Shown piece by piece: positions 1 to 64,000 of a DNA stretch of 64,000 nucleotides. The position numbers were made by a program, and so were the translations under genes. A model generated the notes under the pieces. The model saw nothing but the letters and a program-made list of their open reading frames with translations, did no database searches and was not told where the DNA came from. How positions within the stretch are numbered: position 1 is the first letter of the stretch; the number at the start of each line of letters is the position of its first letter. Source of the stretch: Rhizobium lusitanum (GTDB lineage Bacteria > Pseudomonadota > Alphaproteobacteria > Rhizobiales > Rhizobiaceae); NCBI RefSeq assembly GCF_014189535.1, contig NZ_CP050304.1, forward strand, positions 268,029-332,028, in the 5' to 3' direction.

Positions 1-639
1 GCCAGTTTTGCGGACCTCAGCGAGATTACGGCGATCGACTATTCCGACATCTTTGTCGAAGAGACCACCCGCCGAAATTCCGACCCGCGCATAGTAGTCC
101 GCCAGGCAGACGCCTGCGCCCTGCCCTTCGAGGAAGGGACGTTCGATCGGGCGCTGGCGCTGTTGGTGCTCCATTTTGTGCCGGAGGCAAGCAAGGCCAT
201 TGCCGAGATGCGCCGCGTCGTCAGGCCAGGCGGCGTAGTGGCGGCGGCCGTGTGGGATCATTTCGGCGGCATGTCAGGCATGCGTATGGTAATCGACACC
301 GTGGCGGCACTCAGCGACCGCGGCCGTCAGCTCCGTGCACGTTACTGCTTTCAACCGATGACTCAACCAGGCGAAATGAGCCAGGCTTTCGCAGAGCAGG
401 GTCTCATCAGTGTGAGCGAAACACAATTGATGGTTCGTATGGTCTATCAAGACTTCGATGACTTTTGGGCACCGATTGCTGCCGGCGAGGGCCCCTTGGG
501 AAATTATATCGGCTCCTTGGAGGATTCAGAGCGGACGCGGACGGACGCGGCGGTGCGTGACGCTTATGAAGCAGGTCACCCAGATGGCCCAAGGTCATTT
601 GCAAATATCGCATGGGCATGCCGGGGGCTCGTTCCCTAA
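1..639 (+). CDS. class I SAM-dependent methyltransferase, 5' end outside window
   Basis: The reading frame is open from base 1, so the true start lies upstream of the window. The visible part holds the second half of a Rossmann methyltransferase fold. It has an acidic 'DACALPFEEGTFDRALALLVLHF' style motif II/III region near the start, then 'RVVRPGGVVAAAVWD' typical of UbiE/Methyltransf_11 enzymes. The SAM-binding GxGxG motif would be upstream and is not visible. The substrate cannot be named. A TTG at 163 would be an internal codon, not the start. The gene is followed by a decayed transporter piece, so its original operon is probably gone. Confidence 0.75.
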   Translation, partial: ASFADLSEITAIDYSDIFVEETTRRNSDPRIVVRQADACALPFEEGTFDRALALLVLHFVPEASKAIAEMRRVVRPGGVVAAAVWDHFGGMSGMRMVIDTVAALSDRGRQLRARYCFQPMTQPGEMSQAFAEQGLISVSETQLMVRMVYQDFDDFWAPIAAGEGPLGNYIGSLEDSERTRTDAAVRDAYEAGHPDGPRSFANIAWACRGLVP

Positions 640-786
640 ATGCGCGGTTGGCTGCCTTGAACGGGATCGAATCGCCGCCTCGTTGATGCGGCTTCAACGC
701 ATGTCCGAATGCATTGATATCCCCGAGATTTCAGGCTTCATAAGTCGGATTAAGCAAAAAACTCAACTCGGGATCGCTTCTGTTAC

Positions 787-1017
787 GTGGAAGGGTGTAC
801 ATGCCACTCCGCAACAATCATGGGAAACGTCGAAAAACATCCGGCTGGTGTGGCCACCGTTGTGCACAATTTTGCCCAACAAACAGGAGCTGCAATGGGC
901 GTCGCCATCTTCGGCATGGTGATCGCCGCGCTTCAATCGTTTGAGGCAGACGTGCATGCGGTGCTCGGCCACGTTGGTTTCGCGATCCACGGTAAATGCC
1001 AGCGAAATCAACGGTAG
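787..1017 (+). pseudogene. remnant of a DHA2-type MFS transporter
   Basis: The translated piece contains 'AGVATVVHNFAQQTGAAMGVAIFG', which matches the conserved segment of 14-helix drug:H+ antiporters (usual form AGVASG..N..RQ.GGALGVAIFG). Only about 50 residues of family sequence are visible, with no complete N- or C-terminal part, so this is a fragment. The stretch 640-786 before it and 1018-1062 after it show nothing I recognise. I infer a deleted efflux gene. Confidence is moderate because the match is one motif long. Confidence 0.5.
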
Positions 1018-1062
1018 CCAAGCAACCGCTCTTGAGGCCGGGATCACGAATGCTGCCGTTCG

Positions 1063-2532
1063 CTAGTCGCTGCAACCACCGAACCAGGCTCTGCATGCAT
1101 CAAACAGGCCTTTGGGATCTCCCTCTCCAACCCACGCCACATGCCCATCAGGACGGATCAGTATGGCGGTCGGCGTCCGGACCGCGCCGATAACGGGAAG
1201 CTCGAACACGCCGTCAAATTTCGCATCGACCACCTTGACCCGATTTGTCCATCCCTCGATAGCGAGCGAACCTGGTTTTCCGAAATTGAGTAGCACTGGC
1301 CGCGCATCATGCAGGAGCATGAAGACACGCGTCGGCCCGGCCGCGGTAACGATGTCCAGATCGGGCATTCGGCGGCCGAGCAACGGGTGCCCCTCGCCAA
1401 ACTCGTAGCGAATGTCGAGACCGGACATCATCGCGGAGTACCATTTGCGCGCTTCGTCCATTTGCATCACCGAGGCCATCAATTCGCGCAAGGCATTCGT
1501 CCGGTCGTCGCCGCGGTTGAGCGCCGTGAGCGCCAGCGTGTGCTTGAGCAAGGCTGCTCCGACCGGGTGCCGCTCCGCATGATAGGTGTCCAGCAGGTCG
1601 TCCGGCGAGATGCCCTTGACCACCTGCGATAACTTCCAGCCTAGATTGACGGCATCCTGCAAGCCGATGTTCAACCCCTGCCCGCCGACCGGGGAATGCA
1701 CATGGGCGGCATCTCCGGCCAGCAATATGCGTCCTTTACGGTAGGAGGCTGCCTGTCGCGCCGCATCGGTAAACCGCGAGAGCCAAGTAATATTGTGGAC
1801 GCCGAAGTCCGATCCGTAAGCGGCGACGAGGGCTTCGCGAAGCTGGTCGTCAGTTGGTTGATCGTCCCGTTCGAGACGCTGCTCTGTCACGACGCCACGA
1901 ACGCGATTTTCGTCGTCCAGCCTGCCAATGGCATAGACGCCCCGTTCGCCATGACGCATGCCCAAAGGCGGTTCGTCTGCCATGTCGGCCTCGAAAATCA
2001 GGTAGCTGAGGGCAGGCTCCCATCCCGGGAAGTCGATACCGGCTGTCTTGCGGACGAGACTGCGGCCGCCGTCGCATCCGACAAGGTATTTCGACCGCAG
2101 TATCCGGCCATCGTCCAACGCGATTTCGACGTCAGCGTCTCTCTGCACGAAGCCCGTTATCTCGCAGCCGCGATAGACATGCACCGGCAGCTCGGAGATC
2201 CAGTCGGCAAGGCCGCGCTCAATCCTTTCCTGCCACAGCGCTAGGGTGTAGTTGTGGCGGGTCTGGCGGTCGCTGGCGTCGAGAACGACACCGGCAAACG
2301 GCACGACGTAGTGCTTTTTCCCCTGCGCGATGAAATGGTCGGCGAGGCCGCGCTGGTCGAGCACTTCGATCGATCGCGGATGCAGTCCGCTTGCCCGTGA
2401 GCCCTCAACGTCCTGGTTTATACGCCGCTCGACTATTGCGACATCGACGCTCGCAAGAGCCAATTCACCAGCCATCATCAGCCCCGTTGGGCCGCCTCCG
2501 GCAATAATCACTTCATGTTCGAACACCTGCAT
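1063..2532 (-). CDS. FAD-dependent aromatic monooxygenase (PheA/TfdB, rifampicin-monooxygenase-like)
   Basis: This 489-residue protein is a class A flavoprotein hydroxylase. It has the FAD dinucleotide-binding GxGxxG near residues 9-24 ('IIAGGGPTGLMMAGEL'), the DG motif at about 152-165 ('GCDGGRSLVRKTAG'), and the GD motif at about 268-290 ('ILLAGDAAHVHSPVGG'). The C-terminal 100 residues form the thioredoxin-like domain of phenol hydroxylase relatives. Such enzymes insert oxygen into aromatic rings using NAD(P)H. Closest in style are rifampicin or tetracycline-type monooxygenases, but the substrate is unproven. It stands alone on the minus strand. Confidence 0.85.
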   Translation of the reverse strand: MQVFEHEVIIAGGGPTGLMMAGELALASVDVAIVERRINQDVEGSRASGLHPRSIEVLDQRGLADHFIAQGKKHYVVPFAGVVLDASDRQTRHNYTLALWQERIERGLADWISELPVHVYRGCEITGFVQRDADVEIALDDGRILRSKYLVGCDGGRSLVRKTAGIDFPGWEPALSYLIFEADMADEPPLGMRHGERGVYAIGRLDDENRVRGVVTEQRLERDDQPTDDQLREALVAAYGSDFGVHNITWLSRFTDAARQAASYRKGRILLAGDAAHVHSPVGGQGLNIGLQDAVNLGWKLSQVVKGISPDDLLDTYHAERHPVGAALLKHTLALTALNRGDDRTNALRELMASVMQMDEARKWYSAMMSGLDIRYEFGEGHPLLGRRMPDLDIVTAAGPTRVFMLLHDARPVLLNFGKPGSLAIEGWTNRVKVVDAKFDGVFELPVIGAVRTPTAILIRPDGHVAWVGEGDPKGLFDACRAWFGGCSD

Positions 2533-2947
2533 TTGCCACCTCGCAGATTCAGTAGGGCCTGTCTTTTACCAGGTGGCGGGGGCCTTGAAGCAAGAGGCTT
2601 GCGCATCATATTTCTGTCGTGACGGGGCAGCGTCGATTATTGCGCAATCATCGTTCAAGAGGCACCGAGTGTTGAGACGCAACAGCGACCGCCACCCTTG
2701 AGCGTCGCCAAGGCGCAAGCGTTGTTATTGCTTCTGAGGGATGAAGGCGGTGCTTTTGGGGCGCAGCGATCAAGGGTGTTAATCGGCAGCGAACCCTGCC
2801 GCCAGCGGATTTTGTATTAAGCACCCGATAATACTCTCGCGAGATTGTGAATTTTCGCGGGCCGAAGCTTACTGGGATGGAATGGCACCTCGCAGGTGCA
2901 TTTTGGCCGCCTCCGGTCTTTGCCGGAAGCGGCGTAGCACAGCCAGC
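2533..2947. other. intergenic region, no gene seen
   Basis: This stretch is the upstream region of the monooxygenase (minus strand) and the downstream region of the binding-protein gene. Short open frames here lack ribosome binding sites and family motifs. I see no convincing RNA gene. Confidence 0.5.
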
Positions 2948-3961
2948 TTATTTGGCGGCCTTGACGAACTCCGTCGTGTAGGTCTTCGACAGGTCGATCG
3001 ACTTACCCTGAACGTTCTTCGAAAACGCTGAAAGAACGGCAAGAACGGTCTTCGGACCATCTTCAGGCATGACGCCATCGGGCGTGAACATCGCCTTGCC
3101 GTTTTCAAGCGCTTTCACATAGCCTTCCTTGTCGCCGATGTAGAAATCCTTTGGCATCTTGTCGGCGATTTCGGCGGCGGAATGGGTGTTGATGAAATGC
3201 AGCGTCTTGACGAAGGCGTTGGCGAGCTTCTGGGTCTCCGCCTTGTGATCATTGATCCACGACGTCTGCATATAGAGAGAGGCTGCCGGATAGGTGCCGC
3301 CGAGCACTGCCTTGGTGCCGGCCATCGTACGCATATCGATCAGGACCTTGGCTTCGCCGGTCTTCAGCAGATGCGAGATCGTCGGCTCAGTGGTCATCCC
3401 AGCCTGAATGGCATCCTGCTGCAAGGCGGCTATGAAAGTCTGGCCGGCGCCGACCGGAACCGAGGTGAAATCGCTTAGCTTCAGGCCGTTTTTGACCGCC
3501 AGATACTGCGTCAGGAAATTGGTCGACGAGCCGAGACCCGTGACGCCAAGGCTCTTACCCTTGAAATCAGCCGGCGACTTGATCTCGGGATGTTTGCTGG
3601 ACACCAGCTCCACTTCGCCGGGCGCCTGGCTGAATTGCACGACGGACTCTACAAACTTACCCTTGCCTTGAAGATCGATGCAGTGATCATAGAAACCGAC
3701 GACACCCTGGACCGCGCCGGCAAGCATTTCGTTTTCCGCGTCCACGCCGGCGGGCTCATTGAGAAGCTCGACCGTGAGACCCTCGTCCTTGAAGTAACCC
3801 AGCGATTCAGCAAGCTTGGCCGGCAGATAGATCTGCTTTTCATAGCCGCCGACCATGATGGAGATCTTGTCGGCTGCCTGTGCCGCCGTCGCCCCGAGCG
3901 AGACCGCCGCCATCGCAAGGGAAAGGGCCGCGGAATAAAAGAGAATGCCTGTCGAACGCAT
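2948..3961 (-). CDS. ABC transporter substrate-binding protein, NMT1/TauA-like
   Basis: The 337-residue protein begins with a Sec signal peptide ending around 'GATAAQAADK', followed by the 'ISIMVGGYEKQIYLPAKLAESLGYFKDEGLTVEL' opening of periplasmic binding proteins for nitrate, sulfonate, taurine or thiamine precursors. The later 'SPADFKGKSLGVTGLGSST' motif fits this fold. A strong ribosome binding site (GGGAGGAG) precedes the ATG. No permease or ATPase gene lies beside it, so it is an orphan binding protein, either serving a transporter elsewhere or left after deletion. The ligand cannot be assigned. Confidence 0.85.
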   Translation of the reverse strand: MRSTGILFYSAALSLAMAAVSLGATAAQAADKISIMVGGYEKQIYLPAKLAESLGYFKDEGLTVELLNEPAGVDAENEMLAGAVQGVVGFYDHCIDLQGKGKFVESVVQFSQAPGEVELVSSKHPEIKSPADFKGKSLGVTGLGSSTNFLTQYLAVKNGLKLSDFTSVPVGAGQTFIAALQQDAIQAGMTTEPTISHLLKTGEAKVLIDMRTMAGTKAVLGGTYPAASLYMQTSWINDHKAETQKLANAFVKTLHFINTHSAAEIADKMPKDFYIGDKEGYVKALENGKAMFTPDGVMPEDGPKTVLAVLSAFSKNVQGKSIDLSKTYTTEFVKAAK

Positions 3962-4340
3962 TGATGTCTCCTCCCGTTAACTGCCGGCGGCACTTGAACA
4001 CCACAAGGCAGACGCTTCCTCCTGAAGCGAGAAAGACTTGCACCAGCAACCTTTCAGTGAGCTGAAGGGATGCCGACAGCTCTTCATTCGCATGACACGA
4101 TTTTACTTTCAGGAGATATCGATGATGTCCGAAGACGTCGATTGCGGTCGGGATTGATGCCATTGCAGTCCTGCGGATCGCTTCATGCACAGACGAAGCG
4201 ATCTGCATTAATTGAATGCCCCGAGGCCATGAAGGGTCGCCGATGCATCACACTTTTCACCGGCAGATTTCGCCAACGACGTCATCGCTATTCCCGTATT
4301 AAGCCTGCACGACATCGCCGATCATGAAGTGCGCAGCGCC
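3962..4340. other. intergenic region, no gene seen
   Basis: This is the upstream region of the binding-protein gene and the downstream region of the MipA/OmpV gene. It is presumably a promoter region, but I could not identify a convincing -35/-10 pair or a riboswitch. Open frames here lack family motifs. Confidence 0.4.
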
Positions 4341-5207
4341 TCAAAAATTGAGGTTGAAGGTTCTGTTGAGGGTAAAGCCGATAATATTCTGGTCGGGTGA
4401 GCCGAACCGCGAGGTGATCGGGCTGTCGGCGGCGTCGCCCACTAGACGGTTATATTTCTCATAGACCTGCACGCTCCATTGAGGCGTGATCGTATAGGTC
4501 GCCGCCACCGTGAAGCCGACCGATTTCAGGCCGCCGGCCGCGTCGAAGGCGCTGACATGACCGTTTCTTGCGGCTTGACCCGCCGAGATGCCAAAGTTGC
4601 TGCGCATGTAGGTGGTGTCTGCCAGCGACATGCGTGGCCCCGCCGACAGGACCAGCTTGTCGCCAACCGGCTGAAACCAATCAAGCGCCAGATCGGCGAC
4701 CAGACCGTCGCCGCCCCAAAGGGACTGGCGTACTTCCGTCCGCAACCGAAGCTGATTTTCCATCAGCCAATATTGTGCGAAGCCGCCGGCATCGAAATTC
4801 CAGCGCACCCTGCGCTGGCTCTGTATATGCAGATTGTTGAGGTCCAGGCGATCGTCCCTCAAGCCGACGACGGGGCCGATTTCAAGGCTACCGAGGTCGA
4901 AGAGCGTATAGTCGAAATTGTCGTCCGGAGCGCTGTATTCAGGGGACTCACCGAGGCGATAAAAGTCGAAAGACGGAAGGGCACCGAAGGTATAGCGCTT
5001 CGAGCCTTCGTAGCTCGGCCCATACTCCACCGTAGTGCCGAGCGTCACGACCCAAGTGTCCGAAGGAGATTTAGCCGCCTGCTGCGCCATGACGGGTGTC
5101 GTCGGCAGGGCGGTAAATGCCAGCAAGAAGACCGTCGTGTCCAAGTGCAGGTTTAGACACATGGGTCGGCTTATGGAGAATACGTTGCAGCGCATGTCAG
5201 CCTTCAT
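4341..5207 (-). CDS. MipA/OmpV family outer membrane protein
   Basis: The 288-residue protein has an N-terminal hydrophobic signal segment ending near 'PVMAQQ'. It then shows the family hallmark 'GTTVEYGPSYEGSKRYTFGALPSFDFYR' and ends in aromatic residues ('TLNRTFNLNF') typical of outer-membrane beta barrels. The ATG overlaps the histidine kinase stop codon by four bases (ATGA), so it is translationally coupled to the two-component pair. MipA/OmpV proteins are outer membrane scaffold or porin-like proteins, and several are induced by metals or antimicrobials. Co-expression with a regulator next to an RND pump suggests an envelope-stress or efflux role (inference). Confidence 0.85.
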   Translation of the reverse strand: MKADMRCNVFSISRPMCLNLHLDTTVFLLAFTALPTTPVMAQQAAKSPSDTWVVTLGTTVEYGPSYEGSKRYTFGALPSFDFYRLGESPEYSAPDDNFDYTLFDLGSLEIGPVVGLRDDRLDLNNLHIQSQRRVRWNFDAGGFAQYWLMENQLRLRTEVRQSLWGGDGLVADLALDWFQPVGDKLVLSAGPRMSLADTTYMRSNFGISAGQAARNGHVSAFDAAGGLKSVGFTVAATYTITPQWSVQVYEKYNRLVGDAADSPITSRFGSPDQNIIGFTLNRTFNLNF

Positions 5208-6565
5208 CGATCAACCCTCGCAAATACGATCTTGACCTGCAGCCCAGGTTCGACGTTCGCCATGAAAATGCGCGCACCATGAAGGTCAGCGACGGCCTTC
5301 ACCAGGCTGAGCCCAAGCCCGCTGCCGGGGGAAGTGCGGCTTTTCTCCAGTCTGTAGAGACGGCGGAACACATTGCCGTGCTCCTGTTCGGGGATGCCGG
5401 GACCGTTGTCCTCCACATATGTCGTGATCGTTTCGGCATCTGCCTCACTCCGGATCACGATGTCGGTTCTTGCGGGGCAGTGACGAATGGCGTTCTCGAT
5501 GAGATTGGCATACATCTGGGTCAGCAGTTCGCGGTCGCCCAAAATAATCGCGCCGGGCTGGTCCAGGCTGCTTTTGAGTTGCTGGCCGTTATCCTCGGCG
5601 ACACTGGAATATATGTCGGCAAGGGATTGCAGGATATTGCCAAGATCGAGGATGTCGAACCTCGATTTGCGGGCCCCGGCCTCGATCTGGGCAATCCGCA
5701 ACAGCGCCTCGAAAGTTTCGTTGATGCGGTCCGCCTCGGCGCTTGCGGCCTCGAGCTCAGCGATGACCGCCTGGCCGCTCTCCTGCTTGGCCAGCGCCTC
5801 GTCGATGGTCATTTTGAGGCGGTTGAGTGGGGATTTCAGGTCGTGGGCTATATCGGCGCTGACCTGCCGCATGCCTTCGACCGTGGCGGCGAGGCGCGCA
5901 AGCGCGTCGTTGATGTCGTGGGACAGCAGATCGACGTCATCGCCACGTCCGACAATCGGAATCCGGGCATTCAGGTTTCCTCGCGCCACATGCTCCATCG
6001 TGCTTCGCACGGCGCCGAAACGCCGTTGCACGCGCAGCGCAATCAATCCGCCGCCGGAAATCGCCAGCAGCAAAACGATGATGGAGGCCCAGCCAAAGCT
6101 TTGCAGCATGATTGCTTCGATGTTCTCGGTTTCCCGTCGACTGAGACCGACAGTCAGGCGATTTCCGTCAACGGCGCCTGAGAAAATCCGGTATTGCAGG
6201 TCGTCGGGCAGTTGCATCTCTTCGCCATCGATGTTGCTCCAACCCTGTGGAAACTTGAGATCAGGGATATTGCCGGCAAGAACCTTTCCCGAGGGATTGA
6301 CGAGTGAGAACACGCGCTGGCGATCGCCGGCTGCCTTGATATAGGTCTGCACCGTATCAAGCAGGTCCGTGATGTCCTGATCGCCATAGGCCGCGGCGAT
6401 CACCGCAAAGGTCTCCTGAATGGTCTGGTCCTGGCGCTGCTGGAGTTCCCATCGAACAAGCTGATAGACGATCATGCCCGTGATGATGAAGGCGCTGATG
6501 AACATCAGCGAGAAGATCAGCGCCAGGCGAAACGACGTACTGCGCAGAATGTTATCGCGGCGCAT
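5204..6565 (-). CDS. sensor histidine kinase (HAMP, HisKA, HATPase_c)
   Basis: From the ATG at 6565 the protein is 453 residues. It has one N-terminal membrane helix (about 11-33), a periplasmic loop, a second helix (about 158-178), a HAMP segment, the phospho-accepting His241 in 'AHDLKSPLNR', an N box 'NLIENAIRH' (about 354-362), and G boxes 'DNGPGIP' (386) and 'GSGLGLS' (414). The open frame extends upstream to 6703, but that part overlaps the regulator gene and looks non-coding. The chosen start overlaps the regulator stop by 14 bases. The ligand is unknown. It lies between the OmpR-type regulator and MipA genes and probably controls the adjacent RND pump. Confidence 0.9.
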   Translation of the reverse strand: MRRDNILRSTSFRLALIFSLMFISAFIITGMIVYQLVRWELQQRQDQTIQETFAVIAAAYGDQDITDLLDTVQTYIKAAGDRQRVFSLVNPSGKVLAGNIPDLKFPQGWSNIDGEEMQLPDDLQYRIFSGAVDGNRLTVGLSRRETENIEAIMLQSFGWASIIVLLLAISGGGLIALRVQRRFGAVRSTMEHVARGNLNARIPIVGRGDDVDLLSHDINDALARLAATVEGMRQVSADIAHDLKSPLNRLKMTIDEALAKQESGQAVIAELEAASAEADRINETFEALLRIAQIEAGARKSRFDILDLGNILQSLADIYSSVAEDNGQQLKSSLDQPGAIILGDRELLTQMYANLIENAIRHCPARTDIVIRSEADAETITTYVEDNGPGIPEQEHGNVFRRLYRLEKSRTSPGSGLGLSLVKAVADLHGARIFMANVEPGLQVKIVFARVDR

Positions 6566-7229
6566 GCAACGAATAACCGGTGTTTCTGATCGTATGAAGG
6601 AGCTGAACGTCGAAGGGCCTGTCGATTTTTCCGCGCAGCCGGCTGATATGCGTTTCGACCACGCTGGTCTTCGGATCGAAATGGAAATCCCAGACGCGCT
6701 CAAGGAGCATCGTGCGGGTGAGAACCCTGCCCTCGTTGCGGGCGAGAACCTCCAGAAGCGTAAATTCGCGCGGTTGCAGCTCGATCTCCACCCCTGCCCT
6801 GGTGACGCGGCGTTTCATCATGTCCATCGTCAGATCGGCGACCTGCAGCACGGTCTTCTCGGCGACCGCGGGCGGGCGGCGGGCAAGCGCGTTGACGCGC
6901 GCCAGGAGTTCGGAGAATGCGAACGGCTTGACGAGGTAGTCGTCGGCTCCTGCTTCCAGACCCTCCACACGGTCGTCGATGCCAGCGATCGCGCTCAGGA
7001 AAAGCGTCGGCGTCTTGACGCCGGCGGCGCGCATCGAGCGCACGATCGACAGGCCGTCGAGACCCGGCAGCATCCGGTCGATGACATAAACATCATAGGT
7101 CTCGCGGATGGCATGGAAAAGTCCGTCCTGCCCGTCCGGCAATACGTCGCATACATGACCCGCTTCACGCAGGCCGCGCGCGATGAAATCCGCCGTTTTG
7201 ATGTCGTCCTCTATGAGCAGTATACGCAT
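6552..7229 (-). CDS. OmpR-family DNA-binding response regulator
   Basis: The 225-residue protein has a receiver domain with acidic residues Glu7/Asp8/Asp9, the phospho-acceptor Asp51 ('YVIDRMLPG') and Lys in 'DYLVKPFAF'. A winged-helix C-terminal domain follows ('LQPREFTLLEVLARNEGRVLTRTMLLERVWDF'). It is the cognate partner of the kinase that overlaps its 3' end. The 269-base gap between it and the upstream RND permease gene on the same strand may carry its own promoter. CzcR/CusR-type regulators of RND pumps have this organisation, but whether metals or drugs are sensed is unknown. Confidence 0.9.
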   Translation of the reverse strand: MRILLIEDDIKTADFIARGLREAGHVCDVLPDGQDGLFHAIRETYDVYVIDRMLPGLDGLSIVRSMRAAGVKTPTLFLSAIAGIDDRVEGLEAGADDYLVKPFAFSELLARVNALARRPPAVAEKTVLQVADLTMDMMKRRVTRAGVEIELQPREFTLLEVLARNEGRVLTRTMLLERVWDFHFDPKTSVVETHISRLRGKIDRPFDVQLLHTIRNTGYSLHAPR

Positions 7230-7498
7230 AAGACAATCCGTTCCCCATGCCGGCAGTGAAATGGCATCGCTTTGAAGCGACCCCGTCCGTCACCATCCAG
7301 TTTAGCAAGTCCTGGCAAGTCAGGATAGGAGATGCAACCGAAGAGATCCTCTTGATATCCAATATATCCCGGCCGGCCTCTGGCACCGTTGCTCGATGGC
7401 CGGAGGCAATTCCGGCTTTAAGATCAAACCTTCGCCACAGCCTTGCCGACACCTTACCTATCCGTAAAGTCTCGGTAGCTCATCGGGAAAAGGCCGAT

Positions 7499-10400
7499 CT
7501 ATCTCGAATTTGCCGCTTCACGGCCCATGTTGGCACGACGGACCAGCTCATAGGCATGCGAGACGGCATTGGTGCGCGGGCGCGACAGACTGTTGAGCGC
7601 CAGATAGACGACGGGGGTGGTGAAGAGGGTAAGGACCTGCGACACGATCAATCCACCGACGATCGCGATCCCGAGCGGAACCCGAAGCTCGGCACCCGCT
7701 CCCGTCCCAAGCGCCAGCGGCAAGGCGCCGAGAAGCGCTGCAAGGGTCGTCATCATGATCGGCCGGAAACGAAGCAGACAGGCCTGGCGGATGGCTTCCA
7801 CCGGCGGCAATCCCTGGTTCCGTTCCGCCTCCAGCGCGAAGTCGATCATCATGATCGCATTCTTCTTGACGATGCCGATCAATAGAATGATGCCGATCAT
7901 GCCCATGATCGAAAGATCCTGACCGCATAGTCTCAGCGCCACAAGTGCGCCGAGACCGGCGGACGGCAGTGTCGATATGATCGTCAACGGATGAATCGCG
8001 CTCTCATAGAGTACGCCGAGAACGATGTAGACGGCGATCACGGCGGCCAGAATGAGCCACGGCTGGCTGCTCAGCGAATCCTGGAAGGCCTGCGCCGTCC
8101 CCTGGAAGGAGCCAATGATCGTGATCGGCATGCCGGCGGTCTGCTCGGCGCCATGGATGGCCGTTACCGCGTCGCTGAGGGCAATGCCCGGTTTCAGGTT
8201 GAACGACAGCGTCGTTGCGGGCATCGAGCCCTGATGGTTGATCGAGACGGGCATGACGCCGGTCTTCAGCGAACCCAGCAGGCTGAGGGGCACCAGCTTC
8301 TGTGTGGTGGCCGACCTGACGTAGAGATGGCCGAGCGCCTCCGGCGACAGTGCAAACCGCGGGTCGAGCTCCATCACCACATGATATTGGCTGACCTGCG
8401 TAAACAGCGTTGCCACCTGCCTCTGCCCGAAGGCGTCGTAGAGCGTTTCGTCGATCGCTTCGATGCTGATGCCCAGTCGCGCCGCCGTCGCGCGATCGAT
8501 GTCCAGTGTGAGGCTGCTTGCAGCCTTCTGCTTGTCCGATATGACATCCTGGAGCTGCGGCAGGGCCGCCAGCGCCTTCGTCATCACCGCTGCCCATTTG
8601 TCGAGTTCGGCGGGGTCTGGCCCCTGCAGCGTGTACTGATACTGAGAGGCGGCGGATCGCCCGCCGACCTGAATGTCCTGGCGGACCTGCATGCCGAATG
8701 TCAGGCCTTCGAGACCGGAGACCGCCTTCTTCAATCGTGCCATCACCTCAGGCGCCGGGCTTCTCTCGCCGAACGGCTTGAGATTGATCTGCACCTGGCC
8801 GACGCTGGCCGACGGGCTGGGGTTGATCCAATAGGCGGTATTGTCGACGGCGGGGTCGGCCATCACGATCTTTCCAAGTGCCTGCATGCGCTCGGACATA
8901 TTGTCGAACGAGATATCCGTTGCCGCCTGCGCCTGGCCCTGAATGAAGCCGGTATCCTGTTGCGGCAGGAAGCCCTTCGGAACCACCACATAGAGCCACA
9001 ATGTGGCTCCGAGCGTCGCGATGGTGATGGCCAGTGTGATCAGGCGGTAACGCAGGACGATATCGAGGCCATAGCCATAGCCTCGCGTGCAGGCATCGAA
9101 AAACGCTTCGGACCAGCGATAAAGGCGGCCCCGCGGCCGCCCGTGCTCATGCTTGATAAGCCAGGCACAGAGCATCGGCGTAACGGTAAGCGACACCACG
9201 CCGGAAATCAGGATGGCGACGCTCACCGTCACCGCGAATTCGCGGAAAAGGCGCCCGACGATGCCACCCATCAGCAGAATGGGAATGAAGACGGCGATCA
9301 GCGAGACGGTCATGGAGACGATGGTGAAGCTGACTTCGCCGGCGCCCTCGATGGCGGCCCGCAGTTTGGGCTTTCCCTCTTCGATGTGGCGGACGATGTT
9401 TTCGATGACGACGATCGCATCGTCCACAACGAAACCGACAGCGATAGTCAACCCCATCAACGACAGGTTATCCAGACTATAACCCATCAGATACATGACG
9501 GCGAAGGTGCCGACCAGCGACAGCGGAATAGTGACGGCCGGAATGAGCGTGGCCCACAGGTTCCGCAAGAAGCAGAAAATAACCATCACGACCAGCGCAA
9601 TCGTGATGAGCATGGTGATCTGGACGTCACGGATGGAGGCGTCGATGATCTGCGTACGATCACCCACGACCGAGAGCTTGATGCCGGCCGGAAGAGAGGC
9701 CTGCAGCATGGGAAGCCGATCCTTGATGGTCCGGATCGTATCCAGCACATTCGAACCGGCCATCTTGTGAACGTCGATCATCACGGACCGGTTCATCTGC
9801 AACCACGCTGCCTGGTTCGAGTCCAGCGGGGCCGTCAGCACGGTGCCGATATCCTGGACAAGGATCGGCGCGCCGTTGCGATAGGCGATGACCATCGATT
9901 TGTAGGCCGGTACGTCGACGATCTGATCGGTGGCGTCGAGCACCATCGTCCGCCCGCCGCCGGTGACCGATCCTTTCGGCGCGTTCAACGTTTGCTGTCC
10001 GATCGCCGTGCGGACATCTTCCATTGTAAGGCCGCGCGAGGCTACCTTGTCGGGATCGAGACGCACCCGGATCGCCGGACGTTCCGGCCCGTGGAAATCC
10101 ACCAGCCCGACACCGTCCATCTGGGAGATCTGCTGCGCGATGATGTCTTCGGCATAATGGTCGAGTTCGGTCAGCGGCAGCCTGTCCGAGGTCAAGGCCA
10201 GGGTCAGGACCGTCGCCTCCGCCGGATTGGCCTTATGAAAGGCTGGCGCGCTTGGGAGATCCTTTGGAAGCTGGCCGCTGGCCGCGCTGATTGCTGCCTG
10301 CACATCCTGCGCAGCGCTGTCTATGTTGCGGTTCAAGTCGAACTGCATGGTGACGTTGGTGCGGCCGGAGGAACTAACCGAGGTCATCTGCGACACGCCG

Positions 10401-10624
10401 GCAATTGTCGAAAGCTGATTTTCCAGTGGCGTTGCGACCGATGTCGCCATGGTGACGGCGCTGGCGCCGGGAAGCGTGGTCTCGATCTGGATCGTCGGGA
10501 AATCGACCTGCGGCAACGATGCGACCGGCAGCATCATATAGGCGACGGTGCCAAGAAGCAGAACCCCGAGCGCAAGCAGGCAGGTTCCGATCCTACGCCG
10601 GATGAAGATCTCTGAAAGGCTCAT
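7499..10624 (-). CDS. RND-family inner-membrane efflux permease (HAE1/MdtB-MdtC type)
   Basis: This 1041-residue permease opens with 'LSEIFIRRRIGTCLLALGVLLLGTVAYMMLPVASLPQVDFPTI', typical of MdtB/MdtC. It has twelve predicted helices in two repeats and the proton-relay helix 4 sequence 'GFVVDDAIVVIENI' carrying the paired aspartates. 'GIVKKNAIMMIDFALEAE' in the second half matches helix 10. It exports drugs, bile salts or similar compounds driven by protons. The ATG overlaps the stop of the upstream fusion-protein gene (ATGA). No outer-membrane TolC-type gene is present, so the pump must use a channel encoded elsewhere. Confidence 0.93.
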   Translation of the reverse strand: MSLSEIFIRRRIGTCLLALGVLLLGTVAYMMLPVASLPQVDFPTIQIETTLPGASAVTMATSVATPLENQLSTIAGVSQMTSVSSSGRTNVTMQFDLNRNIDSAAQDVQAAISAASGQLPKDLPSAPAFHKANPAEATVLTLALTSDRLPLTELDHYAEDIIAQQISQMDGVGLVDFHGPERPAIRVRLDPDKVASRGLTMEDVRTAIGQQTLNAPKGSVTGGGRTMVLDATDQIVDVPAYKSMVIAYRNGAPILVQDIGTVLTAPLDSNQAAWLQMNRSVMIDVHKMAGSNVLDTIRTIKDRLPMLQASLPAGIKLSVVGDRTQIIDASIRDVQITMLITIALVVMVIFCFLRNLWATLIPAVTIPLSLVGTFAVMYLMGYSLDNLSLMGLTIAVGFVVDDAIVVIENIVRHIEEGKPKLRAAIEGAGEVSFTIVSMTVSLIAVFIPILLMGGIVGRLFREFAVTVSVAILISGVVSLTVTPMLCAWLIKHEHGRPRGRLYRWSEAFFDACTRGYGYGLDIVLRYRLITLAITIATLGATLWLYVVVPKGFLPQQDTGFIQGQAQAATDISFDNMSERMQALGKIVMADPAVDNTAYWINPSPSASVGQVQINLKPFGERSPAPEVMARLKKAVSGLEGLTFGMQVRQDIQVGGRSAASQYQYTLQGPDPAELDKWAAVMTKALAALPQLQDVISDKQKAASSLTLDIDRATAARLGISIEAIDETLYDAFGQRQVATLFTQVSQYHVVMELDPRFALSPEALGHLYVRSATTQKLVPLSLLGSLKTGVMPVSINHQGSMPATTLSFNLKPGIALSDAVTAIHGAEQTAGMPITIIGSFQGTAQAFQDSLSSQPWLILAAVIAVYIVLGVLYESAIHPLTIISTLPSAGLGALVALRLCGQDLSIMGMIGIILLIGIVKKNAIMMIDFALEAERNQGLPPVEAIRQACLLRFRPIMMTTLAALLGALPLALGTGAGAELRVPLGIAIVGGLIVSQVLTLFTTPVVYLALNSLSRPRTNAVSHAYELVRRANMGREAANSR

Positions 10625-11823
10625 TGGCCCTGATCTCCAGCGGCAGCCACATGCGGCGTAGAAGGTCGCGCCTTGACCAGCGTGCCGTCCGTCAATCTCG
10701 ACTGGCCCGAGATCACCACGTTATCTCCCGGCTTCGGGCCGGATAGAAGAGTCGTCACGCCGGCGGCAACTGGGCCGGTGTTCACCGAGACCGTAGCGAC
10801 CGTGCTGTCCGGCTTCACTATGAAGACATAGGGACCTGTCTGGCCATTCTGGATGGCGGCGGATGGCACGACCGTCGAGCCTCGATCGGTCCTTAGAATA
10901 ATACGGGCGCTCACCAGCTCTCCGGGCCAGAGCGCCAGGTCGTCATTGGAAAAGACAGCCTTGAGCTTGACCATGCCGGTGCTCGTATCGACCTGGCTGT
11001 CGATGACGGACAATTTGCCGTCGGCCAGATGGCGGACGCCGTCCCGGCTGTCCACCGCAACGGAAAGAGCGCTCTGAGCCTGCCCGGAAACCAGATCGGG
11101 CAACTCGTCCTGCGGCAGGGAGAAAAGAACCGCGATCGGCTGCATCTGCGTGATGGTAACAATCCCGGTGGCGTCATTGGCGTGGACGATCGCGCCCTGC
11201 TCCGCCTGACGCAGACCTGCGCGGCCGCTGATCGGAGCGGTGACGGAGGCAAAGCTGAGGTTCAGCTTGGCGGTCTCAATCGCAGCCTGCTCTCCGGCGG
11301 CCGTCGCCTCCATAACAGCGACTTGCGCCGTGGCGGTATCGGCGGTTTGCGTCGTGCCGCTTCCCGTGGTCGTCAGCTTCTTGGCGCGCGCCTCGTCGAT
11401 CTTGGCGGCATTGAGCTGAGCGATATCCTTCTGATAGGCGGCCTGCGCCTGGTCGATGGCTGCCTCATAGGGCCGGGGATCGATTTCGGCAATGACGTCG
11501 CCCGCCGTGACATTCTGTCCTTCGGTGAAAAGCACCTTCTGCAATTGCCCATCGACCCTGACTTTCACGTCCACCGCCGTGAGCGGCGTGACATATCCGA
11601 GGCCGGACCGTTCGATCGGAACATCCTGTGTCGAAACGGATGCGGTTTCGACCGGCACCGATGCAGGAGCGGACGAGCTAGCCTGTGGTGCGGATTGGCT
11701 TTTGTTTGCGGGCAATGCGAAGAATATGGCTGCTCCGGCAGCCGCGATGCAGGCAACGGCTCCCAATGCGATCTTACCGCCACCTGATGTCGTGTCGGGC
11801 TTTAGAGGATCCGGGCCGTCCAT
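10621..11823 (-). CDS. RND efflux membrane-fusion protein (MdtA-like)
   Basis: I chose the ATG at 11823 (400 residues), preceded by GGAG at proper spacing. The open frame reaches 11952, but the extra residues look non-coding. A single anchor helix ('IALGAVACIAAAGAAIFFAL') is followed by the lipoyl-like half motif 'VDVKVRVDGQLQKVLFTEGQNVTAGDVIAEIDPRPY', a coiled-coil hairpin ('AYQKDIAQLNAAKIDEARAK'), and the second lipoyl half 'LSFASVTAPISGRAGLRQAEQGAIV'. This is the periplasmic adaptor joining the RND permease to an outer channel. It is the first gene of the pump operon. Confidence 0.92.
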   Translation of the reverse strand: MDGPDPLKPDTTSGGGKIALGAVACIAAAGAAIFFALPANKSQSAPQASSSAPASVPVETASVSTQDVPIERSGLGYVTPLTAVDVKVRVDGQLQKVLFTEGQNVTAGDVIAEIDPRPYEAAIDQAQAAYQKDIAQLNAAKIDEARAKKLTTTGSGTTQTADTATAQVAVMEATAAGEQAAIETAKLNLSFASVTAPISGRAGLRQAEQGAIVHANDATGIVTITQMQPIAVLFSLPQDELPDLVSGQAQSALSVAVDSRDGVRHLADGKLSVIDSQVDTSTGMVKLKAVFSNDDLALWPGELVSARIILRTDRGSTVVPSAAIQNGQTGPYVFIVKPDSTVATVSVNTGPVAAGVTTLLSGPKPGDNVVISGQSRLTDGTLVKARPSTPHVAAAGDQGQ

Positions 11824-12007
11824 GTTCATTCTCCATTGCCTGGCCGTAAGGGCCATCCTTATGATTTCAAAAAATCTTTCATGTCGCGGCATCGCGTTGG
11901 GACGCTGCGGAACATGGCTGGCGGCATTCAAGAGGGTTTGATGCTCCTCCAATCATCATGGCCTCTGATTGCGACAGGCGACTGCGAGAAGAGTAAATAT
12001 CGCAATG

Positions 12008-12853
12008 TCATTTCACCAACCTGAAGCGCAGCAGCATTCCTGCCCGAAACAGAAAGCGTGATGCCTCAAACCAGGCACGGTAGGGATAGATACTGAGGCG
12101 ACGCCACCATGGCAGCCGGTATTGCCGGCGCCCTTGCTGGATCTGAGTCGGGAAATTGGTCATCTGATCTACCGGGGCCGGGATGACGAAAACCGCTCGC
12201 AATCCGGCGAAATGCTCAAGGTCATAGGCGATATCGTAGGGCAGCCTCATCGGCACCAGTTTTTCGACCATCCATCTGGCTGCACGCCTGTTGATGATGT
12301 AGGCACCGGACCCCTTCTCCCGTGTCAGCGCGACGGCAAGCGACCGCCTCGGCGTAATGTCCAAAAAGGGATATTTTCGGCCGGTGTTGACCGTCGAGAG
12401 ACGCAGGATGTCCCATGTCGCCGCCGCGTTCAGCGAGGCACGCAGCAGATCGCCGAAATCCTCCGGAAAGGTCAGGTCGTCTTCAAGAATGAGGGCATGT
12501 GGTTCGCCCGAGGCGAGGAAACGTCTCGCGCACTCGATATGGCTGAGATAGCAACCCACTTCGGATGGATTTGCCTGCCTTCCATGGCATCTACGATATG
12601 CCTGCGCGTCAAATTCCGGGATCGGGAAAGCGATATTCCGACCGGCTATCGCCGATACCCGCTCGAACAGCAGCCCCGCGCGGGACAATTCCTCGCTCAT
12701 GAACGCGAGACGATCCTCGGCGCGGTCGAGATTGATGAGATAGATCTTCAGCCGAAGGCCGGTTGAATCCAGCTGGATCTCTATAGGAGGGTTTTCGAGG
12801 GCAATGTTTTCGAGGGTGGCGGATCTGTTCAGACGAAGGCTGTCAGCGTTCAT
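12008..12853 (-). CDS. family 25 glycosyltransferase (LPS-type)
   Basis: The 281-residue protein carries the GT25 signature 'KIYLINLDRAEDRLAFMSEELSRAGL', then 'GCYLSHIECARRFLASGEPHALILEDDLTFPEDF' with the acidic LEDD metal/sugar-binding motif (about residues 123-126). These enzymes transfer sugars to lipopolysaccharide cores or collagen-like acceptors. The ATG at 12853 has an upstream GGAAAG, while the alternative ATG at 12910 lacks a ribosome site. It is a single gene between the pump operon and a membrane-protein pair, with no other polysaccharide genes nearby, so the acceptor is unknown. Confidence 0.85.
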   Translation of the reverse strand: MNADSLRLNRSATLENIALENPPIEIQLDSTGLRLKIYLINLDRAEDRLAFMSEELSRAGLLFERVSAIAGRNIAFPIPEFDAQAYRRCHGRQANPSEVGCYLSHIECARRFLASGEPHALILEDDLTFPEDFGDLLRASLNAAATWDILRLSTVNTGRKYPFLDITPRRSLAVALTREKGSGAYIINRRAARWMVEKLVPMRLPYDIAYDLEHFAGLRAVFVIPAPVDQMTNFPTQIQQGRRQYRLPWWRRLSIYPYRAWFEASRFLFRAGMLLRFRLVK

Positions 12854-13242
12854 GATATACTTTCCGCAACCACTCGATTTTTCCTTACACAGGCTCGGCT
12901 TCCTCCTCATCTCGGGTGCGGGCGATGAAGGCGGCGGCAGGGCCTCGTGCTTTTATGGGGTGAACATCGCCGGCTTTTTTCCGGAACTTTACGGTTTCGT
13001 AAGCCGCGTTTTTTTGCCGTTGCCGAGCCGCTTTACCCGCTGGGGCATCCCGGCTCGAACGGAACGGATAGCCCCGGCTTTCGGGTCATGGTCGTTTTTC
13101 CGGTACCCAGACAGGCGCTGACGCGTCTGATCCATCTCTTGAGTAACGTTGAAACCGCGGCGAATAAATTCGCGGGGGTGACGGATGCCCGTTTACGCTG
13201 TCAGGGCTACGAGGGGACAACAGCGTATAACCGAGCGACTCG
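12854..13242. other. intergenic region, no gene seen
   Basis: This region lies between the glycosyltransferase start and the end of the next minus-strand gene. It contains T-rich runs and small GC hairpins (around 12970-13015) that could terminate transcription, but none is a clean terminator. No ORF has family features. Confidence 0.4.
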
Positions 13243-14031
13243 TCAGATCTCCCCGTGCGCGTCGAGTTCCTCATCATCAGGTTCTTGAGCAGCGATCATG
13301 TAGATCACCAGACAGATGATAGTAGACAGGAAGAGCAGGCTGGTAACGATCGTGCCGAAACCGAGCCCGCCATATTCGGGCGGCTGCGATAGCAGATCAC
13401 CGAAGGAGGCACCGAGTGGCCGCGTCAGGATATACGCAAGCCAGAAGGCCAGGATGGCGTTCAGCTTGAAGACATAATAGGCGACAGCGATCACGACAAT
13501 GATGCCTCCGAAGAGGCGACCCGTGGTGAGATAGCCGAGCGCGAAGACTTCCGCCACCAGGTCGCCCACCGCCGTTCCGAGAGCGAAGGTGAAAAGGATG
13601 GCCAGCCAATAGAAGGCTTCCCTAGGTGTCGTGAAGATGGAGTGGATCGACAGCGTCTTCTCGGCCGCGTACCAGACCGCGAAAGTCACGGCGAGCGCGA
13701 TGGTGAAACCGATGGCAGTCGTCTGGAGTGCGACACCGAAATTATCGACGAGATTGTCGGTCACCAACGTACCAACGATGCTGATCAGAACAACGGCTGC
13801 CCAATAATAGGGTGGGATATAGCGCCTTTGCGCGAACTGAAGCACCAGGGCAACGATCAGCACCGCGGCCATCAGCAGGGATGTGGCGGTCAGGCCGAGA
13901 CCGAGATTGACCGCAAGATAGTCCGCGGCCGTCTCACCCATGGTCACGGCCATCAGCTTGATCAACCAGAACTCGACGGTGACCTCGGGGACCCGGTTCC
14001 ATTGAACCGGGTCCGTTTGAATTTGTGTCAT
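13243..14031 (-). CDS. COG4705-like integral membrane protein of unknown function
   Basis: This 262-residue protein is strongly hydrophobic with about seven to eight helices. Motifs include 'VTVEFWLIKLMAVTMGETAADYLAVNLGLGLT' near the start and repeats of the form 'GxxxGDxx.D' ('GTAVGDLVAEVFALGYLTTG'; 'TRPLGASFGDLLSQP'), characteristic of the uncharacterised COG4705 family found in rhizobia. A good GGGAGA site precedes the ATG. It follows a small secreted-protein gene by 24 bases on the same strand, so the two are likely co-transcribed. The repeated acidic motifs within helices suggest ion binding, but no function is established. Confidence 0.75.
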   Translation of the reverse strand: MTQIQTDPVQWNRVPEVTVEFWLIKLMAVTMGETAADYLAVNLGLGLTATSLLMAAVLIVALVLQFAQRRYIPPYYWAAVVLISIVGTLVTDNLVDNFGVALQTTAIGFTIALAVTFAVWYAAEKTLSIHSIFTTPREAFYWLAILFTFALGTAVGDLVAEVFALGYLTTGRLFGGIIVVIAVAYYVFKLNAILAFWLAYILTRPLGASFGDLLSQPPEYGGLGFGTIVTSLLFLSTIICLVIYMIAAQEPDDEELDAHGEI

Positions 14032-14055
14032 AGGATGTCTCCCGTTCGCTGGGGT

Positions 14056-14319
14056 TTATTTGCCCATGATCTTCATCGCGTCGGCCAGAAACTTGTCCGA
14101 GCGGACGTCGTCATCGGCATTGCAGCGCTCAATGGCCTTGGCTTCGAGGTCGTTGACCTTGGCCATGTCGGCGTCACTGAGCTTGGCCGTTGCCTTGGCG
14201 GCACGCATGGTCTTCAGCGTATCCTCGCAAGGGGCGGCCGCTGCGGCATGGGCCTGGGGGACGATGGATCCAAGGCTTGCGATGGCGGTGATAAACGTGG
14301 CGGCGATAAGCTTTTTCAT
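14056..14319 (-). CDS. small secreted/periplasmic protein, unknown function
   Basis: From the ATG at 14319 (AAGGA upstream) the product is 87 residues: a clear Sec signal peptide ending in 'PQAHAAAAAP', then a short helical, charged mature part with two cysteines. The ATG at 14349 adds ten residues without a ribosome site. Its position just ahead of the COG4705-type membrane protein suggests a shared role. It looks like many rhizobial small periplasmic proteins that rise in stress, but I do not recognise the family. Confidence 0.65.
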   Translation of the reverse strand: MKKLIAATFITAIASLGSIVPQAHAAAAAPCEDTLKTMRAAKATAKLSDADMAKVNDLEAKAIERCNADDDVRSDKFLADAMKIMGK

Positions 14320-14781
14320 CGGAGATTCCTTCGTTTTGTCGCAGGGCAATCATCGAGGCCGGCGGCCCGGTCGATCAGCCGGCAATATCGTTCTTGCCGG
14401 TGGGCTAACGATCTAGCCCAGTGCTCCTACAACGGCCTTGCCGTCAGGATACGATTTCGTAAGGTTCCAAATGCCGAAGGTCGTGCCGATACCAGCGGGC
14501 TCTGATGTTGTCGCTTCGCAGCAAGATTTCTGATCCAACCGGCGCAGGATTACGGTGAAAAAGCAGACCGTTGCCTGCAGTCGACGGCTGCATGACGGCG
14601 TGTCCGGTTTCGTGGGGTTACGCATCCGTATGATCCAGGCAATCTGCCAGAGAATTAGCTCGTTTAGCTTGGGCTGGTCACCTCGGCATGCCCATCAAGA
14701 TTAAGCGCGCGAGGTGCCGGCTTTGCCGTTGACACCGGTGAGGTCCTTGTTGAAACCATCAACTCTAACAGGATCAAGAAG
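14320..14781. other. divergent intergenic region
   Basis: This region separates the minus-strand small-protein operon from the plus-strand DUF1344 gene, so it should hold two promoters. TTGACA occurs near 14729 upstream of DUF1344, but the matching -10 is poor. No gene is seen. Confidence 0.35.
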
Positions 14782-15039
14782 ATGAAAAGATCAGTCATCA
14801 TCGCCGCAGTCATCGTTGCGGTCGCATCGTCGACGGGGGCCCTTGCTCAGGGCCTTACCGGTACGATCAAGAGTGTCGACAGGAAAGCCGACACGATCAC
14901 GCTGATGAGCGGGAAAGTGCTGAAACTGCCGGAGCAGATCGAAGTGGAACGCTTCAGGGCTGGCGAGAAGGTCAAGGTCCACTACTTCACCTCGAAAACC
15001 GGCAGAGCGACGGTATCAAGCATCCATACCCAGATGTAG
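14782..15039 (+). CDS. DUF1344 small secreted protein
   Basis: The 85-residue protein has a signal peptide ('VIIAAVIVAVASSTGALAQG') and a compact beta-rich domain 'LTGTIKSVDRKADTITLMSG' then 'EVERFRAGEKVKVHYF', the standard DUF1344 layout (OB-like SH3 barrel). The family is common in Rhizobiales, periplasmic, and of unestablished function. The length is normal for the family. It has its own promoter region and is divergent from the COG4705 pair. Confidence 0.8.
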   Translation: MKRSVIIAAVIVAVASSTGALAQGLTGTIKSVDRKADTITLMSGKVLKLPEQIEVERFRAGEKVKVHYFTSKTGRATVSSIHTQM

Positions 15040-15195
15040 GACAGCCTACCTTGATCAGCATGGTCTCTTGAGCCGCAATAAGCTGAGGGGGCTTTGCTGA
15101 TCCCGGATGATCGCTGCTGTCTTGATGCCCGGCATCCTTCGTGAACCCTGCCCCCAGTTGCGCGCGCCACAAAGATAAGCCTTTAGTTACTTTAG

Positions 15196-15206
15196 TATAA
15201 TATAAT
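15196..15206 (+). promoter_or_regulatory. AT-rich -10-like promoter region
   Basis: Two overlapping TATAAT hexamers sit about 75 bases before the GTG start of the fusion regulator, in an unusually AT-rich stretch (15180-15225). The -35 region is weak. It is likely the promoter of the next gene. Confidence 0.35.
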
Positions 15207-15278
15207 TCAACATATAATTCAGGTGCATGTCAGCAAAGAACGACATGGATCACGCAGGTCTGCGAGCTGGGGATAGAC

Positions 15279-16316
15279 GTGCGAATACTATTAGTCGAGG
15301 ATGATGCGATCTTGGGGAATGCCTTGCGCGATCATGTCGCCGCCCAAGGCTGGGACATCGACTGGGTGGGCGATATCCAGGCGGCAACGCGTACGATGGA
15401 TACGACCTCCTATTCCTTGATCCTTCTCGACCCTGGCTTGCCTGACGGATGCGGGCTGGAACTGCTGGAGCGTTTACGGACACGTTCAAGCGCGACATCC
15501 GCGATCATTATCTCAGCCGGCAATCACGTCGCCGATAGACAGAAGAGCCGCCAACTCGGCGCGGCCGACTATCTGGTTAAGCCGTTTGGCCTTGGCGAAC
15601 TGACCGCCCGTATCAGGACCGTCCTCAGCATCGACTGTCCGCCATCTGCAGCGATCGCTCCTGCGGTCGGCACTGCTCTCTGTCCAACGGAAGATCCCGT
15701 TGTCACGCCGACGGCGAAGGCGAACACAAGATGGCATTGGCTGCGATCACGCAAAGCGAGACTAGGCGGCCTGCTGACCGCAATGCTGGCCGCACCGGCC
15801 GTGGCATTCGGCATCTATCTCGCGGTGCTGCATTGGGATGGCAATTTTCATGCCGTCATCCCAGGTGAACTCTATCGCTCCGCTCAACTTTCGCCGACGC
15901 AGATCGAGACTTACGTGCGCGAGAACGGCATTCGCTCGATCGTCAATCTGCGTGGCGAGAACGTCAAACATGATTGGTACAATCAGGAGGTCAAAACGGC
16001 GCAGCGCCTGGGGGTCGAACATATCGACTTCAAAATGTCAGCGCGGAAAATCATGACGCCCGACAGGGCCGATCAGCTGGTCGATATCCTGCGCGCGGCC
16101 CCGAAGCCCATCCTCATCCACTGTCAGGCAGGCGCGGACAGAACCGGTCTTGTCGCCGTTATATACAGCCAGAAAATTGCCGGCATGGATGCAAAGGCGG
16201 CCGCACAGCAGCTTTCCATCGCGTATGGCCATCTCGGCATCCCCTATCTGTCGAAAACATATGCGATGGACGAAAGCCTGCAGAATTTGCAGAAGCATTT
16301 CAGCCAATATGATTGA
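15279..16316 (+). CDS. receiver-domain / membrane helix / tyrosine-phosphatase fusion protein
   Basis: This 345-residue protein joins two unrelated modules. Residues 1-115 are an intact response-regulator receiver (Asp8/Asp9, phospho-acceptor Asp51, Ser79, Lys101) but the DNA-binding domain is missing. After a proline-rich linker there is one membrane helix (about 162-184), then a dual-specificity/tyrosine phosphatase domain with 'NLRGE' and the catalytic CX5R loop 'HCQAGADRTG' (Cys282, Arg288). The GTG start has GGGGA upstream. The phosphatase half resembles stand-alone rhizobial DSP-family proteins. The helix would normally place the phosphatase outside the membrane while the receiver stays inside. 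The arrangement suggests either a recent fusion or phospho-gated phosphatase (inference). Confidence 0.8.
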   Translation: MRILLVEDDAILGNALRDHVAAQGWDIDWVGDIQAATRTMDTTSYSLILLDPGLPDGCGLELLERLRTRSSATSAIIISAGNHVADRQKSRQLGAADYLVKPFGLGELTARIRTVLSIDCPPSAAIAPAVGTALCPTEDPVVTPTAKANTRWHWLRSRKARLGGLLTAMLAAPAVAFGIYLAVLHWDGNFHAVIPGELYRSAQLSPTQIETYVRENGIRSIVNLRGENVKHDWYNQEVKTAQRLGVEHIDFKMSARKIMTPDRADQLVDILRAAPKPILIHCQAGADRTGLVAVIYSQKIAGMDAKAAAQQLSIAYGHLGIPYLSKTYAMDESLQNLQKHFSQYD

Positions 16317-16857
16317 AACATTGGTGGCTGTCTCGGCGGCGATGATCGAACGCGACAACCGACCGCGCCTACGATATGCTTCCCCTGATCACCTTGGGCT
16401 TTATCTCGCCGCTCCCGAAAGCCTCTAGATGAGTTGTTCAATGCCTTAATTCTCTGTTCTGGCTGCATTGGGTGCAGAACGGACAGGGTTATTCTTCGAT
16501 GCTTTTTCACACCTCCAAGCACAAAAGCTCGGCTTGATCGTCCTTACCGCGAATGTGAGCGATTTTGACTACTTGCTGCAATTGATGTCTGGTTCTAGGG
16601 TTTTGCCCTATCGGGTATCGAGGGCGATCAACCTGTCGTAGTCGGCAACTATAGCACTTATGATTTCCATAACGAATCCAATGCAATCGCGTGGTGCGAG
16701 GCGTTTTTTAAAAATCCGCTCGCCGTCCGATCCTCGGAGTGATCGAAGGCGGGAGATCGGCCGAGCAGCCGAGGACGTCGAAGTTCGGCTAAATCGGCGG
16801 CATGATTGAAAGTGATTGGCGGCGTTACCGATCATCGGCGGCCTCCCGATCGATCGG
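16317..16857. other. intergenic region, no gene seen
   Basis: This 541-base stretch lies between convergent genes. Short frames lack ribosome sites and recognisable motifs. No repeat or RNA gene was recognised. Confidence 0.4.
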
Positions 16858-18036
16858 CTATGAGGTTACCCGCTTGCCAAGTTCATCTATCGATACGCCT
16901 ATGGCGGCCGCCAGTGCCTTCTTCCCATTGTCGGGCATTATCGCCAGCCCGGAAATGATCGACTCCTGCCAAGACTTCCCTCGCTCCCATGCTTCACCGT
17001 AGGCATCGGCAATGATATCGCTCTGTCGCGTCTCCAACAGGGCTTCGAAGAGCAATGAAGCCTGCAGGAGGTCCTTATCCCGCTTTGCCCTCCCGAGCGC
17101 GTCTGTGAGTCGCCTAGAGGCCACGATAACCTTGTGGACGGCATACCTCTCGGGAGCCGGGACGAGGACATTCACGCCTTCCCGGTGCAGCAGGACGGTC
17201 CTCACAGGCTCGTAGATCAGGTAGTCCAGGAATCGCAGGTTTTCCGCCGACGCGCCGCCGAGGGCGGGCATGGGCGACGGCTTCCTTGTATGTTCATCCG
17301 ATCCCCGGTTACCCGTCAGGAATTCCACACGGTAGCCCTTGCTGTTCACGAAGGCGACGACCTTTGCCTTGTCGACCTGGTGCGGAACCGCACGGAATGT
17401 TTTGTCGATGGATTGCAGGATATCCAGAACAGGCGGCAGGCTATCCCCGACCTCCGAGCTGATCGCGAAGTCTTGCGCAAAATCCGCATCCCCGGTTTGC
17501 ATCGCTGTCGATGGCAGCCGAACGCCGAGCAGGCCCCCGTAGCAGCCGAAAGCCACCGAGCCGATCAGGACTGCCCGCAGACGGAAGAGACCCGCATTCG
17601 CAAGAGCTTTCGTGATGTCGCCAGCAAAGGCATCCGGCCCATCCAGCCCTCCGCGCTTGAGCGTTCCAACCATGCGCCTACGCTCGCGGAGATCGTCTTT
17701 GATCTCCTTGTGGGCGTTCACCCGCGCCGTGATCTCCGCGTCGCTGTGAGGTCCCACATAGCGCCGCTTGTCGCCCTCGGGAGTAGGGAGGTCGAAATAC
17801 CAGTAGTCCTTGCTCTTGACCGGAACCGTGACGAAACGGCCCTCAAGGGGGAAGTCGGAGACAAACTGTCCGTCGAACGAACGCTGCGCCAGCTCCGCGA
17901 ACATCGTGCGGTATGTGATATCGATCTGTCTCATGCCTTGCTCTTCCTTCGCGGGTGCCACGGCCTCTTTCTTGGCCTTCAGCCCGGCCATTGCCTTCTC
18001 GAATCTCGCCCGCCGTTCCCCGAGGAAATCCTTCAT
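16858..18036 (-). CDS. GSU2403-family nucleotidyltransferase-fold protein
   Basis: The protein has the family opening 'IDITYRTMFAELAQRSFDGQF', then 'YWYFDLPTPEGDKRRYVGPHSDAEI' and the nucleotidyltransferase core 'LIGSVAFGCYGGLLG' followed about 15 residues later by 'GDADFAQD' (GS...DxD metal-binding pattern). The C-terminal half has 'APERYAVHKVIVASRR' as in AbiEii/MenT-like enzymes. The start is uncertain: the ATG at 18081 lies inside a 23-bp inverted repeat, 18036 begins GC3-rich coding sequence (392 residues, used here), and 17934 has the best ribosome site. The substrate is unknown. Relatives with this fold include toxins that modify tRNA, but this family is uncharacterised. Confidence 0.75.
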   Translation of the reverse strand: MKDFLGERRARFEKAMAGLKAKKEAVAPAKEEQGMRQIDITYRTMFAELAQRSFDGQFVSDFPLEGRFVTVPVKSKDYWYFDLPTPEGDKRRYVGPHSDAEITARVNAHKEIKDDLRERRRMVGTLKRGGLDGPDAFAGDITKALANAGLFRLRAVLIGSVAFGCYGGLLGVRLPSTAMQTGDADFAQDFAISSEVGDSLPPVLDILQSIDKTFRAVPHQVDKAKVVAFVNSKGYRVEFLTGNRGSDEHTRKPSPMPALGGASAENLRFLDYLIYEPVRTVLLHREGVNVLVPAPERYAVHKVIVASRRLTDALGRAKRDKDLLQASLLFEALLETRQSDIIADAYGEAWERGKSWQESIISGLAIMPDNGKKALAAAIGVSIDELGKRVTS

Positions 18037-18045
18037 ACTAATTGC

Positions 18046-18099
18046 GGGCATCCATCGGTTATAATGTTCTGGAAAAAACATTATAACCGATGGATGCCC
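18046..18099. repeat. perfect 23-bp inverted repeat over the nucleotidyltransferase gene start
   Basis: The arms 18046-18068 and 18077-18099 are exact reverse complements with an 8-base spacer. Each contains the core GTTATAATGTT. The same core occurs again in inverted orientation at 18137-18147, and a related GTTATAACATT at 18119-18129. Such clustering upstream of a toxin-like gene resembles an operator for autoregulation. As RNA it would also form a hairpin just before the coding region. Confidence 0.8.
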
Positions 18100-18469
18100 C
18101 TAGTCAATGAATCACTAGTTATAACATTGTTGATGAAACATTATAACGCCACGGAGAACCTCTACTGTCGCATGGAAGCGTGTTCACCGTTTGTCATTCA
18201 TGATTTTCGTTTGCCCTATGTATTTTTAGGCAAGACCAGACGGGTTGAGCATGAGCGCCTCGATAGGATTCGAACTTCGGGCTCCGTCATTCCACCGAAC
18301 CAACGAGCTTCCGACGAACGCCGCAAGTGGTGCTCTTGAGCAGATATGAACTCGCGATGTTCGTTGGGGGCGCGATATGACGGATTGGGAATCGGAGCTT
18401 TTGGCATTTTTGCTTTTGAGATTGCGGGCGTGTCAAGCCGACGTGAAAGAGATGATGAACATGGCGGTT

Positions 18470-18740
18470 TTTCGGTTCTCCCGCCATGGCCAACGAAACG
18501 GCGGACGAGCACCCCACCTATCCGATGGCCACTGCTTTGCGGGGGCTGAAACGAACGACCGAAACCTCGTAAATCCGGACATACGACCGCGAGAAACGGA
18601 ACCAGCAGATCTGCGACTTGCCCCACGTCTATGAGTGCGGGGATGACCATGCAGCAGAAGAATTGGCGGGCCGGCCTCCTAGGCACCCGAAGCTCTCCTG
18701 GCCCAACGTCGATCATTTCTAATTGGAAGCCGCTGAACAT
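18470..18740 (-). pseudogene. decayed alpha/beta-hydrolase (haloacetate-dehalogenase/epoxide-hydrolase type)
   Basis: Reading the minus strand from the ATG at 18740, 'FQLEMIDVGPGELRV' is followed, after a frame change, by 'PPILLLHGHPRTH' (oxyanion-hole HG motif). After a second change comes 'VVCPDLRGFGRS' and then 'RFVGHGGRT' where the nucleophile elbow should be. These are the consecutive landmarks of alpha/beta hydrolases, spread over more than one frame, so the gene is broken and lacks its C-terminal half. It is divergent from the small membrane-protein gene. The rest of 18100-18849 holds no intact gene. Confidence 0.55.
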
Positions 18741-18802
18741 GCGTCCTCCTCGGTCTCCGGTGCGAATATGGACCAGAAGTATTTCATACTATTTCTGCTA
18801 CT

Positions 18803-18827
18803 GGAACCTTTGCCACAGCGAAGAGTT
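18803..18827 (+). promoter_or_regulatory. EcfG-type general-stress promoter (GGAAC-N17-GTT)
   Basis: GGAAC at 18803-18807 and GTT at 18825-18827 are 17 bases apart, matching the alphaproteobacterial EcfG sigma-factor consensus (GGAAC-N16/17-GTT). It lies 23 bases before the ATG of the small membrane protein at 18850. The assignment is by consensus only. Confidence 0.5.
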
Positions 18828-18849
18828 TTCCGATATGGAGGAAAATTCT

Positions 18850-19098
18850 ATGGCCAACAATTTGAATAAACCAAATCTAGATCTCAGAACTACGCCATAT
18901 GTACGCCGCTCTTCTTGGCCGTCGTCGATCGCTATATTAGCGGTTGTTGCCGTCGCCGCGCTGGCATGGAACTTTTGGCCGTACGCAAACTCACCTTACA
19001 CGAGCCCGAAAGAGTCTAGAATTCCGGCTGCCCAGCAGACCACGACACAGCCACCGGCAACGACAACGCCGTCCGCAATGGCGCCTGCTCAGCAGTAG
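18850..19098 (+). CDS. small single-span membrane protein
   Basis: The 82-residue product begins MANNLNKPNLDLRTTPYVRR, has one hydrophobic helix (about 25-43, 'SSIAILAVVAVAALAWNFWPY') and a Thr/Pro/Gln-rich tail ('TTTQPPATTTPSAMAPAQQ'). GGAGGA stands eight bases before the ATG. Its longer open frame upstream is not supported. It is followed 34 bases later by another small gene, probably in the same transcript, and is preceded by a stress-type promoter. It has no known family function. Confidence 0.65.
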   Translation: MANNLNKPNLDLRTTPYVRRSSWPSSIAILAVVAVAALAWNFWPYANSPYTSPKESRIPAAQQTTTQPPATTTPSAMAPAQQ

Positions 19099-19132
19099 AG
19101 AAGGCCCGTCAGCGATAGAGGAGGATGAACCC

Positions 19133-19354
19133 ATGGCAAAGCATAACGAACCGCCGGCCTTGAGCGCAACGGATGCGAAGCAAGCCGACACACGCGATAC
19201 CGGCGCCTATGGGCGCGGCACAAAGGCCGGCAAAGAGAAGAACCCGGCAGATGGCAACCCCTATCCCGAAGGCAGCGGCGCCGCAAAGTCGTTTGAGCAC
19301 GGACAGCTAGACGCCCAAAAGGTCAGAAGCAGCGACAAGCCGCCGGGACGATAG
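19133..19354 (+). CDS. small hydrophilic protein, unknown function
   Basis: The 73-residue protein has no signal peptide or helix of note. It is rich in Gly, Lys, Asp and Pro ('YGRGTKAGKEKNPADGNPYPEGSG'), suggesting an intrinsically disordered, hydrophilin-like stress protein. GAGGAGG lies just before the ATG. It is likely the second gene of the transcript that starts at the GGAAC promoter near 18803. The open frame extending back to 18944 overlaps the previous gene and is not the real start. Confidence 0.6.
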   Translation: MAKHNEPPALSATDAKQADTRDTGAYGRGTKAGKEKNPADGNPYPEGSGAAKSFEHGQLDAQKVRSSDKPPGR

Positions 19355-19486
19355 GCGGCGGCGAACCGACTCAAGTTTCGAACATCGAAATCTTCGGGTT
19401 CCTCTGGCTTGATCCCATGTTGGAGGACGTGATGGCGTGATCGGCTGATCCATTCGACAGCATATCAACAGATCATGCTGTCGAAT

Positions 19487-19511
19487 GGAACCAAACCCGT
19501 CGCTGGCAGTT
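19487..19511 (+). promoter_or_regulatory. second EcfG-type promoter (GGAAC-N17-GTT)
   Basis: GGAAC at 19487-19491 and GTT at 19509-19511, 17 bases apart, lie about 80 bases upstream of the 28-residue gene at 19594. Two such matches within 700 bases support a stress-controlled block. Confidence 0.45.
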
Positions 19512-19593
19512 GAGTCAAGTTGGAGCGCACTATGAACAACGCACCGTGCTTGTAAGCGCGATGGAGGTGATCAGTTGCTCCCAGGAGACGCAA

Positions 19594-19680
19594 ATGGATA
19601 CCACCACGCTTCTCATCATCGTTGTTGTAGTTCTACTGATCGGCGGCGGCGGCTGGTTCGGCCGGGGGCGCTGGTACTAG
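19594..19680 (+). CDS. 28-residue Gly-rich membrane peptide
   Basis: The product is one hydrophobic helix of Leu/Ile/Val followed by 'IGGGGWFGRGRWY'. AGGAG precedes the ATG at correct spacing, and an in-frame ATG 33 bases upstream is an alternative. Very small proteins of this layout are common in proteobacteria and are often stress-induced. No function is known. The gene is too short for most gene finders. Confidence 0.5.
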   Translation: MDTTTLLIIVVVVLLIGGGGWFGRGRWY

Positions 19681-19787
19681 TGATGACCTTGCGACGCGGA
19701 TAAATGTTCGCTGGTGGCAGAGCTTCACACAGTATACAATAAAATTGTCTGGCTGCGGCCCGCCAAACGACGGGACAGGGTCAGCAG

Positions 19788-20840
19788 ATGACAGACATAA
19801 TCGCCAAATCTGATAGTCAGAAAACCGCCGAAGCTGAGGTCGACAGCTTTCGGATGGACTTGGGTCCTTTTGTCGTCGCCGCTGAAACCACCCGAATGGC
19901 GATGGTTTTTACGGACGCGAAAGAAGCCGACAATCCAATCATTTTTGTCAACGACGCCTTTCTCGATTTGACCGGCTACGCTCGGGAAGAGGTGCTCGGA
20001 CAGAGCTTCAACTTTCTAATGGCGCGCGGCACCGATCCAGATTCACTGGCGCGCATTGAAGCAGCATTTGCAGGCACCGTCGGCGGTTCGGAAATTTCCT
20101 ATCGCCGTAAGAATGGCAGCCTGTTCTGGTCGGCAGTCCTTATCAGCCCGGTTCGAAACGAAAGCGGCGGTGTCGTGCAGCATTTCGCCTCCTTTGTCGA
20201 TCTCACCGATCATAAGCGAGAGCAAGCCCAATCCCGCATGCTGATCGACGAATTGAACCATCGCGTCAAAAATACGCTTGCGACTGTACAGTCGATTGTC
20301 TGGCAAGCCCTGCGAAATGCGTCTGACATCGAGGTGATCCGGGAAGCCATCGAATCACGCCTCTTTGCCCTATCTCGGTCTCATGACCTATTGACCCGCG
20401 AGAATTGGGAGGGCGCGGGATTGCTCGATCTGGTCAAAGCGGCGCTGGAGCCGTTTGGGATTGGAAATGGGCGGTCAGAACACTTTATCATCACGGGCAG
20501 GAATATCCGTGTCTCACCGAAGGTTGCGCTGGCCCTCGGCATCGCGTTCCACGAACTTGCGACCAATGCCGTGAAATACGGCGCATTTTCCAACAGAGCC
20601 GGGTCGGTCATGATCTCATGGACGATTGAGCCGTCGCCGGAAGGCAAGCGGCTTCACTTGCGATGGCAGGAGAAGGATGGCCCGCCCGTAACATATCCCT
20701 CACGGAAAGGATTCGGCTCCCGCGTGATTGAGCGCGGCCTGGCTCATGAACTGGAAGGCACGGTTGATCTCGATTATCGGCCGGAGGGCATCGTCTGCAC
20801 GATCAACTTTCTCGCATCGAACGGCGTTCTCGATGGATAA
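19788..20840 (+). CDS. LOV-like PAS sensor HWE histidine kinase
   Basis: The 350-residue soluble protein has a PAS/LOV domain (about 30-145; 'NPIIFVNDAFLDLTGYAREEVLGQSF') and an HWE/HisKA_2 kinase with phospho-accepting His158 ('ELNHRVKNTLATVQSIV'), N box 'FHELATNAVKYGAFS' and the WxE signature 'LRWQEKDG'. In LOV photoreceptors the motif GxNCRFLQ carries the flavin-reactive Cys. Here it reads 'GQSFNFLM', with Phe74 at the Cys position, so normal blue-light adduct chemistry is unlikely. The regulator gene overlaps its 3' end. HWE kinases of this type commonly feed the general stress response in Rhizobiales. Confidence 0.88.
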   Translation: MTDIIAKSDSQKTAEAEVDSFRMDLGPFVVAAETTRMAMVFTDAKEADNPIIFVNDAFLDLTGYAREEVLGQSFNFLMARGTDPDSLARIEAAFAGTVGGSEISYRRKNGSLFWSAVLISPVRNESGGVVQHFASFVDLTDHKREQAQSRMLIDELNHRVKNTLATVQSIVWQALRNASDIEVIREAIESRLFALSRSHDLLTRENWEGAGLLDLVKAALEPFGIGNGRSEHFIITGRNIRVSPKVALALGIAFHELATNAVKYGAFSNRAGSVMISWTIEPSPEGKRLHLRWQEKDGPPVTYPSRKGFGSRVIERGLAHELEGTVDLDYRPEGIVCTINFLASNGVLDG

Positions 20841-21198
20841 ATTGCTATCTGGTCGGCGCGTACTCGTTGTCGAGGATGAAATGCTGGTCCTCATCATGAT
20901 CGAAGACATGTTGGCAGACCTTGGATGTGCATCGGTGACCGGCGCCGCCACGATCAATCAGGCCATCGCCTTGATTGAATCTCAAGGTTTCGATGCCGCC
21001 ATGCTGGATATGAACTTGAACGGCAATATGACTTATCTTGTGGCTGATGCGCTCGCGACGCATGGTGTGCCGTTCGCCTTCTCGACAGGCTACAGCGGTG
21101 ACGACATCCGTGATGGTTATCGCGACCGGCCCGTTCTGAGGAAGCCGTTTATGGACAAGGATTTGGTCGAGATCTTTACGCACCTTCTCTCGGGCTGA
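20833..21198 (+). CDS. single-domain response regulator
   Basis: The 121-residue protein is a receiver domain only: 'VLVVEDEMLVLIMIEDML', phospho-acceptor Asp59 ('AAMLDMNLNG'), and Lys in 'PVLRKPFMDKDL'. The ATG at 20833 overlaps the kinase stop by eight bases, so the two are coupled. The 'FAFSTGYSGDDI' segment has the Ser/Thr-Gly-Tyr arrangement of FAT-GUY-like receivers that relay phosphate in alphaproteobacterial stress and cell-cycle pathways. It has no output domain, so it acts by protein contact or as a phosphate sink. Confidence 0.88.
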   Translation: MDKLLSGRRVLVVEDEMLVLIMIEDMLADLGCASVTGAATINQAIALIESQGFDAAMLDMNLNGNMTYLVADALATHGVPFAFSTGYSGDDIRDGYRDRPVLRKPFMDKDLVEIFTHLLSG

Positions 21199-21241
21199 TT
21201 GACGCTGCTGGCGTGCCTTTCTTGATGCCGCGCACGAGGCT

Positions 21242-21469
21242 TCATTTCGGGACGCCGTGTGCCGGCCCTTCATCCTTGACGTCACGCGGCGTGGGTGTGG
21301 GGATGACGCCATGGTCCGGGTTGTGCACATCCTGTGCCTTCGAACCATCCGCACCCGTTGACTTGCGATCACGGCTCGAACGTCTGGTGTCTCGCAGGGT
21401 CGTTGCCTCATCGATGAGAGAGGTCAGTTCCTCAACTGAAAAATCGGACAGGTCAAAATTCTCGGTCAT
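21242..21469 (-). CDS. small acidic/hydrophilic protein, unknown
   Basis: The 75-residue product starts 'MTENFDLSDFSVEELTSLIDEATTLRDTRRSS' and has a basic, Pro-rich tail. An ideal AGGAG lies seven bases before the ATG, which supports it as real. The N-terminal part resembles H-NS/MucR-interacting 'LS.EEL..LI..A...' helices but is too short to assign. It faces the regulator gene convergently. Confidence 0.5.
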   Translation of the reverse strand: MTENFDLSDFSVEELTSLIDEATTLRDTRRSSRDRKSTGADGSKAQDVHNPDHGVIPTPTPRDVKDEGPAHGVPK

Positions 21470-21621
21470 GACAATCTCCTAAATGGCTTGGTTCTCCCAT
21501 GGTAAACGCGCGACTTCGTGAAACGACCCAATGACGGGAAGAAATACTGAAAGGGCCGGAGCGAAGGCATAGGGCTGGCGGCGTAAGCAGGGTCCCACTT
21601 ACAAAAGGAACAGAAACATAA

Positions 21622-21897
21622 ACCCCGCTGTTCACGCTGAGCCGCTGGGCCGCAAATGAGCAATTCGAAATGTTGGTCGCCCTCATCCTGCGCAACACGC
21701 CACTGCGCCATCCATCGGTGTTAACTGCAAAATCATTGCGGCGGATACTGCAGATCACCGAGGGCATCACCGCCAACATCTTCCACATAATCAACTCACT
21801 GGCTATCGAGGCAATCGAAAGCGGAGGAGAGCGGATTACCGATGATGCCATTGAGAAATGGGAGCCGGAATTTGACGCCGAAGCAGCGTTCGCATGA
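21622..21897 (+). pseudogene. tniB: C-terminal remnant of TniB-like transposition ATPase
   Basis: The frame from 21622 reads 'LFTLSRWAANEQFEMLVALILRNTPLRHPSVL', then 'LLRRILQITEGITANIFHIINSLAIEAIESGGERITDDAI' style sequence. This is the C-terminal helical part of TniB/IstB-like transposon ATPases. The Walker motifs and all N-terminal sequence are missing, with an in-frame stop at 21619. It ends one base before the TniQ-like gene, which is the usual order tniB-tniQ in Tn5053/Tn552-type elements. Confidence 0.7.
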
Positions 21898-21898
21898 G

Positions 21899-22757
21899 AT
21901 GGGAATATTCGCACGGCAATTGCCGGTAAGGCTGGCTCCCTGCGCCGATGAACTTCTGTCGTCGTGGATCATTCGGCACGCCGCATTCTACGAAATCCCT
22001 CCCCTGGCCATGCTTCGGCATTGCCTTCCAGAGGCGCTATCATTGCGCGCGGCCGATTTAGATCTCAACGAAGGTCAGGTCGTCCGCATAGCTTGTATGT
22101 TCTCGATCGAGCCAACTACGGTTCGCCGTATGACCTTGTCGAATATTCCGCAATCGTCACGACGACTAATTGCCGGCGAGCCTCGGCAATCATGCTGCGG
22201 CTGTCGTCCGAATATCGAGGGGTCGCACATCATTCTTCGAAGCCAATTTCTCGGCTGGCGGATCACCTGCCCGCTTTGTGGGGGCCTCCTGCAGAGCATT
22301 GGCGCGCGTGACCGCCCCTCTCCCTTCAGTCGCTACCACCATGCTGCGCTGACAGGAGAGCGGATACTCGACGACGAGGCCGAGCGCTGTGTCCAAGCCT
22401 GGGTGTCGCCAAGTGAGATTGCCCGCCTCCTGCTGATGCGGCGCGTTCCAAAGCCTCTTCCCGATCATTACGAACCGTCAGGCTATAGAGGGCTCGGCGT
22501 CATCATTCCTGATCTCGATGAAGTCCCCAAGATGGAAACTGGCGAACTTCCGACCCCAGCAAGTCCGATCTTGCCACTACACTTGCGCGGCTCTTTTAGC
22601 TGGTGTGGCCATCGTCCAGCGCGCCGGGCCGGAGATGCTTTACATGCTGCGTGGCCATTTGATGGGCGAAAACAAAGCCCGTTTCGGCAACGCTATAGAA
22701 GACGTTGTGGACTGCGCGCGTCAATCGCGGACGTCTTCGCAGTTACACTTAATCTGA
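21899..22757 (+). pseudogene. tniQ: TniQ-family transposition protein, frameshifted
   Basis: The frame begins 'MGIFARQLPVRLAPCADELLSSWIIRHAAFYEIPP', the TniQ N-terminal signature, and contains the zinc-binding 'CPLCGGLL'. After about residue 205 the family-like sequence moves to another frame ('AALLAGVAIVQRAGPEMLYMLRGHLMGENKARFG', near 22570-22700), so there is a frameshift around 22500-22560. Together with the TniB tail it marks a dead Tn5053/Tn552-like transposon. No TniA transposase or terminal repeats were found. Confidence 0.65.
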
Positions 22758-23082
22758 GATTCTCGGTCCACAGAATCTCAAATAAACTGCCAATTACGAA
22801 AAATATGGCCGCATTCTCACGGTTAAGTGCCAAACGACACGGGTTTTCGGGAGTTCTCGACGCACACGGAGCGGAACAAGGGCAGCCGCAGGAGCTTCAA
22901 CATGGTGGCCCCCAAGGGGAAGCGGGACTGACTGCCCCCGCACCTTGCGTTCCGCTTTTCATGGGCGAGTGGGGAGTTCCGAGGGAGGAGGGCCATAAGC
23001 CCCTTGTTCCAGCCAGCACACCGCTCGATGCGGTCAAAGGCTGGAGGCGGCATACCGCCACCTCAGATGCGCGGGCATCGCT
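22758..23082. other. unassigned region between transposon remnant and toxin-antitoxin pair
   Basis: Open frames cross this stretch on both strands, but none has family features. The minus-strand sequence around 22830-23050 is GC-rich and conserved-looking, though I cannot name it. Confidence 0.3.
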
Positions 23083-23505
23083 TCATTCGGTACGGCTTAT
23101 TCTGGCATTAGCGCTTGCCAGAAACGGCTTGAAGGCTGCGGCGATCTTCGCAAGAAAGCCCTTGCTGAACGATCCCAGCACTTCCGCATTCGGATCGAAG
23201 TAGAATGAGGCTTCCGCCAGATCGTGATTGAATTCCGACACGGTGATCCAAGCATCTTTCCATTCACGAATGCCGGCGCGGCGGCATTCGAGCTGTGGAA
23301 TCTCCAAGGCTGTCTGGTCAGAGCGAGGCGGCGTTCCCGAAATGGCCAGCAGAATGAGGTTCATCTGATTCCCCTTGGGAATCGCAAGAACCATGCAAAC
23401 GGGGCGGCTTTTTCGCCCTTCCGTTTCTCCTTTGTCGCGTTGCCACGCCCAGAGATAGGGGTATCGGATTACGGAACCATTGGCCGGGACGTCAGCCATT
23501 GGCAT
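23083..23505 (-). CDS. PemK/MazF-like toxin candidate
   Basis: The 140-residue protein begins 'VIRYPYLWAWQRDKGETEGRKSRPVCMVLAI', a pattern of growth inhibitors in the PemK/MazF fold ('G.vv.yPylw......GE.EGRK.RP..vv'). It starts inside the end of the antitoxin gene (14-base overlap) with a GAGGAAGG ribosome site. As an mRNA-cleaving toxin it would be neutralised by the preceding Phd-type partner. Catalytic residues are not confirmed. It is near transposon debris, a typical place for acquired toxin-antitoxin modules. Confidence 0.65.
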   Translation of the reverse strand: MPMADVPANGSVIRYPYLWAWQRDKGETEGRKSRPVCMVLAIPKGNQMNLILLAISGTPPRSDQTALEIPQLECRRAGIREWKDAWITVSEFNHDLAEASFYFDPNAEVLGSFSKGFLAKIAAAFKPFLASANARISRTE

Positions 23506-23752
23506 CCCGCCCTTCCTCTATCAGCCGGTCAAGCTCGGGAAGGATCATTGCCGCGAGATCTGCGGGAGCTTCGTTCGGACCATAAACCCGGCGCAGATCA
23601 CCTCGGCTTTTCAAAGCTTCAAATTCGTCGTAGGTCATAAGGACATATCTTGGTTTGCGATGCTGCGTGATCGCGACGGGCTGGCGGTCTGCCGCCATGG
23701 TCACCGTCTTGATGTCTCGCAGCAATTCGACGGTCGAGAATTTTTCCATCAT
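23492..23752 (-). CDS. Phd/YefM-family antitoxin
   Basis: The 86-residue protein reads 'MEKFSTVELLRDIKTVTMAADRQPVAITQHRKPRYVLMTYDEFEAL', matching Phd/YefM antitoxins: an N-terminal DNA-binding fold, then the 'P..IT...KP..VLM...Y..L' strand. The C-terminal acidic helix would bind the toxin. GAAGG precedes the start. A GTG three bases earlier or an ATG three bases later are alternatives. It is first in the two-gene operon. Confidence 0.75.
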   Translation of the reverse strand: MMEKFSTVELLRDIKTVTMAADRQPVAITQHRKPRYVLMTYDEFEALKSRGDLRRVYGPNEAPADLAAMILPELDRLIEEGRDANG

Positions 23753-23772
23753 CACGCTTCCTTCAATTAATA

Positions 23773-23804
23773 CGAAATATACAATTTATTTGACTATTTC
23801 GCAA
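23773..23804 (-). promoter_or_regulatory. toxin-antitoxin promoter with overlapping inverted repeat
   Basis: On the minus strand TTGCGA (23799-23804) and TATATT (23776-23781) are 17 bases apart, 24 bases before the antitoxin start. CGAAATA (23773-23779) and TATTTCG (23795-23801) form an inverted repeat across the same promoter, as expected for autoregulation by Phd. Confidence 0.55.
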
Positions 23805-23941
23805 GCCCGGGAAGCACTGCTACGTGCAATCGTGCTTGTAGCGGCAGGTCTCGAAAAGCTTGACGATGATTTTGAGGCGGGGATTGTTCATAGGATGACC
23901 TGAAGGCTGGATTGATCCGCGAAGCGGCTTTCTGGTCCTAC

Positions 23942-24131
23942 GTGTGAATCGGCTCCGAACATTCACCCCGCTGACATCCGCGACAACCATTTGGAAACGC
24001 AGTGAAAAATAAGAAATTAAGTGGGGTTATCCCCGAGCCGGCGGCAATCATGCTTTGGCGCATAATTGCGTAATAGGATCAATATGTTGGGTTCCATCCT
24101 CAGGGGGTCAAACTTCGGAGCCGCTTCACAC
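23942..24131. mobile_element. MITE-like element copy A, both ends present
   Basis: The left end (GTGTGAATCGGCTCCGAAC) and the reverse complement of the right end (GTGTGAAGCGGCTCCGAAG) are near-identical inverted termini, each followed by a C-rich TTCACCCC/TTTGACCCC box. The element is about 190 bases and encodes nothing. Related copies lie at 58964-59152 (complete), 47548-47665 (left half) and 27925-28015 (diverged). The parent transposon is not in the window. Confidence 0.6.
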
Positions 24132-24325
24132 TCCAAGCAAAAGAGGATAGTCCCTAGACAGCTCCCCTACCCCCTCGCTCAAGGTCGAAAACTGCTAGCG
24201 TAGGCTTCAGCCAATCAACACGGCTACGGCTGGTTGCTTGAAGGGCGGGGACCGCAAAAACCCCAGCTATCAAGATATTCGGACGGCGCGAGGACAGTCA
24301 TCGTAGGATGACTGGATACAAACAC

Positions 24326-24949
24326 TTACGGAAGAGAAGACAATAGTGTCGTTAACCCAAGAAATAGAAATGTAGCTGCAAAGAGTAGGTCGAAACGATC
24401 GAGGTGACGCCCCGAAAGTGATCGCAGCCTGACATTTGATGCCATCACAGCGATGATGGTAAACCAGCTTGCCGCAACTGCGAAAATCACACCGGCGCAA
24501 ACAAAGGTCAAGAATGAGGAGGAGGCGACAAGGTGGGAAGACGCGAAGAACATTGCAGTGACGGGATTGGCCATCGCCGTGAAGAAAGCCATCCTGAAAT
24601 AACCCGATGTTGGTTCTGCGGCCGTTGAATGCGTCCACTGGGTCACCACGCGCGTACGGCTCAAGGATTTGATAGAGAGATAAACGAGATAACTGCCGAA
24701 GAATACCGCGCCTAGCCGTTTCGTTGTATCGCTTACGGGCAGGAGACCAGTACAGAGCGTTACTGCAAGATAAAGAAGACATGCGCCGAACGCGACGCCA
24801 AGCGCCGCTGCAATCGCATGGGTGCGCTGCGAGCGCAGCCCTGCGGCGGAAACGATCATGAAATTCGGCCCGGGTGAAATAGCCAGCAAAAGATAGGACA
24901 GGCCGAAGGAAATCAGATGTCCGGCGGGACTTTCGAAACCGTCAAGCAT
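24326..24949 (-). CDS. LysE-family amino acid exporter
   Basis: The 207-residue protein has about six helices and the family signature 'LLLAISPGPNFMIVSAAGLRSQRTHAIAAALGVAFGACL' near the N-terminus, plus 'FRMAFFTAMANPVTAMFFAS' in the middle. LysE/RhtB proteins export amino acids or homoserine lactones. The start is uncertain: GTG at 24985 would add twelve residues without a clear ribosome site. Two palindromes 58-90 bases upstream may bind its regulator. Confidence 0.85.
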   Translation of the reverse strand: MLDGFESPAGHLISFGLSYLLLAISPGPNFMIVSAAGLRSQRTHAIAAALGVAFGACLLYLAVTLCTGLLPVSDTTKRLGAVFFGSYLVYLSIKSLSRTRVVTQWTHSTAAEPTSGYFRMAFFTAMANPVTAMFFASSHLVASSSFLTFVCAGVIFAVAASWFTIIAVMASNVRLRSLSGRHLDRFDLLFAATFLFLGLTTLLSSLP

Positions 24950-25006
24950 GATGCCATGTCCATTCCATGCAACGGTTTGCAACACCTGGGCCTAGCGTGA
25001 TCGTGT

Positions 25007-25041
25007 TTGCCAGCCTGGCAGCCCTCATGCCAGGCTGGCAA
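25007..25041. promoter_or_regulatory. double palindrome upstream of lysE-type gene
   Basis: TGCCAGCCTGGCA (25008-25020) and TGCCAGGCTGGCA (25028-25040) are each palindromic, lie 20 bases centre to centre, and are also inverted copies of one another (14-base arms, 7-base spacer). No T-run follows, so a terminator is unlikely. An operator pair on one helix face is the best reading. Confidence 0.55.
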
Positions 25042-25571
25042 CACGGTTGCGCGCCGATACCTTCAGAAAACGGCGCGCCCGACCGTGATGCGAGCCCCTT
25101 GCTGGCCCGCATCCTTTGAAATCGAGGATTTCGTAAAAGCGGCGTCCCTCGCCAAGCCGTGGCACGCATCACGTTCGCAAGATCCGCCATATCCACCCGC
25201 CCCGGTTGCCCCAGCCTTACGGGAGAATATTCACCCTAGCCGTGCATTTTCTTCCTGACATTTCCAACCTTTCAGATTTCTTCGGGGTTGCCGTCCTCCA
25301 TTTGGTGGATGCTTCACGACGAGGTGACATTGTGAAAGTGGTCCAGTTTTTCTGTTGGTTTTTCGGTCGAGCAGATTGTCGCCGTGTTGAAGCAGGCTGA
25401 GCTTGGTTTGGCGCTCCGTGGGGACAAATAGCGAATACGGTTAAACAAAGAATCTGCCCCAATATGCCAATTGCGGCATCCACTCAAAGCCTAAGAACGT
25501 TAATGAGATGAGGCCACGCAATCTACAAAACGGGCCTCTCCCCGTCTTGACACAAAGATAGGAAGCGGAAG
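25042..25571. other. intergenic region with possible IS3 orfA fragment
   Basis: Around 25360-25431 the plus strand reads 'FSVEQIVAVLKQAELGLALRGDK', resembling the first residues of IS3-family OrfA ('RFTEEQIV.VLKQAE.G'), then a stop. No further transposase is seen. The rest of the region has no recognisable gene. Confidence 0.35.
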
Positions 25572-26306
25572 TTAGTGGTGCGCCACCACTTTCCAAACAA
25601 CCGAAATCCCCTCATCGTCAAGCGCTAGGCCAATTTCTCGCGTAATTTCAGCCGTGGTTTCAGCGCGAAAATGCTTCTTCTGCGTAGCATTTAACGCCGC
25701 GTTCAGTTTGTCGGCCAGATCCCTCAATACGGGATCAAACACTGGCGAAGCTTCTGCAACTTTCGGGAAATAATTACTTTCGGAGATGTCTTTATAACGG
25801 TTCACAGAGGCGACGGTAACAAAGCAGCCCATTCCAGCCCCTCCGCATTCAACCGTACCACCGCGTCTTCTGTAGGAGTACCACGTCCCATCTGACCCGT
25901 TTTCCGACTCGATCTGCAAATATGCTTTAACTTCCTCAGGCTCCATGCTGCCTAAAGGTGTCAAGGAGCTACGATCAACTAAGTCTTCCAGGCGCTCGTT
26001 GTCGGAAACGTCTCTCTTCCAGACGGGCAAATAGCCGTTCGATGTTTGTAAAAAGCCAATCTCGAGGACTGCGTCGCGCTTCTTCTGAGCTTTCTCGCTC
26101 GCTTCTGTCGAAGCGACGAGCTCATTCATCTGGTTCGTTAGATCAGAAAGATCCTTATCGTAGTATTCATCAGCCTCTGCAGGGTGGATGAAATAAGCTC
26201 TTCGATTGTTCCCGATGATATCCACTATCTTCGGGGTTATGCAATTAGTTCCGCCAGGGTGGCACCAAAAAATGCCGCTGCCCTCGCTCCCGAATTTCTT
26301 AGCCAT
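25572..26306 (-). CDS. hypothetical protein, no family recognised
   Basis: The ATG at 26306 is preceded by TTGGAGGCGAAGC, a strong ribosome site. The open frame continues to 26420, but the earlier part lacks support. The 244-residue soluble protein is lower in GC than its neighbours. It has a Cys/Gly-rich start ('GIFWCHPGGTNCITPKIVDIIGNNRRAYFIH'), a charged helix ('NELVASTEASEKAQKKRDAVLEIGF') and a Cys-Gly cluster ('GGTVECGGAGMGCFVTVA'). No signal peptide or helix is seen. It stands alone next to a LuxR-type regulator. Base use suggests horizontal acquisition. Confidence 0.55.
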   Translation of the reverse strand: MAKKFGSEGSGIFWCHPGGTNCITPKIVDIIGNNRRAYFIHPAEADEYYDKDLSDLTNQMNELVASTEASEKAQKKRDAVLEIGFLQTSNGYLPVWKRDVSDNERLEDLVDRSSLTPLGSMEPEEVKAYLQIESENGSDGTWYSYRRRGGTVECGGAGMGCFVTVASVNRYKDISESNYFPKVAEASPVFDPVLRDLADKLNAALNATQKKHFRAETTAEITREIGLALDDEGISVVWKVVAHH

Positions 26307-26493
26307 GCTTCGCCTCCAACATTCACACCAACTGATCAATCTAACGAACTGTTCCCTGTCCTCTGCAACAAAACGTCCCTCCGAAGAAACGTCTGCAAAC
26401 AAAGAGGATGTGTTGTGCATTGGTAAAAGAAACTACCGAAGGCGAGTAGTTCTCAATTGATGAGGGTGAATTGCGATTTTACGGTCGCGAACA

Positions 26494-27663
26494 TCATCTG
26501 CCAATGCGAGTCGCCATCTCGATGGATTTTAGCAGCGCTACTAACTCGCCTTGGTGATGAAGACCGGTCTTGTTATAGATAGCAGCTAGGTATGTGCGAG
26601 CCGAGCCATATGAAACGCCACAAGCTACGGCGGCCTCCCGCAATGTTGCGCCATTCCCAAGTCGTAAGGCAAGGCGTGCTTGAGCAGGCGGCAGGCCGAA
26701 TAAGCGTATTAGGAGTGGTATGAGATCGACGTCATATGGCTTATCCAGCGGTTGGATTGATACGAGGGCCAACTCCCAAGGCGCGTTATCGATCTCTTCG
26801 GCTGGCACCGGATTGGCGCTTACTAAGAAACGTGGCCCGTGCTGCTTATCCTGATAAGTATCTAAGATGATCATCGCGTTGGTTTGCTTCGCCAGTGAAG
26901 GCGCGAGTGCTTCGCCAACAAGTTCCACCAGCGTGGTCCGGAATGGTGACACCGAGGGCGCTGACCTTTGGTTGCGGAAGGTCAAGGGTCTTTCTAGGGA
27001 AGACAGAAGTTGCTCTGCCGCCGTGTTGGCACGAATAACACGGCCTTTTCTGTCCGCGACCAGCATCGCGACGCCTGTTTTGCTGGCCATCGCCGTATCT
27101 ATCGTACGGCGGCGCAAGATGCTATCAAGCGAGCCGGCCCGTCGCAGATGCGGCAGGAGTAAGCTCAGGAGGTGTTTCTCACGATCCGAGAATACTTGCT
27201 GGCCGACGGCTCGGTGAATACAGATGGATTTTCGCACATTGTGTGTGTGGTCGAATTCAAACACGCAGCGCATGTCAAGATCGAGGTCGCGCGGCTTCAT
27301 CCATTCATTCCACACTTGCCCTTGTCGAAACCTTTCGAGATCGACGATCTCTTCAAGGCGTGCGATCGACGAACCGCGCCCAGCGAAGAAGGACAGGTAG
27401 GGGTGTTGGGAGCTCCCCCTTGTGGTAAAGGCATCGACAAAACGGGCGGTACCCATATCTTGATCGTCTATTGAGGCGTTCACATGCTGGACGGATGTCA
27501 CCGCACCACAATCAGTGATGGCTTCGAATATGCAAACCCGAGATGCATGGAACAATGCGCTGAGCGATTCCAATGCGGCATGCCAGGCTGTACGCGACCA
27601 CGCTGCAGCATAGAGCGTTTCGAGGAAAGACAGAGTCTCGTTTTCTGCAGTGAAGGCTGTCAC
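26494..27663 (-). CDS. LuxR-type helix-turn-helix regulator with N-terminal sensor region
   Basis: The C-terminal 65 residues form a LuxR/GerE helix-turn-helix ('LPPAQARLALRLGNGATLREAAVACGVSYGSARTYLAAIYNKTGL'). The N-terminal 300 residues contain GAF/PAS-like segments ('AMLVADRKGRVIRANTAAEQLL'). I chose the GTG at 27663 because GGGAG stands eight bases upstream. A GTG at 27708 has no ribosome site. This long architecture occurs in rhizobial orphan regulators. Target genes and ligand are unknown. The adjacent unknown gene at 25572-26306, in the same orientation and 187 bases downstream, is a possible partner. Confidence 0.75.
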   Translation of the reverse strand: MTAFTAENETLSFLETLYAAAWSRTAWHAALESLSALFHASRVCIFEAITDCGAVTSVQHVNASIDDQDMGTARFVDAFTTRGSSQHPYLSFFAGRGSSIARLEEIVDLERFRQGQVWNEWMKPRDLDLDMRCVFEFDHTHNVRKSICIHRAVGQQVFSDREKHLLSLLLPHLRRAGSLDSILRRRTIDTAMASKTGVAMLVADRKGRVIRANTAAEQLLSSLERPLTFRNQRSAPSVSPFRTTLVELVGEALAPSLAKQTNAMIILDTYQDKQHGPRFLVSANPVPAEEIDNAPWELALVSIQPLDKPYDVDLIPLLIRLFGLPPAQARLALRLGNGATLREAAVACGVSYGSARTYLAAIYNKTGLHHQGELVALLKSIEMATRIGR

Positions 27664-27708
27664 CTCATTGTCTCCCAAAGTAGCCCACTGAATATGATTA
27701 AGGGGCAC

Positions 27709-28245
27709 GGATAGACGGTAGCGAGATCAAAAAACGAATAATGGTAACGCCTGTAAAATTATCCCTTAATTATACGTTGGAGTTGCCGACTGGTTTCCGT
27801 CCACGAGAGCGAGAACAAGAGTAATTTGAAGCCTGACGCCCTTGGCCGTTACGAGGCAAGAATACATAGCACTACAACATTCAGTCTACATAGGCGTTAT
27901 AAAATTTCAATTCCTGGAGAATCTTGTGAACCGGCTCCGAACAATGACCCCATTGTAATCCCCTGCGACAATTTGAAATTGATAGAAAAATCGGAACATC
28001 AATGGGGCGATGGGCAACGCCGGTACGATCGCCACTTTCTTCAAAAAACAGAATATATTTCAATGACCGAAGCCTCTTCTCAGCGGGGTCATCCTTAGAT
28101 TGTTGATTATCGCAAGAATTTGATCCACTTTTTCATTTCGGAGGGGCCTGCCCACCCCGCGAGAAAATGTTCTCGGTCAACACCATAAATATAATTAGGT
28201 GGTACAACGCGAAATGAAAAACTGGCGCAAATCGAGCTGAAACTC
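27709..28245. other. intergenic region holding diverged MITE-like copy B
   Basis: At 27925 the sequence TGTGAACCGGCTCCGAACAA followed by TGACCCC matches the left end of the 190-base element seen at 23942, with more mismatches. Similarity fades by about 28015 and no right end is evident. The remainder of the region contains no recognisable gene. Confidence 0.4.
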
Positions 28246-28347
28246 AACACACAACAGACGGAGGTCGCCATCGGCTGCGCCGTCCTCAACCGAATGCTGG
28301 CATGCGCACGCCCGAAGTCCGTCCGGCGCAACGCAGCCACCGCATAA
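28246..28347 (+). pseudogene. C-terminal fragment of IS5-family transposase
   Basis: The 33 codons read 'QQTEVAIGCAVLNRMLACARPKSVRRNAATA' and a stop. The complete IS5-type transposase at 52157-53104 ends 'QQTEAAIGVAILNRMLACGRPKSVR', so this is the tail of a related element. The following 25 bases also resemble the end of that element (GTATCAAAGA). Confidence 0.7.
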
Positions 28348-28415
28348 ACAGCGGTATCAAAGAATGAAGTCCGAAAACTCTCGGATCCCTGCACCAACGC
28401 TGCTCGAGACTGGAT

Positions 28416-28523
28416 ATGGAGAGCGTTGCCGAACGTATCGGCTTCTCCTCGGCGCGCCAGTTCCGACGGGCGTGGAGCCGTCTGCACGACACGCCGCCGG
28501 GCCGCGCTCGAACGGACCTGTAA
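28416..28523 (+). pseudogene. C-terminal fragment of AraC-family regulator
   Basis: The frame reads 'MESVAERIGFSSARQFRRAWSRLHDTPPGRAR' and stops. This is the second helix-turn-helix and tail of AraC regulators ('..IA..VGF.S.RQF.R.F...G.TP...R'). Everything upstream is lost at the junction with the IS5 remnant, which probably caused the truncation. Confidence 0.6.
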
Positions 28524-28603
28524 ATGCCTTGGAGGACAGCCTCAGGCTCAATATCTCCGGTCGTGTAAATGTTTTGAAGGGTTGGTAGTAGCTGAGTGCC
28601 GTT

Positions 28604-29221
28604 TCAATCCGCTTGCACAGCCCGGAATTTGCGTACCCTGGCATGCGATCCGCAGGTCTTGTCGGAGCACCACCGCCGGTGACCGCCACGAGACTGGTCC
28701 AGAAAAAGCCAGCCGCAATTTGGACCTTGGCACGCTCGCACAGGGCGGCGTTCGTCTTGCGACGTTAGCAGCTCGGCGGCTGACTGAGCGACACGGTTGC
28801 AAATCGTATCCAAGTCTTTGGCGTCCGCACGGCGCCACTCGATATTTCCGGCAATGCGGCTCAGTGTTTGTTGCGACAGTGAACGTCGGGCCATGTCGGC
28901 AACGAGATCGAGATCGTCCTGGCTGATCGGGCTTTCATCAACTTCAGACAGGAACAGGCGGCATAGCGCCTCCCGCAATTTCTTGGCCCTGCCTAGTTCG
29001 TCCGCAGCTGCAGAGGCCGATTTGCCAGCCTTGAAGAGCAAGATGTCGCGCTCCCAGTTGTCGATCAGATCGAGGCGCCGAGCCCAAGCCACGAGGTCGT
29101 CGTAGCTATTCAGGAAATCCGGACCCCAACGCACCCCGCGGCTGTCGACGGTGTTGACGAAGTCGAGCGCCGGATGGCCACCAAGAAGGCTGATATCGTT
29201 GATCGTCTTTTGCATGTTCAT
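28604..29221 (-). CDS. ABATE/CGNR zinc-finger transcriptional regulator
   Basis: The 205-residue protein begins 'LLGGHPALDFVNTVDSRG', the ABATE-domain hallmark, and ends with a zinc finger using Cys164, Cys169, Cys185 and Cys190 ('CQGPNCGWLFLDQSRGGHRRWC'). In the usual family the last segment is CGNRxK. Here it is 'CGSHARVRKF', so the Asn-Arg pair is replaced by Ser-His. The gene is divergent from an EamA-type exporter, which is a frequent partner of CGNR regulators, so it probably controls that exporter. Confidence 0.85.
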   Translation of the reverse strand: MNMQKTINDISLLGGHPALDFVNTVDSRGVRWGPDFLNSYDDLVAWARRLDLIDNWERDILLFKAGKSASAAADELGRAKKLREALCRLFLSEVDESPISQDDLDLVADMARRSLSQQTLSRIAGNIEWRRADAKDLDTICNRVAQSAAELLTSQDERRPVRACQGPNCGWLFLDQSRGGHRRWCSDKTCGSHARVRKFRAVQAD

Positions 29222-29311
29222 CGCTTCAATATCGTTCTGTGGAACGATTTGGACAAGAGTGAGTTGTAACGATATAAATATATATTACCCGTTACATGAA
29301 TCGGAAACCAC

Positions 29312-30256
29312 ATGCTCGCCGGCGTCAACAAAAATCAGCTACGCTTCCTGATGTTATGCGCAATCTGGGGAAGCACCTGGATCGGAACCAAGGCAGGCAT
29401 CGATGCCGTGCCGCCTCTCCTGTTTGCCGGCACACGATTTACTGCTGCTGGCGTGTTGCTCCTTCTTTACGCCTCGACAAGAGACGAAAGAGCTAAGTTC
29501 AAGATCCAAGACGGCTTTCGTTTCGCCGCCGTCAGCACCCTGATGATCACGCTGTGCTATGGCCCGCTGTTTTGGGGCATGCAATATATCGATTCGGGGA
29601 CTGCTGCCGTTCTGGAAATGTCGCTCACCCCGATCGCGCTCCTCGTTTTCGCGCTCCTTCTCAACGAGGAAAAGTTGGATGTGCGAAGGATTCTTGCGAT
29701 CGCTCTGGGGGTCTCCGGACTGATCGTCCTGTTCTGGCCGACCTCTCCAAATACGAGTTCGCCTACGCCCGAAGCGTTCTCTCGAGCGAGCCTCTGGGGT
29801 GGCCTGGCAGTCGCGTCCGCGGCGTTCACTTATGGCTACGGCTCAGTGCTTGCCCGTCCACTCCTGCGAACCTATCCGGCCTTGTTCGTCGCAGGCGTGA
29901 CGACACTCGTCGGCGGCATTGTGCTCCTGATCGCCGCCATGGCTTTTGAGCCGGGGGCTATTTCCGCTCTCTCCGGCAATTGGGGCACGGTCGCCTGGCT
30001 GGGTTGGTTCTTCCTTGTAATCTTTGGCTCGCTGATCGGCTACACGACCTACATGCGCCTGCTGCGGGACATTGGCGCATCCCGCGCCGGCAGTTATGCT
30101 TTCGTATCGCCCGTGATCGCCGTCGCCCTGGGCGCTGCTTTCTTCGCAGAACAGGTCACCGTGACGGATGTGATTGGCATCATCGTCATGCTGAGTGGCG
30201 CCTATCTTGCCATGTCAGGTGTGCCGACGATCCAACCGGCCACCGTCGAAACCTGA
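29312..30256 (+). CDS. EamA/DMT-family exporter
   Basis: This 314-residue protein has ten helices in two EamA repeats: 'LCAIWGSTWIGTKAGIDAVPPLLFAGTRF' at the N-terminus and 'GYTTYMRLLRDIGASRAGSYAFVSPVIAVALGAAFFAEQVT' near the C-terminus. Proteins of this group (RhaT/YdcZ/RarD relatives) move small metabolites or drugs across the inner membrane. It is divergent from the CGNR regulator. A hairpin at 30310-30336 follows the gene. Confidence 0.88.
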   Translation: MLAGVNKNQLRFLMLCAIWGSTWIGTKAGIDAVPPLLFAGTRFTAAGVLLLLYASTRDERAKFKIQDGFRFAAVSTLMITLCYGPLFWGMQYIDSGTAAVLEMSLTPIALLVFALLLNEEKLDVRRILAIALGVSGLIVLFWPTSPNTSSPTPEAFSRASLWGGLAVASAAFTYGYGSVLARPLLRTYPALFVAGVTTLVGGIVLLIAAMAFEPGAISALSGNWGTVAWLGWFFLVIFGSLIGYTTYMRLLRDIGASRAGSYAFVSPVIAVALGAAFFAEQVTVTDVIGIIVMLSGAYLAMSGVPTIQPATVET

Positions 30257-30309
30257 ACGCGATTCCGAGTCGGAGAGGAGAGTTGTACTATGGAATCCGG
30301 CTGGCGACA

Positions 30310-30336
30310 CCCGATCAGGACGACGTCCTGATCGGG
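30310..30336 (+). terminator. terminator-like perfect hairpin after the EamA gene
   Basis: CCCGATCAGGAC (30310-30321) pairs exactly with GTCCTGATCGGG (30325-30336) around a 3-base loop. There is no T-run on either strand, so it may be a transcript-stabilising hairpin or a protein site rather than a classical terminator. Confidence 0.4.
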
Positions 30337-30451
30337 CACTAACTGGCGATCTGTTTGGCCCCGAAGGCCCCCCTTTCGTCGCTCAACACCGAAGAGAGCG
30401 GGCAAGAGCCGCAGCTCGATCTTGGACTTTGAACCAGCCGGCCCTGAAACG

Positions 30452-30620
30452 AAAAAGCCCGCCGCGGGAGGAGGTGCGGCAGGCTTTCCGAAAAGAACCG
30501 AACAGCAGCTGGGAGGAGGAGTGCTGCCGTTCCCGCAGGCGACCTTGGGAGGAGGATAAGGCGCCTGCATCATCGAAGCTCTGCGGGAGGAGGTGCATCG
30601 CTTCGATGAACACCAAGATA
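30452..30620 (-). ncRNA. four-hairpin anti-Shine-Dalgarno sRNA (CcsR/cuckoo/alpha-r14-like)
   Basis: On the minus strand four consecutive hairpins each display CCTCCTCCC in the loop: arms 30600-30608/30571-30579 (9 bp), 30562-30568/30535-30541 (7 bp, extended by CCTT/AAGG), 30523-30531/30501-30509 (9 bp with one GU), and 30476-30484/30457-30465 (9 bp with one GU). The last is followed by TTTTT (complement of 30452-30456), giving a Rho-independent end. The loops are complementary to ribosome binding sites. Rhodobacter CcsR RNAs and the rhizobial alpha-r14 'cuckoo' family show this motif. The 5' end is approximate. It lies downstream of a DUF1127 gene, as CcsR RNAs do. Confidence 0.85.
30457..30484 (-). 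terminator. Rho-independent terminator of the sRNA
   Basis: A 9-bp GC-rich stem with a 10-base CCTCCTCCC loop is followed on the minus strand by five T residues (30452-30456). The terminator hairpin itself carries the fourth anti-Shine-Dalgarno loop. Confidence 0.8.
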
Positions 30621-30739
30621 CTCGTTCTCGCCGCACATTAAATAGACGTTGCTGCATTGCAGCCATGCCAAAAGCGCATGACCTCAATCTGAGGGCAAAA
30701 ATTTCCAGCACTGCACCTCGCGTCGGCCCAGACACAGAA

Positions 30740-30762
30740 ACGCCCGCAGCATCAGCGGGCGT
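30740..30762 (-). terminator. hairpin between DUF1127 gene and sRNA
   Basis: ACGCCCGC (30740-30747) pairs with GCGGGCGT (30755-30762) around 7 bases. On the minus strand a broken T tract (TTTCTGTGT) follows. It could partly terminate transcription after DUF1127, with read-through or processing feeding the sRNA. Confidence 0.55.
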
Positions 30763-30794
30763 ATTGTCATTCAGGTGGGCTTGGAAGCGGTCGC

Positions 30795-30941
30795 TTAACG
30801 AGCGACCGATGCGCGGGCAACGCTGTGAATGTCGGCGCGATCGATGCCGAGGTCCTGCAGCTCACGCGAGCTCATACGGCCGAGTTCGGTAACGGTCTGA
30901 CGATACTTGCGCCAAGTGTTGAAAGAGCGTGCTACGTTCAT
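30795..30941 (-). CDS. DUF1127 small protein
   Basis: From the ATG at 30941 (AGGGG upstream) the product is 48 residues, 'MNVARSFNTWRKYRQTVTEL' then 'GRMSSRELQDLGIDRADI', the classic DUF1127 form with Arg-rich C-terminal helix. In Rhodobacter a DUF1127 protein encoded just upstream of the CcsR sRNAs (CcaF1) binds RNA and affects sRNA maturation. The same gene order here makes a similar role plausible. A GGAAC box followed by CGTC at 17-base spacing lies upstream on the minus strand (about 30970-30995), close to but not matching the EcfG consensus. Confidence 0.85.
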   Translation of the reverse strand: MNVARSFNTWRKYRQTVTELGRMSSRELQDLGIDRADIHSVARASVAR

Positions 30942-31111
30942 GATGATCCCCTTTCGTGAGGTCTCTTGACGCCAGCAACCGTGCTTTGGTTCCAACGTCG
31001 TTTCGATGATTGGGATATAGGCCCTTGCCTACCCCTCGATAAGGCACAAGGTCTCAGGTCGGCCATGCGCTCAAAGCATGGGTCCAATTAGCAGACGGCC
31101 TGAAGGGGCCA

Positions 31112-32092
31112 TCAGGCCCGGAACCGGTCGAAGGCGGTCAGGCGTTTGATGGGTGGATCGGCGTCTGGGTAGCGATAGATTTCGGCCCTGAGATAGCGAA
31201 GCTCATCATCGAGCGCTTCTTCCCCAACCTCGATCCACCAGGATTTGGGACGGCCGTCGCTTCCGTCGGACCAGCGATAGCCTCGCGCCTTCAGGTGGTC
31301 CTTCATATCGAAGGGACTGTTCTCCGCAAAGATCCGGACACGCGAAGTTTGGCTTGCTTCATAGAGTTCGGCAAAAGCGGTGGAAGCCGATCCTTCCACC
31401 CCGCGAGCCAAGACCTCCAGAAGTGCAAAGCAATCATCGACAGCACGATGACCATCATGGAAGTAGCCCGCCTGCCCGATCAGGTAGCCGAGCTTGGTGC
31501 CTTCATATCCCCGCGACGACCAGTCGATCTCGGAGTTGGAGCAAGCTCAGGCCTTGCCGGAAAACAGGTGAGAAAATGCCTCGCAGAATGGCCGATCGAA
31601 ACCGGCATTGTGGGCGATCAGCAGATCAGCCGGTTCAATCAGCGCCCGCAACGCAGCCATATCGATTGACTGTCCGGCGACCATATCGTCGGTAATCCCG
31701 GTGAGCCTGGTGATCTCAGTGGGAATGGAAACGCTTGGCTGTTGAAGCCCACCGTAGATGCCGGTGACGTCACCGATGCTTCCTGTCGCATCGAAGGTGA
31801 AAGCGATCACGCCAATCTCGATGATCTCATCCTTGCGAGCATCGAGGCCCGTGGTCTCGGTGTCGAGAATGATGCCCTTGAGGGGGTATTCCGAGCGTGG
31901 GAATGGTGCGATTGCGCGCGGCGCGAGTTTCTGCAGGATCCGATATCGACCTGTCTGCGACAGATGTCGGACCATGTTCTCTTCACTCATGGGGATGGCA
32001 TGTTTGTAGGGTTTAGCGAATTTGGGGGAGCCGCGCGTGACCGCATGGTCGCGCGGAGCCTGCTCCGAAAACATGTCAAACTGTTCGGCCAT
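31112..32092 (-). pseudogene. DEDDh 3'-5' exonuclease interrupted by one in-frame TGA
   Basis: The N-terminal part (32092 to 31550) has ExoI 'ILDTETTGLDARKDEIIEIG' and ExoII 'AHNAGFDRPF' motifs. At 31547-31549 a TGA stands where Trp is expected, and the same frame continues with '(W)ACSNSEIDWSSRGYEGTKLG', then the ExoIII catalytic 'HRAVDDCFALL' and a C-terminal domain ('KDHLKARGYRWSDG...KSWWIEV'). Restored length is 326 residues. The truncated product lacks the catalytic His/Asp of ExoIII, so it should be inactive unless the stop is read through or is a sequence error. Confidence 0.8.
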
Positions 32093-32562
32093 TCCTGTTG
32101 TCTAAGCCCCGCCGCCAATTTTCCACCTTCAAAACACGGCACGGTCGGCAGATCAACCTTGTTGGTGCGAGGCATCATCAACAAGCCGAGCGATCAGTCA
32201 CTACAAATGGCGCGGTGCAAGTTGTGACAACTATTAGCCGTTGCGAAAGCGCCCAAACTCGTAATGGGCATACCAGCTGTAGCGGGGCACCGCGAAAGCC
32301 GTTCGCCCCCTGCGAGACCGGTCAAAAGGGTTGCCGCAGGAGGTTTAGCACAGCGACGGCAACGCCGGAAACCGGGACCGACAGTCCCCGGCGCGCGGGT
32401 CCGCTCTTAAAACCAGCGACCGCCGCAGTGCGCTTTGGGCCGTTAGATGTGAACACCTTGAACGGGTGCTATCTGTCGACCAGCCCCTTCAAATGTCTGG
32501 TGGTCATTTCCGCAAGACCAAATTTTGCGTAGTGCGAAGCGCGGGGCGGGTCTCAGGTCGGT
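32093..32562. other. intergenic region, no gene seen
   Basis: This region lies between the exonuclease start and the end of the GntR gene, both minus strand. No family motif, repeat or RNA hairpin series was recognised. Confidence 0.4.
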
Positions 32563-33246
32563 TTAGCTGTACACGTTCCCGGATGAGTTCCTCACATCAA
32601 TTCGCGAAAAGGCAGCGAGAACAGTGCGCTCAGACTGCGTCAGGTAAGCCTCGAGTGCTGCAGAAGCCTCGGCCGGCATCCCATCTTCGAGCTTTTCGAG
32701 TATAGCCGCATTCAGGTCGACATAGGGCGCGTGCAACAGCTCGGGCTCGGCGAGCAGACCAAAGCTAAGGCGTAGCTCTGCGGCGATCTGAGCATAGAAG
32801 GCATTCAGCCGCTGACTGTCAGCAAGGTCGACGATCGCTGCGTGAAAGACCATGTTCTGGCTGCCGACCGTGCCCCAATCTTTGTCGCCGCGCGCGACCC
32901 TGGCTCGTTCAACAGCCAAGCGCATGCGCGCCACCGCCGGATGATTGGGGTAGGCCTTCGCAAGTGCCTGACATTCGATTATGCGGCGCACCCGGTAAAT
33001 GTCTATGATTGAGGCCATGCTGGGCGTGGCGACAAATACGCCGCGATTGTGCTCGTGCCGCAAAAGGCCTTCCTTGGTCAGAAGTCGGAAGGCTTCGCGC
33101 AGTGAATTGCGAGACACATCCATGCCGACGCTGAGCGTCGCCTCGGAGAGGCGCTGGCCCGGCTTCAATTCGCCCGCAATCAGCTTGTCGCGGATCTCCT
33201 CCGCCAGCCGCGGCGCAAGCGCCGATGTGGTATCCTGCTCAGCCAT
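32563..33246 (-). CDS. GntR-family (FCD) transcriptional regulator
   Basis: The ATG at 33246 (AGAGG upstream) gives 227 residues. The N-terminal winged helix contains 'LAEEIRDKLIAGELKPGQRLSEATLSVGMDVSRNSLREAFRLLTKEGLL', and the C-terminal FCD domain has the metal-binding 'HAAIVDLADS' region. It is divergent from the oxoprolinase/carboxylase cluster and is the likely regulator of that cluster. FCD regulators respond to organic acids, amino acids or related ligands, which would fit 5-oxoproline (inference). The open frame to 33495 is not supported by a ribosome site. Confidence 0.87.
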   Translation of the reverse strand: MAEQDTTSALAPRLAEEIRDKLIAGELKPGQRLSEATLSVGMDVSRNSLREAFRLLTKEGLLRHEHNRGVFVATPSMASIIDIYRVRRIIECQALAKAYPNHPAVARMRLAVERARVARGDKDWGTVGSQNMVFHAAIVDLADSQRLNAFYAQIAAELRLSFGLLAEPELLHAPYVDLNAAILEKLEDGMPAEASAALEAYLTQSERTVLAAFSRIDVRNSSGNVYS

Positions 33247-33511
33247 CAAAACCTCTTGTGCACGAACACGGATGATACATCCGTCCCTGTTGCCCATCGA
33301 TATAGCGGTTCTCGCCCCAAGGGAACCATGGCTGGACAACGTGACCAGGCGGATCTGCGATGTCGGATATCGTTCCGGGTCGGCGATTTCGTTATCCTTA
33401 ATGACAGGAAGGAGGCAAGCGCAGCCCCAAGGCGGCTCAAATATGCGCCAATCAAGGCAATTCTGTGCCCGATTAATCTTCAGATCGCTCAACATTTACG
33501 CACGATAGTAG

Positions 33512-33552
33512 AACGATAAGATAAAATCGTTGAACAATCTTGACAGAATTGT
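33512..33552. promoter_or_regulatory. candidate GntR operators in the divergent region
   Basis: AACGAT/ATCGTT (33512-33517 and 33526-33531, 8-base spacer) and ACAAT/ATTGT (33534-33538 and 33548-33552, 9-base spacer) are two adjacent inverted repeats. TTGACA lies within the second (33540-33545). They lie about 90-130 bases upstream of the transporter gene and are good candidates for regulator binding. Confidence 0.45.
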
Positions 33553-33640
33553 GAAACACGACGACGCTAGGCCCTGTCGATAAATTCAAGTGGGCTAACC
33601 CGAGGGAGTTCAGGGCCGTCCACACATAAGGAGAGGTTTC

Positions 33641-34912
33641 TTGGAACAGCCAGCTATTTCGTCCACCGACATCGCACCGGCCAAGCCGCCAGGGATGTCC
33701 GTCAAGTCGCGGCGCTCGGCTCTGATGGCCGCCATCTTCCTGATGTCGATGTCTGCCGTCGGACCCGGCTTCATAACTCAAACCGCCACGTTCACGGCCA
33801 AGCTCGGCGCGGCCTTTGCCTTCGGCATTCTCGTTTCGATCCTGATTGACTTCGTTGTCCAGGCCAATATCTGGCGGATCGTCACCATCACCAAGATGCG
33901 CGCCTCCGACATCGCCAATGCGGCGATCCCTGGCTCGGGCTATCTCCTCGCCGTCCTCGTCATCATCGGCGGACTGTTCTTCAATGTCGGCAATATCGGC
34001 GGTGCCGGCCTCGGCTTCAACGCGATGATCGACCTCGACCCGAAGATCGGCGGCCTGATCGGTGCGGTCGCAGCGATCGGCATCTTCATTTCGCGGCGCG
34101 CGGGCGTGGCGATGGATCGCGTCGTCTACGTAGCGGCCTTCATCAAGCTCGCTCTCATTCTTTACGCGACAATCGTTTCCGGTCCGCCGCTTGCCGAAGC
34201 TCTGCGCCAGACCGTCCTGCCCGATGTCATCGACTTCGCAACGATCACCACCATCGTCGGCGGCACCGTTGGCGGTTACATTACCTATGCCGGGGCGCAT
34301 CGCTTGTTGGACAAGGGTACGGTTGGCGTTGAAAATCTTGCTGCCGTGAACAGGGCCGCATTGAGCGGCATCGCGATTACCGGCGTGCTTCGCTACATTC
34401 TCTTCCTTGCCGTCCTCGGCGTCGTCGCAAGCGGTGTCGTCATCGACCTGTCGGGCAAGGGCGCAAATCCGGCCGGCCAAGCGTTTCATGCTGCTGCAGG
34501 CGATATCGGCTTGCGTTTGTTCGGCGCAGTCTTCCTTGCCTCGGCAATGACCAGCATCATCGGCGCAGCCTACACGTCGGTCTCCTTCCTGACCGCATTC
34601 AAGAAGGATATGACGGAACGGCAGCGCAACTTCGCCACCGTCGGCTTCATTGCCATCTCGCTGATCGCCTACATGCTGATCACTACCCCGCCGGCCGCCA
34701 TGCTTGTCTTCGTGGGCGGATTGAACGGCCTCGTCCTGCCGGTCGGCCTGTCGATCTTCATGTATGCAGTCTGGGCTCGCCCGGATCTCTTGGGTGGCTA
34801 TCACTATCCGCGCTGGCTGCTGGTGCTGGGCGTACTGACATGCGTGCTCACCTGGTACATGGGCTACAAGTCGATCGGCCCGATTTTCGCCCTGCTGTCG
34901 CCGGCCACCTGA
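33641..34912 (+). CDS. NRAMP-family transporter (YcsG-like) of the oxoprolinase cluster
   Basis: The 423-residue protein has eleven helices with the NRAMP opening 'MSMSAVGPGFITQTATFTAKLGAAFAFGILVSILIDFVVQANIWRI'. The canonical metal-binding DPGN/MPH motifs are not conserved, so it belongs to the divergent branch that occurs with ycsF/kipI genes (Bacillus ycsG). It probably imports an organic substrate such as 5-oxoproline rather than metal (inference from context). The TTG start has GGAGAG upstream. It is the first gene of the five-gene plus-strand cluster. Confidence 0.8.
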   Translation: MEQPAISSTDIAPAKPPGMSVKSRRSALMAAIFLMSMSAVGPGFITQTATFTAKLGAAFAFGILVSILIDFVVQANIWRIVTITKMRASDIANAAIPGSGYLLAVLVIIGGLFFNVGNIGGAGLGFNAMIDLDPKIGGLIGAVAAIGIFISRRAGVAMDRVVYVAAFIKLALILYATIVSGPPLAEALRQTVLPDVIDFATITTIVGGTVGGYITYAGAHRLLDKGTVGVENLAAVNRAALSGIAITGVLRYILFLAVLGVVASGVVIDLSGKGANPAGQAFHAAAGDIGLRLFGAVFLASAMTSIIGAAYTSVSFLTAFKKDMTERQRNFATVGFIAISLIAYMLITTPPAAMLVFVGGLNGLVLPVGLSIFMYAVWARPDLLGGYHYPRWLLVLGVLTCVLTWYMGYKSIGPIFALLSPAT

Positions 34913-34923
34913 GGAGATAAAAC

Positions 34924-35688
34924 ATGACTGCCATCGATCTGAACAGCGATCTCGGTGAAAGCTACGGCGCCTGGCGCATGGGCGACGACGACACGATGCT
35001 TGCCATCGTTTCCAGCGCCAATGTCGCCTGCGGCTTCCATGCAGGCGATCCCGCCGGCATCTGGAAGACCGTCAAGGCGGCCGCCGATAAGGGTGTTTCG
35101 ATCGGGGCGCATGTGTCCTATCCCGATCGCGTCGGCTTCGGCCGGCGCGACATGGACGTGACGAGCGGCGAACTGATCGCCGACGTCATCTACCAGATCG
35201 GCGCCCTGAAGGGCATGGCGGCAGCCGCGGGAACAACCGTCGGCTATGTCAAACCGCATGGCGCCCTCTACAACCGCATCGCCCATGACCCGAAACAGGG
35301 ACAGGCGGTGATCGACGCCATCAAGGCGATCGATCCTTCGCTGGTGCTGATGGGCCTTGCCAACGCCCCGATCCTTAAGCTTGCGCAGGCGTCAGGCCTG
35401 AAGACCGTTGCCGAAGCCTTTGCCGACCGTGCCTATACGCCTGACGGACAACTGGTTTCGCGCCGCGAACAGGGTTCCGTGCTGCATGATACGCAGCGCA
35501 TTGCCCAGCGCATGCTGCAGCTTGCCAACAAGGGCACGCTGGAGGCTGTCGACGGTTCAACCATCAGGATCGACGCGCAATCGATCTGCGTGCATGGGGA
35601 CAGCCCCGGTGCTGTTGCCATCGCTCATGAAATTCGTCGCGCCTTCGAAGCCGACGGCGTCACCGTCCGCTCATTCCTATCCGCCTGA
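34924..35688 (+). CDS. pxpA: 5-oxoprolinase subunit A (LamB/YcsF family)
   Basis: The 254-residue protein opens '[40 protein letters not shown]', the defining motif of LamB/YcsF proteins, and has '[10 protein letters not shown]' in the middle. With PxpB and PxpC it forms the ATP-dependent prokaryotic 5-oxoprolinase, which converts 5-oxoproline to glutamate. GAGGAG precedes the ATG. The spacing of 11 bases from the transporter gene supports one operon. Confidence 0.92.
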
Positions 35689-35712
35689 TCAGGCATCCAC
35701 GGGAGGAACATC

Positions 35713-36519
35713 ATGATCGCCATAAACGATCTTCGCCACGTCAAGGTCGAAGCGGCGCGCACCGCACGCGCGCGCTATCGCGCAGGCACCATCGAGCCGA
35801 CGTCGGGCATCGCCCCCGGTTTCACCCAGGCCAACATGATCGTGCTGCCGCGCGACTGGGCCTTCGACTTCCTGCTCTATGCACAACGCAATCCGAAAGC
35901 CTGCCCAGTTCTCGACGTTTCGGATCCGGGCTCACATGCGACACTTCTGGCGCCGGGGGCCGATCTGCGCAAGGATTTGCCGCTCTACCGCATCTGGCGT
36001 GACGGCAAACTGGCTGAAGAAACGGCGGATGCAACCGTTGCTTGGGGCGAACATCCAGACCTCGTCAGTTTCCTGATCGGTTGCAGTTTCACCTTCGAGA
36101 CATCGATGGTCGAGGCAGGTATCGAGATCCGCCACATCACCGACAGGTCCAATGTGCCGATGTACCTGACCAACAAGGCCTGCCGCCCGGCGGGACGCCT
36201 GCACGGCAACATGGTCGTCTCGATGCGGCCGATCCCGGCATCGCGTGTGGCGGATGCCGCCACCATTTCGGGCCGCTTTCCGGCGGTGCACGGCGCGCCC
36301 GTGCACGTCGGCGCGCCTGAAGAGATCGGCATCAAGGATCTGGCCAAGCCGGAGTTCGGCGATCCGGTGCGCATCAAGCCCGGTGAGGTCCCCGTCTTCT
36401 GGGCCTGCGGCGTCACTCCGCAGGCAGCCGTCATGGCATCTGGCGTGCCTTTTGCCATCACCCATGCGCCGGGGCATATGTTCATCACCGATATTCCCGA
36501 TTCAGCCTATCACGCCTGA
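35713..36519 (+). CDS. YcsI/DUF1445-family putative hydro-lyase
   Basis: The 268-residue protein has the family features '[40 protein letters not shown]' and '[16 protein letters not shown]' followed by '[13 protein letters not shown]'. DUF1445/YcsI proteins are related to D-glutamate cyclases, which make 5-oxoproline from D-glutamate. In Bacillus ycsI sits in the ycsFGI-kip operon. Here it lies between pxpA and the pxpBC fusion with a GGGAGGA ribosome site, so a role in the same pathway is likely. Confidence 0.88.
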
Positions 36520-36526
36520 GGTTCCG

Positions 36527-38162
36527 ATGCGTTTCCTGCCTGTCAGCCTGACGGTTATCCTGGTCGAACTCGCCGATCTCGACGAGACGCTGGCGCTGTT
36601 TGCCTCTCTCGAGGCAGAGCCCGTGGACGGCGTCGTGGATATGGTGCCGGCCGCCCGCACCCTGATGATCCGGTTTCGTCCGGAAAAGCTGACGGCAGAG
36701 ACGCTGGCTGCCAATATCGCCACGCGTAATCTCTCCGCCCGCGTCGCGCCTTCGGACATGCTTGTCGAAATTCCGGTGAACTACGACGGCGAAGATCTTT
36801 CCGATGTGGCGACCCTCACCGGCCATTCGGTGGAGGAGGTCATCCGCCGCCACACCGAGAGCATCTTCACCGTCGCCTTCTGTGGCTTCGCCCCTGGTTT
36901 CGGCTATCTCGTCGGAGGCGATCCTGCGCTGCAGGTGGCGCGCCGCCAGAGCCCGAGGACAAAGATCCCGGCGGGTTCGGTCGCGCTCGCCGGCGCCTTT
37001 TCCGGCGTCTATCCGCAGGCAAAGCCCCGGCGGTTGGCAGATTATCGGCACGACGACGACGAAGATGTGGGATTTATCCCGCGATCCGCCGGCGCTGTTC
37101 CAGCCCGGCTACCGGGTCCGATTTTTTGATCTTGCCAAGAAATCGGCTCCTGCTTCGCCGACAATGGCAAGAGCTGCAACCTCCGCATCTGCCCCAACGG
37201 AAACCGAAACCCTGACGCTGAAGGTGCTGCTTGCTCCAATGCCCGCGCTGTTTCAGGATCTCGGCCGCTTCGGCCAGACAGGACAGGGCGTGTCGTCTTC
37301 CGGTGCACTCGATCAAGGCGCGCTAAAAGCTGCCAATCGCCTTGTCGGCAATCCTGCCGGCACAGCCTGTCTCGAAATCATCCTCGGTGGTTTCTCCTTC
37401 GAGGTATCCGGCCGTACTGTTTTCGGCATGACGGGCGCACCCTGCCCGATCAGCATCCGCGACGTTTCGGGCCGTATGTTTGCTGCCGAAACCTACCAGC
37501 CGGTCTCGCTCGAAGCCGGCGATGTCGTGACCCTTGGACAGGCGCCGACGGGCATGCGCAGTTACCTGTCCATTCGTGGCGGCTTTCATGTGAAGCCGGT
37601 GCTTGGCAGCGCCTCAACCGATACGCTCGCCGTGGTCGGGCCTGATCCCGTGACTGCGGGCATGGCTCTGGCTATCAACAACGAGGCATCGGACCTCACC
37701 AGTGTCTCGCTCACCGAAGCGCCGGCCTTCGATCATCCGGCCCCCGGCGAAGTCGTGACGCTTGATGTGATCATGGGGCCACGCAGCGACTGGTTCACCG
37801 AGGCCGGTAGCGCCACGCTTTCCGGGCAGCTCTGGACGATGACGCCGCAATCCAACCGTGTCGGTATCCGTCTTTCCGGCGACGTGCCGCTTGAGCGCAA
37901 GGACAAGGCCGAGCTGCCGAGCGAAGGCACGGCGACCGGCGCGATCCAGGTGCCGCATAGCGGCCAACCGGTGCTTTTTCTTGCGGACCATCCGCTCACC
38001 GGCGGTTATCCGGTCATCGGCACGGTCGCCGAATATCATCTCGATCTCGCCGGACAGATCCCGATCAATTCCAAGATCCGATTCCGGCCCGTGACGACCT
38101 TTGCCGACATCCAACCTGCAGGCCTGAGACGCGAACAGACGCAGGACCAACGAGAACAGTGA
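36527..38162 (+). pseudogene. pxpBC: PxpB-PxpC fusion (5-oxoprolinase/urea-amidolyase type), one-base frameshift
   Basis: The N-terminal part (ATG at 36527) is KipI/PxpB: 'IPVNYDGEDLSDVATLTGHSVEEVI' and 'FCGFAPGFGYL'. The C-terminal part is KipA/PxpC: 'DLGRFGQTGQGVSSSGALDQGALKAANRLVGNPAGTACLEI' and 'GPRSDWF'. The two are joined by an Ala/Ser/Thr-rich linker without a stop, so this is a fusion as in several rhizobia. At CCCC 37025-37028 one extra C shifts the frame: removing it gives 'YPQAKPGGWQIIGTTTTKMWD' across the join. The total span is 3n+1. It may be a real lesion or an assembly error. Confidence 0.85.
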
Positions 38163-38172
38163 GGAGACGTCC

Positions 38173-39909
38173 ATGAAAAAAGTGCTGATCGCCAATCGCG
38201 GCGAAATCGCCGTCCGCATCATCCGCGCCTGTCGCGACCATGGACTGCAATCGGTCGCGGTCTATGCCGAGCCGGACATAGATGCGCTTTTTGTGCAATT
38301 GGCTGACGAAGCCTACGGCCTGGACGGCAGCCGGCCAGCAGAAACCTATCTCGACATCGAAAAGCTGATCACTATTGCCACACGCTGCGGCGCGGATGCG
38401 GTTCATCCGGGTTATGGCTTCCTGTCTGAACGGGCCGAATTTGCCCGTGCCGTTCAGAAAGCCGGCCTGATCTGGATTGGTCCCGATCCGCATGTCATTG
38501 AGGCGCTCGGCGACAAGGTCGAGGCGCGGCGGATCGCGACCTCGGTAGGCGCGCCGCTGGTGGCCGGCAGCGAGGGGCCGGTCGAGACCGCAGCCGAAGT
38601 TATTGCCTTTGCCGAACAGCATGGCCTGCCGGTCGCCATCAAGGCCGCCCATGGCGGCGGCGGCCGTGGGTTGAAGGTCGTCTGGAAGATGGAGGAGGTG
38701 GCCGAACTTTACGAATCCGCCGTGCGCGAAGCCAAAGCCGCCTTCGGCCGTGGTGAATGTTTCCTCGAACGTTTCCTGGACCGTCCTCGCCATATCGAGG
38801 CGCAGGTTCTGGCCGACAAGCACGGCAATGTGCTGGTGCTCGGCACCCGCGACTGTTCGCTGCAGCGGCGCAACCAGAAACTCGTCGAGGAGGCTCCCGC
38901 CCCGTTCCTCAGCGATGCACAACGCCACGAGATCCATGATGCGGCCAAGCGCATCTGCGGGGCTGCAGGCTACTCGGGTGCAGGCACGGTCGAATTTCTG
39001 CTGGGCGTTGACGGTACGATTTCTTTCCTCGAGGTCAATACCCGTCTGCAGGTCGAGCATCCCGTAACGGAAGAAACGACCGGCATCGACCTCGTCATCG
39101 AACAGTTCCGCATCGCCGACGGATTGCCGCTGCGCATCACCGAGACGCCGACCCCGCATGGCCATTCGATCGAATTTCGCATCAACGCCGAGGACCCAGG
39201 TCGTGGCTTCCTGCCGACACCGGGCGCGATCACGCGCTTCGATGCCCCGTCAGGACCCGGCATCCGTCTCGACAGCGGCGTGGCTTCCGGTTCGACCGTG
39301 CCCGGCACCTTCGATTCCCTCATGGCAAAACTGATCGTCACCGGCGCCACCCGCGAACAGGCACTCGCTCGTGCCCGGCGCGCCTTGTGCGAGTTCAAGA
39401 TCGAAGGCATTGCGACTGTGCTGCCCTTCCACCGCGCGGCGATGGAAAGCCGCGACTTCACTGGAGAGGATGGATTCAAGGTGCATACGCGCTGGATCGA
39501 GACGGACTTCGCCGCCCTTCTGGAGGCGGAAGCCCGGCCGGCGCCGAGCCGTGATAACACGCTCATCCGCACCCATGTCGAGATAGATGGCAGACGCCAT
39601 GAGCTCGGCATTCCCTCTGCGCTTCTCGCCAGCTTGGGGAGCCTGCCGACCACTGCCGCTCCGGTTTCAGCTATTGCGGCCCACAACCCTTTGAGCATTA
39701 CTGCACCGATTTCGGGTACGTTGCAGGCCTTCAAGGTCGAAGATGGTGCGGAGGTCGCAGCCGGCGATCTGATTGCCGTCATGGAAGCCATGAAGATGGA
39801 AACCCAGGTGACGGCATCACAGGCTGGCAACATCCGTTTCAAGGTGGAGGCTGGCACCTTTCTGCACGTCGGAGCGGAGATCGCAAGCTTCGAGGTCCCA
39901 GCGGCGTAA
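38173..39909 (+). CDS. biotin carboxylase with fused biotin carrier domain
   Basis: The 578-residue protein starts '[30 protein letters not shown]' and has the full ATP-grasp biotin carboxylase set ('[12 protein letters not shown]', '[14 protein letters not shown]', '[14 protein letters not shown]'). A C-terminal carrier domain has the biotinylation site Lys541 in 'EAMKMETQV'. Such subunits serve acyl-CoA or urea carboxylases. Here no acyl-CoA carboxyltransferase is present, while the neighbouring PxpBC-type protein is homologous to the urea-carboxylase transferase domain, so the pair could act together (inference). GAGGAG precedes the ATG, 10 bases after pxpBC. Confidence 0.92.
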
Positions 39910-40062
39910 TGTCAGGTTGTCTCGGTCAAATACTCTTCTTGGGATGCCGGCTGGATCAGGCCGTTGTCGCGGTGACGACAGAGCTGGCTCGGGAAAATCG
40001 GACAACGGGTATAAGTGGAATTTTGCCTGACTTCGGCTTAGATGCCGGGAACAGGAGATACC

Positions 40063-40373
40063 ATGACAAGACGACCTCGCCGGAACCACAGCCCGGCTTT
40101 CAAGGCGAAGGCGGCACTCGCAGCGTTGAGGGGTGAGCAGACCCTTTTGGATTGTCGCAGCAATTCGACGTGCACGCCAATCAGATCAAACAATGGAAAG
40201 ACCAACTCCTTGAGGGTGCAACCGGCGTGTTCGGCGTTGAAGCGAAATCCGAACCGGTAGGACCCACTGTCGATGTGAAGACGCTTCATGCCAAGATTGG
40301 AGAACTGACGCTCGAGAACGATTTTTTATCCGGTGCGCTCGTCAAAACCGGGCTGCTGAGCGGAAAGAAATGA
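40063..40373 (+). pseudogene. IS3-family OrfA, frameshifted
   Basis: 'MTRRPRRNHSPAFKAKAALAAL' is the helix-turn-helix opening of IS3 OrfA. The continuation 'LSQQFDVHANQIKQWKDQLLEGATGVFG' and the leucine-zipper-like 'KIGELTLENDFLSGAL' are in another frame. One base appears to be missing near 40150 (expected GATTTG, seen GATTG). CAGGAG precedes the ATG. Confidence 0.75.
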
Positions 40374-41188
40374 TCAACCGCAAACACAAACTGTCCGTGG
40401 TGCGTCAGGCAAAGCTTCTCGGCGTCAGTCGTAGCAGCGTTTACTACCTACCGCGCCCTAAGTCCGATGGCGAAATGGCCCTGATGAGGCGGATCGACGA
40501 GCTTCATTTGGACTATCCCTTCGCCGGAAGTCGAATGTTGCAAGGGCTTTTGAAGGCAGAAGGGCTTCAGACCGGGCGACTTCACGTTACCACGCTGATG
40601 AGGAAGATGGGTATTAAGGCGATTTACCGCCGTCCCAATACGTCAAAACCAGCGCCATTGCATAGGGTCTATCCCTATCTGCTGAGAAAGGTAGCGGTGA
40701 CCAGACCCAACCAGGCCTGGGCAATGGACATCACCTACGGTCCCATGGCGCGGGGATTCGTCTATCTCTGCGCCGTCGTCGATTGGTTCAGTCGTCGGGT
40801 TCTATCGTGGCAGCTGTCGATTACGATGGAGACGGCTTTCTGTATAGAAGCACTCGCCCGTTATGGAAAGCCCGACATATTCAACACGGACCAGGGATCG
40901 CAGTTCACGTCAACCGACTTCACGGCGGTGTTGAAGAACGCAGAAATCGCTATCTCGACGGACGGCAGAGGGGCGTGGCGGGACAACGTCTTTGTCGAGC
41001 TGCTCTGGCGTTCGATCAAATACGAAGAGGTTTATCTCCATGCCTATAAAACCGTGCCAGAGGTCCGAGCTGGGATCGGTCGCTATCTGACCTTTTATAA
41101 CAATCGACGCCCACATTCATCCCTTGACCTGCAGACGCCGGATCAGGCTTACTTCAACGCGCTGGCGCCGATGAAGGCTGCAGCGTAA
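40370..41188 (+). CDS. IS3-family transposase OrfB
   Basis: The 272-residue DDE transposase has 'HKLSVVRQAKLLGVSRSSVYYLPRP' (HTH_21), then the rve integrase core with catalytic Asp in 'WAMDITYG', Asp in 'FNTDQGSQF' and Glu in 'WRSIKYEEVYLHAY'. The length is complete. It overlaps orfA by four bases, as IS3 elements normally do for programmed frameshifting. Confidence 0.93.
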   Translation: MINRKHKLSVVRQAKLLGVSRSSVYYLPRPKSDGEMALMRRIDELHLDYPFAGSRMLQGLLKAEGLQTGRLHVTTLMRKMGIKAIYRRPNTSKPAPLHRVYPYLLRKVAVTRPNQAWAMDITYGPMARGFVYLCAVVDWFSRRVLSWQLSITMETAFCIEALARYGKPDIFNTDQGSQFTSTDFTAVLKNAEIAISTDGRGAWRDNVFVELLWRSIKYEEVYLHAYKTVPEVRAGIGRYLTFYNNRRPHSSLDLQTPDQAYFNALAPMKAAA

Positions 41189-41522
41189 CAACGGCGGAAA
41201 TCCACTTAACAAACGCTGGGTACTGTTCAGATAAACCGCGCCAGCTCACTGCTTCGGGGAGTTCCGAGATCTTTGTCGCCTTGAGGTCCGAGACGTCGAT
41301 GCGACTTGTAGTGAACAGCTTTCCTTGCAACATCACGATGTCAGTCGATGGCCGGCTGTCAACAATGGCCTGGGAATGATCGGTGGCCGCCTTGTCGGTC
41401 TCGGTTTCTTGCTGTTCAGACAGAAGAGCAAATGGGTCGTCGGCATCGGCGGTATCTGATCTATCACTGCCGGCGTAGCGAGTGGCTGAAGTATAGTATG
41501 ATGTCGATGCGATGGTCGTCAT
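41154..41522 (-). pseudogene. hypothetical gene truncated by the IS3 element
   Basis: From the ATG at 41522 the native sequence reads 'MTTIASTSYYTSATRYAGSD' and runs to 'AVSWRGLSEQYPAFVKW' at about 41209. The last 18 codons lie inside the IS end. The native part is acidic with a helix rich in Asp/Glu/Gln. Position and length suggest a small unknown protein cut by insertion. The family was not recognised. Confidence 0.45.
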
Positions 41523-41693
41523 GGCAAATCCCCCACGGTTGCTCTCGTTATTTGCCATGGAATCCTTGCGCCAACCTAAACTTGCGATGAGATGCGACCA
41601 AAAGCTAAAGATTGCACCCAGCCTACGAGGCGCCGAGCTAACTCGGTCGTGCGACCAGGACGATTGGTACCGATCTCGTACCGAATCTGGTGT

Positions 41694-42911
41694 CTACCGC
41701 AGCCGCAGTTTGAAAACGGCATAGACCAGCAAAGCTCCACTGCCAGCCGCCGCTAGCAGGAAGGGCGCGCGCAATGCCGCCTCACGGCCCACCTCATTTT
41801 CAACGAGCTGGACGACGATGCCTCCGGCAATAGCGCCGAGAGGCATGGAGCCCCAGCCGAAGAAGCGATAGATGCTGTTCACTCGGCCCAATAATTCGGC
41901 AGGGATGCGCCGTTGGCGCCATGAAACGGTGATTATGTTCCAGAGCATCGAGCCCGCCATCAGCGAGAACATCGCCGCGCCGACAATCATGGTGCTCGAA
42001 CTCAGACCGATGGCTGCATAGGTGACGCCCCAGATCGCCAGCGAGACAAAAAGGCTCGCCTGCGCACCGACCCGAGCGATAACCGTTTGGGCGCCGAGAC
42101 TTCCGACGACCGCGCCCATGGCGGCGACCGACATCAGCACGCCCTGCCCGACCGCGGAAAGCCCCAGCACCTCCTGGGCGAACAGGATGGTGATCGTGGT
42201 AGCCATCATATAGAGGAAATTCACCAGTCCCAGCACCACAGCAAGACGCAGCAACGGGACATCGCGCCGCATCCAGCGCACGCCCTCAAGCAGGGCCGGC
42301 CAGAACCGAGATGATGTCCGCAGTTGCGGAGGAAGCGTGATCAGCCAGACCAGCCCCGCGGCCAGCACCAGGGCGGCGGCGTCGAGGCCGAAAGGCAAGG
42401 CGATACCCGCCCCAATCAACAATCCGGCCAGTGGCGGTCCGATAAACTGGCCAGTCAGTTGCTCAGCACTCCACATCTGGCCATTGGCGGCCTCAAGGTC
42501 CTCGGGCGCGACGATGCCGGGAAGGATCGTCTGCGCAGCATTGTCTCGCAGAACCTCGGCCGAGCCCAGTAGAAAGGCCAATCCCACCAGCGCCCAGATC
42601 ATCTCGGGCACCGGCTGGCTCAAGGCTAGCATCATAATCGAAAGCACAATCCCTGCCCGCAGCATGTCGGCACGCGCAATCAGCTTGCGCCGGTCGGTCC
42701 GGTCGATGATTACGCCGGCTGGTAGGGCGAACAGTAGCCAGGGTAAACGCGCCGCCGCAGCCACGGCAGCAATGGCGATCGGTTCGCGCGTCATCAGCGT
42801 CGCAAGCCAAGGCAATGCCAGAACGATGAGCCCGTCGCCAAAGTTGGTCAGCGTTCCCGCTATGAACAAAAGGCGGTAGTTCCGGTTACGTACCAGCAAC
42901 GGTGCTGCCAT
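41694..42911 (-). CDS. MFS exporter, EntS/MFS_3 type
   Basis: The 405-residue protein has twelve helices and the subgroup signature 'LLFIAGTLTNFGDGLIVLALPWLATLMTREP' with 'DRTDRRKLIARADMLRAG' in the loop between helices 2 and 3. 'NAAQTILPGIVAPEDLEAANGQM' is typical of EntS/MefA-like exporters. AAAGGA lies upstream of the ATG at 42911. The ATG at 42944 has none. The substrate is unknown (siderophore or macrolide in relatives). No regulator is adjacent. Confidence 0.88.
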   Translation of the reverse strand: MAAPLLVRNRNYRLLFIAGTLTNFGDGLIVLALPWLATLMTREPIAIAAVAAAARLPWLLFALPAGVIIDRTDRRKLIARADMLRAGIVLSIMMLALSQPVPEMIWALVGLAFLLGSAEVLRDNAAQTILPGIVAPEDLEAANGQMWSAEQLTGQFIGPPLAGLLIGAGIALPFGLDAAALVLAAGLVWLITLPPQLRTSSRFWPALLEGVRWMRRDVPLLRLAVVLGLVNFLYMMATTITILFAQEVLGLSAVGQGVLMSVAAMGAVVGSLGAQTVIARVGAQASLFVSLAIWGVTYAAIGLSSSTMIVGAAMFSLMAGSMLWNIITVSWRQRRIPAELLGRVNSIYRFFGWGSMPLGAIAGGIVVQLVENEVGREAALRAPFLLAAAGSGALLVYAVFKLRLR

Positions 42912-43012
42912 GTTGAAGACATCCTTTTCTCGCCGTTCAATCATGCTGCGAAATTTCGAATATCACCGTCAAGAAAAGAATACCGTCCCAGCGACTTTCC
43001 CCTCTCCTGCCT

Positions 43013-43099
43013 GATCGGCTGGGGCTCTCCACCCGAGATGTTCTCAATCTTGCTCACGAGCTCGATGAAAAAGGAGTGACACCGCGTATTCCCAAACTG
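43013..43099 (+). pseudogene. serine-recombinase (resolvase) fragment
   Basis: The frame reads 'DRLGLSTRDVLNLAHELDEKGVTPRI', which corresponds to the 'DRL.RST.DLL.....L...G...' helix of Tn3-type resolvases. Neither the catalytic N-terminus nor the DNA-binding C-terminus is present. Confidence 0.55.
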
Positions 43100-43767
43100 G
43101 CGCTCGTCACAACAGGAGGCGAAGGCGGATTGCGATGGCGCTGCGCTATGTCAAAAGCACTATTGATTTCTGCAGCATCACATCGCCGAGCCGATTTCGT
43201 CTCCAGATACTCCTCGCCCCCCGGATGCCACCTTCCCGGCTATTGCCGACTTTTTGACCCCACCAAAAGGACTGCCGGAGGCTCTGGACGCACCGTTGAT
43301 CTGCGGCATTCTGGATCTGATGGGGTGAGCCACCCGCCACGCCCGCGCAAGGTCCTTCGATTGTATTGCGCGGAGACATTAGTGATTGCCGTCTTTGGAC
43401 CTGCCGGCGTCTTTTGTTTCAGTTTCGCGGGGCGTCCAATCGGCCGTCCAGATCCTCTTTCTCTGATCAATCATGATCTCCGCAAGCAGCATCAACGGGA
43501 TCGCGCCCAATATGTCGCTATCCGTGACATAGATCATGACCCACGAGCATTCCATCACGACGATGATTTTCGGCAGCAGCTCTCGGCCACGCTTGATTTC
43601 GTCTTTCACATGGGGCCGTTTGCTCGGCATCATCCCTCGCGATTTTTACCGCTACGCTGCCTTCCATTCTCTATCGGGAAAGTGCCCCCAACACCACCGC
43701 GATCCCGGCCTGCACAGCTTCAACGCTATTGTCGTGGATTGCCAGAATGGTCGGCCTCGTCCTTGTT

Positions 43768-44010
43768 CATTTAGCAGCGGCGACCCAGCGATCCTATATT
43801 AATGCAGTCCAGAAGTTCAGCCGCTATTTCGGTGGATCGCCCGATCGGCTCGGTCCCGCAGATATTCACACCTTTCAGGTTCACCTCGTTTCAACCGGGA
43901 TATCGTGGGCATCGTTAAACCAGATCGTGTGTGCGCTTCGATTTTTCTATGGAATCACGCTTGGCCATGACGATGTCCCTGATCGGATCCCTGACGCAAA
44001 AAGCTACGCC
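43768..44010 (+). pseudogene. tyrosine-recombinase N-terminal fragment
   Basis: 'TQRSYINAVQKFSRYFGGSPDRLGPADIHTFQVHLVSTG' followed by 'SLNQIVCALRFFYGITLG' matches the SAM-like core-binding domain of transposon-type integrases. The catalytic domain is absent and the sequence then runs into the end region of the haemoglobin gene. A small piece of a lost transposon. Confidence 0.65.
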
Positions 44011-44065
44011 GGATCGCGCAATTATCAAGCCCTTTCAACAGGGCCGTTCAAAGCGCGTTCGGCAG

Positions 44066-44512
44066 TCACGCCTTGTCCCCGGGCCAAGTCCATTTCGGGA
44101 CCGACCGCAGCGGGTGCAGCTCTGCGTCGGTCGCCGCGTTCGAGTTCTGCATGGCCACGTGAGAGCCAAATTCGACATGCTCGCGGACGGCCTCACGAAA
44201 CGTTTCGTCTCGTGGCATCCCGGCATTGTCCAGGGCCGCCATGTAGAGTTCGACGAAGCGAGCCCGCTGTTCTTCTTCAATATGGAGGCCCCGGTGCACG
44301 GCGATCAGATGGGCAAACCCAAGCTCCCCGCTGAATCGGTCCGGGCCGCCAAACGACTCTGCGGTAAACGCCGTTAGGTGATCGATATGCTCCGGCTTGC
44401 CGTCTCCAAACAGCGGCTTCAACAACGGGTCTGCGAGGACGCTCGCGTAGAACAGGCTTTCGAGACGATGGAGCGCTTCTTCACCCCCGGCAAATTCAAA
44501 CAATGATGGCAT
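44066..44512 (-). CDS. group II truncated haemoglobin
   Basis: From the ATG at 44512 (GGAG upstream) the product is 148 residues: 'SLFEFAGGEEALHRLESLFYASVLADPLLKPLFG', 'HIDHLTAFTAESFGGPDRFS' and 'HLIAVHRGLHIEEEQRARFVELYMAALD'. The proximal His lies in 'VHRGLHI'. Group II truncated haemoglobins bind O2/NO and help with nitrosative or oxidative stress. The length is normal. Upstream (44525-44700, minus strand) ends a broken frame, '..NDLFVMPGRPAKLIRIEFGEAGGS..', of unknown family that may have preceded it in an operon. Confidence 0.88.
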   Translation of the reverse strand: MPSLFEFAGGEEALHRLESLFYASVLADPLLKPLFGDGKPEHIDHLTAFTAESFGGPDRFSGELGFAHLIAVHRGLHIEEEQRARFVELYMAALDNAGMPRDETFREAVREHVEFGSHVAMQNSNAATDAELHPLRSVPKWTWPGDKA

Positions 44513-44833
44513 GAACCACTCCACATTTTCGCAAGCCAGACATTTTCACTGCGGGTTTCGAATTTCTTGACGAGGACCGCCGCCTCATGGCGGGTCGATC
44601 AATGAACCGCCTGCTTCGCCGAACTCGATGCGGATCAGTTTAGCAGGGCGGCCTGGCATGACGAAGAGGTCATTGAGCGTTCGAACGGTTTTGTGCCCGC
44701 CGACTGAGTGTCGTGCGATCTAGCAGTGCCCGATCAGACAATGCCGACGGAGCGCCCGCTGTGGCCGGCCCAACTGCGAGCGGAGCAGGTGGGGACTTGC
44801 CAGTGTCAGCACTCTCCTAAGGTGATCCGCATT
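44513..44833. other. intergenic region with an unidentified gene tail
   Basis: On the minus strand a frame ending near 44590 reads 'TLNDLFVMPGRPAKLIRIEFGEAGGSLIDPP'. It looks like coding sequence but has no start nearby and I cannot assign it. Nothing else was recognised. Confidence 0.3.
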
Positions 44834-45206
44834 TTATTGCTGCGGGTCGTTGAATTGGTAATCCAGCCGGACTTTTCCAGCCTCATCCAACAACAGGAAT
44901 TCTGATCCAGTAGCTATGGCGGCGCCTCCGTTGGAGGGAGCGATTTCCCAAAGTATCCGCAAAGCATCGCCCTGCCCGGCATAATCGACCCCATGAATGA
45001 CGCAGCCGCCCTGTTTCACAAATCGGTTGTGAGCTGCGTTCACGCGCTCTTCGATCGCCTTGAGGCCATGGCCCTCAAATCCAGGAGCAAAATGGCTTGC
45101 CCTCGGAGGCCCAAATCTCCGTCAGTTGTCTGTTGCGCGCGGCTTCTTCACGATCATTCCAGATGGAAATCCAGCGGCGGCCAATTTCGGCATAGTTGAT
45201 AGACAT
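44834..45206 (-). pseudogene. SnoaL/NTF2-like protein, one-base frameshift
   Basis: The ATG at 45206 (AAGGAG upstream) begins 'MSINYAEIGRRWISIWNDRE', then 'NRQLTEIWASEGKPF'. Deleting one base of the AAAA at 45089-45092 continues directly into 'APGFEGHGLKAIEERVNAAHNRF', then 'EFLLLDEAGKVRLDYQF' and the stop. This is the layout of SnoaL-like/NTF2-fold proteins, often partners of SDR enzymes. The total span is 3n+1. It is downstream of the SDR gene on the same strand. Confidence 0.7.
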
Positions 45207-45245
45207 GCTTTTCTCCTTGTTGCCATATTTCATTACGTGAAGTTG

Positions 45246-46027
45246 TCAGATTGCCTTGAGCGTGCCGCCATCAATGACGTAATCCGCTCCTACGACGTTT
45301 GAAATTCGATCGGACGTTAGAAATGTGATAAGATTTGCGACCTCGTCGGCTTCGGTGATCCTTCCGCTCGTCATCTGAAATCGCGCGGGGATTTCGGACA
45401 TGAAAGTTTTATGGTCGACCCCAAAAGCTGCGGCGACAGAGCCGCCGAAGCGCCCCTTCCCCTCCCACAGCGAGGTTCGTACAGCACCCGGCGATACCGT
45501 GTTCACCCGCACGCCTTGGGGACCGAACTCTTCCGAAAGTGATTTGCTGAGGGCGGCCAGCGCGGTTTTTGCGGTGGTGTAGGCGATTGGCCCTGCTGAG
45601 GGTACCTTGGAGTTGATCGACGAAACATTGATGATGGTGCCACGGCTCTTCAGCAACTCCGGCAAAACAGCCCGGCTCATCCACACCGTGCTCATCAGCG
45701 TCACATCCAGATTCGCTCGCCATTGATCGTCTGCCACATCGAGAAAGCCGCCGAGCGCCACTGCGTCACCCGCACCGACATTGTTGATAAGGATGTCAAT
45801 GCCTTCAGCCCGGCTCAATACATGCTCAACCAACTTGGGCGCACCATCGGGGCAGGAGAGGTCCACGGCAAACGCTTCCGGGCTGCATGCCAGAATTTCC
45901 GGGGTCAGATTCCTGGCGGCACCAAAAACCCTCACGCCTTCTCGCGCGAGCACCTCTGCGGTCGCCAATCCGATCCCCGGCTCGCGCCGGTTACGATGGC
46001 GACTTTGTCCTTCAATCCAAGGTCCAT
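45246..46027 (-). pseudogene. SDR-family oxidoreductase, one-base frameshift near the N-terminus
   Basis: The ATG at 46027 (AAGG upstream) begins 'MDLGLKDKVAIVTGASRG'. The frame then breaks at four bases (45975-45978) where five would give the NAD-binding 'GASRGIGLATAEVLAREG'. The rest is intact: 'INNVGAGDA', catalytic Ser in 'INVSSINSK', 'YTTAKTAL' (Tyr-x3-Lys) and the C-terminal 'GADYVIDGGT'. Restored length is 260 residues. It lies between a SnoaL-like gene and a TetR regulator that shares its operator motif, so it is probably the regulated target. Confidence 0.8.
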
Positions 46028-46046
46028 ATCCATATCCTTTTTGTAG

Positions 46047-46057
46047 CTATAGGTACA
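46047..46057 (-). promoter_or_regulatory. putative TetR operator upstream of the SDR gene
   Basis: The 11-base TGTACCTATAG (reverse strand of 46047-46057) occurs here and again at 46700-46710, upstream of the TetR gene. This shared motif is the best candidate for the regulator's operator. Confidence 0.5.
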
Positions 46058-46101
46058 CAATTTAGCGATCAATGACATTGTCCGGATCGGCGTTGATGGT
46101 G

Positions 46102-46680
46102 TCAGATTACGCGGATAGCCGCATCGACGGCACGTCGAAGCCGGTCAGGCGTGTCGGCAACCAGACCGGCGATCCGCAAGCCAAGTACCGTCGTGAATAG
46201 AAGACTTGCGAGAGATGCCGCATCAATGTCGACCCGGAACTCACCGGAGGACTGCCCCTCTTCGATCAACTGGACGAAAGCAGCCTCGGTCCTGTTGAAC
46301 ATACCCTGCACAATGCCAAGGGCGATTTCGTCAGAAGCGGCCAGTTCGGCGGCCGTATTTACCGCCATGCATCCCTTTCTGATTGGTCCTTCCAAATCGA
46401 AGCGTATGAGCTGCTCAAGCGCACCCTTGAGACGTAGCCTCGCCGAAACAGGCTGCTTTAAAAACTCCACAAGTGCATCGGACTGTGAATTGCGATACCG
46501 CTGCAAACACAACTCAAACATATTGCGCTTGCTCTTGAAATGATTGTAAAAACTACCTTTTCCTATGCCAGCGGCATCGAGCAAATCCTGCGGGGTCGTC
46601 CCGGCATAGCCTTTCTGCCAGAACACCTCCATTGCTCTGTCGACAGCGATATCCGGGTCAAATTCAAACGGTCTAGCCAT
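46102..46680 (-). CDS. TetR-family transcriptional regulator
   Basis: The 192-residue protein has the TetR_N helix-turn-helix 'AMEVFWQKGYAGTTPQDLLDAAGIGKGSFYNHFKSKRNMF' and a C-terminal ligand domain typical of the AcrR/YxaF group ('RKGCMAVNTAAELAASDEIALGIVQGMF'). It probably represses itself and the neighbouring SDR gene through the shared TGTACCTATAG motif. Ligands in related systems are electrophiles or quinones. Confidence 0.9.
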   Translation of the reverse strand: MARPFEFDPDIAVDRAMEVFWQKGYAGTTPQDLLDAAGIGKGSFYNHFKSKRNMFELCLQRYRNSQSDALVEFLKQPVSARLRLKGALEQLIRFDLEGPIRKGCMAVNTAAELAASDEIALGIVQGMFNRTEAAFVQLIEEGQSSGEFRVDIDAASLASLLFTTVLGLRIAGLVADTPDRLRRAVDAAIRVI

Positions 46681-46699
46681 GGTTGATTGATAGACGATA

Positions 46700-46712
46700 T
46701 GTACCTATAGGT
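46700..46712 (-). promoter_or_regulatory. putative TetR operator upstream of its own gene
   Basis: ACCTATAGGT (46703-46712) is a perfect 10-base palindrome 22 bases before the regulator start, inside the shared TGTACCTATAG motif. Confidence 0.5.
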
Positions 46713-47064
46713 CAACAATTATTTTATGAGGCTGGCACAAGATCTGCGCCCGCAGACGCGTGGCCTTTATCAACTAAAGACAGCAAAAGCGTTGTTACGC
46801 ATTCCTTTCCAAGTCTCTCCGGCGTCGAATACGGCTTGAAGAGCCTTACGCCCAAACATGCCTTTTTCGCTGAATCTGGGAGCAAAGCGGGGTGAACATT
46901 CAATACCCCGCCTTCAAGGCTGCGAGCATCCGAAGATAGGCAAACCGCATGTCAGCGATGCGCATCGATTCGCAGGCCTCCGTCTGGAGGGTCACAGGCA
47001 TTCTCCTTGGATTGGTTCAACCGGTGTGCGGGATGCTGCCGGCAGGCCATGTCGGGCGAAGGAT

Positions 47065-47528
47065 CGACATTGGGTGATGGCTACGCTGGCCCCTTGGGGT
47101 TCACCCTTCGTCCAACATGTGCGCAGGCACGAGGCTGCATTCTCCGGAATGCCGGACTACATGCACCGCGCCCTGTTGCGAGCATATTTACAGACTGCCG
47201 CCCACAACCCGTTGCCGGAAGATGCTATGGAAATCTACAGCGCCCGTGGCTCGGCGCGGTCGGTCAGCCCGCCTTCTATCGACAGATCGCGCAGATGGAT
47301 CAAAAGTTTACGGATGAGATTCAGGGACTTTACGGCAGGATGGAATGTCCCGTCACGGTGCTTTGGGGAGAGAAGGATGCGTGGATCCCCTTAGCGCAGG
47401 GAATGGAATTGGCCGCGTCCATTTCAGATCAGGCCTGTATTCTATTCCCAGCCTCGGGACATCTTGTTCAAGAAGATAGGCCAGAGACCATAGTCGCAGC
47501 TGTTCTCAAGCGCCTTTCAGATGCCTGA
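47065..47528 (+). pseudogene. alpha/beta-hydrolase, 5' truncated and frameshifted
   Basis: 'LAPWGSPFVQHVRRHEAAFSGMPDYMHRALLRAYLQTAAH' continues, after one missing base in the CCC at 47243-47245, as 'APWLGAVGQPAFYRQIAQMDQKFTDEI', then 'CPVTVLWGEKDAWIPLAQ' (acid Asp) and 'PASGHLVQEDRPE' (catalytic His). The nucleophile region and N-terminus are missing. The region 46713-47064 before it holds no recognisable gene. A copy of the repeated MITE-like element begins 20 bases after the stop. Confidence 0.65.
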
Positions 47529-47547
47529 CGGCTGTCTCGTCCTTAGC

Positions 47548-47665
47548 GTGTGAATCGGCTCAGAACTTTCACCCCGTTGATATCTGTGACAATCGTTTGG
47601 AAATGCACAGAAAATTGAGAAAGTAGTTGGGGTTGTTTTCGCGCCGATCGCGACCCCACTTTTGG
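47548..47665. mobile_element. MITE-like element copy C, left half only
   Basis: The sequence starts GTGTGAATCGGCTCAGAAC then TTTCACCCC and stays similar to the complete copy at 58964 for about 115 bases, up to GACCCCACTTTTGG. It then joins directly to ABC-2 permease coding sequence. No right end is present, so this copy is truncated at the same junction that truncated the permease gene. Confidence 0.55.
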
Positions 47666-48147
47666 TCATGCCAGTCACACCGCTCGAAATCATGCTCAGC
47701 AAGGTCTGGTCGATGGTCCTTATCGTGCTTCTGGCCTCGACCTTCTCCCTGATCGTCGTTGCGCAAGGCCTGCTGCACATCCCGCTTCAAGGTTCGATCG
47801 CTCTGTTCCTGCTTAGAGCAGTTCTCCACCTGTTCGCCACGGCATCCCTCGGCATTTTCCTGGCAACCGTCGCAGGCTCGATGCCGCAGTTTGGACTATT
47901 GCTCATCCTCGTCCTGCTGCCGCTTCAAATCCTGTCCGGCGCGCAGACGGCCCGCGAGAGCATGCCCGATATCGTGCAGGCGATCATGTTTGCAGCACCC
48001 AACACGCACTTCGTCATCCTGTCGCAAGCCGTGCTGTTTCGTGGCGCTGGCCTCGATGCCGTCTGGCCGCAACTGCTCATGTTGCTCCTGATCGGAACGG
48101 CGCTGTTCACCTTCTCCCTGAAACGTTTCCGCCAGTTTCTGAAGTAG
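47662..48147 (+). pseudogene. ABC-2-type transporter permease, N-terminal half missing (YhhJ-like)
   Basis: The 161-residue frame begins 'VMPVTPLEIMLSKVWSMVLIVLLASTFSLIVVAQGLLHIP' and ends 'LDAVWPQLLMLLLIGTALFTFSLKRFRQFLK', the C-terminal half of YhhJ/YbhR drug-export permeases, normally about 370 residues. The break coincides with the MITE-like element. No ribosome site precedes the possible TTG/ATG. A gene remnant of a drug exporter, next to a TetR gene that may once have regulated it. Confidence 0.75.
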
Positions 48148-48184
48148 GCGCATGGACGCCATGCCGGGTGCTGATCAGCGTCAC

Positions 48185-48784
48185 CTAACCTGCTCGCTTT
48201 TCCAAGAACCCGTTCGCCATACACTGGAACGCCTTGATGGCCTTGGGCAGTACGGCCTTGGGCTCATCGCTTGCGGCAACCCAAAGCGCAGCGTTCAGGG
48301 CAGCCCCGCTCAGGAGGCGAGCGGCAGCATCCGCGTCGATTGGCTTAACGATACCTTCGGAAATGAGATGGACGATGGCCCGTTTCGTTTCCTCCAGGCA
48401 CGCGCTCTGGCTAGGCCAGCGTGAGGGGTCGCCGAGAAAAGCAGGACCATCCAGCAACACAATCCGCTGAACCTCCGGATCGAGTGCCATCTCGATATAG
48501 GCCACTCCTTCCGCGAGCAAGGCGTCCCAATCGTTCTTTTGTCTAGCTCCAACCTCATGGGCTCTCCTGGCCATCTCACCATCAACTTGAGCGACCACCG
48601 CGGCGAGCAAACCTTTCTTGTCGCCGAAATTGTGATAGAGCGCACCGCGCGTCAGGCCGACATCCGCCGTCAATTCGTCCATCGAGGCTGCGGCGAAGCC
48701 CTTATCGGCAAACGCTTTTCGTGCCGCAGAGAGGATTTTGCGGCGGTTTTCCTCCATTGATTCCGCGCGGTTTCTAACGGGCAT
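48185..48784 (-). CDS. TetR-family transcriptional regulator (AcrR-like)
   Basis: The 199-residue protein has 'ILSAARKAFADKGFAAASMDELTADVGLTRGALYHNFGDKKGLLAAVV' (TetR_N) and a TetR_C-type tail. It is divergent from the RidA gene. The region between them holds three copies of an ATACG-N3-CGTAT palindrome, its likely operators. The convergent neighbour is the truncated ABC-2 permease. Confidence 0.9.
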   Translation of the reverse strand: MPVRNRAESMEENRRKILSAARKAFADKGFAAASMDELTADVGLTRGALYHNFGDKKGLLAAVVAQVDGEMARRAHEVGARQKNDWDALLAEGVAYIEMALDPEVQRIVLLDGPAFLGDPSRWPSQSACLEETKRAIVHLISEGIVKPIDADAAARLLSGAALNAALWVAASDEPKAVLPKAIKAFQCMANGFLEKRAG

Positions 48785-48800
48785 TCAGCACCATTTTCAA

Positions 48801-48865
48801 ATACGCTCCGTATATTAATTGACATACGCCACGTCTGTAGGCATATTCATATACGTGGCGTATAT
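48801..48865. promoter_or_regulatory. three tandem ATACG-N3-CGTAT palindromes
   Basis: ATACG-CTC-CGTAT (48801-48813), ATACG-CCA-CGTCT (48824-48836, imperfect) and ATATACG-TGG-CGTATAT (48849-48865) lie in the divergent region between the TetR and RidA genes. They look like operators for the TetR protein controlling both directions. Confidence 0.65.
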
Positions 48866-48948
48866 CACCCACATCCATTATTGTGAAGACGTCTTTGCTG
48901 CTCCCTTTGCGGCAGGCGTAACGACGGCCAAAATGACAGGATCCAGCA

Positions 48949-49347
48949 ATGACCAAACGCGACGCAGTCTTTCCAGCGGACCGGCATGCTCTTTATGACG
49001 AACACGGTTACTCGGCAGCCATTCGATCGGGCGATCTTCTGTTCGTCTCTGGCCAGGTGGGCAGTCGGCACGATGGCAGTGCCGAGCCGGATTTTTCCGC
49101 ACAGGTTCGCCTGGCTTTCGAAAACTTGAAGGCAACTCTGATAGCCGGCGGCTGCACCTTCGATGACATCGTCGATGTGACGACCTTCCACACCGACCCC
49201 GAAAAGCAGTTCGCGACCATAATGGGCGTCAAGAGCGAGGTATTTTCGACCCGACCTTACCCAAACTGGACAGCCATAGGGGTCAATTGGCTCGCCGGCT
49301 TCGATTTCGAAATCAAGGTCATCGCTCGCATTCCGGAGCAAGCCTGA
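48949..49347 (+). CDS. RidA/YjgF-family protein
   Basis: The 132-residue protein has 'GYSAAIRSGDLLFVSGQVGSRHDG', 'QVRLAFENLKATLIAGGCTFDDIVDVTTF' and 'PNWTAIGVNWLAGFDFEIKVIARIP', which follow the RidA pattern. The Arg that defines the true imine-deaminase subgroup ('P.R.') is replaced near the C-terminus by 'PNWTAIGV', so enzymatic activity may differ. It is regulated by the divergent TetR, judging from the shared palindromes. Confidence 0.85.
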   Translation: MTKRDAVFPADRHALYDEHGYSAAIRSGDLLFVSGQVGSRHDGSAEPDFSAQVRLAFENLKATLIAGGCTFDDIVDVTTFHTDPEKQFATIMGVKSEVFSTRPYPNWTAIGVNWLAGFDFEIKVIARIPEQA

Positions 49348-49377
49348 TCAGAGGGCTAGGAAGTGTGGACAGTTATT

Positions 49378-49510
49378 TGAACCATAAGATTGTTGCGGCC
49401 AGAGCGATCATCGCTCGATAGTTTCGAGCGGTCTTCTCGTATCGGATGGCTATGCGCCGAAATTGTTTGAGCTTTGAGAAGCAGCACTCGACCAGATGCC
49501 GCTGGGCGCA
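49378..49510 (-). pseudogene. C-terminal fragment of IS5/IS427-type transposase
   Basis: The minus strand reads 'CAQRHLVECCFSKLKQFRRIAIRYEKTARNYRAMIALAATILWFK' and a stop, the conserved end of IS427-group transposases. Everything before is replaced by IS66-type sequence. Confidence 0.75.
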
Positions 49511-49554
49511 CCGGCGGATGGGGGCGGCCATACCATCATGCAGAACGCCTTCTG

Positions 49555-50063
49555 CAAAAGCTCATGCCGGCCACCGCCAAGGAGGAGCGGCGGCTCACGA
49601 TGGTTCGCGATCTGGTCTGGCGTTTCTACAAGGTGTTGGAAGCCTACAAGCAGAATCCTTCGCCACAGGCTGCCCCTGCATTCCGACGACGGTTCAAACG
49701 GATCTTCACCCTACGCACTGGTTATGAGGCACTCGACAAGCTGCTTGAGTGGCTGCGTCGAAGGAAGAACGAGTTCCTGAAGGTGCTCGAGCATCCCGGC
49801 ATCCCGCTGCACACCAACGCATCGGAAAATGACCTGCGGACCTTCGTCACGAAACGAAAAATCTCCGGCGGCACGATGAGCCCAGCGCAAACGTAGTTTG
49901 TCGCCGCGACGGCCGGGTCGCGCGAGACATCATGCTCGGTCTGATGAAGACCTGCCAGAAGCTCGGGCTCTCTTTCTACCATTATCTGGGAGACCGGCTT
50001 GGCATTGGCAACATAGGTCAACCGGTTCCCCAGCTCCCGGCGATCATTCTCGCTCGGGCTTGA
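49555..50063 (+). pseudogene. C-terminal half of IS66-family transposase (TnpC), frameshifted
   Basis: 'KEERRLTMVRDLVWRFYKVLEAYKQNP' then 'FRRRFKRIFTLRTGYEALDKLLEWLRRRKNE' and 'HTNASENDLRTFVTKRKISGGTM' match IS66 transposases. After about 49890 the frame changes to 'RDGRVARDIMLGLMKTCQKLGLSFYHYLGDRLGI' and ends at 50063. The N-terminal half and the tnpA/tnpB genes are missing. The region 50064-50343 has no gene. Confidence 0.75.
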
Positions 50064-50343
50064 ACGCTGGAGCCGCCAGGGCTCACCAGCACTCAACGCT
50101 TTTGCCTGCCGAACCGGCAATGCCACTGTCGCTTTCACTTCCGGATTGCAAACGTCAAAATGTCTTTAGTTAGGTGGGTTTAGAGGTCATTTTGGCCCTC
50201 GATTTCAGCTAACAATTTCATTGGTGGTTTAGAATTGCAAAAGCAGCCGGCAGCATGGGATTGTTATTCTCTGTCAGGGAAGGCCCGGGAGACATCCGAA
50301 GGCGGGTGATAAAGCGATCAACCAAGTTGCTGCGATGGATAAG

Positions 50344-51132
50344 CTAGGGGTTCAGTATCTGCGAAGGTGTCTTGCCGAACAGCAATTTGAAAGCCGCTAT
50401 GAAGGAGGAAACATCGGCATAACCGACCTCAAAGGCGGCTTGGGTGACGCTGGCGCCCGTGCCGAGATATTCGAGTGCTGATTGTAGCTTGAGAGACTGG
50501 CGCCATTGCCCAAACGTGAGACCAGTGTCTTTGACGAAGAGTCGCGCTGCCGTCCGTTCCGTCAACGCGGCTCCAGCCGCCAACAGGGCCAGCGTGTCGT
50601 TACAGCAGGGTTCAGCGATCAGCCTGTCCGTGATGCGCCGCAGTCTCACGTCCGAAGGCTCAGGCAGGGACATATCGGTAGTCTTCAAGTCGGGAACACG
50701 ATCGAGCAGCACCTGTATTAAACGAGCGGCAGGACCCTCGAACGGGTAATCACCACCGAACTCCGACGCGGCGATCAACAACTCGTCTGTCAGTCGATCG
50801 ACCGCAACGACCCGTGACGTGTCGGGTGCAGCGACAAGACCTGGTTCGATATAGCAGGTCGTCAGCCAGAACGGGCTACGCCCCATGATGCGATGTTCAA
50901 CGCCAGGACCAACCCATACGGCGCGCTGCGGCGGGATCACAAATCGCGCCTTGCGCGTCAGCACCGTCAGGACGCCCGCGCTGACATGGATCAGTTGCAG
51001 ACGGCGATGGACATGCCAGGGCACCCGCACGCCGTCATGGCGATCGGACAGAACGAAGATTGGACGTTCTGTCCTGTCGGGATCGATCAACGGAGATCGA
51101 TTTGTCTGTTTAAGCCTATCAAATGTCCTCAT
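50344..51132 (-). CDS. AraC-family regulator with cupin-type N-terminus
   Basis: The 262-residue protein has an N-terminal AraC_binding cupin ('WHVHRRLQLIHVSAGVLTVLTRKARFVIPPQRAVWVGPGVEH') and a C-terminal double helix-turn-helix ('TERTAARLFVKDTGLTFGQWRQSLKLQSALEYLGTGASVTQAAFEVGYADVSSFIAAFKLLFGKTP'). It is divergent from the NAD(P)-binding reductase gene and probably controls it. Confidence 0.9.
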   Translation of the reverse strand: MRTFDRLKQTNRSPLIDPDRTERPIFVLSDRHDGVRVPWHVHRRLQLIHVSAGVLTVLTRKARFVIPPQRAVWVGPGVEHRIMGRSPFWLTTCYIEPGLVAAPDTSRVVAVDRLTDELLIAASEFGGDYPFEGPAARLIQVLLDRVPDLKTTDMSLPEPSDVRLRRITDRLIAEPCCNDTLALLAAGAALTERTAARLFVKDTGLTFGQWRQSLKLQSALEYLGTGASVTQAAFEVGYADVSSFIAAFKLLFGKTPSQILNP

Positions 51133-51198
51133 GCGGCAAGACTACCACAAAGCGATGGCTTAAGTCTCGCTCATCTGATGCAACTTAGGAGCTTCAAC

Positions 51199-51789
51199 AT
51201 GAACATCGTCTTCCTCGGCAAAGGCAATATGGGTGCGCCCCTCGCCAAGCTGGCAACCGTGAGCGGGCACACCGTCCAGGCATTCGGCAGTCAGGACAAT
51301 CCGCTCGATGCCTTGAAGGGTGCCGATCTCGTCTTCCTGGCGACCAAGTATGAGCAGGCGCTGTGCCTCGCCAAGCAGCCCGATGTCGCGCAGGCGCTCG
51401 CTGGTAAGATCGTTGTCGATATAACCAACCCTCTGGCTTCAGACTACATGAGCCTGACGGTTGGACACACGACGTCGGCCGCCGAGCAGATCGCCGAGCA
51501 ACTTCGCGCCGCGCACGTCGTGAAGGCGTTCAACACAGTGTTCGCCTCGTTGCTGGCCAAGCGTGCAGATGGCGAAGATGTCGCGGTCCCGGTTTTCGTC
51601 GCCGGGAACGATAGCAAGGCCGTGGAGACCGTAGCAGACCTGTCTCGGGCCTTCGGCTTCACGACGATCGTCGGCGGCGCATTGTCTAACGCCCGCTACC
51701 TTGAGCCGATGGCGGAGTTCATGATCCAACTCGGCTACGGTCTCGGGCATGGTGACAAAATCGGCTTTGGGCTTCTGAAAGCCGGGTAA
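51199..51789 (+). CDS. NAD(P)-binding F420-reductase-like oxidoreductase
   Basis: The 196-residue protein starts 'MNIVFLGKGNMGAPLAKLATVSGHTVQAFGS' (Rossmann GxGxMG), continues 'GADLVFLATKY', 'GKIVVDITNPL' and 'HVVKAFNTVFASLL', and ends 'FMIQLGYGLGHGDKIGF', a pattern of the NADPH-dependent F420 reductase / DUF-type NAD-binding family. AGGAG precedes the ATG. The open frame to 50893 overlaps the AraC gene and is not used. Rhizobia lack F420, so another redox partner is likely. Confidence 0.8.
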   Translation: MNIVFLGKGNMGAPLAKLATVSGHTVQAFGSQDNPLDALKGADLVFLATKYEQALCLAKQPDVAQALAGKIVVDITNPLASDYMSLTVGHTTSAAEQIAEQLRAAHVVKAFNTVFASLLAKRADGEDVAVPVFVAGNDSKAVETVADLSRAFGFTTIVGGALSNARYLEPMAEFMIQLGYGLGHGDKIGFGLLKAG

Positions 51790-51869
51790 GGTAGCCTGTC
51801 CACGTATCGACGACGCGCACGATTTTGTGCGCGTCATGTTAGCTTGAGCAATGTCGTGGCTGGAGACCC

Positions 51870-52045
51870 CCTGATCAGCTGACCTTGCCGTATTCCGCAA
51901 GGGAAATCGAGCAGCGCGCGGACCCTTGACGACTGCGGCCCGCCCTGGCCGACATAGATAGCGTGAAAAACGTCCCGGTCGCCGCGACTGCGGTGTTCGA
52001 GAACCGGAATGAGCCTTCCGGCCGCGATATCGGCGCGCGGTGAAG
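51870..52045 (-). pseudogene. C-terminal fragment of LysR-family regulator
   Basis: The minus strand reads 'RADIAAGRLIPVLEHRSRGDRDVFHAIYVGQ', then 'SSRVRALLDF', typical of the last part of LysR substrate-binding domains ('...l..G.L..vL........f..vyp......RvrafldF'). The preceding part is replaced by sequence close to the IS5 element, so the insertion likely caused the loss. Confidence 0.6.
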
Positions 52046-52124
52046 AATGCGAGGCGCGCAAGTCCGCTGCTACTCAGGGCAAGATGGCGAAGCGCCTCAC
52101 CATGGCATTGGTGCGTGGACCATC

Positions 52125-53130
52125 ATTTGTGCGGAATTCGGTCTTTGATACATCGTTTATTTCGTTGCCGCGATCGGTGCCTTACAGCGAACGGATTTCG
52201 GGCGTCCGCAGGCGAGCATTCGGTTCAGGATGGCGACTCCGATCGCAGCTTCTGTCTGTTGAGCAAGGAATGACCAAGCCCGCAAACGCGGTCCAATGCT
52301 GCCCTTGTATCGACCGATCGCCGTTTCGATCAGCGCCCGTTTGCCATAGCCGGTGGACGTCTGCCATTTCAGCCGCCCATCTGTCTGCATAGACGCAATG
52401 TGGTCGTCTCTCTGGCAGGATGCTTGGGCGTTGGGCCGTTCAACCGCGTTCGAGCGCGGTGGAATGACGATCCTTGCGCCTGCGCTGTGACGGAGAACTG
52501 CGTCGTAGGTTGGATAGCCATCATAGGCTCCATCGGCTGTGAACTGGCCGATCTCATCGTCGATCTGGTCCAGCAACGGCTCTACCTGCGAGGCATCGCT
52601 GGCCTCCTGATCTGTCAGACTATGTGCAATGATCTCGCCACTATTGGCATCAACAGCCAGGTGGAGTTTTCGCCAGCCGCGCCGGGACTTCGCTCCGTGC
52701 TTTTTTTCCAGACATTGACCGGCGCCATAGATCTTCAGCCCGGTACTGTCGACCAGAACGTGGCCATCCGCTACATGCTGTCGGTCGTTGCTTCTGGTCG
52801 ATGGCTTCCAGGTTCTGGCCCTCCGGCTGAGTGTCGTGTGATCGGGCACAGGCAAATCCAATCCCATCATGTCAAGCACCGAACTCAGAAGCCCTTCGCT
52901 CTGGCGCAAACGCAGCCCAAACACCATGCCCAACATCAGAGTAGTTTCGATCGCCAGATCCGAATAGAGAGGCTGGCCACCACGCGTCTTGCGACGTGGG
53001 GATGCCCAGCCCGCCAGCGCTTCCGGCGTTATCCAAAGGATTAAACTGCCACGGCCGCGAAGGCCCGCCTCATACTCCGCTCAGTTCGTCACTTTGAACT
53101 TCATCTTGGTGATACGGTATCGACGGGAGG
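52125..53130 (-). mobile_element. IS5-family insertion sequence
   Basis: The element is defined by a nearly complete IS5-type transposase. The 3' end resembles the end following the remnant at 28347 (GTATCAAAG then GAA..CCG). Borders are approximate because terminal repeats were not clear. It separates a LysR fragment from an MFS gene. Confidence 0.6.
52157..53104 (-). pseudogene. IS5-family transposase with TGA at codon 8
   Basis: The ATG at 53104 starts 'MKFKVTN', then TGA (53081-53083), then in the same frame 'AEYEAGLRGRGSLILWITPEALAGWASPRRKTRGGQPLYSDLAIETTLMLGM'. The rest is intact, with DDE residues in 'VLVDSTGLKIYG', 'TADGAYDG' and the helix near 'YGKRALIETAIGRYK'. The stop sits where relatives have Trp. 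A later start would remove the conserved N-terminus, so the copy is probably inactive unless the stop is suppressed. Confidence 0.75.
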
Positions 53131-53230
53131 CGTTGTGCTTATGCGGCATGCTCGGTCAACCTAGCTATTTTCGATCGCAGCCGCATAGGTGTAAAATGTT
53201 GAAGTCTGATCCCTGCACCAATGCAATTGC

Positions 53231-54463
53231 TCAGCCGAGTTGTCGTGATTGCAGGCCAACAAGGTGAGCACACCCTAAGCTGCCGATCCCAGCAATCGCG
53301 ATCACCCATCCCATCGGCCAGGGTGTCCCGTCGGCAAATGTTCCGGCGACCGCGGAGCCGACGACACCACTTCCGTATTGGATCGCGCCCATCAGTGCAG
53401 ACACTGCGCCAGCACGCACTGGAAAATCGGCCAGAGCGCCCGAGATCGCATTGGCAGTAACGAAGCCATTCATCGCCGTAAACAACCACAGGCTCAGAGC
53501 CATTCCGAGCACACCGCCGAAATCGGTCGCCGTGACGAATGCCAGGATCGCTCCCGCCACGGCTGCCCCTATGGTCCCCAGTTTCAACATACGATCACCG
53601 CCAAATCGTGTAACCAAACGCGAATTAGCAAAATTTGTGGCCATCAGCCCGATTGTTCCGACGGCAAAGACCAGCCCGTAGAGCTGCGGAGACAGGTGAT
53701 GATAGTCGATATAGGCAAAGGACGAGCCCGAGATGCCGGCAAAGACGCCGGCATAGAAGAATCCGACCGCCCCGGCATAACCCAATAGCCTGACATCACC
53801 GATGAGGCTTCCATAGGCCGCGAAAGCGGTTGACAGCGGCTCGACGTTCCGACGTTCCCGTGGCAGGGTTTCCGGGAGTGTAAAGAGGGCTGCGAGCGTG
53901 AGAAGGCCGATTAGGACGAGCGTCCAGAAGATTGCCTGCCACGGCGCCACTTTAAGGATCAGACTGCCGATGCTTGGCCCCAGAAGCGGCGCTACGGCCA
54001 TGACGGTCATCAGGGTTGAGAGAACCCCGGCCGAGCGGTCACGGCCATAGAGATCACGAACCGTGGCGCGGGCGAGCACGACGCTGGCACAAGCCCCAAC
54101 GGCTTGAAGGACCCGGCAGGAGATCAGTTGAACGACATCGGTCGACAGCGCACAGCCGGCGGAGCCAGCCATGAAGAGGACCAGACCTATCGCAATAGGA
54201 ATGCGCCGCCCGTACCTGTCGGCAATCGGGCCCCAGAATAACTGGCCGACGCTGAAGCCGATCAGATAGCCCGAGACCGTATATTGCAATGTCCCCTGGC
54301 TCGCTGCCAGCGCCACACTCATGGCCGGCATGGCGGGCAGATAAAGGTCGGTCGAGATCGAGGCGAAAGCCAGCAACGTGCCGAGAACGATCATCAGCCA
54401 AAGTCCCGACGGTTCCGACGCACGTTCCGTTTCCGCCGCCATAGCATCGACATCCGGTTTCAT
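53231..54463 (-). CDS. Bcr/CflA-family MFS drug efflux transporter
   Basis: From the ATG at 54463 the protein is 410 residues with twelve helices. 'LLAFASISTDLYLPAMPAMSVALAASQGTLQYTVSGYLIGFSVGQLFWGPIADRYGRRIPI' is the Bcr/CflA signature, and 'RATVRDLYGRD' is another. The open frame to 54721 has no support. It follows the SDR gene on the same strand (50 bases), perhaps in one transcript. Likely substrates are drugs such as bicyclomycin or sulfonamides, from the family. Confidence 0.9.
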   Translation of the reverse strand: MKPDVDAMAAETERASEPSGLWLMIVLGTLLAFASISTDLYLPAMPAMSVALAASQGTLQYTVSGYLIGFSVGQLFWGPIADRYGRRIPIAIGLVLFMAGSAGCALSTDVVQLISCRVLQAVGACASVVLARATVRDLYGRDRSAGVLSTLMTVMAVAPLLGPSIGSLILKVAPWQAIFWTLVLIGLLTLAALFTLPETLPRERRNVEPLSTAFAAYGSLIGDVRLLGYAGAVGFFYAGVFAGISGSSFAYIDYHHLSPQLYGLVFAVGTIGLMATNFANSRLVTRFGGDRMLKLGTIGAAVAGAILAFVTATDFGGVLGMALSLWLFTAMNGFVTANAISGALADFPVRAGAVSALMGAIQYGSGVVGSAVAGTFADGTPWPMGWVIAIAGIGSLGCAHLVGLQSRQLG

Positions 54464-54513
54464 AAGATGGCCTTCACACTCTGTTTCGACGCAATAACAG
54501 GCGCTGCAAGACG

Positions 54514-55275
54514 TCAGCGCACGGTATAGCCGCCATCCACTGGCAGCGCGTGTCCGATGACAAAGGTCGAAGCGGGGCTGGACAGCCACAGGACCGCGTC
54601 GGCGATTTCCTCGGCGCGACCAAGGCGGCCGATCGGAACGTCTTTCATCATGACGTCCATGGCTTCCGGTTGCGTTTCCAGCATGACTGTGACCATCGGC
54701 GTCGCGATGATGCCGGGGCATACGGCGTTGATGCGGATTCCCTTCGGAGCATATTCAAGCCCAGCGCTTTTGGTCAGTCCGACGACACCGTGCTTGGACG
54801 CATGGTAGATCCCGCGTTCGGCGATACCGACGAGACCGCCGAGCGACGAATTGTTGACGATGGTTCCACTGCCCTGCTTGCGCATCTGGATCAGCTCGTA
54901 CTTCATGCAGTTCCAGATGCCGCGAAGGTTCACGCCCATCACGAAATCGTAGTCTTTCGGATCGGCATCGGCGGTCTCGGCAACAGGGCTCTGCACACCG
55001 GCATTGTTGAACGCGGCGTCGAGGCGGCCGAAGGTCGCCACCGTCTCGTTCACCATCGCCTCGACCTCCTCCATGTTGGCGACGTCGCAGCGTATGCCGA
55101 TCGCCTCGTGACCGGCGGCAACGAGTTCCGCGGCGGCGGCGCGAGCTGCATCTTCGTTGATGTCCGCGAGCGTCACGGACGCACCCGCGGCAGCGAACGC
55201 CTTGGCGGTCGCAAGACCCATTCCGGATGCGGCACCCGTGACGAGTGCAACTTGGTTCTCAAACGAGAAGGTCAT
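54514..55275 (-). CDS. SDR-family oxidoreductase
   Basis: The 253-residue classical SDR has 'VALVTGAASGMGLATAKAFAAAGASVTLADI' (NAD-binding TGxxxGxG), 'NNAGVQSP', catalytic Ser in 'IVNNSSLGG', 'YHASKHGV' (Tyr-x3-Lys) and 'PVDGGYTVR' at the end. The substrate is unknown. It sits in a minus-strand series with a sugar dehydrogenase and cupins, which suggests aldehyde or quinone detoxification. Confidence 0.92.
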   Translation of the reverse strand: MTFSFENQVALVTGAASGMGLATAKAFAAAGASVTLADINEDAARAAAAELVAAGHEAIGIRCDVANMEEVEAMVNETVATFGRLDAAFNNAGVQSPVAETADADPKDYDFVMGVNLRGIWNCMKYELIQMRKQGSGTIVNNSSLGGLVGIAERGIYHASKHGVVGLTKSAGLEYAPKGIRINAVCPGIIATPMVTVMLETQPEAMDVMMKDVPIGRLGRAEEIADAVLWLSSPASTFVIGHALPVDGGYTVR

Positions 55276-55329
55276 GATGTTTTCTTTCCTGTTGATGTGG
55301 ACGGAAAGCCGCCCCTTTGGTGGAATTGG

Positions 55330-56403
55330 TTATTTCGCGCGTGACAATTTCAGCAGGCGGTCTTGCGACGGTCCTTCGGCGCGCGGCGACCTATTGGTCG
55401 TGATGACGTAGATGTCCTCGCCGACGGGCAGCACGTCTCTCAGCCGATCGCCTGAACTGAAGATCGGCCTTAGCCTGCCTCCTCTCTCATCGAAGGCGTA
55501 GAGCGCCTTTGAAGCGAGTGCCGTGACAAGCAGTTCCTTTCCCGCAAAGGCGATGCCGGACGGAGCCCAGGTCGTATTGCCGGAATGAAGCAGAGACCTC
55601 GCCATTCCCGGCCGTTGATCATCTCCGGAAACGAGTGGCCAACCGTAGTTGGTTCCAGGGGTCACAAGGTTGATTTCGTCGTGGGCCGTTTGTCCATGTT
55701 CCGAGACGAAGAGGCGCCCTCCATCATCCCAGGCAATGCCTTGCGGATTCCGGTGCTCATAGGAGTAGACGTAGGAGCCGGGAAATGGATTATCGGACGG
55801 CACCTTTCCATCGAGGGTCATGCGCAGAACCTTGCCAGCAAGGCTGCTCAGATCCTGCGGACGCTCCAGGCTCTCCGTCCATCCGGTCGTGGCGTACAGG
55901 TTGCCGTCCGGCCCGATGGCGACGCGTCCGCCGTTGTAGAGGCGATGACCGGGAATTTTATCAACGAGGACCCGTGTCTCCCGCCAGATGTTTCCATCGA
56001 AGCGCGCCTCTATGACCTTGTTGGTAAGCCCTGCGTCGGAGTTATAGGTGTGATAGAAATAGGCCGTGCCATCGGTCTGGAAGTCTTTCGACAACGCCAT
56101 CCCCAGAAGGCCTCCACCACCCTCTCGGACGATGGGGTCGGAGGTCTCTACCGGATGGCGCGTAAGACGCCCTTCCTCGATACTGACGACATCGCCGGCT
56201 GCCTCCGTCACAAGGATTCGATCGCCCGCCCGTTCGATGTCCCAGGGATAGTCGAGTTCCCCAGCGATCACGTCGGCAGTCCAATCCGAACTCGTCGTTT
56301 CGGAGATCGGCGACGCGACCTGGGCATCTTGTCCCCATGCCGCTGACGATGCCAGGAAGGCTGCCAGGACAATCATCTTGCCAGCCGTTTGTAGATATCT
56401 CAT
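55330..56403 (-). CDS. PQQ-dependent aldose-sugar dehydrogenase (YliI-like)
   Basis: The 357-residue protein has a Sec signal peptide ('[17 protein letters not shown]') and a six-bladed propeller: '[28 protein letters not shown]', '[13 protein letters not shown]', '[20 protein letters not shown]', '[28 protein letters not shown]' and '[25 protein letters not shown]'. These are the motifs of soluble PQQ-dependent dehydrogenases such as YliI/Asd. It oxidises aldoses in the periplasm. GGGGA precedes the ATG. Confidence 0.92.
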
Positions 56404-56430
56404 CGGAATATCCCCTTGGAAGGCGCAGCC

Positions 56431-56895
56431 TCAGTCGAGATATTGCTCGTCCGAGACCTTCTCCATCCAGTCGACGTTCTTGCTGTCCTTCATGTTGGTG
56501 ATGGCAATGTGTCCGACGCCATTGGTATTGGTGGCACCGTGCCAATGCTTGACGCCTGGAGGCGTCCAGATAACGTCGCCCGGTCGCATGACGCGCTTCT
56601 CGCCACCCTCTTCCTGCACCCAGCCAGTCCCCGTCGTGACGATCAGGACCTGTCCGGCGGGATGCGTGTGCCATGCCGAGCGTGCGCCCGGCTCGAATGT
56701 CACGTGGCCGCCGGTATTGATGGTATGTTCGTTGTTGGAATAGAGCGGATCGACAGTCACCGAGCCTGTGAAGTTGGCCTCGGGGCCTTTTATCGAGGGC
56801 CGCGAGCCGCCAGGCATGAATTGCATGGACTCGGCATGCCCCGATGTCGATGCAAAGAGGGCGAGAGCAATGGCAGTGAGTGCAAGCTGTCTCAT
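56431..56895 (-). CDS. secreted cupin-domain protein
   Basis: From the ATG at 56895 (AAGGA upstream) the 154-residue protein has a signal peptide ('[20 protein letters not shown]') and a cupin: '[30 protein letters not shown]' with metal-binding His residues and '[20 protein letters not shown]'. It is homologous to the cytoplasmic cupin downstream of it in the map (57053-57448). Such cupins often occur with carboxymuconolactone decarboxylases. Confidence 0.88.
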
Positions 56896-57052
56896 AGTCC
56901 GTCCTTTCATTTCAGTTCGGTGAATGAAGCCGCCCTGGAAGATGATCCGAGGTGGACTTGCGACCGGGGTCAGCCGTCTTCGTTGCCGCTCCAGTCGCAA
57001 GACCAAAGCGGATAAAAGTGGGATTTCCGTTCGTTCTGCTTCGCTGACTATT

Positions 57053-57448
57053 TCAGCCCTGGTATTGGTGGTCCGTCACATGCTCCATCCAGTCGACGAC
57101 CTTGCCGTCGAGATTTTCCTGGATGGCGATATGCGTCATCGCGGTCGTCGGCGATGCGCCATGCCAGTGCTTTTCACCCGGCGCGAACCAGACCACATCG
57201 CCCGGCCGGATTTCCTCGATCGGACCGCCTTGGCGCTGAACTCGGCCAAAGCCTGCGGTGACGATCAGGGTTTGGCCAAGCGGGTGCGTGTGCCACGCAG
57301 TTCGCGCGCCCGGCTCAAACGTAACCGCCCCGGCGGTCCCGCGCCGCGCCTCGTTGGCTGCAAACAGCGGATCGATGCGGACAGTTCCTGTGAACCAGTC
57401 CACCGGTCCCTTGGCCGAGGGCGTAGAGCCGTTTCTGGTGATCTCCAT
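57053..57448 (-). CDS. cupin-domain protein
   Basis: The 131-residue protein has the same core as its neighbour, '[30 protein letters not shown]' and '[20 protein letters not shown]', but no signal peptide. AAAGGA precedes the ATG. It is divergent from a LysR gene and 164 bases away, so it is probably LysR-regulated. The two cupins look like a duplication with one copy sent to the periplasm. Confidence 0.9.
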
Positions 57449-57612
57449 GCGCTCATTCCTTTCGCAAATGTCGAGGAAACATAGCGTCTTCTATTGAGAA
57501 GAATTAGAGGGTAAATCCTGCAAAGACATATGGGCTCCATGCATGAATTGAGAGCTGCCGCGCCGATTTTTCGTGCTACAATGCATATGCCACTTATGCG
57601 GGGAGCCCATGA

Positions 57613-58506
57613 ATGCTGCGTGAGAACGTCAACGACCTGCTCGCATTTCTCGTCGTCGCCCGCGAGCGTAGCTTCACGAAGGCCGCAGCCAAGCTCGGCA
57701 TGTCCCAATCTGGATTGAGCCACATCGTTCGCGGCTTGGAAGAACGCCTCGGGGTGCGGCTCTTGACGCGCACGACGCGGAGTGTCGCCCCGACGCCGGA
57801 GGGCGAACACCTGTTGACGACGATCGGTCCGCGCTTCGAAGAGATCGAGGGGGAACTAGTCGCCTTGACCGACAAACGGGAGAGACCGGCCGGCACCATT
57901 CGCATCACCGCGGAAGACTTCGCGATCGACCACATCCTCTGGCCGAAGCTCCGAAAGGTGCTGCACGATTATCCCGACATCAACGTGGAATTCATTATCG
58001 ACTACGGACTGACGGATATCGTCGCGGAAAGGTTCGACGCCGGCGTGCGTCTGGGTGAGATCGTGTCGCAAGGAATGATTGCGGTGCGGATCAGTCCCGA
58101 GCAGAGGATGGTTGTCGTCGGGTCGCCCGATTACCTCAATCGACGTCCGGCACCTAGAGTACCCCAGGACCTGACGGACCATAACTGCATCAATCTGCGA
58201 CTTCCGACGCGGGGTGGTCTCTATGTTTGGGAATTCGAGAAGGATGGCCAGGAGATGCGCGTTCGCGTCGACGGCCAGATGACCTGCAACGGCATTACCC
58301 AGATCCTCAACATGGCCATTGACGGCTATGGGCTGGGGTTCGTCCCCGAAGGTCTCGCGGGACCCGAGGTCGATGCCGGACGTGTGGTCGAGGTGCTTGG
58401 AGATTGGTGCCCCTATTATCCCGGATATCATCTGGTTTACCCAAGCCGCCGACAGGCCTCAGCCGCATTCACCATTGTACTGGATGCACTGCGCGACCGG
58501 GGTTAG
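57613..58506 (+). CDS. LysR-family transcriptional regulator
   Basis: The 297-residue protein begins 'LLAFLVVARERSFTKAAAKLGMSQSGLSHIVRGLEERLGVRLLTRTTRSVAPTPEGEHLL' (HTH_1) and has the LysR substrate-binding domain with 'YPDINVEFIIDYGLTDIVAERFDAGVRLGE'. GGGGAG precedes the ATG. It is divergent from the cupin gene and convergent with the decayed decarboxylase gene. It probably activates the cupin/SDR/sugar-dehydrogenase series. Confidence 0.92.
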   Translation: MLRENVNDLLAFLVVARERSFTKAAAKLGMSQSGLSHIVRGLEERLGVRLLTRTTRSVAPTPEGEHLLTTIGPRFEEIEGELVALTDKRERPAGTIRITAEDFAIDHILWPKLRKVLHDYPDINVEFIIDYGLTDIVAERFDAGVRLGEIVSQGMIAVRISPEQRMVVVGSPDYLNRRPAPRVPQDLTDHNCINLRLPTRGGLYVWEFEKDGQEMRVRVDGQMTCNGITQILNMAIDGYGLGFVPEGLAGPEVDAGRVVEVLGDWCPYYPGYHLVYPSRRQASAAFTIVLDALRDRG

Positions 58507-58577
58507 CGAGTAGCGGCTCGAGCTCGACTGCCCCCGTGCTCTGAGCGGGCGCAAGCGCAATCGAGTTGGCCGGAATG

Positions 58578-58960
58578 TCAGCTTGCTCGTTTCGCGAAGA
58601 CGTCCTTGACGAGCGGAACGGCCGAAAAGACGTTGGGCCAACCGGCATAGAACGTCAGTTGTGCAAGCATCTCCGATACCTGCTCCTTCCTCAGTCCATT
58701 ATCCATGGCCCTGTTGAGGTGATAGGTAATTTGCGCCACCTGACCGGATGCGATCAGCGACGTTACGGTGATCAGACTGCGGTCGCGAGGAGCAAGGCCC
58801 GGCCGCAGCCAGACGTCCTTAAACAGCAGATCGTTCGTATAGTGTACAACGCCCTGCGATACCGGACCAACGCCAAGGGGGCTGGCGAGGCCTGGGGGAG
58901 TTGGTTCGCTCCGATGCCTCGGGCGGCGAACACATCCTTGGCAACGGCAACAGCACCCGT
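58578..58960 (-). pseudogene. carboxymuconolactone-decarboxylase-family gene, 5' lost and internally deleted
   Basis: The minus strand reads 'GAVAVAKDVFAARGIGANQLPQASPAPL', then after a frame change 'GVVHYTNDLLFKDVWLRPGLAPRDRSLITVTSLIAS', then 'AQITYHLNRAMDNGLRKEQVSEMLAQLTFYAGWPNVFSA' and the stop. Full-length relatives have two decarboxylase domains. Here the first domain ends at the border of the MITE-like element (58964), and about 16-20 residues are missing at the internal break. The element insertion probably started the decay. It is next to LysR and cupins as in intact loci. Confidence 0.75.
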
Positions 58961-58963
58961 GGC

Positions 58964-59152
58964 TGTGAATCGGCTCTGAACTTTCACCCCCTTAGTATCC
59001 GCGACAACTATGTGGAAATGCTCAGAGATTTGGGAAATAAATTGAGGTTACTTTCACGTCGATCATAACCCCACTTTGGCATGAAATTTTGAAATCAGTT
59101 CAATAGCTTGAGCGCTATCCACGAGGGGTGAAACGTTCCGAGCTGATTCACA
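58964..59152. mobile_element. MITE-like element copy D, both ends present
   Basis: The 189-base element starts TGTGAATCGGCTCTGAAC followed by TTTCACCCC and ends with the inverted counterpart (reverse complement TGTGAATCAGCTCGGAACG then TTTCACCCC). It has no coding capacity. It joins the truncated carboxymuconolactone decarboxylase gene. It is the best-preserved copy with matched ends. Confidence 0.7.
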
Positions 59153-59493
59153 GACCACCGCTTTTGCGTCTTTGTCCCCCAATCAAAAGAGATCTAGTCG
59201 CCTCATCCTCTGCTTCAGAGCGGTCCGCCACGCAAGCAGCCGAGAACTAACAATATTTTAGCAATCGCATCGCACTGGGCATGAGCCAATCTGCACAAGT
59301 TGACGCCACACGAAGTCGCGATCATTCAGCAACTGGCGCATAGCAACGCGCAGGCGGAAACCGCGGGCCGCTCGGCGTGTCGCACTCGACGGCAGTAGCC
59401 ATCTCGACGCGGCCTTCGAAAAGACGGAAACTAGGCGAAAGGGCCACCTCGATCTCCTTACAAGACGCAACAGCGCCGACGCTGGAATTCGGG
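59153..59493. other. intergenic region, nothing assignable
   Basis: A minus-strand frame (59258-59470) ending '..MRQLLNDRDFVWRQLVQIGS..' looks partly coding, but no family was recognised and no ribosome site is visible. Confidence 0.3.
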
Positions 59494-60339
59494 CTATCGC
59501 TTTATGATCACCACCTCCAAATATTCACTTGGAACGACCATGGTCCCGTCGCCGGAGCGGTTAAAGCATTCGATCAGGTCGAGGAGATCGCGTTCCAGTA
59601 TTGGCTGCTGCGGCTCTGGAAGGGCGGCGAATGCCTTGTGCACAGGGCCGTACCAGTCGCGGAAGATCTCCAGCCAATGCGCCGGCGAGCGATAGCGGAA
59701 GACGAAGGATCTGGGCTCTGCCGCAATCTCGCCGCCGGCCGAGAACATTTCGGTAAGTCGCGCCTGGGTTCCCCAGAGCGATGGCGATTTCACGCCGGCC
59801 GGGGGCGGAACGTGCTTTCCGATCGTCTTGAACAACTGCCCGATGAAGCCTTCGGAAGTCCAGTTGGCCATGCCGATCTTGCCGCCCGGCTTGCAGACCC
59901 GCAGCATCTCGCTGGCAGCCAGGTCCTGGTTGGGCGTGAACATCACGCCGAAGGTCGAGACGATCACGTCGAACCGGCCGTCGCCGAACGGCAGCGCTTC
60001 GGCATCGGCGGACTGGAAAGCCACGGTCAGTCCTTCGGCGGCAGCCCTTGCGCGGCCTCTTTCAAGCAAAGCCGGTACATAGTCGGTGGATGTCACCTCG
60101 CACCAGCGCCGGGCAGCGGCGAGCGTGGCATTGCCATTGCCGGCCGCGACATCAAGGACCGTCTGGCCCGCGCGCAAATCGAGCGCCTCGCAGAGGGACT
60201 CACCGACAATCTGCAATGTCGTGCCAACCACGGCATAGTCGCCCGATGCCCAGGCGCCCTGCTGGCGTGCCTTCAAGGCAACGAGATCGGGCTTATCTGC
60301 TGCAACGGGTTGCAGGGGTGTAGCGGAAGCATTTTGCAT
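59494..60339 (-). CDS. class I SAM-dependent methyltransferase (UbiE-like)
   Basis: The ATG at 60339 (AGGAG upstream) gives 281 residues. The SAM-binding motif 'VLDVAAGNGNATLAAARRWCEVTSTDY' and 'ADAEALPFGDGRFDVIVSTFGVMF' are clear, and the C-terminal part resembles arsenite/ubiquinone-type methyltransferases. It lies 213 bases downstream of an HxlR-type regulator on the same strand, which may control it. The substrate is unknown. Confidence 0.87.
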   Translation of the reverse strand: MQNASATPLQPVAADKPDLVALKARQQGAWASGDYAVVGTTLQIVGESLCEALDLRAGQTVLDVAAGNGNATLAAARRWCEVTSTDYVPALLERGRARAAAEGLTVAFQSADAEALPFGDGRFDVIVSTFGVMFTPNQDLAASEMLRVCKPGGKIGMANWTSEGFIGQLFKTIGKHVPPPAGVKSPSLWGTQARLTEMFSAGGEIAAEPRSFVFRYRSPAHWLEIFRDWYGPVHKAFAALPEPQQPILERDLLDLIECFNRSGDGTMVVPSEYLEVVIIKR

Positions 60340-60552
60340 GTCGTTTCTCCTGTTGGAAAGCGGCGGGCGGCGGGCTTGCGCCCCATTCGCAGACGGGACC
60401 ACGAAGTGACTCCATCCATGGAGAGTCTGGCCACGGCGCGTGTCGAGCAGCGCAGGCAGAGTTTCGCCAGAACGACCGTGTTCGGCCAGTGTAGAAAGAG
60501 TAGCGATCCCGATACAGATTATGGAGCGAGTGACGCAGTCGGGTAGCAGCGT

Positions 60553-61236
60553 TCAGGCCGTGGCGAAGGAACTGCGCACCATCCAGCGGTCGATCGTCGC
60601 GGCCATCGTGACATCTCCGATCAGGGTGATCCTACCCTGGAATATCTCGGTTTTCAGGCTGGAAAAGCCGATCCAGGCAGAGGTCATCGCCTTCAGGTCG
60701 GCAGTCACGAACAGATCGACATCATGGCCGGGGTCTGTGGAACAGAGATCGACCGGCGTGCCCGGTCTGGCAATCAGCCAATAGTTCTGTTCTTCCTTCG
60801 GAAGTTCCGGATAGGTGAACTCGATGACGCTCCGCCTGGATGACGGCAATGCAGCGGGATCGATCTTGCGCCGCATGTTCCACATCAATAGCCGTGCATC
60901 GAGATTTTCGAGCGTGACATCGGCATCGATATTGCAGTGCGCCCATTTGCCCAAAGCTTTCACAATCGGTTCAAGCTCGTCGGCGATCCGGGTCGTTTTG
61001 TAGTTGATGTCGCCGGTCGCCTTGTTCTCCAGGCGGGTGATCAGCCCGCTTACTTCCATCTGTCGAAGCCGTTTAGACATCAGCGTTGGCGACATGCCGG
61101 GTACGCCGCGGCGTATTTCGTTGAAGCGGGTCGATCCGCACCACATCTCGGACAACAGCAGCAGCGTCCAGCGTGGTTCGATCAACTCGCAGGCCTTGGC
61201 GACCGGGCAGAACTGGTTATAGCCGTCAGTTGACAT
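60553..61236 (-). CDS. HxlR-family transcriptional regulator with C-terminal sterol-carrier-like domain
   Basis: The 227-residue protein begins with the HxlR winged helix: 'FCPVAKACELIEPRWTLLLLSEMWCGSTRFNEIRRGVPGMSPTLMSKRLRQMEVSGLI'. The C-terminal 100 residues are longer than plain HxlR proteins and resemble an SCP2-like lipid-binding domain ('GHDVDLFVTADLKAMTSAWIGFSSL'). GGGGGT precedes the ATG. It probably controls the methyltransferase gene downstream. Confidence 0.85.
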   Translation of the reverse strand: MSTDGYNQFCPVAKACELIEPRWTLLLLSEMWCGSTRFNEIRRGVPGMSPTLMSKRLRQMEVSGLITRLENKATGDINYKTTRIADELEPIVKALGKWAHCNIDADVTLENLDARLLMWNMRRKIDPAALPSSRRSVIEFTYPELPKEEQNYWLIARPGTPVDLCSTDPGHDVDLFVTADLKAMTSAWIGFSSLKTEIFQGRITLIGDVTMAATIDRWMVRSSFATA

Positions 61237-61378
61237 GCATCACCCCCAGGAGAACAAGCCCACCATGCGCCCGGACGCAATATCCGTCCAGTACAGATAG
61301 TGTAGCGCCGATTGTAGCCGTAATTGCCAGTAGGTCGGCGCTGCTCTCTTGTTAGTCCGTCAGTTCGGACGTTCCGTC

Positions 61379-61603
61379 TTACACAGTGGCAACGCCTGCC
61401 GTCGCCGGACCGATGAACGCGGTGACCTCAGTCACGTTATCGGCTGGAAACCCACCCTCGCGGGCATGGCGGTAAATGACATCCGCACTTGGCGCCTCGT
61501 GCACGCAGTACATCTTGTCGCCGGACATATAGTCACAACGGGCGGCAACCACAGAAGGCGACGCTACCATTGAAGCATAAAAATCTCCTCCGACGGTCAA
61601 CAT
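61379..61603 (-). CDS. DUF4242-like protein, N-terminus apparently lost
   Basis: The C-terminal half 'YMSGDKMYCVHEAPSADVIYRHAREGGFPADNVTEVTAFIGP' matches the DUF4242 (nickel-binding-like) family ('SYV..DK.YC.Y.AP....I..HA...GFPA..I.EV'). The preceding 30 residues do not fit, so the gene may be truncated or broken. A GGAGGAG site precedes an out-of-frame ATG at about 61585. Real but uncertain. Confidence 0.45.
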   Translation of the reverse strand: MLTVGGDFYASMVASPSVVAARCDYMSGDKMYCVHEAPSADVIYRHAREGGFPADNVTEVTAFIGPATAGVATV

Positions 61604-61819
61604 CCCGTTGAACCAAGAAATTTTCGACAGGCCTGGAAGTGGCTTCTATCTTGAAATTACGGGCGTTGAATTAGATCGGCGGCGCTCAATGCGGCCTCAC
61701 TTTTGGCGGAAGTCGGCTGCACGCATGGGCGTCGTCCAGCCAGGGATTTTAGGCGAATCACCGCAATCTCCGATCCGGACCATGTTTTAACTGTAGCCAT
61801 TTCCGAACGGAGTCCCTGA

Positions 61820-64000
61820 TTGACCAAGTCAAATTTGCATGACGTCTACAGCCGTAACGAGGAATTGCCGCGTTCGGATTCCAATCAGGATCCGGCAAGG
61901 GACGATGCATCGATCAACGCGGACTTGTCGCGACGCGGCTTCCTCTACGGTCTAGGCGCCCTGACGATGACCGCCTATGGCGGCGATGCGTTCGCCGCAA
62001 GGCTCGGGGACGCTTCCAGCGCATTTGCACACCCTGGTTTGATGCATGCTCAGGCCGATTTTGTCCGGATGGCGCGGAAATATTCCACGGCACCCTGGGT
62101 TGGCAGTTGGAATCTGCTGGTCGCCAACCCGAAGGTATCGCTTTCGTACAATTCCGCCCCTGTGTCCGTCATTTATCGTGGCAGCGACGTGACACAGAAT
62201 TTTTCAGGGCTCGTGAATGAGTGCGCGGCGATGTATGGTATGGCATTGCGGTGGAAGATCAGCGGCGACGAGGCTTATGCCGCCAAGGCAACAAGCATGC
62301 TCAACGGCTGGGCTGCCACCCTAACCTCGATCCAGGGGAGAGACCGCGCGCTCGTCGCAGGCCCCCAAGGCTTCGAGCTTGCCAATATTGCGGAAATGCT
62401 GCGCGAGTACCACGGCTTTACCGACGACAATCTAACCGCGGTGAAGAAGATACTGCGCAACATATTCTATCCGATCTCTCATGACTTGCTCGCCAATCAT
62501 GGCGATCGCGAGCCGCTGGAGATCAATGCAAACTGGTATCTCTTCAACATGTCGGCGATGATGGCAATCGGCATTCTATGCGACGATCAGGCAAAGTTTG
62601 ACGAAGCCATCAGCTATTTCAAGACTGGCAACGGAAACGGCTGCATCATGCACGCCGGCTACTACATGCATCCAGGTTACCTGTGCCAATGGCAAGAGTC
62701 CGGCCGCGACCAGACCCACACCATGGACGGCATCGCGGCTATGGCGGTTGTCTGCGAAATGGCATGGAACCAGGGCGTCGACCTTTACGGCTACGACAAC
62801 AACCGCTTCCTGGCTGCGGCAGAGTATTCAGCCAAGGCAAACCTCGTCACATCGGGAACCACGTATTACACCGTTCCCTATGTGGCGTACCGGAACAACG
62901 TCTCCACCTGGAAGACGTTCTCGACCACGGATCAAGGCGACGACACGCCATGCTGGGCTCTCATCTACAACCACTACGTCAATCGCCAGGGGCTTGCGGC
63001 GCCCTATTCCACCAAGAGAGCACTCTCTATTCAACCTGAAGGCGGAGAATGGGACTACATTAGCTACGGCACCCTGGCCTATACGCTGGACGCAATTGCC
63101 ACCGGCGCAGTCCCGAGCGGGCTTTCCGGCTATTTTAGCGCCGGCGCCGTCGTATTGTCCTGGTGGGGCGGCGTCTATGCCACGGGCTATACCGTCAAGC
63201 GCGCCGCGCAGACGGGTGGGCCCTATGACACGGTGGCAAGCGGTATCACCGATCTGCGCACGTACGTCGATACCCCCTCAACCTCCGGAACCTGGTACTA
63301 CGTCGTCACGGCCGATACGCCCGACGGCGAGAGCGTCCCGTCCAACGAGGCCGCAGTCTTGACGGGCACACAACTGCATACACAATTGCAATACGACAGC
63401 AGCAGTAGCACAAGCGTGGTGGACGCCAGCGGCAACGGCCATACAGGCACAATCAATGGTGGCGTTACCTGGGTTTCCGGCAGGCAGGACGAGGCGCTTT
63501 CGCTGAATGGCAGCGACGGCTATGTTGCCTTGCCAGCCGGGCTGATGGACGATGTCGCCGATTTCACGATTTCTGCCTGGGTGTTCTGGAACGCGTCCAG
63601 AAATTCGGAACACATATTCGATTTTGGGGCGGACACCGACCGCTACCTGATGCTCACGCCCAGCGCGGGCAATGGCAAGGCCCGCTTTGCCATAACGGTC
63701 ACGGGAGCCAGCGGCGGGAGCGTCATCGATAGCAACGCCGCGCTGTCTATTGGGACCTGGGTCCATGTCGCCGTGACGCTGTCGGGCAGCGTGGGCACCC
63801 TCTATGTGAATGGCGCTGCGGTGGGCACCAACACCAGCATGTACCTCGCGCCGTTTCGCATCTGGGATACCAGCCAGAACTGGATTGGGCGATCGCAGTT
63901 AAGCACCGATCCCTATTTCAACGGCAAGATCGACGACTTCCGTATCTATCGCGGCGCACTCACGGCGGACGCTGTAGCCTCGTTGGCGAACGAGCCGTAG
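61820..64000 (+). CDS. exported alginate-lyase-like enzyme with fibronectin III and LamG modules
   Basis: The 726-residue protein has a twin-arginine signal ('SRRGFLYGLGALTMTA', about residues 37-52). The N-terminal domain (about 65-425) resembles alginate lyases: 'NECAAMYGMALRWKISGDEAYAAKATSMLNGWA', 'NANWYLFNMSAMMAIGIL' (about 235) and 'ESGRDQTHTMDGIAAMAVVCEMAWNQGVDLY' (about 293). A fibronectin III module (about 433-513) and a LamG/concanavalin-like domain (about 518-725) follow and probably bind polysaccharide. The TTG start has GGAG 7 bases upstream. The stop is the last three bases of the window. Confidence 0.85.
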   Translation: MTKSNLHDVYSRNEELPRSDSNQDPARDDASINADLSRRGFLYGLGALTMTAYGGDAFAARLGDASSAFAHPGLMHAQADFVRMARKYSTAPWVGSWNLLVANPKVSLSYNSAPVSVIYRGSDVTQNFSGLVNECAAMYGMALRWKISGDEAYAAKATSMLNGWAATLTSIQGRDRALVAGPQGFELANIAEMLREYHGFTDDNLTAVKKILRNIFYPISHDLLANHGDREPLEINANWYLFNMSAMMAIGILCDDQAKFDEAISYFKTGNGNGCIMHAGYYMHPGYLCQWQESGRDQTHTMDGIAAMAVVCEMAWNQGVDLYGYDNNRFLAAAEYSAKANLVTSGTTYYTVPYVAYRNNVSTWKTFSTTDQGDDTPCWALIYNHYVNRQGLAAPYSTKRALSIQPEGGEWDYISYGTLAYTLDAIATGAVPSGLSGYFSAGAVVLSWWGGVYATGYTVKRAAQTGGPYDTVASGITDLRTYVDTPSTSGTWYYVVTADTPDGESVPSNEAAVLTGTQLHTQLQYDSSSSTSVVDASGNGHTGTINGGVTWVSGRQDEALSLNGSDGYVALPAGLMDDVADFTISAWVFWNASRNSEHIFDFGADTDRYLMLTPSAGNGKARFAITVTGASGGSVIDSNAALSIGTWVHVAVTLSGSVGTLYVNGAAVGTNTSMYLAPFRIWDTSQNWIGRSQLSTDPYFNGKIDDFRIYRGALTADAVASLANEP

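Follow-up and report, generated by a model that had tools for sequence, protein, structure and literature searches.

A four-hairpin alpha-r14/cuckoo-type RNA beside a DUF1127 gene in Rhizobium lusitanum

Alpha-r14 RNAs (Rfam RF02344), which include NfeR1 of S. meliloti, are described as carrying three hairpins in one RNA, each with the motif CCUCCUCCC (PMC10746234). By means of these anti-Shine–Dalgarno (aSD) motifs NfeR1 targets ntrB and two ABC-transporter mRNAs, and S. meliloti LsrB binds and activates its promoter (PMC10746234). Cuckoo RNAs are characterised by two to four hairpins with a conserved loop motif and variable helices (PMC4504443), and the short DUF1127 genes associated with CcsR-like sRNAs have been named CIN1 (PMC10253847). 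In Rhodobacter sphaeroides, the DUF1127 gene ccaF1 and four sRNAs, CcsR1–4 (CcsR1 is RF02791), are co-transcribed behind an RpoHI/RpoHII promoter, and the CcaF1 protein, an RNA binder, contributes to the maturation of the CcsR RNAs (PMC10253847). In Agrobacterium, on the other hand, short DUF1127 proteins are reported as PhoR binders (PMC12501420). The sequence GCAT-N3-TG-N3-T is the VtlR box, which its authors treat as confirmed for Brucella abortus and as a hypothesis for Agrobacterium (PMC7486931).

The locus described here lies in a stretch of 64,000 nt (the window; C1:268029-332028) of the Rhizobium lusitanum genome, which comprises 6.94 Mb in five contigs. An earlier note, made from the letters alone, had recognised a 48-residue DUF1127 ORF on the minus strand, followed by hairpins akin to alpha-r14, cuckoo and CcsR RNAs, and our analysis upholds both the ORF and the kinship. 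Like alpha-r14 RNAs and NfeR1, the window RNA has CCUCCUCCC in every loop, variable stems, its own terminator, several copies per genome and an LsrB-type box whose spacing from the first loop is nearly equal; it differs in having one more hairpin at the 5′ end, again with an aSD loop, and a DUF1127 gene directly upstream. With the cuckoo RNA/CIN1 loci (Reinkensmeier and Giegerich 2015), it shares two to four hairpins with this loop and the short DUF1127 gene beside them, a likeness drawn from the descriptions in citing papers and not from the detailed CIN1 architecture. The resemblance to ccaF1–CcsR1–4 consists of the DUF1127 gene followed by CCUCCUCCC hairpins and a sub-threshold CcsR1 match over hairpins 1–2, but in Rhodobacter four sRNAs are co-transcribed with the gene from the RpoHI/RpoHII promoter, whereas here an LsrB-type box stands before the window RNA, and a hairpin separates it from DUF1127. 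With the VtlR/LsrB regulon of Agrobacterium and Brucella, as described (abcR sRNAs, vrsA, small DUF1127-type genes), the locus shares the box ahead of its sRNA, and 18 of the 21 loci with DUF1127 upstream have this box ahead of the protein gene as well, although regulation is predicted in our case and the DUF1127 box of the window is degraded.

Since alpha-r14 RNAs, cuckoo RNAs with two to four hairpins and the CIN1 association are already in print, the window RNA is a further member of a described kind, an alpha-r14/cuckoo RNA adjoining a DUF1127 gene (“CIN1”). The four-hairpin array beside DUF1127 is real and well conserved. We consider it quite probable that 30450–30608 of the minus strand specifies a trans-acting sRNA of this family in its four-hairpin form, with its own LsrB/VtlR-activated promoter and its own terminator, which masks GGGAGGA-type sites, and that DUF1127 is a neighbouring unit.

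Fold, family and conservation of the RNA

Four exact copies of CCTCCTCCC, with their first bases at 30593, 30555, 30519 and 30474 of the minus strand, occupy the loops listed in Table 1. The window contains five copies in all, against 0.58 expected, a count reached in none of 100 shuffles; the fifth is solitary (22983–22991, minus strand). The predicted fold of the minus strand between 30450 and 30615 consists of four hairpins, with an energy of −77.8 kcal/mol (z = −6.0; equalled by none of 200 shuffles), each with an unpaired CCUCCUCCC loop (mean unpaired probability 0.999–1.000 per loop) and the fourth being the terminator, as the earlier note had proposed. Its description of four consecutive perfect or near-perfect hairpins was right in number; hairpin 1, which is interrupted by an internal loop, and hairpin 2, which contains a bulge, are near-perfect rather than perfect.

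The family was assigned with the covariance models of Rfam release 15 and their curated cut-offs, a check that the note had suggested. The RF02344 match, well over its cut-off (Table 1), covers hairpins 2–4, which supply the three hairpins with unpaired CCUCCUCCC of an alpha-r14 RNA, and hairpin 1 is one more. The CcsR1 model (RF02791) reached 34.7 bits on hairpins 1–2 (E = 1.2e-6), under its cut-off of 65.3 bits. As in cuckoo RNAs, the four hairpins combine a conserved loop motif with covarying stems, and as in the CIN1 association, a short DUF1127 gene adjoins them; four hairpins lie inside the published range of two to four. The idea that four loops had here been fused into one RNA is unneeded, and we rejected a fusion of separate sRNAs, because three loops in one RNA are the alpha-r14 norm (PMC10746234) and two to four hairpins have been published (PMC4504443).

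Table 1. Features of the locus and one candidate target site (window coordinates)
Feature	Position	Strand	Basis or remark
Hairpin 1, loop 30585-30593	30571-30608	-	beyond Rfam ar14 model; fold and covariation
Hairpin 2, loop 30547-30555	30535-30568	-	fold, accessibility, covariation
Hairpin 3, loop 30511-30519	30500-30532	-	fold, accessibility, covariation
Hairpin 4, loop 30466-30474, terminator with U run	30452-30489	-	fold, accessibility, covariation
Rfam ar14 (RF02344) match, hairpins 2-4	30450-30574	-	100.9 bits, cut-off 58.8
Predicted -10 element TATCTT	30615-30620	-	TAT position conserved among loci
LsrB/VtlR box GCATGGCTGCAAT, exact GCAT-N3-TG-N3-T	30656-30668	-	75 nt before loop 1
Terminator-like hairpin 3′ of DUF1127, 8 pairs, weak/imperfect T tail	30740-30762	-	terminator scan; position kept in relatives
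DUF1127 small-protein gene, 48 aa	30795-30941	-	PF06568 53.7 bits, cut-off 23.3
Diverged LsrB/VtlR-like site GCATGGCCGACCT	31056-31068	-	127 nt 5′ of DUF1127 start codon; box TG changed to CG
Candidate target site GGGAGGAGACATCAATG before NMT1-like binding-protein gene 2948-3961 (337 aa, L256)	3959-3975	-	predicted pairing

An exact four-motif scan of genome contigs gave at least 120 loci, 80 of them shown with titles, to which nine four-motif loci from further genomes were added. Among the loci listed, 110 were usable after exclusion of repeats and of loci whose title or build pointed to Brucella/Ochrobactrum or Rhodobacteraceae, and removal of near-duplicates reduced these to an alignment of 63 sequences. 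We set aside L091, L118, L122, L172 and L173 by eye on account of 36-nt spacing, low complexity or source organism. Rhizobium and its relatives account for most of the titled hits, both four-hairpin loci and plasmid matches; phage records yielded no match to 30440–30660.

In this alignment, the structure is paired in 93.4% of cells, and 32 of the 46 pairs have changed on both sides. Two-sided changes amount to 237 cells, where shuffles average 66 (all 500 of them lower) and slid structures reach at most 70, a comparison in which the unslid version is favoured by its derivation from the window’s own sequence. Conservation of the hairpin arms by covariation, on which the note had staked its reading, is thereby borne out. 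Ten of the 11 pairs of hairpin 1 show two-sided changes; the outermost two pairs fail to form in 27 and 14 sequences. RNAalifold, run on the alignment alone, likewise predicted four hairpins, the first with eight pairs. The compensatory changes in the 63 relatives thus support hairpin 1 as a real extra hairpin.

Invariance of the loops in this alignment was rejected as proof, since most of its loci had been fetched by the exact four-motif pattern. At 73 loci reached via the covariance model, 209 of 219 loops are exact, with the qualification that the model itself rewards the motif and that at least one place (L014 = L219) was counted twice.

Promoters, linkage and transcription units

As in NfeR1, an exact LsrB-type box precedes the RNA, reading from 30668. 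Among the 106 four-hairpin loci listed with at least 160 nt before the first loop, 96, including the window, have the box 74–78 nt before that loop, where 0.001 would be expected per locus, and in most of the 106 a TAT starts 26–28 nt before it. The box stands 76 nt before the first loop in 22 of the 28 loci of the three-hairpin set. Because this distance is nearly equal in the two forms, gain or loss of a hairpin seems to take place inside the array. The box and the hairpins are seen in the sequence itself; by analogy with NfeR1 of S. meliloti, the LysR-type regulator LsrB/VtlR would activate transcription from this promoter, which would start near 30608 and end at the RNA’s own terminator, yielding a transcript of about 160 nt. 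Evidence against such a promoter is that a sigma70 consensus scan of the region gave no minus-strand site.

We compared DUF1127 and ar14 genes in 17 genomes of the same genus, the R. lusitanum genome included (the genus label being inferred), with 141 DUF1127 and 89 ar14 hits over the cut-offs; one borderline DUF1127 hit, over the cut-off only with its neighbours, was excluded. Within 600 nt upstream and 1000 nt downstream, DUF1127 is found upstream on the same strand of 21 of the 89 ar14 genes, the domain ending 213–273 nt before the Rfam start, only downstream of 15 (one in each of 15 genomes) and on neither side of 53. At least one four-hairpin alpha-r14 RNA behind a DUF1127 gene occurs in 14 of the 17 genomes. 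All 21 upstream-linked loci have four loops with at most one mismatch each: 16 have four exact loops, four have three exact and one with a single mismatch, and one has two of either kind (the last loops of L216 and L217 were read by eye). In the ar14 copy with a downstream DUF1127 gene, present in 15 of the 17 genomes (e.g., L001, L020, L032 and L034), the gap measures 392–479 nt, and several loci have two in a row.

Four-loop forms also occur away from DUF1127. Nine of 20 loci chosen from the 53 with neither neighbour are of this form, seven with four exact loops and two with three exact loops and a near one; L220, one of the seven, sits at a contig end. Among the loci listed, 96 four-loop clusters have at least 700 nt upstream, and DUF1127 was detected there in 52 and not in 44; these clusters take in Brucella-type and Rhodobacteraceae-type loci and one repeat, L173, and the upstream count is a lower bound, since the DUF1127 profile used for it is insensitive and found nine of 13 own genes. 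As no DUF1127 gene was detected beside many four-loop copies, the RNA is, judged by these loci, independent of the presence of that gene.

The DUF1127 ORF exceeds the PF06568 gathering score by a wide margin (Table 1), and copies L005 and L007 of the same genome specify the identical 48-aa protein. In 18 of the 21 upstream-linked loci, GCAT-N3-TG-N3-T lies 124–127 nt 5′ of the DUF1127 start codon; the three promoters that have no exact box are those of the window copy, L005 and L007. The protein gene would form a neighbouring unit with its own closing hairpin, probably once under the same regulator. Our literature search, which took in neither the main cuckoo RNA paper nor the CcaF1 paper in NAR, found no description of paired boxes on DUF1127 and alpha-r14, and we do not claim their absence from print. 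The ribosome site of DUF1127 pairs weakly with the sRNA loop (−6.6 kcal/mol, compared with −16.3 for a GGGAGGAG site), for which reason direct feedback on DUF1127 was set aside. Farther 5′, a 3′–5′ exonuclease frame (31112–32092, minus strand) is interrupted by a stop in the window and uninterrupted at copy L007 and on plasmids.

The hairpin between DUF1127 and the RNA, which the earlier note had thought able to control read-through, is present, and its position is kept in relatives; its T tail is imperfect, and since the terminator scan that listed it gave three terminator-like sites in 2.5 kb, compared with 2.0 in shuffles, it does not by itself go beyond chance. All 21 upstream-linked loci have, between DUF1127 and the promoter, a hairpin of 8–15 pairs with at least four T in the next eight bases (the longest was taken per locus; at most one of 20 shuffles per locus was as good). 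In L006, L206, L211, L212, L213 and L216, the DUF1127 terminator-like hairpin includes CTTCCTCCC, one mismatch from the aSD motif and absent in the window. Read-through past the weak T tail is possible; we infer that the hairpin may control it and that all four aSD contacts may work.

An operon of the Rhodobacter kind, in which DUF1127 and sRNA share one transcript from the DUF1127 promoter, the intervening hairpin is a partial attenuator and RNase E excises the RNA with the help of the DUF1127 protein, seems unlikely to us. Its model is the co-transcription of ccaF1 with CcsR1–4 and their processing with CcaF1 and RNase E (PMC10253847), and the weak T tail, the loops that stay open in the predicted 541-nt read-through RNA, the arrays that begin 21–25 nt after DUF1127 in L111, L126 and L164, and a sigma70 consensus scan of 29500–32000 whose single site is on the plus strand, leaving the minus strand blank, are all in its favour; yet the 201 nt from the DUF1127 stop to loop 1 hold the conserved box and the −10-like TAT, and upstream of many four-hairpin copies no DUF1127 gene was detected. 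Processing from the DUF1127 mRNA, which the note had envisaged, is not favoured because the RNA has its own box and TAT at a fixed distance, because a terminator-like hairpin closes the gene and because of these many copies. On present evidence, co-transcription with DUF1127 is doubtful and co-processing unlikely, and we retain the RNA as a probable separate unit.

Candidate targets

Ribosome sites of the GGGAGGA type are complementary to the loop, and 190 sites of the form GGGAGGA-N3-10-ATG were counted in the genome, compared with 19 for the reversed pattern. The first 30 of the 190 (contigs C1 and C2 and the start of C4) lead to 23 open frames of at least 60 aa, two being the same frame; 20 of these frames were scanned, and they include, as raw counts, six periplasmic binding proteins (two of them, L256 and L258, near-copies), one ABC ATPase, one MFS transporter and one OprB porin. 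By pairing with such ribosome-binding sites, each CCUCCUCCC loop would silence mRNAs, many of them for transport, and the transport-gene candidates agree with the ABC-transporter targets of NfeR1 (PMC10746234).

That the loops chiefly titrate a common factor (ribosomes, RNase E or an RNA-binding protein) as a sponge, rather than single mRNAs, strikes us as very improbable: four identical loops on variable stems and many copies per genome would suit a sponge, which is otherwise speculation, whereas NfeR1 silences named mRNAs via its aSD motifs (PMC10746234).

Copies in the genome and on plasmids

The genome has nine ar14 copies. Hairpin 1 is present in six, L002, L005, L006, L007, L008 and L009 (the window’s own), the first loop of L007 having one mismatch. 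Five of the six stand behind an intact DUF1127 gene, L008 retaining only the DUF1127 end; the other 16 genomes of the genus have zero to two upstream-linked copies each. In L008 and L009, the second and third hairpins agree with those of L006 (92–95% and 100%, respectively), whereas their promoters are closer to those of L005 and L007 (66–76%) than to that of L006 (50–57%), which suggests that hairpin segments have been exchanged between ar14 copies on different contigs.

Plasmid records matching 30300–31700 number 681, of which 97 contain 80% or more of it at a single place. Among the 30 records listed, most are annotated with exonuclease and DUF1127, some also with dinB. Ten plasmid loci were compared loop by loop: four exact loops are present in six of them, a seventh combines two exact loops with two that carry a single mismatch, and the remaining three have three loops when one mismatch is allowed. 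The sRNA box occurs in nine of the ten and the DUF1127 box in three. The window copy, one of the six four-hairpin copies in its genome, sits in what appears to be a cassette of this plasmid type.

The window copy may be silent, because northern blots of S. meliloti reliably show transcripts from just one of six copies (PMC7143759). That it is a redundant or decaying paralogue, hardly expressed beside other copies that are the working alpha-r14 RNAs, has a low probability in our estimation, and as this overlaps with the preferred reading, which is about what the RNA is, the two probabilities do not sum to one. Decay would fit the nine copies in the genome, the single well-detected copy of six in S. 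meliloti (PMC7143759), the stop in the exonuclease frame, the mere DUF1127 end at L008 and the degraded DUF1127 box of the window; the four exact loops, intact hairpins and exact sRNA box of the window copy argue against it. The window holds a second known Rhizobiales sRNA, Atu_At1 (RF02496; 18422–18531, plus strand, 71.6 bits).

In these pairs, DUF1127 and the four-hairpin alpha-r14 appear to be separate units whose LsrB-type boxes match in most cases, and similar pairs occur on many plasmids. They make it testable whether rhizobial DUF1127 proteins act on alpha-r14 RNAs in the manner of Rhodobacter CcaF1 or simply have a regulator in common with them. Tentatively, and with less than even confidence by some distance, we extend the preferred reading to a two-unit module of the LsrB/VtlR regulon, in which the 48-aa DUF1127 protein and the four-headed anti-Shine–Dalgarno RNA, each with its own box and terminator, would travel as a conjugative-plasmid cassette amplified in some genomes; plasmid uptake might then alter how much of a global transport-gene silencer the cell contains, and in the plasmid lineage the protein gene would mostly have lost its box while the RNA kept it.

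Long CCTCCTCCC arrays were also encountered, with more hairpins than the published two to four: L126 has 14 loops, L183 has 10, L111, L158 and L164 have eight each, and L112 has six and four. Those of L111, L126 and L164 are the arrays that start so close behind a DUF1127 gene. The titled long-array loci belong to Pseudoroseicyclus tamaricis (L126), Aliiroseovarius (L111), Cypionkella (L112) and Pseudorhodobacter (L158), hosts which we take to be of Rhodobacteraceae type.
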